Virus record (IMG/VR): IMGVR_UViG_3300022658_000087
Location: 1 to 24,576 of that record
Direction: 5' to 3' (one strand)
DNA from: a virus
Length of the DNA: 24,576 nt
A program made the translations under genes and the position numbers. The notes below the pieces were generated by a model. That model was not told the DNA's origin. It did no database searches and saw only the letters and a list, made by a program, of their open reading frames with translations. Position 1 is the stretch's first letter; each line of letters starts with the position of its first letter. Positions 1 through 24,576 of this stretch are shown here, piece after piece.

Positions 1-770
1 GCTAAGGGACCGGTACCACACATCCTGACCGGCTTGGGCATCACAGTCTGTGGATATTGCGGGCGCGCCATGGTGGGGCAAACATCGGCACCCGCAATCG
101 GGATGCACAGGGGCGCATCCAGGACGGGCACAGACGTCTGCACTGCACCAGCTACTCGCACGGCGGGTGCCAGGTCAGCGGCTCGGTGTCGGTCGCCCCC
201 TTTGAGCGCGCTCTGATGACCTACTGCTCGGACATCGTCAACCTGCAGGCGCTGTACGGCGCGGATCGCTCTGCAGGCCCGCTGGCAGCTCTGACGCACG
301 CCAGGCAGCAGCTGGCAGACGTGGCTACCAAGTTGGAGCGCCTGACCGATGCCATGCTGGCCAGCAGCGAGGACGGCGTGCCTCTCACCTTCGCCAAGCG
401 AGCCCGTGAGCTGGAAGCCGAGCAGCAGCGGCTGCAGGAGGTTGTCCAGGCGGCAGAGCGCGATCTGGCCGCAACGGCCCGCACTGACATCAAGGGCACC
501 GATGAGGAATGGAAGCGCCTGGTGGACGGCGTGGAAGCCCAAGACTACGACGCACGCCTGCAGACCCGCCAGCTGGTGGCCGACACGTTCGAGCGGATCG
601 TGATCTATCAGCGTGGTGTGCGGCCGACAGAAGACAAGGGCCCTATGGACATGATGCTGCTGGCCAAGGGCGGCACAGCCAGGCTGCTGCGGATCGGGCG
701 CGACGGCCAGCTGATCATGTCGGAGAGCCTTGAGCAGCCCACAAACGCAAAAAAGCCCCCCACCCCGTGA
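1..770 (+). pseudogene. Large serine recombinase, C-terminal part, frameshifted
   Basis: This is the 3' part of a large serine recombinase; the N-terminal catalytic domain lies outside the window. From base 1 the frame reads a zinc-ribbon start (GLGITVCGYCGRAMVGQ) with the first Cys pair CGYC. The matching second half (HRRLHC...GGCQVSG, then a coiled-coil region rich in Glu, Gln and Arg) is in another frame that is open to the TGA at 768-770. The switch falls near 80-88, in GGGGCAAAC. One missing base there would restore a continuous protein. In this family the zinc ribbon and coiled coil bind attachment-site DNA and control integration direction. The gene could be the phage integrase or belong to a neighbouring mobile element. 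The break could be a real mutation or a sequencing indel. The gene converges on the late operon and its stop codon lies in the loop of that operon's terminator. Confidence 0.75.
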
Positions 771-783
771 GGGATGGAGGGCT
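749..783 (-). terminator. Rho-independent terminator of the late operon
   Basis: Read on the minus strand, AGCCCTCCATCCC pairs with GGGGTGGGGGGCT around a 4-base loop, giving a 13-position stem with two mismatches. A run of six T follows directly. It lies about 45 bases after the last leftward gene. On the plus strand no T run follows, so the direction is clear. The recombinase stop codon sits in the loop. Confidence 0.85.
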
Positions 784-828
784 AAGGCCGTGAACATTGG
801 GCACGGCAGGAGACAACTGCAAAAAGGC

Positions 829-1050
829 TCAAGGTGCAGGCGTGAAGTCCACGTAGAACTGCTGGCCAGGCTTGAACTGCTCTGCAGCTTCCTGGTTGAT
901 CGTTCCCATGTTGATTTCGCCATAGGGCGTCCACTTGAAGAACGACTCGTTTTCCGGGCTACCGCCAGTCACCGGCTGCAGCTTCACACTCTTGTTGCCG
1001 CCTTCGGATTCAGTGACCGAGACGACTTTGAACTTGGCACGAACGCCCAT
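829..1050 (-). CDS. Small conserved phage protein of unknown function
   Basis: This gene encodes 73 residues, starting MGVRAKFKVVSVTE and ending YVDFTPAP. The start has a good ribosome site: GAGGAG lies six bases before the ATG. The protein is soluble, without signal peptide or membrane segment. Its pattern of short alternating strands suggests a compact beta-barrel-like fold, which is an inference. I recognise the style (SPENESFFKWTPYG, then Y-V-D-F) as a small protein recurring in Burkholderiales prophages, but know no function for it. It is the last gene of the late operon, just after the DNA adenine methylase and before the terminator. Its position beyond the lysis genes suggests an accessory (moron-type) gene. 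Confidence 0.7.
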   Translation of the reverse strand: MGVRAKFKVVSVTESEGGNKSVKLQPVTGGSPENESFFKWTPYGEINMGTINQEAAEQFKPGQQFYVDFTPAP

Positions 1051-1109
1051 AAAAAACTCCTCATTGATGCTTCACCGCTTGAACACGGTGGGTGAAGAAA
1101 ACCGGAAAT

Positions 1110-1895
1110 TCAAAACAGCCCTGCAGGCTGCGCGTCCACATCCCAGCTGCTGATCAGCAGCTCCATGCGATCGATGCCTTGGCCACCGCCCACCGTGTAC
1201 TTGATCGGCACTTCCTCGACGTGCAGGCCAGCGAAGCATTCGCGGATCTGCGGGTGGTCGTTGATGCTCAGCAGCGCCTTGCCCTTGATCTCACGCATGA
1301 GCGCGGCCATGGCCACGTATTCCTCAAAGGGAAACGGCACGCCATAGCCCTCGGTCTCCCAATACGGCGGGTCCATGTAGAAGAAGGTGTGCGGCCGGTC
1401 GTACCGACGTATGCATTCCTTCCAGTCCAAGCGCTCGATGTACACGCCCTGCAGGCGCAACCAAGCTGTGCTCAGATCCTGCTCGATGCGCATCATGTTG
1501 GGTGCAGGCGCAGTGGTAGCAGTTCCCCAGCTCTGACCCTGCACGCGGCCACCAAAGGCCTGGTGCTGCAGGTAATAGAACCGGGCGGCGCGCTGGATGT
1601 CCGTCAGCGTCTCGCTGGGCGTGATCTGCGTCCACTTGAAGATCTCGCGGCTGCTGAGCGCCCACTTGAACTGACGCACAAACTCCTCCAGGTGGTTCTG
1701 CACCACCCGATACAGCGTGACCACGTCGCCGTTGATGTCGTTGATGACTTCCACCTCGGCAGGCTGCCGCAGGAAATACAGGGCTGCGCCACCGGCGAAC
1801 ACCTCGACGTAACAGGTGTGCTGGGGAAAGCGGCGCAGGATGATGTCGGCCAAGCGGCGTTTGCCGCCCAGCCAGGGGATGATTGGGGATGCCAT
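1110..1895 (-). CDS. DNA adenine N6-methyltransferase, D12 (Dam-like) class
   Basis: The 261-residue product transfers a methyl group from S-adenosylmethionine to the N6 of adenine in DNA. The class motifs are visible in the expected order. PWLGGKRR at residues 7-14 is motif X. FAGGAALYF at 33-41 is the SAM-binding motif I. DPPYWE at 175-180 is catalytic motif IV. The length is normal for the family, with no sign of truncation. The target sequence cannot be read from the protein. No matching restriction enzyme gene is nearby, so this looks like an orphan phage methylase that may shield phage DNA from host restriction. It sits downstream of the spanins in the late operon after a gap of about 135 bases. 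Its ribosome site is weak. It was probably acquired as an accessory gene. Confidence 0.93.
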   Translation of the reverse strand: MASPIIPWLGGKRRLADIILRRFPQHTCYVEVFAGGAALYFLRQPAEVEVINDINGDVVTLYRVVQNHLEEFVRQFKWALSSREIFKWTQITPSETLTDIQRAARFYYLQHQAFGGRVQGQSWGTATTAPAPNMMRIEQDLSTAWLRLQGVYIERLDWKECIRRYDRPHTFFYMDPPYWETEGYGVPFPFEEYVAMAALMREIKGKALLSINDHPQIRECFAGLHVEEVPIKYTVGGGQGIDRMELLISSWDVDAQPAGLF

Positions 1896-1933
1896 CGTGA
1901 GGGTGTCCAGTTGGGGTTGTTACACTTGGCCCG

Positions 1934-1945
1934 CCTCCCGGGAGG
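1934..1945. repeat. 12-bp GC-rich palindrome in the spanin-methylase gap
   Basis: CCTCCCGGGAGG is a perfect inverted repeat inside the 135-base gap between the Rz end and the methylase start. No T run follows on either strand, so it is not a typical terminator. It could form a short mRNA hairpin or be chance in GC-rich DNA. I see no convincing gene or promoter in the rest of this gap. Confidence 0.3.
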
Positions 1946-2030
1946 TGGCAGGGCCTTGGCTGGCTCACGGCTATATCGTGGATTGGCGGCTCGGCTGGGT
2001 GTTGACGCATCCAGTCGGGTCGCCCTGTCT

Positions 2031-2555
2031 TTACGGTGTGCCTCTCACTGCGTAGGCGTCTGCACGGCAGCTGGCGTAGGCGACGTTGATGTCGTCGGCT
2101 TCGCGGGTGAGCCGCTGAAGTAGTCCGCTAAGCTGCGCTGAAAGTAGCCCTCCTCCTTCGGTGGCGTCGCCTGGACGATCACCGGGGGCGGCGGGAGGGT
2201 CGTCTTGGGGGCGACCACTACCTGGCCCACATCGAGCGGCGTTCGGGTCGCGCAGCCGCCCAGATGGATCAGCGAGAGCGCGTAGACGATCAGACAAACT
2301 TGCAACTGTCTTTTGATGGGCGGCATCTTTCAGCTCCTGGTCATTCTTGAAGGTTTGCAGGGCCTGCTCGGCCTTGCGGGTTTTCTGGATCTCCAGCGCC
2401 AGGCGATCGGCTGCGGCCCGCTTGGAGCCCTCGATCTGCGCCTGCGCTTCGTACATGGCGCGGTCGTACCCGCGCCGCTCGATGTACTGCTCCCCAAGAA
2501 AAAGCAGCACCAGCAAGGCCACCACGGCCGCGATCTTGATGAGGATGTCAGTCAT
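2031..2555 (-). CDS. Rz-like inner-membrane spanin (i-spanin)
   Basis: The 174-residue protein has one N-terminal membrane segment (about residues 5-20, IKIAAVVALLVLLFLG). A long periplasmic part follows, with a charged coiled-coil region (about residues 35-95) rich in Gln, Lys, Glu and Ala. This is the architecture of lambda-type Rz, which joins with the outer-membrane lipoprotein Rz1 across the periplasm to disrupt the outer membrane in the last lysis step. The start overlaps the endolysin stop (2552-2555, ATGA), so the two are translationally coupled. The whole Rz1 gene lies inside this one in another frame. The Pro/Gly/Asp-rich segment around residues 95-135 is low-complexity sequence forced by the overlap. 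Confidence 0.85.
   Translation of the reverse strand: MTDILIKIAAVVALLVLLFLGEQYIERRGYDRAMYEAQAQIEGSKRAAADRLALEIQKTRKAEQALQTFKNDQELKDAAHQKTVASLSDRLRALADPSGRLRDPNAARCGPGSGRPQDDPPAAPGDRPGDATEGGGLLSAQLSGLLQRLTREADDINVAYASCRADAYAVRGTP
2045..2326 (-). CDS. Rz1-like outer-membrane lipoprotein (o-spanin), nested in Rz
   Basis: The 93-residue protein has an N-terminal signal (RQLQVCLIVYALSLIHLGGC) with lipobox L-G-G-C. The lipidated Cys is residue 25. The mature part is proline-rich (TTLPPPPVIVQ, TPPKEE, PAKPTTSTSP), as is usual for o-spanins. The gene lies wholly inside Rz in a different frame, the most extreme of the known spanin arrangements. It is the expected partner of the i-spanin for outer membrane disruption. 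Both the lipobox and the nested position support the call. Confidence 0.85.
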   Translation of the reverse strand: MPPIKRQLQVCLIVYALSLIHLGGCATRTPLDVGQVVVAPKTTLPPPPVIVQATPPKEEGYFQRSLADYFSGSPAKPTTSTSPTPAAVQTPTQ

Positions 2556-3169
2556 GCCAGGGCCTCCCCCGCCAGATCCGTCAGATGCTCGCGGTCAGTC
2601 AGGCCGATGAGGCCACCGTTGACGCGCTTCGTCACCTTTTCCGGGTCGCCGATCATGCTGTCAGGGATACGGTCCTCCCACCACAGGATCGCAGCCCGCA
2701 GCGCGTTGTCGGGCTGACTGAGCTGGTCGGGATCGCTGACTAGGTCAACGCCCATAAGCTCGCCGACATGGGCGTAGGCATCCTTGCCGGTGAGCTGGAT
2801 CGGCGTGCGGCCGCGATACTTCCAGCCATCGCCCAGCGCCGTGTTGCCCATGCGGCCGCCGTACACGCGGTTGGCCAAGGCCTCCGGGTTGTAGGCAAAC
2901 GGGCGGGCATCGTTGACCGTGGGGAAGCGCTTAGGCCACACCTGACACAGCCGCTCGGCGCTGTAGTGCAGGTTTTCGGTGAACTGGGTCAGGCCCGCGC
3001 TTTCGTGCAGGATCTGGCCGAGGAAGTCATCCAGCTCGGTGTCCCCGAGGCTGAAGGTGCTATCACCCACCTGGCGCGCGAAAACTTCGGCCCACTCAGC
3101 GGCAACGGCGGGTTTAACTTGGCAGTGCAGCAGAATGTCCAGCCACTGGCTTGCGTCTCTTTGAATCAT
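2552..3169 (-). CDS. Endolysin, glycoside hydrolase family 19 (chitinase-like)
   Basis: The 205-residue enzyme probably cleaves the glycan strand of peptidoglycan during lysis. GH19 signatures are clear. HESAGL carries the likely catalytic Glu56 and FTENLHYS carries Glu65. GDGWKYRGRTPIQLTG lies at about 113-128. A late TKRVNGGLIGLTDR motif lies near 180. No signal peptide or transmembrane segment is seen, so export would depend on the holin. The gene lies directly downstream of a holin-like gene and its stop overlaps the Rz start. Residue length fits single-domain phage GH19 lysins, with no separate wall-binding domain. Confidence 0.92.
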   Translation of the reverse strand: MIQRDASQWLDILLHCQVKPAVAAEWAEVFARQVGDSTFSLGDTELDDFLGQILHESAGLTQFTENLHYSAERLCQVWPKRFPTVNDARPFAYNPEALANRVYGGRMGNTALGDGWKYRGRTPIQLTGKDAYAHVGELMGVDLVSDPDQLSQPDNALRAAILWWEDRIPDSMIGDPEKVTKRVNGGLIGLTDREHLTDLAGEALA

Positions 3170-3172
3170 GGG

Positions 3173-3493
3173 TTACCCCTCTTTCACTCTGGTTCGGATG
3201 ATCAGCACGGCAAACCCCAGCAGCACAGCGGTTTCCGCGAAGGAAGGTGCTTGGTGCAGCACCATTTGTGATGTGGACGTATGCACGCCCAAAGCAGCCA
3301 GGAATGGCGTGGCCACAGCTCCACCGCCCCCGAGCGCGAGAAGCGCCCAGGCCAGCGCCTTGAGGCCGTCCACCACGCGGTCATGGCGGCTCATGCCTGG
3401 CGCGAAGGGTGCGGTGCGCTCTAGCTTGTTGAGTGCTTCGGCCAGGATGACGAATCCGGCCAGCCAATGCAGGATCTGCAGCGTGGTGCTCAT
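3173..3493 (-). CDS. Small membrane protein, probable holin or holin partner
   Basis: The 106-residue protein has hydrophobic segments at about residues 7-22, 43-68 and 83-100, so two or three membrane spans. It sits between another holin-like gene (overlapping start, ATGA at 3490-3493) and the GH19 endolysin. Size, membrane topology and place suggest a holin or antiholin that times lysis. No family motif is recognised, so the role rests mainly on context. Confidence 0.65.
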   Translation of the reverse strand: MSTTLQILHWLAGFVILAEALNKLERTAPFAPGMSRHDRVVDGLKALAWALLALGGGGAVATPFLAALGVHTSTSQMVLHQAPSFAETAVLLGFAVLIIRTRVKEG

Positions 3494-3900
3494 GGGTTGC
3501 TACCTCCTGAAGCAGCAGGTGGAGTGCCAAACTTGGCAATGAGGATGAGCAGCACCCGCTGGGCACCGCCGCCGACACCAAATGCGGCGCTGAGCAGCAG
3601 CGCGTCCGGCAGGTTGGCCAGCAGCAGGGCCAGCGGCGTCAGGTAGCCCGCTGTCACGCTGCTGGCGATCGCCACAAACATGCGCTTGAACGTGGTGCGC
3701 ACCAGCTGCTGCCAGGTATCCCCCTCACTGGGCACGCTGTCGAGCAGGATGATGGCCACCAGGCTTCCAAAAAAGCCCGCGATGAGCACGTCCGCTCGCA
3801 GGCCCAGCGGCACGCCGAATGCGGTCAGCATCGGCACGGACAGGCCTGCAGCGGCATACGTGGCGGCCGCCACTGCAGTGGTTGAAGTGGGTTCTGGCAT
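3490..3900 (-). CDS. Putative phage holin
   Basis: The 136-residue protein has three likely membrane segments: about residues 18-35 (LSVPMLTAFGVPLGL), 38-54 (VLIAGFFGSLVAIILLD) and 75-105 (VAIASSVTAGYLTPLALLL). It is first in the lysis cassette and follows an intrinsic terminator. Its ATG has a GAGGAATTTC ribosome site. The role inferred is to open the inner membrane for the endolysin. It resembles three-span holins, but which of the two adjacent membrane proteins is the true holin cannot be told from sequence alone. Confidence 0.7.
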   Translation of the reverse strand: MPEPTSTTAVAAATYAAAGLSVPMLTAFGVPLGLRADVLIAGFFGSLVAIILLDSVPSEGDTWQQLVRTTFKRMFVAIASSVTAGYLTPLALLLANLPDALLLSAAFGVGGGAQRVLLILIAKFGTPPAASGGSNP

Positions 3901-3924
3901 GAAATTCCTCGGGTTTCAGGTCGT

Positions 3925-3948
3925 AAAAAAGCCGCTCTGTGGCGGCTT
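3925..3948 (-). terminator. Rho-independent terminator before the lysis cassette
   Basis: On the minus strand AAGCCGC pairs perfectly with GCGGCTT (7 bp, 6-base loop), followed by a T-rich run of about eight bases. It lies between the membrane protein that closes the tail region and the first holin-like gene. It would reduce or stop read-through of the structural operon into lysis, unless transcription is antiterminated. Confidence 0.85.
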
Positions 3949-3965
3949 GCATGGAGGTAGTGCAG

Positions 3966-4322
3966 TCAGGGGCTACAGTGGCGGCCACTCGGATCGAAGT
4001 AGTCCAGCAGCGTCTGGCAGACCCACAGGGCCGGAGCCGTGCGCCACCCACTGGGCGTGGCGATGTAGCGTGTCAGCCGGTCGGTCACCAGCTCACGCGG
4101 GCGCTGTGGCCACTGCCAGAAAAGCAGCGAGGCCAGCGTCCAGTTGGCCAGCCAATCCGTCACCCACCCAACCACCAGCGCCGGGAATGCCAGCACCGTG
4201 GCCGTGCGGGTGAGCCGCTTGGTCAGCCAGGCGCGGTAAAAGCCCATGATGAGCACGTACAGCAGCCAGAAGCCGTACAGGTAGAGCACAACCCAGCCCA
4301 GGGCGATCAGCGCGGCCGTCAT
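3966..4322 (-). CDS. Membrane protein of unknown function
   Basis: The product is 118 residues from the ATG at 4322, which overlaps the previous stop as ATGA. A GTG nine bases upstream could add three residues. Two hydrophobic segments are seen: about residues 5-28 (LIALGWVVLYLYGFWLLYV) and 40-65 with many Trp. The C-terminal half is hydrophilic and ends YFDPSGRHC-type. No family is recognised. It lies between the tail fibre chaperone and a terminator that precedes the holin genes. It could take part in lysis control, superinfection exclusion or receptor masking; none is shown by the sequence. Confidence 0.6.
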   Translation of the reverse strand: MTAALIALGWVVLYLYGFWLLYVLIMGFYRAWLTKRLTRTATVLAFPALVVGWVTDWLANWTLASLLFWQWPQRPRELVTDRLTRYIATPSGWRTAPALWVCQTLLDYFDPSGRHCSP

Positions 4323-4744
4323 GCTGGCCACACTGCAGCGGGCAGATCTGCCTCGATGTCCGCGATGCTGGTGGGCATGGGGCGCTGACCAGATGAAACC
4401 TTGGCGAGGATGTCATAGGCAGCCGCCCACGTTGCATCGCGTAGGTTCACGCAAGCCTGCCCCTCAGCCTTGAACTTGGCCACCGTACTTGTGGCGTAGG
4501 TGCAAGCGGAGAGGATGCCGTCGTAGTTTCGCTGACGGGCGAAGACGTCCAGACGTTGCTGAATGGAGAAGGTGAATTGCGCCTCAAGTTGCTGTGACGT
4601 AAGAGGTACTGGTTTTGACAACTTAGAGTATTCAGCATCACTGATTTCGACACAGCCAGGCGGGAGCAGTTGCTCACCACCATTTGCAACGTCCTGAATG
4701 CTCAAAAAGTGCAGAGAGTTATCCGGTGATTTGTAGTTGGGCAT
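4319..4744 (-). CDS. Probable tail fibre assembly protein
   Basis: I chose the ATG at 4744, which has AAGGA eight bases before it. A GTG at 4771 would overlap the fibre gene and has no better site. The product is about 141 residues, starting MPNYKSPDNSLHFL. The N-terminal part reads like the beta-strand entry of fibre chaperones (LPPGCVEISDAEYSKL). The C-terminal part is helical (LEAQFTFSIQQRLDVFARQR, then DATWAAAYDILAKV). It lies directly after the fibre gene, as these chaperones normally do, and probably helps fold or trimerise the fibre. Local DNA is richer in A and T than the neighbouring structural genes, as in the fibre tip. Confidence 0.7.
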   Translation of the reverse strand: MPNYKSPDNSLHFLSIQDVANGGEQLLPPGCVEISDAEYSKLSKPVPLTSQQLEAQFTFSIQQRLDVFARQRNYDGILSACTYATSTVAKFKAEGQACVNLRDATWAAAYDILAKVSSGQRPMPTSIADIEADLPAAVWPA

Positions 4745-4757
4745 TTTGTGATCCTTG

Positions 4758-6221
4758 TTAGCGCAATTCACTAATAACTACAGATGAGTACCCGCCAGCT
4801 TCGTAGTAATAAGCTGCACCAGGAGGAATAATCACATTGCAGGCTTCAGTACTACCTGCGTTATTTCCAGCATTCGAGCTTGAAATAGATGCAAGCCGGC
4901 TTGAGTTGACAACAATGCCGACATTCCACGAAGTGTTGTTTTCCGCAATGTGTATTGCTGCAACTATCGGCTTACCTGTTGTGTTGTAGTAGGTTGTGCC
5001 GATCGTCCTACTGCCCGTCACGTTCTGCCAAGTTTGCCCATAGCCCAAAGAGGCCATGGCTACCAAAGCCTGACCACCAACACCTTGCTTTAGTGCAGCA
5101 TCAGTCGCCCAAGTCCCCGCTGTAGCTTCGGTGATGTCCAGGAAGCCGACGACACGGAACGGCACACTGGTGCGCGCCGTGGTGCTATAGATCACGCTCG
5201 CTGACGTTGCGGCCGCACTGATTGCGGTGGTACTGATCAGCGTTGTTTCGTCCAGGTTGACACCACCGGCAAGGTTGACAATAGCCAGCTCTACAGTGCC
5301 CGCGTTGTCAATCGCTAACAGAACCAACCGCGCCGCCGTCGCAGCAATCGTTCCAAGCGTTGCACCCGAAGGCACCACCAAAGAGAGTGCGGAACCAACC
5401 GTGCGGGTATTTGGTACACCAACCGAGAGTGTCGCGCTGCGAAAGTCCAACGAGGTAGGGTTCAAACCCACCGTCAGGGCGTTGGCCGCAACGGATGAGG
5501 TGATGGGCTGAATCTGCCGAGAACTGGCGACGGGTGGCAACGGGTCCAAGATCACCCAATGTGTGCCATCAAACACTAGATCAGACTTTACGGCTGCCAC
5601 GATCGTGGGATCGATCTTTGTACCCGTGCTGTCGTATTGCTTGATGCCGTAGGCCGTACCACCGTTGGCAGCTAAGGTGCACGCCACGCCGCCGTTGGAC
5701 ACGTTCCACGTCACCTGGATACGCGTGTCGGCCTGTGCCAGCACCTTGGGGGTCGTGGCCACCGTGTAGGCCGTAGCGATTCCTGCCGTGGTTACTACCA
5801 GCGGCTTCGGCGTGGTGCCGCGCCAGGCACTGGTGCCATCCGAGCGGATCTCTTGGTAGTCGAACTGGCTGTTGAGCGTGAACGACGTGCTGCCGTCGAT
5901 CGTGTCACTGCCAGCACGGTTCACGGTGACCGTATTGGCCGTGCTGTCCAGACGTTTGAACTGAAACACCGCGCCCACTGCGGCCGAGGCAGCGGGCAGG
6001 TTCAAGATCACGTTGCCTGCAGTGGCGTCGATCAACAGCAGGCCCGCGTTGGCCTGTGTGAGCGCCGTGGTGCCTGCCACCACAGCAGCCAGACCCACGC
6101 CCAGGGTCTGCAAGCAGTCCCAGGCGTTGCCCAGCCCGAGCTGGAAGTTGGCAACGCTCACGCCGCTGGGCGTGTCTGCCTTGGAGCCGTCAATGTACTG
6201 ACGGGCGATAAGAGCTGTCAT
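4758..6221 (-). CDS. Tail fibre / receptor-binding protein
   Basis: From the ATG at 6221, just after the stop of the hub gene, the product is 487 residues. A TTG six bases upstream is less likely. The N-terminal third is glycine, alanine and valine rich, with a repeat-like beta unit (TVNRAGSDTIDGS at about residues 95-108) often seen in phage fibre shafts. The end has the look of a receptor-binding tip: SRTIGTTYYNTTGKP, then a C-terminal IIPPGAAYYYEAGGYSS. The protein probably attaches to the tail tip through its N-terminus and recognises the host surface. Base composition drops in G and C over roughly 4750-5000, the tip coding part, which suggests exchange of the tip module with its downstream chaperone. 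Confidence 0.85.
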   Translation of the reverse strand: MTALIARQYIDGSKADTPSGVSVANFQLGLGNAWDCLQTLGVGLAAVVAGTTALTQANAGLLLIDATAGNVILNLPAASAAVGAVFQFKRLDSTANTVTVNRAGSDTIDGSTSFTLNSQFDYQEIRSDGTSAWRGTTPKPLVVTTAGIATAYTVATTPKVLAQADTRIQVTWNVSNGGVACTLAANGGTAYGIKQYDSTGTKIDPTIVAAVKSDLVFDGTHWVILDPLPPVASSRQIQPITSSVAANALTVGLNPTSLDFRSATLSVGVPNTRTVGSALSLVVPSGATLGTIAATAARLVLLAIDNAGTVELAIVNLAGGVNLDETTLISTTAISAAATSASVIYSTTARTSVPFRVVGFLDITEATAGTWATDAALKQGVGGQALVAMASLGYGQTWQNVTGSRTIGTTYYNTTGKPIVAAIHIAENNTSWNVGIVVNSSRLASISSSNAGNNAGSTEACNVIIPPGAAYYYEAGGYSSVVISELR

Positions 6222-6223
6222 GT

Positions 6224-9001
6224 TCAATACCCTTGTAAAAGCGCATCCACCGTCGCTGCCACTTGCGTGCCTGCGCTGTTGATGCAGATGATGTTGGGAC
6301 CCTGCGTGGCATCCTTGTCCGTGTACTGCGCGTCGATCGCGGCCCCGCCTGACTGCAATGTGAGGTTCACATTGGTAATCACGCGGAACTTGCCGACCGC
6401 CCCCGCCAGGCGGGAGCCTGCGGCGCTGATCGGTACGCTACCCAGCCGCAGATTGATGTCGGGCACGTCCACCTGCGCCGTGAGCCGGGTGATCTGCTGC
6501 TGCAGCAAGCCTGCACCGCACACCACCTGAAACTCGTAGGGCTGCACCGTGGCCTGCACCTCGCCAGGCCATGGCAACCAGGCAGGCTTGCCAGCAAACA
6601 TGGCCGCACTTCCCGACTGAATGAACGCTGCCGAGCTGCCACCTTGCGCCCACACGGCCGCAGGGTTGCTGGGACGGTAGTTCACCTGGTACTGGCTGGC
6701 TGACACGGTGTGCAGCAGCGTCATGCGCCCAGCGCTCGCCGGGTAGAAGGTGGGCGGCGCGTAGCTGATGCCCGCATAACTCACCTGCAGTGCCGGGTCA
6801 CTCGGTACCGCACTGAGCGCACCTTGTGAAGCGCTGCCAAATGCGGCCGCCTGATTAGTGGCCACGATGTTGCCACCCGACACGCTGGCCACACCGGTGA
6901 TGGTGCCCGGCCAGCCCTGCGCCTTGTAGTCGCTCGCCTGGATGACGTTTGCAGTCGTCGCATCGCCGAGCTGGGTGACCACATAGGCACTGGTGGGCGA
7001 TTCGTTGCCATAAACGTCCACCGCCCGCAGCATGAAGGTCAGCGGCCCTTGCGGTACCACGCTGGCCTTGTAGGGGCTGTCGGTGATGATGTCGGTGTGC
7101 AGCGGGATCGCGTCCACCCAGCTCCGGTTGTTGCCGTACTGATACTTGATGCGGTACCCGGCCAGCAGCGTGCTGGGGTAGGTAACCGCCGTCCAAGTGA
7201 AGGTGTCAGCACCGTCAAACACAAAGCTGCTGACCGCTGGCGGTGGCAGCTTGAGCATGTAGCCGGTGGGCGTATAGCTATACGCAGGCACATCAAACAG
7301 CGCCTGCTCACCACCGCCATACACGTTAAAGCTAGTGAATTTGAAATACACCGGCTTACCCACTTGGCTAGGCTGAAGCGGGTCGCTTTTGGCAACTGCA
7401 CTGTCCACCCGCACCACGGTTGCCTGATTGGCTGCACGCGCCTTTGGCGTGGTGTAAAACGCCCCACGGGTCAGGGTGGTCAGGTTGTAGGCGTTGGCAC
7501 CGGTGAGTGCAGCCGTTTGGTAGGCCAGGTACTCACCACCCTGCGCATCGCCCACGAACACCAGCGTTTCGCTGTTGGCAGCATCGGCCGCGCTGCCGCT
7601 CAGCAAGGTGCCACCTTGCCCGGTCAAGGCCACACCCAAGGTATCTGTGCCTAATGTTCCAAGGGCTGCGCTCAGAGCACCGTAGCGGGTGCCACCACGT
7701 ACCGTGCCCACCTGCCGGTAGCTCACCCCGTCATTGCTGGCCCAGATCCGGCAGCCGCCCCACAGGGATGTGAGGCCACTGAGTGCAATCCATACCTCCA
7801 GGCCAGTGGTGGTGAGCTGCACAGGTGGCTCAAAAAAGAACGGCAGCGAAACGTCTCCGGGCGAGGCGTTGTAATTGTGAGCAAAGCCGGAACCGGCCTG
7901 CACGCCATACGCGGGTGCGCTGGCCATGCCGATCGGGCAGTCTTCGGCTTCCACATCAAAGTCGCCGCCTTCCAGCTCGGACACCTTGTTGATGCGCACC
8001 GGGATACGTGTGAGAGCCAGGTAAACGTCGGACACAGTGACCAGATCCAGCGGCTCCAGCAGGCCGAACGTCCAGGGCAACTGAAAGCGATAGAGGTTGC
8101 GCACCCCCAGCTCGCGCTGCAGCAGCAGGGACACCAGCATTTGCGCCACAGCAGGGTCGCATATGGCGTGGGCCTCGACCACTTCCTTGGTGCGCAGGCC
8201 CCGGCGCTCGATGTCGGCTGCATCCTTGGCTTCGGCCACTTCCAGGTTGTACTGGTTGTTGCGGTTGCTGTATTCCAGCCGCACATGGTTGTAGGTGTCG
8301 TCGTTGGCGCGCCGCTCGATTTTGAGCGGATCGTCATCACCGCTGCCCACCAGGAAGTGATCGTCGGTGAGGTCATACACCGGGGTGATCGTGGGCGAGA
8401 AGCTAGCACCGTTGGCAGCACAAGATGCGTCGCCCAGCGGAACGAACTTGAGCATGCCCTGCGACCAGGTCACATCGGTGTTGCTCAGCGACAGCAGGTA
8501 CTGCAGCCATTCGGCCGCTGGCTTTTGCTGCACCAGCGCCGGGCTCATGAGCAGGTTTTGCGCCAGGGCATAGTTGCTCCAGGCGGCATAGCTGCCTGCC
8601 CGACTAGCGGGAAAGTTGGCACCGTAGCGGGCATTGGTGAGCAGATCCTGCGCGATCGCGGCCGGATTGGCATCACCGCTGGCCACCACCTCCCATGGTG
8701 TGCTGACCTCAAAGCTGTGGTTTGACACCGTGGCATCACTGCCCAGGTCGTAGGCAGGCGCGTACACGTAGGTGAAGCCGTTGTAAGCCAGTGCCTGCGC
8801 CGGGTAGTTGCTTTGCAGAAAGCCCCAGACCGCCTGACCGGGTGCGCCGGTGGCAAGGCCCAGGCCCATGGCCGCATGCGCGCCTACACCGGCACCTGTG
8901 ACCTGGTACTGGATGGTGACTTGCTGACCGATCAGGCCAGCGGCAAAGGTGTATTGCCCACCCGAATTGACTGTGTAATCAGACCCTTGCTTGAGCAACA
9001 T
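6224..9001 (-). CDS. Tail tip hub / host-specificity protein, main part
   Basis: The frame is open from about 9103, but the residues before 9001 look like noise. The ATG at 9001 has GGAG eight bases upstream, and the upstream fragment stops at 9003-9005. This start gives 925 residues. The sequence has the style of the large tail protein following an NlpC peptidase: LLKQGSDYTV, GQAVWGFLQSNYPAQALAYNG, a long beta-rich body, and fibronectin-like segments in the second half (for example PPPAVSSFVFDGADTFTW). It forms the tail tip that contacts the host and helps eject DNA. The N-terminal 155 residues are in another frame, so the protein is either split, frameshifted or made by reinitiation. Confidence 0.85.
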   Translation of the reverse strand: MLLKQGSDYTVNSGGQYTFAAGLIGQQVTIQYQVTGAGVGAHAAMGLGLATGAPGQAVWGFLQSNYPAQALAYNGFTYVYAPAYDLGSDATVSNHSFEVSTPWEVVASGDANPAAIAQDLLTNARYGANFPASRAGSYAAWSNYALAQNLLMSPALVQQKPAAEWLQYLLSLSNTDVTWSQGMLKFVPLGDASCAANGASFSPTITPVYDLTDDHFLVGSGDDDPLKIERRANDDTYNHVRLEYSNRNNQYNLEVAEAKDAADIERRGLRTKEVVEAHAICDPAVAQMLVSLLLQRELGVRNLYRFQLPWTFGLLEPLDLVTVSDVYLALTRIPVRINKVSELEGGDFDVEAEDCPIGMASAPAYGVQAGSGFAHNYNASPGDVSLPFFFEPPVQLTTTGLEVWIALSGLTSLWGGCRIWASNDGVSYRQVGTVRGGTRYGALSAALGTLGTDTLGVALTGQGGTLLSGSAADAANSETLVFVGDAQGGEYLAYQTAALTGANAYNLTTLTRGAFYTTPKARAANQATVVRVDSAVAKSDPLQPSQVGKPVYFKFTSFNVYGGGEQALFDVPAYSYTPTGYMLKLPPPAVSSFVFDGADTFTWTAVTYPSTLLAGYRIKYQYGNNRSWVDAIPLHTDIITDSPYKASVVPQGPLTFMLRAVDVYGNESPTSAYVVTQLGDATTANVIQASDYKAQGWPGTITGVASVSGGNIVATNQAAAFGSASQGALSAVPSDPALQVSYAGISYAPPTFYPASAGRMTLLHTVSASQYQVNYRPSNPAAVWAQGGSSAAFIQSGSAAMFAGKPAWLPWPGEVQATVQPYEFQVVCGAGLLQQQITRLTAQVDVPDINLRLGSVPISAAGSRLAGAVGKFRVITNVNLTLQSGGAAIDAQYTDKDATQGPNIICINSAGTQVAATVDALLQGY

Positions 9002-9002
9002 A

Positions 9003-9470
9003 TCAAGCGCTCCATGAACCTGGGTCCCAGGCTTCGCTGCGCGAGTCGGTGACCTGCGCGTTTTGTAAAAAGCTGGCTGCTTGCGAAACGGTGACAACGC
9101 CACCAGGCGGCACCGTTACCATCTCTGTGATGGTGCGAGGCACGCCGCTGGTGAGCTGCACGCCGTCATACCGCTGCTTGCCTTTCCAGCCGGAAATAAT
9201 CGAATTGATCGGGCCTTCGCCCAGGATCATGAGCACCGCCGCCGTGTAGGTAAAAGAGGTGTTTTCGGACTTGACGCCGCCACCACCTTTGCCACCGGAA
9301 CTTTGGGTGCTGGTGTGTGGAATGGCAGTGAAGCCGCCATACCAAGCCAAGTTGCCGCTCACGCGGGCCCGGCCGTAGATCAGCGGAATGGCCGAGCCGT
9401 AGACCGCTGTTTGCACCCGCAGGTTGCCCGCTGCGGGTTCGACGTTGCTGATGGTTTGACCGCCACTCAT
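9003..9470 (-). CDS. Tail tip hub protein, N-terminal fragment
   Basis: The 155-residue reading frame starts MSGGQTISNVEP and includes PLIYGRARVSGNLAWYGGF, a Gly/Lys-rich stretch (GGKGGGGVKS) and YTAAVLMILGEGPI. This is the usual beginning of the GTA/lambda-J-like tail tip protein that follows the NlpC peptidase. It ends in an atypical tail (SEAWDPGSWSA) at a TGA. The rest of the protein continues in the frame one base later. The junction lies at a short palindrome, CCTGGGTCCCAGG (9019-9031). One extra base, or two missing bases, would explain the break. Start and stop positions fit tight coupling with the upstream peptidase gene (two-base gap). Confidence 0.8.
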   Translation of the reverse strand: MSGGQTISNVEPAAGNLRVQTAVYGSAIPLIYGRARVSGNLAWYGGFTAIPHTSTQSSGGKGGGGVKSENTSFTYTAAVLMILGEGPINSIISGWKGKQRYDGVQLTSGVPRTITEMVTVPPGGVVTVSQAASFLQNAQVTDSRSEAWDPGSWSA

Positions 9471-9471
9471 G

Positions 9472-9930
9472 TCAGGCCTCCTGCTCGCAATCCAGCGCCC
9501 GCAAGCGCCAGAACATCACCGGCCGCGAGGCCAGCTCGGACTCCTGCAGACGCCCCAGCACGACGCACCCGGCATCCTTGTGGGCATGCACGATGGAGCC
9601 ATCACCGTCGACCACGAACGCGCCGTGGCTAAAGGTGCGGCCGAAGCGCCACACCGCCACGTCGCCCGCCTGGACGAAGCCGCGGTCGATGGGAGTGCCA
9701 TACACCTCCAGCCATTTCAAAAACAGCTCATCGCCACGGTGCAGGTGCCAGTCAGGGGCATAGGGTCGCGGGTCCAGCTCAGCGGCCACCAGACCCACGT
9801 TGGCGCATACGCGCACCAGGAGCATGGCGCAATCGACGCCCACGCCCTTGACGTCTGCCAGGTGGTGGTAAGGGGTGCCGAGCCAGCTCAAGGCCTCTGC
9901 AACAAGTTTCTGGCGGGGTTCTTGGGTCAT
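9472..9930 (-). CDS. NlpC/P60 family tail-associated peptidase
   Basis: The 152-residue product resembles phage tail cysteine peptidases that cut peptidoglycan during DNA entry. The catalytic Cys is Cys34 in GVDCAML. The His is likely His102 in TFSHGAFVVDGDG, with His115/117 in IVHAH as third-residue candidates. No signal peptide is seen, as expected for a virion component. The start overlaps the upstream gene (9927-9930, ATGA). The order DUF2460, DUF2163, NlpC and hub protein matches the tail-tip block of gene transfer agents and many siphoviruses. Confidence 0.92.
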   Translation of the reverse strand: MTQEPRQKLVAEALSWLGTPYHHLADVKGVGVDCAMLLVRVCANVGLVAAELDPRPYAPDWHLHRGDELFLKWLEVYGTPIDRGFVQAGDVAVWRFGRTFSHGAFVVDGDGSIVHAHKDAGCVVLGRLQESELASRPVMFWRLRALDCEQEA

Positions 9931-10799
9931 GTCACGGTCTCGGGCAGCGGCACATAGGGCATGCCCCGGAACCGCTGCAGGTTGTTGAACTTGGCCGCGC
10001 AGGTGGCTGCCGTCTTGTCGCAGCCCGCTGAGGCGGTGAAGGTGTCGCCCACCGACACGGTGAACGGAAGCGGCCTCGCGAACTGCAGGGCTAGGACAGT
10101 GCCGCCCGATGGCTGGGCCTGCACCGTGCGGCCAATGCCGGTATTGGCCCCTGCCGTGAACCGGACAATGCCCAGCTCCAAATACCGGGCCGCGATGCTG
10201 GATGCCATGGACACGGTGATCAGCGGATTGCTGCCACTGCCCACTGCGGTGACCGTGCCGTTGACACTGAAGGTGGACCGCAGTGCGGTGCAGTTGGCGT
10301 CATACAGGTCGTTCAAGCAGCCCGACTGATACAAGTTGCGCGGCAGCTGTTGGCTGAGCTGGGTGAGCTGGCTTTTGACAATTACCTCGGCACCCATGCG
10401 CGATGGATACACATCGGCCACCGTGCCTGCAAACCACACCAGACTACCTTGCACCGCGCCGGAGTCATTCAGGTACACCCGCTCCAACAGAATGCTGGCA
10501 CCGTCAAGACCGCCTGCGGCCGCGAAGCCAGGCAGTGCTTTGCCGTCGATCGTGACAGTCGGGCCGCTGAATGTGGTCTTGAGCTGATCGACCTCGATGC
10601 CGCGCACCCACTTGACGCGATCGCGCTGGATGACAGGGCCACGCACAAAGGTGCGCGCGTCGGGCAACGTGATATCCACATCGGCATCGGTCCAGCGCAA
10701 CAGGGTGCCGCTGGCCACCTTGAGCGTCCACAGATCGAACTGCAACGCCTGGCGCGCCGTGTTGAAAAAGGTGACCAGTTGTGGGGATGCAGTCTTCAT
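9927..10799 (-). CDS. DUF2163 / BR0599-family tail hub protein
   Basis: The 290-residue product has the family's C-terminal cysteine pattern GCDKTAATCAAKFNN, followed by FRGMPYVPLPE (about residues 258-287). A second cysteine pair, SGCLNDLYDANC, lies near 158-169. In gene transfer agents the equivalent protein is a baseplate hub component with Cys-rich, possibly metal-binding, ends. It overlaps both neighbours by four bases (ATGA). It probably forms part of the ring between the distal tail protein and the hub/host-specificity protein. Confidence 0.9.
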   Translation of the reverse strand: MKTASPQLVTFFNTARQALQFDLWTLKVASGTLLRWTDADVDITLPDARTFVRGPVIQRDRVKWVRGIEVDQLKTTFSGPTVTIDGKALPGFAAAGGLDGASILLERVYLNDSGAVQGSLVWFAGTVADVYPSRMGAEVIVKSQLTQLSQQLPRNLYQSGCLNDLYDANCTALRSTFSVNGTVTAVGSGSNPLITVSMASSIAARYLELGIVRFTAGANTGIGRTVQAQPSGGTVLALQFARPLPFTVSVGDTFTASAGCDKTAATCAAKFNNLQRFRGMPYVPLPETVT

Positions 10800-11389
10800 G
10801 GCCGGAAGCTCTTGAACTCGACAGACTTGGCGCTGTACATGTCCTGCAGGAATTGCTCCATGGTGATTTCGTCCTGCAGGAACCGGCAGCGGAAATAAAA
10901 GGTGCCGCTCCAGGTCAAGGCCTGCCCGCTGGTGGGCGGACTGGCGAATGTGACGCTGGTGAGGTCGGCACTGAATGTGACCGAAGTCGTAGTGCCCGCC
11001 ACCTTGATGACGGCACCACCGCTATTCACTCCCCCCACCGGCTCCACAAAACCGCCCAGCGTGCGGGTCAGGGCGAAGGTGGTGGTGACACCATCGCCCG
11101 TGCCGAACTGCTCATTGGTGGCAGTGCAATCGCGCGGGTCGAGGTAGAGGAAGTCGTCGTAACGGCCGCGACGGGCATTGATGAAGCCCACCAGCTGCTG
11201 CCACTCCGTCCAGCCGCCCGATGCGCGCAGGACCTCGAAGGGCAGTTTGAAGTGCCACAGCGGGTAGAGGCGCTTGCCCAGCGTGTACTGGCGGCCGCTG
11301 GCAGAGTCGCGCACCTGGGTGGACCACACCGGGTTGCGCATGACGCTGAAGGCCAGGCCCGCAAGGGTCGGAAAAATTGCGTTGCTCAT
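10796..11389 (-). CDS. DUF2460 distal tail protein
   Basis: The 197-residue product carries the DUF2460/TIGR02217-type features: PTLAGLAFSVMRNPVWST at the N-terminus, LWHFKLPFEVLR, then INARRGRYDDFLYLDP, and a middle GTGDGVTTTFALTR insertion domain. In related tails this protein forms the ring linking the tail tube to the tip. It is the first gene of the tail-tip set and follows the tape measure with a hairpin between. The C-terminus ends SVEFKSFRP, a typical end for the family. Confidence 0.9.
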   Translation of the reverse strand: MSNAIFPTLAGLAFSVMRNPVWSTQVRDSASGRQYTLGKRLYPLWHFKLPFEVLRASGGWTEWQQLVGFINARRGRYDDFLYLDPRDCTATNEQFGTGDGVTTTFALTRTLGGFVEPVGGVNSGGAVIKVAGTTTSVTFSADLTSVTFASPPTSGQALTWSGTFYFRCRFLQDEITMEQFLQDMYSAKSVEFKSFRP

Positions 11390-11410
11390 GGCGGCTGTAA
11401 ATTCGTAAAT

Positions 11411-11436
11411 GCCTCCCCACCCGAGGGTGGAGAGGC
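11411..11436 (-). terminator. Hairpin after the tape measure gene, possible attenuator
   Basis: On the minus strand GCCTCTCCACC pairs with GGTGGGGAGGC (11 positions, one U-G pair), with a 4-base loop. The bases after it (ATTTACGAATTT) are T-rich but lack a clean T run. This would be a partial terminator or an mRNA-stability element between the tape measure and the DUF2460 gene. Confidence 0.6.
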
Positions 11437-11451
11437 TTGGGGTTGCGTAGA

Positions 11452-13941
11452 TCAGTACGCGAAGTCGCGCTTACGACCGGCCAGCACTTTTACCAAGGCG
11501 TCGCCGTTGTCTCGGAAGAGGCGAGCCACACTCTGGGCATCGGTGGCATGCACATGAAGCGTGTAGCTGTCGCCACCCGAACCACCCGGCCCTTCATCGG
11601 CCAGGTTGCGGATGACGTCAGCATGCTTGGCGGGCAAGATCATTTCGCGGGCGTGGGCTTGCACGATGGGGTTAACCGATCCGGGGATGTCGTAACCACC
11701 TGACGCGCTCGCCATGGGAGCGAACGACATCGCTGCAGCGGCCATGGCTGCACCAAAGCCAGGCGCGGCCATGTTTAAGGGAAACGGCGCGGCCGCCATA
11801 CTGGCGACACCACCGGCCCCTGCCTCTGCCGCTTTTTCCGCGATCGTGGACTGCGCGGCCACCTTGCCCAGAATCAGGTTCTTGATGTGCACCATCAACC
11901 AGTCTGCGGCGATCTTGGCCAGCGCCTGGCTCACCGCCTGGGTGATAGATTGCCATAAACCCTGAAACACGCCACGCAACGTGAGACCGCCCTGCAGCGT
12001 CTTTTGAAAGACGCTCTGGAAGCCGGTGCCCATCGTATTGATGACGTCCAACGTGTAGCGCTGAGATTCCTTAGTAGCCTGGTTGCGGATCTCACTCAAA
12101 CGCGCCTGGTGCTCACGTTCGGCCTGCTCAATCATCTGGTGGATGCGCTCGATCTCCACCGGGTTCTTGTCGGGATCTGCCTGGGCAATGCGCTCGCGCT
12201 CTTTCAAGCCTTCCAGCGCAATCGCACTGCGGCGATTCTCGAAGGCCTCCAAACGCTGCAGCATGTCTGCCTGAGTGATGGTGCCCAAATCACGCTCAAG
12301 CTGCGCTTGCATCTGCTCAGCCTGCACCTCGGCCAGTTGGGCATCGCGAGCTGCTTGGGCGCGATCCATGTCGATCTGCTTGAGCTGCTCGACCGCCAGC
12401 CGTTTGGTGGCCACGATCTTCTTCTGGACTTCCTCGTACTCTTTGCTCTCAGCGCTATAACGATCTTTTGCCAGCGCCAATTCTTTATCGAGGATTTCCA
12501 ACCTTGCATTCGTGTTGGTTTTATATGCTGCCTCTTGAGCAACAAACGCGGCCATCTTGTGGTTGTAGTCATCCTGCACCAAACCAAGCTCTAGATCAGC
12601 GACCTTGCGCCTCACAGCGATGTTTTCAGCGCTCCCATCTTTGGTTATGGCAACTTTGTCTTGCCAGAATTTCAACTCAGCCTGTTTACTAAACTGAGCT
12701 AGAGAGCCTTCCAAGTTCATGCGCTCTTGATAGGCCAACTTTTGCTCAGCCAGCTGGGCTTCCCACAACCCGGTGCGTGGCGTTTCCTTGGTAGTGCCGT
12801 TGGACTTGCCGAAGTCCCCCATGGTCTTGGTGCCAGACTTCGGACCCGCCACGGCCGTCTTGTCGCCGTACAGCCGCTCCATGTGGCGCTTGACTGCATC
12901 GCCGGTTTCATTGCCCACATCCAGAAAGTTCTGGAAGGCACCGCTGAAGGCTTGGCCGACACGCGTACCGACCTGCTTTGCAGACTCGTAAGCGCCGCTG
13001 AAGTCACCGGCAAACAGCTTAGCGAACACATCGCCGATAAGGCCAGCGCCATCCACGATGAGGCTGAAGGCTTCAAAAATTACGCCCGCCACTGTCTTGA
13101 CGGCACCCTTCACCACCTCGAAGACGGCCAGCAGGCCCATCATCGCGCCCTTGAAGACTTGCACCACATAGGGCCCGGTGCTGGCAAAGTACTCAGCCAA
13201 CTCGGTGAACACTGGCATGACGGCATCACCGATGGTTTTCTTGACTGCCGTGAGCACATCGCCCACGTCATTCATAGCCATCTTGTAGGCCTTGCTGGCA
13301 GCGACGTTGTCTTGACTGATCGTCAGACCCAGCTCTTCGTTCTTCTTGCGCGCATCTTCCAGCACACCCGTGTTGAGCTTCTGGAACTTCATCACGTCAT
13401 CGATGCTCTTGCCGAAGAGCGTCTGAGCGTAGGTGTTCTGGTCGAGACCAGCCTTGTATTCACCCACCGAGTGCAGCGCCTCATTGAAAAGCGTGTTGCT
13501 GTCGCGCAGGTTGCCATTGGCATCGCGCGTCTGGAGGCCGAGCGATTGCAGGCCTTCTTCATTGCTCTTGAGCTGGCGAGCAAACTTGGTGAAGGTGGCG
13601 ACATAGTCGTCGCCATTGCTGCCAATGTCGTCCAGCGCGGTGCGCAGTGTGGCGGCTTCCTCGCCGGTAATGCCCAGCATCTTGCTGAGCTTCATGGTCT
13701 CGCCGGTAAGCTGGTTGCTGGCAGAGATTGCTTCCTTGAAAAAGGAGCCACCAGCGACCAGCCCGGCCAGGATGAGCAGCTGCTTTTGCACCGCACCGAA
13801 AGCATCGCCCACCTTTTTGAAGTTGCTCTCGATATTGCTGGCCGCATTCTTTGCAGAGTCGGCAGCATCACGCATGCCCTTCTCGAAGGGTGAGGCGTCT
13901 GCACTGACGCCATAGGCAACGGTTTTATCGGTATCAGCCAT
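11452..13941 (-). CDS. Tail tape measure protein
   Basis: The 829-residue product is the largest protein of the central tail region and sits right after the chaperone pair, as expected. It begins with an amphipathic helix-rich region (residues 1-55) followed by a hydrophobic stretch near 55-68. A second set of hydrophobic segments lies at about 255-310. A long coiled-coil zone rich in Glu, Gln, Arg and Lys spans about 390-640. An Ala/Gly/Met-rich hydrophobic part lies around 700-745. The start ATG has AAGGAAG upstream and overlaps the chaperone stop by eight bases. It sets tail length and leaves the tail on infection. At roughly 1.5 angstrom per residue this length suggests a tail near 120 nm, which is only an estimate. 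Confidence 0.92.
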   Translation of the reverse strand: MADTDKTVAYGVSADASPFEKGMRDAADSAKNAASNIESNFKKVGDAFGAVQKQLLILAGLVAGGSFFKEAISASNQLTGETMKLSKMLGITGEEAATLRTALDDIGSNGDDYVATFTKFARQLKSNEEGLQSLGLQTRDANGNLRDSNTLFNEALHSVGEYKAGLDQNTYAQTLFGKSIDDVMKFQKLNTGVLEDARKKNEELGLTISQDNVAASKAYKMAMNDVGDVLTAVKKTIGDAVMPVFTELAEYFASTGPYVVQVFKGAMMGLLAVFEVVKGAVKTVAGVIFEAFSLIVDGAGLIGDVFAKLFAGDFSGAYESAKQVGTRVGQAFSGAFQNFLDVGNETGDAVKRHMERLYGDKTAVAGPKSGTKTMGDFGKSNGTTKETPRTGLWEAQLAEQKLAYQERMNLEGSLAQFSKQAELKFWQDKVAITKDGSAENIAVRRKVADLELGLVQDDYNHKMAAFVAQEAAYKTNTNARLEILDKELALAKDRYSAESKEYEEVQKKIVATKRLAVEQLKQIDMDRAQAARDAQLAEVQAEQMQAQLERDLGTITQADMLQRLEAFENRRSAIALEGLKERERIAQADPDKNPVEIERIHQMIEQAEREHQARLSEIRNQATKESQRYTLDVINTMGTGFQSVFQKTLQGGLTLRGVFQGLWQSITQAVSQALAKIAADWLMVHIKNLILGKVAAQSTIAEKAAEAGAGGVASMAAAPFPLNMAAPGFGAAMAAAAMSFAPMASASGGYDIPGSVNPIVQAHAREMILPAKHADVIRNLADEGPGGSGGDSYTLHVHATDAQSVARLFRDNGDALVKVLAGRKRDFAY

Positions 13942-14266
13942 GGGCTTCCTTCATTGCGGCATCGAAGGCCGCTGTGTCCAGCGCGGCCACCTGACGGATG
14001 GGCACATTGCCCATGGAGGGCAACAGCTCATCGATATCGGTGATCGGCTGTGCAGACGTTTGGACGGGTGGCTTGTAGCCCAGATAGGACGCCACCAGGT
14101 GGTGCACCGGAGGGTGCCTTTTCCACTCGGCACGCATGGCATCTACCGTGGGCAGATCTATGTGGTCTCGGACGTAGTCCCAGGTCCAGCCGGTGTTGGC
14201 GCAGATGCTTGCGATGAGGCCTGCCCAGTCAACGGGCTCGGATGCGTCACTGACTGGGCTGCCCGG
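13934..14266 (-). CDS. Tail assembly chaperone, T-type extension (frameshift product)
   Basis: This frame encodes 110 residues after the A-run near 14267-14272, beginning PGSPVSDASEPVDW. It contains a short helical domain (WAGLIASICANTGWTW, DAMRAEWKRHPPVHHLVASYLG) typical of the second chaperone reading frame. No ATG, GTG or TTG occurs in frame before the Met near the middle of the domain. It is therefore best explained as the C-terminal extension of the upstream protein, made by a +1 or -2 frameshift. The fused product would be about 213-214 residues. In lambda the analogous G-T protein recruits the tape measure and tube subunits. It ends eight bases inside the tape measure gene. Confidence 0.75.
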   Translation of the reverse strand, partial: PGSPVSDASEPVDWAGLIASICANTGWTWDYVRDHIDLPTVDAMRAEWKRHPPVHHLVASYLGYKPPVQTSAQPITDIDELLPSMGNVPIRQVAALDTAAFDAAMKEAHG

Positions 14267-14276
14267 TTTTTTCTTC
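14223..14276 (-). promoter_or_regulatory. Probable programmed frameshift site with downstream stem
   Basis: The minus strand reads GAA GAA AAA ACC in the first frame, a run of six A at 14272-14267. Seven bases after the run a perfect 9-bp stem begins: GCCCAGTCA (14259-14251) pairs with TGACTGGGC (14231-14223), with a 19-base loop. The first frame's stop TGA (14249-14247) lies in that loop. The second frame runs one base ahead (+1, or -2). A -2 slip of the Lys codon AAA keeps full pairing with AAA. A spacer plus stem is the standard stimulator layout for phage tail chaperone frameshifts. Confidence 0.7.
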
Positions 14277-14576
14277 GGCGATCGCTTTACGCTTGATGCC
14301 AGCCACATCCAGCACGCTGCTGATGACGTCGTGCATGTTGCCCACGTCGACCAGGTCGGCAACTTCGTCGACCGTGATGTCGGGGTAGTTGCGGCGCATG
14401 GCTGAGTGGGTTGCGGCAATGACCGTATCAACGGTGGCGGGCTGCAGCGCGGTGCCTTCGTTGAGCTGGCTCAGCTTGCCCTGCAGACGCTGCAGCGCAC
14501 CCAGCGTGAGGGGCGGCACCACGTAGATGCGCCCCCCGCCGAAGTTGACCTCGATTCCGGGAATCAACTCGGTCAT
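14247..14576 (-). CDS. Tail assembly chaperone, G-type
   Basis: The 109-residue protein begins MTELIPGIEVNFGGG and has the usual small chaperone composition: a short beta start (RIYVVPPLT) and a helical middle (LGALQRLQGKLSQL, then a helical end with NMHDVISSVLDVAG). It is the normal-frame product of the chaperone pair, placed between the tail tube gene and the tape measure gene. The last residues (EEKTGQPSQ) are read only when no frameshift occurs. The non-shifted product probably predominates, as in lambda, where G is in excess over G-T. Confidence 0.85.
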   Translation of the reverse strand: MTELIPGIEVNFGGGRIYVVPPLTLGALQRLQGKLSQLNEGTALQPATVDTVIAATHSAMRRNYPDITVDEVADLVDVGNMHDVISSVLDVAGIKRKAIAEEKTGQPSQ

Positions 14577-14580
14577 GCCG

Positions 14581-15345
14581 TTACTCCGTGAAGATCAGGG
14601 AGCCCACAGAGCCGGTGACCGGATCTGCGAATGCCGAGATATCCATGTCGAGCATGCTGAAGTCATCCTGCTTCGGATCGAAGCTGAGTTTCTTCGCTGT
14701 GCAGGCACCCAGCCGGAAGTAAGCCTGCTTACCTTGGAAGCGGCAAGACAGATCCAGACCAAAGATCGGCACGGTGCCCATGGCGATGTTGTTGAAGGTC
14801 ACCGACTTGCCGGATGCCAGGGTGTAGGTGTAGGCATAGCTGATGTACACGGTCTTGGCGGTGTCTGCAGCCGCAAAGGTGTACACGGCACCGGCCAAGC
14901 TGTACTGGCCAGTGGCAGGCGCGCTGGCCACGCGCTGCATGGGCACGCCGTTGCTATCCAGCACGCCCAGGTCGCGCAGATACGTGCCGCTATTGGGTGG
15001 CGTGACGGTAATCGTGAAGGGCGTGGTGGGAATCGCCTGACCGGTCAAATCTTCCTGTGCAGCGGTCAGCGTGCCAGCGGTAAGGCCTTGTCCGAGAAAC
15101 AGGTCGTTGAAGATGCGGCCAGCGATCTGGGCGAACTTGGCCTTGACCGCCACCTTCATCTTGCCACCGCCCAGGGCAACGGGGAATGCGAGCTGGCCAT
15201 ACAGCTCTTTGATGTCGCGGTCGATCTCTAGGGAGACGTCGCTCAGCGTGCCGAACTTGATCGGCGTCGGATTGGCAATGGTGTTGCCCAGGGCGTCGGC
15301 GGTGGCAGCGCCCCAGAGGGTGCCGGTACCAAAATGGTATTGCAT
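14581..15345 (-). CDS. Major tail protein (tail tube subunit)
   Basis: The 254-residue product is beta-rich with an Ala/Gly/Thr-rich middle, typical of siphovirus tube subunits. It starts MQYHFGTGTLWGAATADALG. It contains KFGTLSDVSLEIDRDIKELYG, a pattern typical of tube proteins, and ends DADPVTGSVGSLIF-like. Its place between a tail terminator and the chaperone pair supports the call. A long internal insertion (about residues 95-170: TPPNSGTYLRDLGVLD, then an Ig-like YSLAGAVYTF) may be an exposed domain on the tube surface. AAGGA lies about eight bases before the ATG. Confidence 0.85.
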   Translation of the reverse strand: MQYHFGTGTLWGAATADALGNTIANPTPIKFGTLSDVSLEIDRDIKELYGQLAFPVALGGGKMKVAVKAKFAQIAGRIFNDLFLGQGLTAGTLTAAQEDLTGQAIPTTPFTITVTPPNSGTYLRDLGVLDSNGVPMQRVASAPATGQYSLAGAVYTFAAADTAKTVYISYAYTYTLASGKSVTFNNIAMGTVPIFGLDLSCRFQGKQAYFRLGACTAKKLSFDPKQDDFSMLDMDISAFADPVTGSVGSLIFTE

Positions 15346-15384
15346 GGTGCGTTCCTTTCAATGGGGTCGCAAGGTGGATGAAAA

Positions 15385-15816
15385 CTAGGCCGCGCGGGTG
15401 ATATCCGCAGCGTTGGTGAGGAAGGTGAACAAGTAGCGCACAGTGAGCGTGCCCGCAGTGCGATCGGCCTCTTGGCCGTTGAAGCTCTCGCCGATCCGGC
15501 GAACACTGGCCACCAAAGCCAGCAGCTGCGCATCGTTCATGACGATCGCGTGCATGGGCACATCAACCGCATCAGCCAGGCTGTCCCACGGGTCGCCGCG
15601 CACGAAGATTTCGAGTGCGACTTCCAATTGGTTTTTGTCGGCCATAGTGGCCTGCCTGTTGATCGGGTTGTCCTGCGGCATGATGACCAGGGCCGGAGAG
15701 GTGGCCCGTGTGATACTGACTTCGCGGGACCGAAAGACCTGAGCGCCACCCGGAGGTGCCGCTGAGAGTGCAGCGTTCAACCGGGTCAGGATCTGCTCGC
15801 GGATCGATGAGGGCAT
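15385..15816 (-). CDS. Tail terminator / minor tail protein (gpU-like position)
   Basis: The 143-residue product begins MPSSIREQILTRLNAAL and has a compact alpha-beta pattern: an N-terminal helix, strands around VFRSREVSIT and ALVIMPQDN, and a C-terminal TLTVRYLFTFLT strand. These are features of ring-forming tail terminators that cap the tube and join it to the head. It lies directly upstream of the tube gene. Its identity rests on position and general pattern rather than a clear motif. Confidence 0.7.
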   Translation of the reverse strand: MPSSIREQILTRLNAALSAAPPGGAQVFRSREVSITRATSPALVIMPQDNPINRQATMADKNQLEVALEIFVRGDPWDSLADAVDVPMHAIVMNDAQLLALVASVRRIGESFNGQEADRTAGTLTVRYLFTFLTNAADITRAA

Positions 15817-15818
15817 GG

Positions 15819-15992
15819 TTACTCAGCGGGGTGGTGATCGAGCGCCGCACCGTCATTGCTGTCGGTGATGGGCTCGACTTTGTCGGCATGGACCTTGGCC
15901 ACGTCTTCGCTCAGCTCGATGGTGTCGCCGCCAGTTTTGACGGTGTTGTCGCTGTCGCGGAAGCTGTGACCAGGAAGGATGCGGTACTTCAT
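15819..15992 (-). CDS. Very small phage protein, related in pattern to the gene at 16307
   Basis: The 57-residue reading frame runs from ATG at 15992 to TAA at 15819 and has AAGGA about seven bases upstream. The sequence starts MKYRILPGHSFRD. It contains GGDTIELSEDVAKVHADKVEPI. The same pattern of residues (MK[FY], G-D-T, acidic-D-x-A, K-x-E-P) appears at the start of the 106-residue protein nearby, which suggests one small fold used twice. It is charged and soluble, with no known function. It lies between the head-tail joining protein and the tail terminator and fills a gap that would otherwise be empty. Confidence 0.75.
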   Translation of the reverse strand: MKYRILPGHSFRDSDNTVKTGGDTIELSEDVAKVHADKVEPITDSNDGAALDHHPAE

Positions 15993-16003
15993 GGGACGGG
16001 TCC

Positions 16004-16288
16004 TTACTTGGAAAGGGTGAGGTGGTTGAAAACACCGTCATCGACCGAGAGGACATCGCGCACCACAAAGGCCTGCCCGTCCACGGTGATGTTGCTGCCG
16101 CTGACGATGGATGCCGATACGACATCCACGGTCTTGCACTCCAACAGGTACATGGTGGACAGCACGTTGACCCCGGCAGCTGCCAGGGTCTCATCGGGCT
16201 TGTTCAAGATGCCAGTGAAGTTGACAGCGCCGCAGCTGCAGGGCACGCCGAAGTCGCGCAGGAAGACGTCGGTGTTTTCGGTGAACAT
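16004..16288 (-). CDS. Probable head-tail joining protein
   Basis: The 94-residue product starts MFTENTDVFLRDFGVPCSCG and is beta-rich (VDVVSASIVSGSNITVDG, AFVVRDVLSVDDG). Its size, position between capsid and tail terminator, and the N-terminal FxxDFGV pattern suit a lambda FII-type joining protein that lets the tail dock. A Cys pair (CSC, residues 17-19) is present. The ribosome site is weak. The assignment is from context and general similarity, not a diagnostic motif. Confidence 0.65.
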   Translation of the reverse strand: MFTENTDVFLRDFGVPCSCGAVNFTGILNKPDETLAAAGVNVLSTMYLLECKTVDVVSASIVSGSNITVDGQAFVVRDVLSVDDGVFNHLTLSK

Positions 16289-16306
16289 GGCCTACGCAGC
16301 GCCCTG

Positions 16307-16627
16307 TTACTGAGCGGGCGGTGCCTGTGGCGCTTGCGCCTGGGCTGCCAGTGCGTTGGCAACGGCCACGGCAATCAGGCTGGCCAGTTGGGCGGGATCG
16401 ACGCCAGCTACAGGGGGCGGAGACACCGGTGCATGGCGGGCATTGACGAAAGCTGTTGCAGCCTTGTCCAGCGGCTCCAGCTTGTGCAGGTGCTTGGTGG
16501 CGGTGTCGTCGTCGAAATCGACGGTGTCGCCCTCGTAGTAGCTGTTGGTTTGTTCGACGGGCTTGTCGTTGACCTTGACGATGCGGGTGTCGTGAATGAC
16601 GAAACCTTCGCGGACTTGGAATTTCAT
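16307..16627 (-). CDS. Small phage protein after the capsid gene, unknown function
   Basis: The 106-residue protein starts MKFQVREGFVIHD. Its first 55 residues resemble the 57-residue product encoded at 15819-15992. The end is Ala/Pro/Gln-rich and flexible (PPPVAGVDPAQLA, then QAQAPQAPPAQ). The sequence looks like a small beta-fold (GDTVDFDDDTA) with a low-complexity tail, possibly a head-surface or decoration protein. No family is recognised. GGAGAT lies about six bases before its ATG, after the hairpin that follows the capsid gene. Confidence 0.65.
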   Translation of the reverse strand: MKFQVREGFVIHDTRIVKVNDKPVEQTNSYYEGDTVDFDDDTATKHLHKLEPLDKAATAFVNARHAPVSPPPVAGVDPAQLASLIAVAVANALAAQAQAPQAPPAQ

Positions 16628-16650
16628 GGAGATCTCCAGGGAGGAAGAGG

Positions 16651-16686
16651 AAATGCAAACACCCAGCAGGCCATGGGCCTGCTGGG
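16651..16686 (-). terminator. Hairpin between the small 106-residue gene and the capsid gene
   Basis: The plus strand CCCAGCAGGCC (16662-16672) and GGCCTGCTGGG (16676-16686) form a perfect 11-bp stem with a 3-base loop. On the minus strand it lies upstream of the 106-residue gene and just after the capsid gene. The bases after it (TGTTTGCATTT) are partly T-rich. This could be a partial terminator that keeps capsid mRNA in excess, or a 3' stability hairpin for that mRNA. Confidence 0.75.
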
Positions 16687-16716
16687 GACTGACCGGGCGG
16701 GTGCCTGGTAGGTGGC

Positions 16717-18795
16717 TTAGAAGCCGGGGGTCAACGCGTCGGACATGACGGCGAAGGACGCACCGTGGCGCACGCCGATGTCAGCGGTCTGGATGGCGCG
16801 GATCACCACATCGCCCGACTTGAAGTAAGTCGAGTCGTAGGGGTTGATGGCGATTTCCAGCGCGCCCCATTCGGCGATCAGCAGCTCCAGCCAGTTGCCG
16901 AAGATCAACTCCGAGCAAATGCCGTTGCTGGTGCCCTTGGTCAAGTTGCTGCGCAACTGCTGGCTAACGGCGTAGGGGTAGCCCTTGACCGTGTCGGGGT
17001 TGCCGTTGGACAGGCCGCCTTGTGGGTCCCACAGGTACTGACCGGTGGAGGCCTTCAGGGTTGCCAGGTAGCCGTAGGCCTTGGCGTTGAAGGCAAAGCC
17101 CAGATTGCTCTGCGGAGCGTTGGCGATCTTGGGAGCGCTGTACAGCTGGATCAGGTGATCGAAGCTGAGCGCCAGACCGTTGGTGCCGCCCACCACAGAG
17201 CCCACGCCCGCCTGGTTGATGATGCCGGTGGGCTGGCCACCGGTACCGCTTCCAGACAAGGCAGCCAGATCCAGGCCGAGGCCGATCTGGGCCAGCAGGT
17301 CGGCGCGCGCAATCATCTCGATCGCGGGCGTGGACTGCAGCAGCATGAGTCGGCTGATGACGCCCCAGCTGGTGATGTTTTTGGGCGAGAGCGATACCTT
17401 GTCGAAGGTGGCTTCGGACTCGGTTCCGGCAGTCAGTTCGCCCACCCACGATGTGGCGGCTGCGGTGATCTGGCGGGGGATGTCCACCTTGCCCACAAGG
17501 CCGCTCAGGAAGCGTGCGCCCAACTTGGGGGTGACCATGGTGTTGCGCAGCACCTCGATCCAGTTGTCGGACAGCAACTGAGTGGCCACCATGGCACCAC
17601 CGGTGCCGGTAGCGCCCACTGCGAAGGGGGCACGCTGCTGCATCTTGGAGCCACCGGCTGCCATGGCCCAGGCGCGACGGTGTTCGTCGTCGGGCGCGAA
17701 AGGCAGGTTGGTGGGCACGAAGAAGCCTTGGCCACTTTCTTTGCCCAGCTGCTTGGCGATCTCGGTGGAGACCTCACGCTCAAATCCCGCCTCTTTCCAG
17801 TTGTTGTTGTAGATGGCGCGGATGGCCTTGATCAGGCTGTAGCTGCGGGACTCGGCATCGGTCATGTCGACGCGAGCGCCCACGGGCTTGACCTGCTGGC
17901 CTTTTTCCATCGCTTCCAGGAAGGCGCTGCGGGCCTGCTCGACCGAGCTGCCACCTTCGATGTGCAGATCGGCGAGAGCGCCGTTGTTCCAGCGCTCACC
18001 GAGTTTGCGAATCGCGGTCTGGCGTTCACGCTCGTTTTTGCGCTCTTGCTCCCAGTTGGGAGCTGCGGGGGGAGTGGCGGTGTTGGTGCCGCCGCCTGCG
18101 CTGCGTTCGGTCTCGACCGCATTCTGCAGAATGTGCTTGGGTTTCATGGGATTTCCTTCGGTTGATGTTTCGGCGGCTGCCGGGGGTTGCGCTGGTGTGC
18201 GTGTTGCCACGTGCACCCGCGTGGGGTAGCCCTGGTCCGCACTGCGGCCGACACCCACGGTGGGGTCGGCTGCGATGGTGAGCAGGGAAATTTCAAAAGC
18301 CACCCAGTTCTGGGCGGTGTAGGTGTCATCGCGGCTGTAGCGATCGGGGTCTTCCGTCTCGCAGATGTAGTCGCTGGCGACGTACATAAATGACACGTTG
18401 CGCACGATGCGGTCTTGCACCTGGTTCATGGCCCAGGTGCCGCGCTCATCCTTGCCGAAGCGCACGATGGCGTGGCCACGCTTGTCATCGCCGATCCAGG
18501 CGCGCTCGATGACGCCCAGCACATCGTCAGGGTCATGGCCCCACAGCAAGTTGCCGCCGTCATTCAAGCGGGACAGATCGGCAGCGCCTGGTGCATGGCT
18601 GAGCACCTCGGTTCCGTACCAGCGGTCCACCGGATACTCCGAGCTGAATGTCAGCTCGCAGGTGCGGTTTTCAACGTCGACCTGTGGGGCTTCGTCGGCG
18701 CGGTAGGACACCACGCGGGTTTGCTGGGGCAGCAGCTCGCCGTCTTTGAGACGACGGCGCTCCGTTGCATGCGGGGGAGCGAGTCTAGTTGTCAT
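16717..18795 (-). CDS. Prohead protease / major capsid protein fusion
   Basis: I chose the ATG at 18795, which has GGAGG 8 bases upstream and overlaps the portal stop; an open frame extends further upstream but that part looks like noise. The product is 692 residues. Residues about 1-200 look like a U35-type prohead protease: GHDPDDVLGV (likely catalytic His87), VRNVSFMY (likely Ser135) and the family-typical EISLLTIAADP. A Pro/Ala-rich linker with many Thr and Glu follows, and then an HK97-fold capsid region from about 217: a long charged helix-rich scaffold-like segment (QERKNERERQTAIRKLGERW), LLSDNWIEVLRNTMV, VDIPRQI and the C-terminal ALEIAINPYDS type. It self-assembles and is presumably cleaved during maturation. 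Confidence 0.9.
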   Translation of the reverse strand: MTTRLAPPHATERRRLKDGELLPQQTRVVSYRADEAPQVDVENRTCELTFSSEYPVDRWYGTEVLSHAPGAADLSRLNDGGNLLWGHDPDDVLGVIERAWIGDDKRGHAIVRFGKDERGTWAMNQVQDRIVRNVSFMYVASDYICETEDPDRYSRDDTYTAQNWVAFEISLLTIAADPTVGVGRSADQGYPTRVHVATRTPAQPPAAAETSTEGNPMKPKHILQNAVETERSAGGGTNTATPPAAPNWEQERKNERERQTAIRKLGERWNNGALADLHIEGGSSVEQARSAFLEAMEKGQQVKPVGARVDMTDAESRSYSLIKAIRAIYNNNWKEAGFEREVSTEIAKQLGKESGQGFFVPTNLPFAPDDEHRRAWAMAAGGSKMQQRAPFAVGATGTGGAMVATQLLSDNWIEVLRNTMVTPKLGARFLSGLVGKVDIPRQITAAATSWVGELTAGTESEATFDKVSLSPKNITSWGVISRLMLLQSTPAIEMIARADLLAQIGLGLDLAALSGSGTGGQPTGIINQAGVGSVVGGTNGLALSFDHLIQLYSAPKIANAPQSNLGFAFNAKAYGYLATLKASTGQYLWDPQGGLSNGNPDTVKGYPYAVSQQLRSNLTKGTSNGICSELIFGNWLELLIAEWGALEIAINPYDSTYFKSGDVVIRAIQTADIGVRHGASFAVMSDALTPGF
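18145..18158 (-). promoter_or_regulatory. Internal ribosome site and ATG for a capsid-only product
   Basis: Inside the fusion gene the minus strand reads AAGGA, six bases, then ATG at 18147, in frame. This would give a 476-residue capsid protein lacking the protease. The site lies at the linker between the two domains, just where a separate capsid gene would start. It suggests that capsid subunits are made in excess over the protease fusion. Confidence 0.6.
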
Positions 18796-20491
18796 CGGTT
18801 TCACCTCCTGATGGGGTCGATGGGTTATCGGGTTCGGCGGGCTTCGCTTCGCCGCCAGCGTTGCCACTGGCTGCAGCTGCTGGGTCGGGTTGCACCTGCC
18901 CCTTGTCGGTGACCTGCGACGGATCGGTGTCGAGCACCAGGCCGTAGCGCTTGGCCAGCGCGATTTCGTCGCGGCGGCGACGGAAGTGCTCTTCGATGTC
19001 TTCGCCCTTCTCGGCCAGGACATCGGTCAACGTGGCGAAACCAGATCGCACATCGGACTTGGCAGCAGCACCTTCCTTGGCAGGGTCGATCCACTTCCAG
19101 CCACGTGGGGCCCAGCGGATTGCCTGGTAGACCTCGGGGGCTGTCTCGTAAGCGGGCAGCTGCAGGACGCCGCCGAGCACCGCCATTTCCAGCCAGGCTT
19201 CGAACACGGGCTGACAAAGGGTCTCGACCAGCCACTCCTGCAAAATGCTCCACAGCTCACGGTCATCAAGCAAGGCAAGGCGGCTGGAGCTGTAGTTGCT
19301 CTGGCTGTAGTCGCGCGAGAGGCTTTCGTAACTCACGCCCACACCGGCCGCCACTGACCGCAACATGAAGCGCATGAACGGATCAAGCGCAGCATTCGGG
19401 CGGGTGGGATTGAAGCCCTGGAAGGTCTCGCCGGGCTCCAGGTCGAGGATGATGCCGGGCGACATGTCGGTGACGCGCTCGCCGTCCATCACGTCGTCTG
19501 CATCTTCCGCACCGTCGCCAGGGATATCGACTTCCGGCTTTTGACGGAAGCCCATGATCGCGGCGCTGCTGCGGGCAGCGATGATCTCGGCCTCTTCATA
19601 ACCGCCCATGTGCCGCAGCTTTACCAGCGTGGCGTGCAACCAGGGCACACCGCGCGTTTGGTACGGCCGCTCGAAGAGCGCGATGTGGATGATTTCGTCG
19701 GCCGGGACGCGCACGAAATTGGAACTGGCCAAGGTGGCGCTGGCCATGGTGTCACCGGGGTGGCGTGGGTGCAGCCAGTAGGCCACCGGGCGCTGCCACT
19801 CATCCACCTCGACACCCATGCGGATCTCGTTGCCGGTCTCGCTGACGCGGCCGGTCCAGGTTTCCACAATCTGATCGGACTCGATGATTTCCAGCGCCAT
19901 CATCACGCGGCTGTCCGCAAATTTCTTGCGGATGATGCGCACCAGGATTTCGCCGCTTTCAAAGACGCCGTCCATGATGAGCTGCTGAAGGCGGGCCCAG
20001 CTCAGCTTCCCGGCTGTGTGGCAGCGCTTGGCAGCAGTCCAATGTTTCCACTGGGCCTCGATCGCGTCATTGGTCTTGTCGTCAAAAGCGTCGCCGCGAC
20101 GCTTCTTAACTTGGGCCTGCAGCTTGATACCGCGCCCGACCACGTTGAGTTTGACCACGCGCTTGGCGTTTTTGGCGTACTCATTGTCTCGGCACAGTTG
20201 GCGGCTGCGGTTGCGCAAGGGCCGCAGGCTGGTGACCAGCTCGCTGTCGGCCGTGGTGCCATTGGCTACCCAATCGGCCGTGGTGCGGCCGAACTCCGCG
20301 CCGCCGTACATACGCTTGGCGCGTGCAGACGTCTGCACAGCTTGCGCGTTGCGGGCATGTCGAATGGTTTCCGGGCCATGGCGTTGCCGCCAGTTCTGCA
20401 GCACTACGCTGCCGGGGACTTTCACACGCGCCTGCGCAGCCGTCCAGGCGCGCTGCGCACGCTCGGCGCGGTCGTTTTGCATTGTGTTCAT
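18785..20491 (-). CDS. Portal protein, lambda family
   Basis: The 568-residue product has the recognised style of lambda gpB-type portals. Its N-terminus contains NWRQRHGPETIRHARN-like and DWVANGTTADSELVTSL segments. A middle RQLCRDNEYAKNAKRVVKLNVVG region follows. The core contains VPADEIIHIALFERPYQTRGVPWLH and later DYSQSNYSSSRLALLDDRE. The protein forms the twelve-unit ring at the vertex through which DNA enters. The start ATG has GAGG seven bases before it and overlaps the adaptor gene (20488-20491). The C-terminal region is low-complexity, rich in Ala, Gly, Glu and Pro. The capsid gene starts 11 bases inside its end. Confidence 0.93.
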   Translation of the reverse strand: MNTMQNDRAERAQRAWTAAQARVKVPGSVVLQNWRQRHGPETIRHARNAQAVQTSARAKRMYGGAEFGRTTADWVANGTTADSELVTSLRPLRNRSRQLCRDNEYAKNAKRVVKLNVVGRGIKLQAQVKKRRGDAFDDKTNDAIEAQWKHWTAAKRCHTAGKLSWARLQQLIMDGVFESGEILVRIIRKKFADSRVMMALEIIESDQIVETWTGRVSETGNEIRMGVEVDEWQRPVAYWLHPRHPGDTMASATLASSNFVRVPADEIIHIALFERPYQTRGVPWLHATLVKLRHMGGYEEAEIIAARSSAAIMGFRQKPEVDIPGDGAEDADDVMDGERVTDMSPGIILDLEPGETFQGFNPTRPNAALDPFMRFMLRSVAAGVGVSYESLSRDYSQSNYSSSRLALLDDRELWSILQEWLVETLCQPVFEAWLEMAVLGGVLQLPAYETAPEVYQAIRWAPRGWKWIDPAKEGAAAKSDVRSGFATLTDVLAEKGEDIEEHFRRRRDEIALAKRYGLVLDTDPSQVTDKGQVQPDPAAAASGNAGGEAKPAEPDNPSTPSGGETDDN

Positions 20492-21072
20492 CGGAACCTC
20501 ACTCCAAGTCGGCCGGAGTTACCCAGGCCATTTGCTCCAGCAGCCATGCGCTTTTCGCGTGCCACGATGCGCAAGCACCGTTGCTCCATTGCGATCAGCG
20601 CCGCCATCGGTTCTTTCTTCAGTGAGCGAGAGCCGATGACGTACTCCAGCGTGGCACCGCCGCTGATGCGGGCTGTCATCTCGGCGCGTATCGCGGCCAG
20701 GTCTTTCTCAGCCTGGCTGCGGCCATCGAACGTTGACGCGGTGTTGATGCCTGCCACGTTGGGTTGCACCAGCAGCGTGCCGGTGCCCGCAGTGACACGG
20801 GCACCAGCCTTCGTCGCGATGGCTTGCCAGTACCAGGTCAGCGCTGTGGCACCGGTATTCATGGCAGCCGACTGGGTCGTGCTCAAGGCAAACGACCAGC
20901 CGATGCCCGAAGGCGTGCCGACCAGGTCAAGGTTTCCCGAAGCAATAGACCCGCGAAAGGCATAGGTCAACGTGTAGCTGCCGCTATCGACCGGGCTGCC
21001 TTTACTGTCGCTCAGCGAAAAGTCAGTCCAGCCGATGTTGTCGCCTGCGTTGATGATGGAAGGGATGCGCAT
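20488..21072 (-). CDS. Head-tail adaptor-like protein with beta-rich N-terminal domain
   Basis: The 194-residue product has two parts. Residues about 1-105 are beta-rich and resemble an Ig-like domain (DNIGWTDFSLSDSKG, LTWYWQAIATKAG). Residues about 112-175 are helical, with FDGRSQAEKDLAAIRAEM, YVIGSRSLKKEPMAALIAME and RIVAREKR, which resemble gpW-type adaptors by spacing and position. It lies between terminase large subunit and portal, where lambda gpW sits. I recognise this combined form in Burkholderiales phages but not a proven function. It could be an adaptor that plugs the portal or a decoration protein fused to an adaptor. Confidence 0.65.
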   Translation of the reverse strand: MRIPSIINAGDNIGWTDFSLSDSKGSPVDSGSYTLTYAFRGSIASGNLDLVGTPSGIGWSFALSTTQSAAMNTGATALTWYWQAIATKAGARVTAGTGTLLVQPNVAGINTASTFDGRSQAEKDLAAIRAEMTARISGGATLEYVIGSRSLKKEPMAALIAMEQRCLRIVAREKRMAAGANGLGNSGRLGVRFR

Positions 21073-21075
21073 AGG

Positions 21076-23217
21076 TCACCATCGGTTGATCGAATAACCA
21101 CCTCCACCACCGTTGCCAGTCCGCCGCTTGGTGCGAGTGGGCTTGGGTTTCGGTGGTGGAGGTGCAGGGGGTGGTGACGACACCGCGACGGTTTCGCGCT
21201 TGCCAGGCGCAGGCTTATCCGTTGCCGCGTTCGGGAGGTTGCCCTCCCCGGCGCTCGGGGGTGGTGTATCGGTGTCGTCGTCATCTGCAGCAGGCAACGG
21301 CTCATCCATGGCGATGAGCGTGCGCTGCCGCAGTCGGTTTTCAACCGCTGCCCAATGGGCCTCGGTCATCAGGTTGGTCTTGATGGAGCGCGCCGCATGC
21401 AGCGCGTAAACCTCGCAGTCCAGACCTTCGTTGCGGGTGCCGCCCTTCTTTTGCCAGACCTTGCGGTTGCGGTTGGTCTTGCTCGGGGCCTTCACTTCGC
21501 TGGTGAGCTGCTCCCAGTAGTCCGGGCGCACGCGGGAATACCAGTGCATGCGGCCGGGGCCGCTGCCGGTCAACTTCACACGGGTCTCCAGCAACAAGTC
21601 TTTCGCACGTGCGGTACCCACGATGTAGGCCTGCAGGCCGAACTTGGCAGGCTTTTGGCGCTTGCCAGGATCTGCCATACGCGGGGTGCTGAAGATCTCC
21701 TTGCGGTCGTTGCCAGCTTCACTAGCACCCTTGACCGACATGAAGCCCAGGTGGCGGCGCGGCCGCACGTAGCTGTTGACGATTTCCGTCCGGTTGCCGT
21801 CCGAGCCGTCAATCGACACCGCACTGATCTTGAGCGCCGCCCCACTGGCGTGCGCAAAGGTGCGGCTCAGCAAGGCGTCCAGGTCTGCCCAGGCACCAGC
21901 ACCGGCCACCAGGGTGGAGCCGTACAGCTCGCCCCAGTACACCAGCCAGCTCTCTTCGCCCCGGCCCCAGGCACGGATGATCACGGCCAGGCGGTCGTGC
22001 TGCACGTCCACACCGGCCGTCAGCAGCAGGCCGCCGTAGGGCACGGTGAACTCGGGGTAGTCCTCGGCGCGCAACTTCAGGTCGGCACCTTCCGGCACAT
22101 CGGTGATGTAGGCGTAGGTGAGGCCTTCCGTGTTGTTGCGGAAGCTGCGGATCTTGGTGTCATCGCCCTGTGCAAACGCATGCATGGCGGTCAGGTACTT
22201 ACGCACCAGGTGCACCAGGCGGGAACCGGGGAATGGGCTGTACAGCTCATTGATGTAGAACCCAGCCACGCCGTTGAAGGCGCGGGTGGCTTTCCAGCCA
22301 TGGCCCTGGGACTCAGCCAGGCGCACGGCACGATTCTTTTCGGCGTCCGTCCAGAGCGATCCGCAATGCGGGCAGCAGTAGCGGGCGCTCTCAGGGTTGG
22401 CGGTGCCAAACACCTCATGCGGCTGGCTGGCGTTTTCCTCCCACTTGACGTTTTCCCAGGCCAGCACTTCCGGCTCATCGCAGTGCGGGCAGGCCACAAA
22501 GAACTTGCGCTGGTCGCTGGCCTCGTAGGCGGCGGCGATGCGGCTGATGCCTTCAATGGTGGGGGTACCACCGAAGATCATCTTGCGCCGGGCGTAGCTT
22601 TTGGTGCGCTCGCGCAGGATGGTTATGGTGTCACCCTGGTCTTTGACGTTTTCGTTGGCGTCGTCCGGCTCTTCCACGCACACCACCGGCGCAGGCGTGG
22701 TCTTTACCGAGCTGGGCGAGTTCGATGACACGAACTTCAGGAAGCCACCGGGGAAGCCTTTGAACTGCCAGCGGTTGTCTTTGTCCCGCTTGCTGGTGAT
22801 CGGGATCTTGACGGCGAGCACCGGAGTGCACTCCACCATCGGTTCAAACTTTTCGCTGTTGAACTCTTTGGCCGCACCCTCTTTCGGAAACATGATGATC
22901 ATCGGGCACGGCGCGATGTCGATGCGCTTGCCGATGTAGTTCAACAGGACGCCGTCCGTCCAAGCCACCTGGGCGGACTTCTGGCACACCACTTCATGGA
23001 TGGCCGGATCGTCCAGCGCCTGGTGCATGCCGCGCACCCAGGGCGTGAGGTCTGGGTTATAGCGGCCGGGCTTCGCCGTCGCCTTCGGGCTCAACATACG
23101 CCGCTGGATCGCCCAGTCGGTCGTAGTCATCTGCGGCGACGGTGCCACCGAGCGGCGCAACCTGCCCAGCAGGTCGACCACCGCTTGGGTCGTGTCTGGA
23201 CAGGTGAGAGAGTGCAT
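21076..23217 (-). CDS. Terminase large subunit, GpA family
   Basis: The 713-residue product packages phage DNA into the prohead, using ATP hydrolysis and endonuclease activity. KSAQV at residues 80-84 matches the deviant Walker A region of lambda GpA. VVCVEEPDD at about 178-186 fits Walker B. Two CPHC motifs (243-246, 282-285) form a zinc-finger-like insertion. AGVDVQHDRL at 401-410 carries the first metal-binding Asp of the nuclease domain. The C-terminus is Pro/Lys/Gly-rich (PPPKPKPTRTK and GNGGGGG). The reading frame overlaps the small subunit by 161 bases; a later Met at residue 30 would shorten this but removes the usual N-terminal part. This family usually generates cohesive (cos) ends. 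Confidence 0.95.
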   Translation of the reverse strand: MHSLTCPDTTQAVVDLLGRLRRSVAPSPQMTTTDWAIQRRMLSPKATAKPGRYNPDLTPWVRGMHQALDDPAIHEVVCQKSAQVAWTDGVLLNYIGKRIDIAPCPMIIMFPKEGAAKEFNSEKFEPMVECTPVLAVKIPITSKRDKDNRWQFKGFPGGFLKFVSSNSPSSVKTTPAPVVCVEEPDDANENVKDQGDTITILRERTKSYARRKMIFGGTPTIEGISRIAAAYEASDQRKFFVACPHCDEPEVLAWENVKWEENASQPHEVFGTANPESARYCCPHCGSLWTDAEKNRAVRLAESQGHGWKATRAFNGVAGFYINELYSPFPGSRLVHLVRKYLTAMHAFAQGDDTKIRSFRNNTEGLTYAYITDVPEGADLKLRAEDYPEFTVPYGGLLLTAGVDVQHDRLAVIIRAWGRGEESWLVYWGELYGSTLVAGAGAWADLDALLSRTFAHASGAALKISAVSIDGSDGNRTEIVNSYVRPRRHLGFMSVKGASEAGNDRKEIFSTPRMADPGKRQKPAKFGLQAYIVGTARAKDLLLETRVKLTGSGPGRMHWYSRVRPDYWEQLTSEVKAPSKTNRNRKVWQKKGGTRNEGLDCEVYALHAARSIKTNLMTEAHWAAVENRLRQRTLIAMDEPLPAADDDDTDTPPPSAGEGNLPNAATDKPAPGKRETVAVSSPPPAPPPPKPKPTRTKRRTGNGGGGGYSINRW

Positions 23218-23626
23218 TGCGAGTGTGCGAACTGATCAGCTCCAGGTCAATGTCGATGCCATAGAGAAGGTCCAGCTCTTCCTTGAGTTTGTCGTCACGG
23301 GCTTCCAGCTCGGACTTGAATGCGATGTACTGCCGCTGCAGCTCGGGCTCCAACTGGCCGACGTTCACCAGCTGGCCCTTCTTCTCGGCCAGCGTGAGCA
23401 TCTTCAGTTCGCGGTCCACTTGCTCGGTCAAAGCCCGCTCACGGGCGAGGTCCATGCCATCGGCCGAGCGGTGGCCAGCAGCCACGCCGCGAAGGTGCGA
23501 CAGGTAAGCCAGACGGATTTCGTCCATGCTCGACTGCTGCCAGTCAATGCCGATCGGCGACATCTGCTGGCTCACAGCCTGCTGGCTGATGCCGAGGTGT
23601 TCCGCGATTTCTTGCTGAGTGGGCAT
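23057..23626 (-). CDS. Terminase small subunit
   Basis: The 189-residue product starts with a helix-turn-helix (TQQEIAEHLGISQQAVSQQM, about residues 3-22), as in lambda Nu1, which binds the packaging site. A helical middle with LTEQVDRELKMLTLAEKKGQ (about 66-85) and a Glu/Lys-rich oligomerisation helix follow. The last about 50 residues (HLSRHDPSGGRP... EPEGDGEARPL) overlap the large subunit gene in another frame, so composition is constrained there. It probably selects phage DNA and starts packaging together with the large subunit. Confidence 0.88.
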   Translation of the reverse strand: MPTQQEIAEHLGISQQAVSQQMSPIGIDWQQSSMDEIRLAYLSHLRGVAAGHRSADGMDLARERALTEQVDRELKMLTLAEKKGQLVNVGQLEPELQRQYIAFKSELEARDDKLKEELDLLYGIDIDLELISSHTRNALSHLSRHDPSGGRPAGQVAPLGGTVAADDYDRLGDPAAYVEPEGDGEARPL

Positions 23627-23729
23627 GGGCGAGAGGTCACTTTTACAACCCCCCTAGCGAGCTGGGGAGTAGAGAAATTCGGCGGTCTTCGTGCCCGCTG
23701 GGATGCGCGGCCAGGAAGGACCCGGAAAT

Positions 23730-24335
23730 TTATTCGGCAGGCAAGGGCTGCTGTTTGGGCAGGCGCTTCAAGAGAAACGAATGCTCATGCTCAAGGATCA
23801 CTGGGAAGCGATCACCGATGAGCTGCACGATGGCATCGGCCACCGCTTTGTTTGCCAGGGCATCGGGGATGCTCGGGCCATACAACTTACGGATGGGCAG
23901 TGCACTCCATTGCACCTTGCCGCCTTTGACCACCTTCTTATGGATGGCATTGGGTTCACGTATGAACACCTGAGTTGATCCGCTGGGCGTAGTGGCGATG
24001 AAGGCCTTTGCCACTACCTTGCGACCATTCAATACATCCACCGACACACCAGCACCGACTTGCTTTGCGTTGTACTGGATCAAGGGGATCGGGCGGCCAC
24101 TGGCCACAGCATCAGCACGCAACCTGCCAGAGGTTGCGCGGTTGAGGCGAATGGCTTTCTTGATGTCGCTGATCTTGAGTTTGTAACCAGCATCGCGCAC
24201 TTCACGTGCCGCGCGGACCTTGACCCGGTCCATGGTTTTGTTGAGTGCCCGCACTACTGCAGGCCTTGTCTCAGCAGCCGCTGCATTCAGTTCTTTGATC
24301 ACGTCATTGACGTTGCTGGTGTAACTGAATTGCAT
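23730..24335 (-). CDS. Minor tail protein Z-like (GpZ)
   Basis: The 201-residue product resembles prophage minor tail protein Z (GpZ). It starts MQFSYTSNVNDVIKELNAAA, with an N-terminal helical part (AVVRALNKTMDRVKVRAAREV, about residues 26-46). A beta region follows (PLIQYNAKQVGAGVSVDVLNG, then AFIATTPSGSTQVFIREPNA) and the end is helical. GpZ-type proteins act in completing the tail and joining it to the head. Its place is unusual: it lies before the terminase genes instead of among the tail genes. A 103-base gap separates it from the small subunit. The ribosome site is weak, with no obvious SD. Confidence 0.75.
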   Translation of the reverse strand: MQFSYTSNVNDVIKELNAAAAETRPAVVRALNKTMDRVKVRAAREVRDAGYKLKISDIKKAIRLNRATSGRLRADAVASGRPIPLIQYNAKQVGAGVSVDVLNGRKVVAKAFIATTPSGSTQVFIREPNAIHKKVVKGGKVQWSALPIRKLYGPSIPDALANKAVADAIVQLIGDRFPVILEHEHSFLLKRLPKQQPLPAE

Positions 24336-24386
24336 GGCCGTTTTCGGGTGGGGTGCACTGATTACCAGCGTGCCTGAAATGTACCG

Positions 24387-24396
24387 AAAACGTTTT
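24387..24396. repeat. AAAACGTTTT palindrome before the late operon
   Basis: A perfect 10-base inverted repeat lies about 50 bases before the first late gene in an A/T-rich patch. On the minus strand a weak promoter-like pair (TTGCGT, 16 bases, TACATT) brackets it. It could be an operator or part of the late promoter, but the match is weak. Confidence 0.25.
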
Positions 24397-24407
24397 ACTA
24401 CGCAAAA

Positions 24408-24576
24408 TCATTTTGCACGCTCTTCACGCCCACGGGCGTACTCAACATGCAGGCGGTGCAGACGTGCGTACATGGTGCGCAGGCTGCAACCCAGGATCAC
24501 GGCGTTTTGCCGCGCGGTCTTGGATCACCGACTGCCCATAGAGAGGCTGAGACTGCCAAGGCACACAGGGGATAGG
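24408..24576 (-). pseudogene. Partial helix-turn-helix protein at the right edge
   Basis: On the minus strand the 39 codons before the TGA at 24408-24410 encode RQNAVILGCSLRTMYARLHR, then LHVEYARGREERAK. This resembles the end of a Fis-type or similar helix-turn-helix regulator. The same frame has a stop at 24525-24527. Just upstream another frame reads GQSVIQDRAAKR, which could continue the same helix, so a frameshift is possible. The gene leaves the window, so its start is unknown. It could be the late gene activator of the phage or a host regulator at the junction. Confidence 0.35.

What the first reader, a model, noticed from the sequence alone, without database searches (positions are those of the whole stretch)
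14223..14276. Tail chaperone frameshift with a perfect downstream stem, in the +1/-2 direction
The two chaperone reading frames have no usable start for the second one. The first frame reaches GAA GAA AAA ACC with six A. A perfect 9-bp stem (GCCCAGTCA/TGACTGGGC) begins seven bases later, and the first-frame stop lies in its loop. The frame offset is +1 (equivalently -2), not the -1 of lambda G/G-T. A -2 slip on AAA keeps full pairing. Minus-two shifts are rare; one is proposed in phage Mu. Such a clear stem for this class would be worth documenting.
Basis: partly seen in the sequence, partly recalled or inferred. Interest (0 to 1): 0.78.

Follow-up and report, generated by a model that had tools for sequence, protein, structure and literature searches.

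The report
Phage tail-gene frameshift, one base short
An uncultured phage carries the usual ribosome-slip signal between its two tail-chaperone reading frames, but its run of A's is probably one base short, so an ordinary minus-one slip looks like a rare minus-two slip; most likely a lost base or an assembly error rather than a new mechanism.

Summary
The sequence facts are right: six A's, seven bases, a strong hairpin, a first-frame stop in its loop, second chaperone frame at +1/-2. The direction is probably not programmed. Relatives with a securely found first part read the second by -1 in 28 of 28 rows (20 distinct), as do 12 of 12 prophage loci and 2 of 2 named phages. Only this phage differs. 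Its sister (support 99/99) has A_AAA_AAA and the same hairpin at the same codons: 11 shared pairs, 3 changed on both sides, none broken. Here the frame that the first part would have in a -1 layout is still open through the overlap and still ends at the stop used by 8 of 8 GGGAAAC relatives, through a rare ATA codon. The contig has other frame breaks: the J-like tail gene is split here but whole in 9 of 9 relatives, and the only differences from a second assembly are two one-base A-run indels. Best reading: a lambda G/GT-type -1 signal whose A-run is one short, by recent deletion or sequence error. A real -2 or +1 shift is not excluded.

The parts
14247..14576 (-). first tail-chaperone frame (G-like), 109 aa, stop TGA 14249-14247
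   Evidence: phrog_7947 E 1.6e-23 (unknown function); model's two best solved-structure matches 3klu and 2ob9 (HK97 tail assembly chaperone), Z 4.8 each, weak
13934..14266 (-). second chaperone frame (T-like), joined to the first by the shift; conserved from PVDWAGL...CANTGWTWDY on
   Evidence: phrog_8018 E 5.6e-14 (unknown function)
14267..14272 (-). A6 run, slip site; in the sister L004 the place is A_AAA_AAA
14248..14259 (-). 5' arm of the 12-bp stem (9-bp core 14259-14251)
14223..14234 (-). 3' arm of the stem, inside the codons for V-D-W-A of the second frame
14158..14160 (-). TAG in the third frame (+43 from the CANTGW anchor codon), at the place of the first-frame stop of the GGGAAAC relatives; formed by ATA GAT of the second frame
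14306..14308 (-). in-frame ATG of the second frame, upstream of the A-run
14581..15345 (-). upstream neighbour, place of the major tail (tube) protein; phrog_8234
   Evidence: E 4.3e-76 (family of unknown function); role inferred from gene order
11452..13941 (-). downstream neighbour, tail tape-measure protein
   Evidence: phrog_2854 E 1.2e-19
6224..9470 (-). J-like tail tip gene, split into 9470-9003 and 9103-6224 by a change of frame (context for sequence quality)

Best explanation
This is a lambda G/GT-type tail-chaperone frameshift signal. In this family ribosomes slip back one base on a slippery site a few bases before a hairpin, so that a fraction of the G-like protein gets the T-like extension. 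In this phage the slip site is an A-run in the place of the sister's A_AAA_AAA, but the run is one A short of giving the heptamer A_AAA_AAC in the right phase, so the second frame appears at +1/-2. The shortening is either a very recent one-base deletion (natural, perhaps in a decaying prophage) or an error of sequencing or assembly; the two cannot be told apart here. Shown: the offsets, the relatives' direction, the conserved helix, the retained stop, the other frame breaks. Inferred: that the slip itself happens, that the missing base is in the A-run, and that the shortening is recent or false.
For: (1) Direction: of 17 loci with both parts found by tblastn, 16 are -1 and the one exception is the window's own phage (L003 = G001). 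With a profile: 54 of 56 anchored rows have a first-part hit, 53 of them -1 and one +1, again this phage; at E <= 1e-3, 28 of 29 are -1 (20 of 21 distinct). 12 of 12 judged prophage loci and Pseudomonas phage KT1 and Acinetobacter phage 5W are -1. (2) Sister: L059/L004, joined to this phage at 99/99, has A_AAA_AAA, a 5-nt spacer and a 12-bp stem (z -4.96, 0 of 200 shuffles) at the same codons; 11 shared pairs: 4 same, 4 changed on one side, 3 on both, 0 broken (my count from the pairs printed). (3) Retained -1 layout: the third frame is open from -83 to +43 and ends at TAG +43, the first-frame stop of 8 of 8 GGGAAAC relatives. It is made by ATA, 8 of 274 Ile codons in this phage's other late genes; with second-frame codons redrawn synonymously the third frame is open to there and stops there in 0.39% of 200,000 trials. 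Of 7 relatives with V-D at that place but an earlier first-frame stop, 0 have a stop there. (4) Sequence quality or decay: the J-like gene is split in window and G001 but in one frame in 9 of 9 relatives that have it; window and G001 differ over 24.5 kb by 0 substitutions and two one-base A-run indels, the window shorter in both, and the one at 83 breaks the integrase frame that is open in G001.
Against: G001 and the window both read A6, so an error would have to be shared; they may not be independent. The two indels between them lie at the window's ends (83 and 24408), where assemblies are weakest; the interior is identical. The J break is of the other kind (net +1, not -1), so it does not show a bias to lost bases. 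The synonymous-codon test was chosen after I had seen the match, and 12 of 35 other relatives have a stop codon at +43 without using it (other residues there). Stems are not strong in all relatives: of 12 folded, z is below -3 in 3 and above 0 in 3, and within the GGGAAAC group only 1 of 11 pairs shows a double change, reached by 236 of 500 shuffles. The linker of this phage differs in length from all relatives, so a simple one-base difference from any one of them cannot be read off an alignment.
Confidence: 0.72

Rival explanations
1. A genuine programmed -2 (or +1) ribosomal frameshift: the lineage of this phage switched from the family's -1 to -2/+1, using AAA in the A6 run with full re-pairing and the downstream stem.
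For: A6, spacer and stem fit a backward slip; the first frame has its own stop in the loop; both assemblies read A6. -2 is used in phage Mu, and tail-chaperone shifts of -1, -2 and +1 are known among tailed phages; with the HIV cassette a shorter spacer raises -2 against -1 (passages of PMC5009743).
Against: No judged relative shares it. The third frame still carries the -1 layout. The contig has another frame break and A-run indels.
Confidence: 0.17
2. Separate initiation: the second part starts on its own at the in-frame ATG 14308 or by re-initiation, and no fusion is made.
For: An in-frame ATG exists at 14308-14306. Phage 5W's two parts are annotated as separate proteins.
Against: No Shine-Dalgarno sequence seen before it; it lies inside the first frame's conserved codons; the sister has no ATG in the corresponding printed stretch; it would not explain the conserved slip site and stem.
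Confidence: 0.05
3. Transcriptional slippage on the A6 run: a minority of mRNAs lack one A (or gain two) and so join the frames.
For: Runs of A are known slippage sites; the required fusion level in tails is low (a few percent in lambda, PMC5009743 passage: about 30:1).
Against: Known programmed cases use runs longer than seven A (PMC3711429 passage); the stem and the sister's heptamer point to the ribosome.
Confidence: 0.03

Closest known systems
lambda gpG/gpGT tail-assembly chaperone -1 frameshift
   Same: place between tail tube and tape measure genes, short alpha-helical first part, second part only as a fusion, slip site before the end of the first frame; relatives of this phage use GGGAAAC/A/G, A_AAA_AAA and similar sites
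   Different: no detectable sequence similarity to the lambda proteins was found with the libraries used; offset in this phage reads +1/-2
phage Mu -2 tail frameshift (named in the review PMC5009743, passages seen)
   Same: same offset class
   Different: not compared by sequence here; in this family the judged relatives are -1, so the offset here is an isolated state
HK97 tail assembly chaperone (PDB 2ob9) and YqbN (3klu)
   Same: the model of the first part aligns over 83-84 residues, Z 4.8, the two best rows, both phage-type tail chaperones (for YqbN this is recalled)
   Different: Z 4.8 is weak; sequence identity 10-11%

Membership tests
lambda G/GT-type tail chaperone pair | lies between tail tube and tape-measure genes | tested here: met
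   tape measure downstream, phrog_2854; upstream gene phrog_8234 is of unknown function, its tube role is inferred
lambda G/GT-type tail chaperone pair | two overlapping frames, second without a conserved start of its own | tested here: met
   a non-conserved ATG at 14308 is noted
lambda G/GT-type tail chaperone pair | -1 offset with an in-phase slippery site | tested here: not met
   offset +1/-2 in this phage and no X_XXY_YYZ heptamer in phase (L058); met in its relatives. The filing as a member therefore rests on the family as a whole, and this copy is a deviant one
lambda G/GT-type tail chaperone pair | chaperone fold of the first part | tested here: inconclusive
   model pLDDT 83; best matches are tail chaperones but Z 4.8; BFVD matches named tail assembly chaperone have E 0.015 or worse
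lambda G/GT-type tail chaperone pair | fusion protein made and needed for tail assembly | not testable with these tools
   needs expression data
programmed -2 frameshift (phage Mu class) | +1/-2 offset kept across relatives | tested here: not met
   0 of 28 secure relatives, 0 of 12 prophage loci, 0 of 2 named phages
programmed -2 frameshift (phage Mu class) | junction peptide of a -2 slip | not testable with these tools
   needs mass spectrometry

The most novel reading that the evidence does not exclude
A tail-chaperone family that is otherwise -1 has one lineage that recently lost a base in its slippery A-run and now lives on -2 (or +1) slippage at the relic -1 signal: a frameshift direction caught in the act of switching, with a -1 sister that keeps the same stem for direct comparison.
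Probability: 0.15. Interest if true: 0.65.

Novelty: new member of a known kind. Interest (0 to 1): 0.3.

Why it matters
It shows how an isolated +1/-2 offset in a metagenomic phage should be read: the direction in the relatives, the homologous stop in the third frame and the state of neighbouring genes tell a broken -1 signal from a programmed -2 one. If A6 proves real and the fusion is made, the pair window/L004 would be a neat natural test of what sets -1 against -2 on the same stem. It also describes a family of tail chaperones, filed as unknown in PHROGs, with its slip sites.

Tried and rejected
Covariation inside the GGGAAAC group is weak and is not used as proof; pairing falls from 94% to 42-51% when arms are slid, which partly reflects that the structure was taken from these sequences. 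Sequence search of solved structures with the profiles of both parts gave nothing credible, nor did Pfam for the window's own proteins (single other members reach Phage_TAC_11 at 0.0035 and Phage_TAC_12 at 0.012). Nine of the 65 loci given to one search were dropped for lack of the anchor motif (L075, L081, L084, L085, L088, L100-L103), 2 of the 56 kept had no first-part hit (L087, L095), and 25 had only weak hits (E above 1e-3), all 25 best in the -1 frame but not counted as secure. Many rows repeat one another or the contigs; the 29 secure rows are 21 distinct. L131 of the 13 loci had no first part; L120 is the same place as L002. The output was cut in the middle. Literature: passages of PMC5009743, PMC10885494 and PMC3711429 were seen, other papers only in search listings; the original Mu and lambda papers were not read.

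Full report
What is there. On the minus strand of a phage late region (terminase, portal, head proteins, tail proteins) two short frames lie between the gene in the place of the tail tube protein and the tape-measure gene. The first (14576-14247, 109 aa) and the second (frame open to 13934) match phrog_7947 and phrog_8018, both of unknown function. A model of the first part (pLDDT 83) has the HK97 tail assembly chaperone and YqbN as its two best solved-structure matches, both at a weak Z of 4.8. That they are a G/T-type chaperone pair is therefore an inference from gene order, overlap and fold.

The observation. A6 at 14272-14267, seven bases, then a 9-bp perfect stem that the fold extends to 12 bp, a TGA in its loop, and a second frame at +1/-2. 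The A6 run is the only one of its length on this strand, and 9-bp hairpins are few.

Direction in relatives. Two searches with the second part gave 18 loci, a profile search 62 (many the same contigs). By tblastn 17 loci have both parts: 16 are -1, one is +1, and that one (L003, record G001) is the same phage as the window. By profile, 54 of 56 anchored rows have a first-part hit, 53 at -1; at E <= 1e-3, 28 of 29, or 20 of 21 distinct. In 12 of 399 genomes around a Rhodocyclaceae MAG the second part was found at 13 places; 12 have a first part, all 12 at -1. Pseudomonas phage KT1 and Acinetobacter phage 5W are -1. Slip sites seen in phase are A_AAA_AAA, G_GGA_AAC and other G_GGA_AAN, and GGGGGA(A/G) runs without a full heptamer.

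The sister. In a tree of both parts (21 rows) the window's phage joins L059 (= L004) at 99/99. L004 has A_AAA_AAA, five bases, and a 12-bp stem with z -4.96. Its 3' arm lies in the same second-frame codons as here. Over the 11 positions that pair in both, 4 pairs are the same, 4 differ on one side, 3 on both sides and none is broken (read from the lists). The stem is thus an inherited -1 stimulator. Not every relative has a strong stem: of 12 folded, 3 have z below -3 and 3 are above 0, and the GGGAAAC group shows little covariation.

A retained -1 layout. In 8 of 8 GGGAAAC relatives the first frame runs on through the overlap to a TAG at +43 from the CANTGW anchor. In this phage the third frame, which the first part would occupy in a -1 layout, is open from -83 to +43 and ends with TAG at +43. 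The TAG comes from ATA GAT in the second frame; ATA is 8 of 274 Ile codons in the late genes counted. When second-frame codons are redrawn synonymously by that usage, the third frame is open to +43 in 14%, has a stop there in 2.9%, and both in 0.39%. Controls: of 35 other relatives whose first-frame stop lies elsewhere, 12 have a stop codon at +43, but with other residues there; of the 7 with V-D at that place, none. The test was framed after the match was seen. The simplest reading is that this lineage had a -1 layout until very recently, or still has it and the sequence is wrong by a base.

State of the contig. The J-like gene is in one frame in 9 of 9 relatives that have it, of 11 records besides G001 searched, but split in the window and in G001 near 9010. 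An ATG with GGAG eight bases before it follows the break, so re-initiation is conceivable. In the tblastn screen I saw no other single-gene frame break on the coding strand. Window and G001 agree over 24.5 kb without a substitution but differ by two one-base A-run indels near the window's ends, the window being shorter in both; its last 53 bases do not match G001. The indel at 83 splits the integrase frame that is open in G001. Indels without substitutions look like errors of reading rather than divergence, but both assemblies share A6.

Verdict. The signal is a member of the lambda G/GT class by descent. In this copy the A-run is most likely one base short, by a recent deletion or an error; a defective prophage would also explain the split J gene. 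A real -2 or +1 switch remains possible, since A6 allows full re-pairing in both modes and the stem is in place. Known background from passages seen: -1, -2 and +1 are all used by tailed phages, Mu being the -2 case (PMC5009743), and frame transitions that stand alone in a family are mostly errors or recent indels (PMC3711429).

Noticed in passing
window 6224-9470, minus strand: J-like tail tip gene split in two frames; 9 of 9 relatives with the gene have it in one frame. An ATG preceded by GGAG follows the break.
   Followed up: partly
window 83 and 24408: One-base A-run differences from record G001, window shorter in both; the first splits the integrase frame.
   Followed up: partly
window 24524-24576: Last 53 bases do not match G001, which otherwise matches the whole window; contig end or mosaic boundary.
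   Followed up: no
L001, L002, L016-L018, L121-L128, L130, L132: Many relatives slip at GGGGGA(A/G) runs, where only the P-site codon re-pairs fully; not the standard heptamer.
   Followed up: no
L062-L067, L069, L070: In the GGGAAAC group the first frame continues about 30 codons past the slip site, overlapping the second frame, to a TAG at the same place in 8 of 8.
   Followed up: partly
L142 (phage 5W) 650-1224: The chaperone pair of a named phage is annotated as two hypothetical proteins; its frames are at -1.
   Followed up: partly
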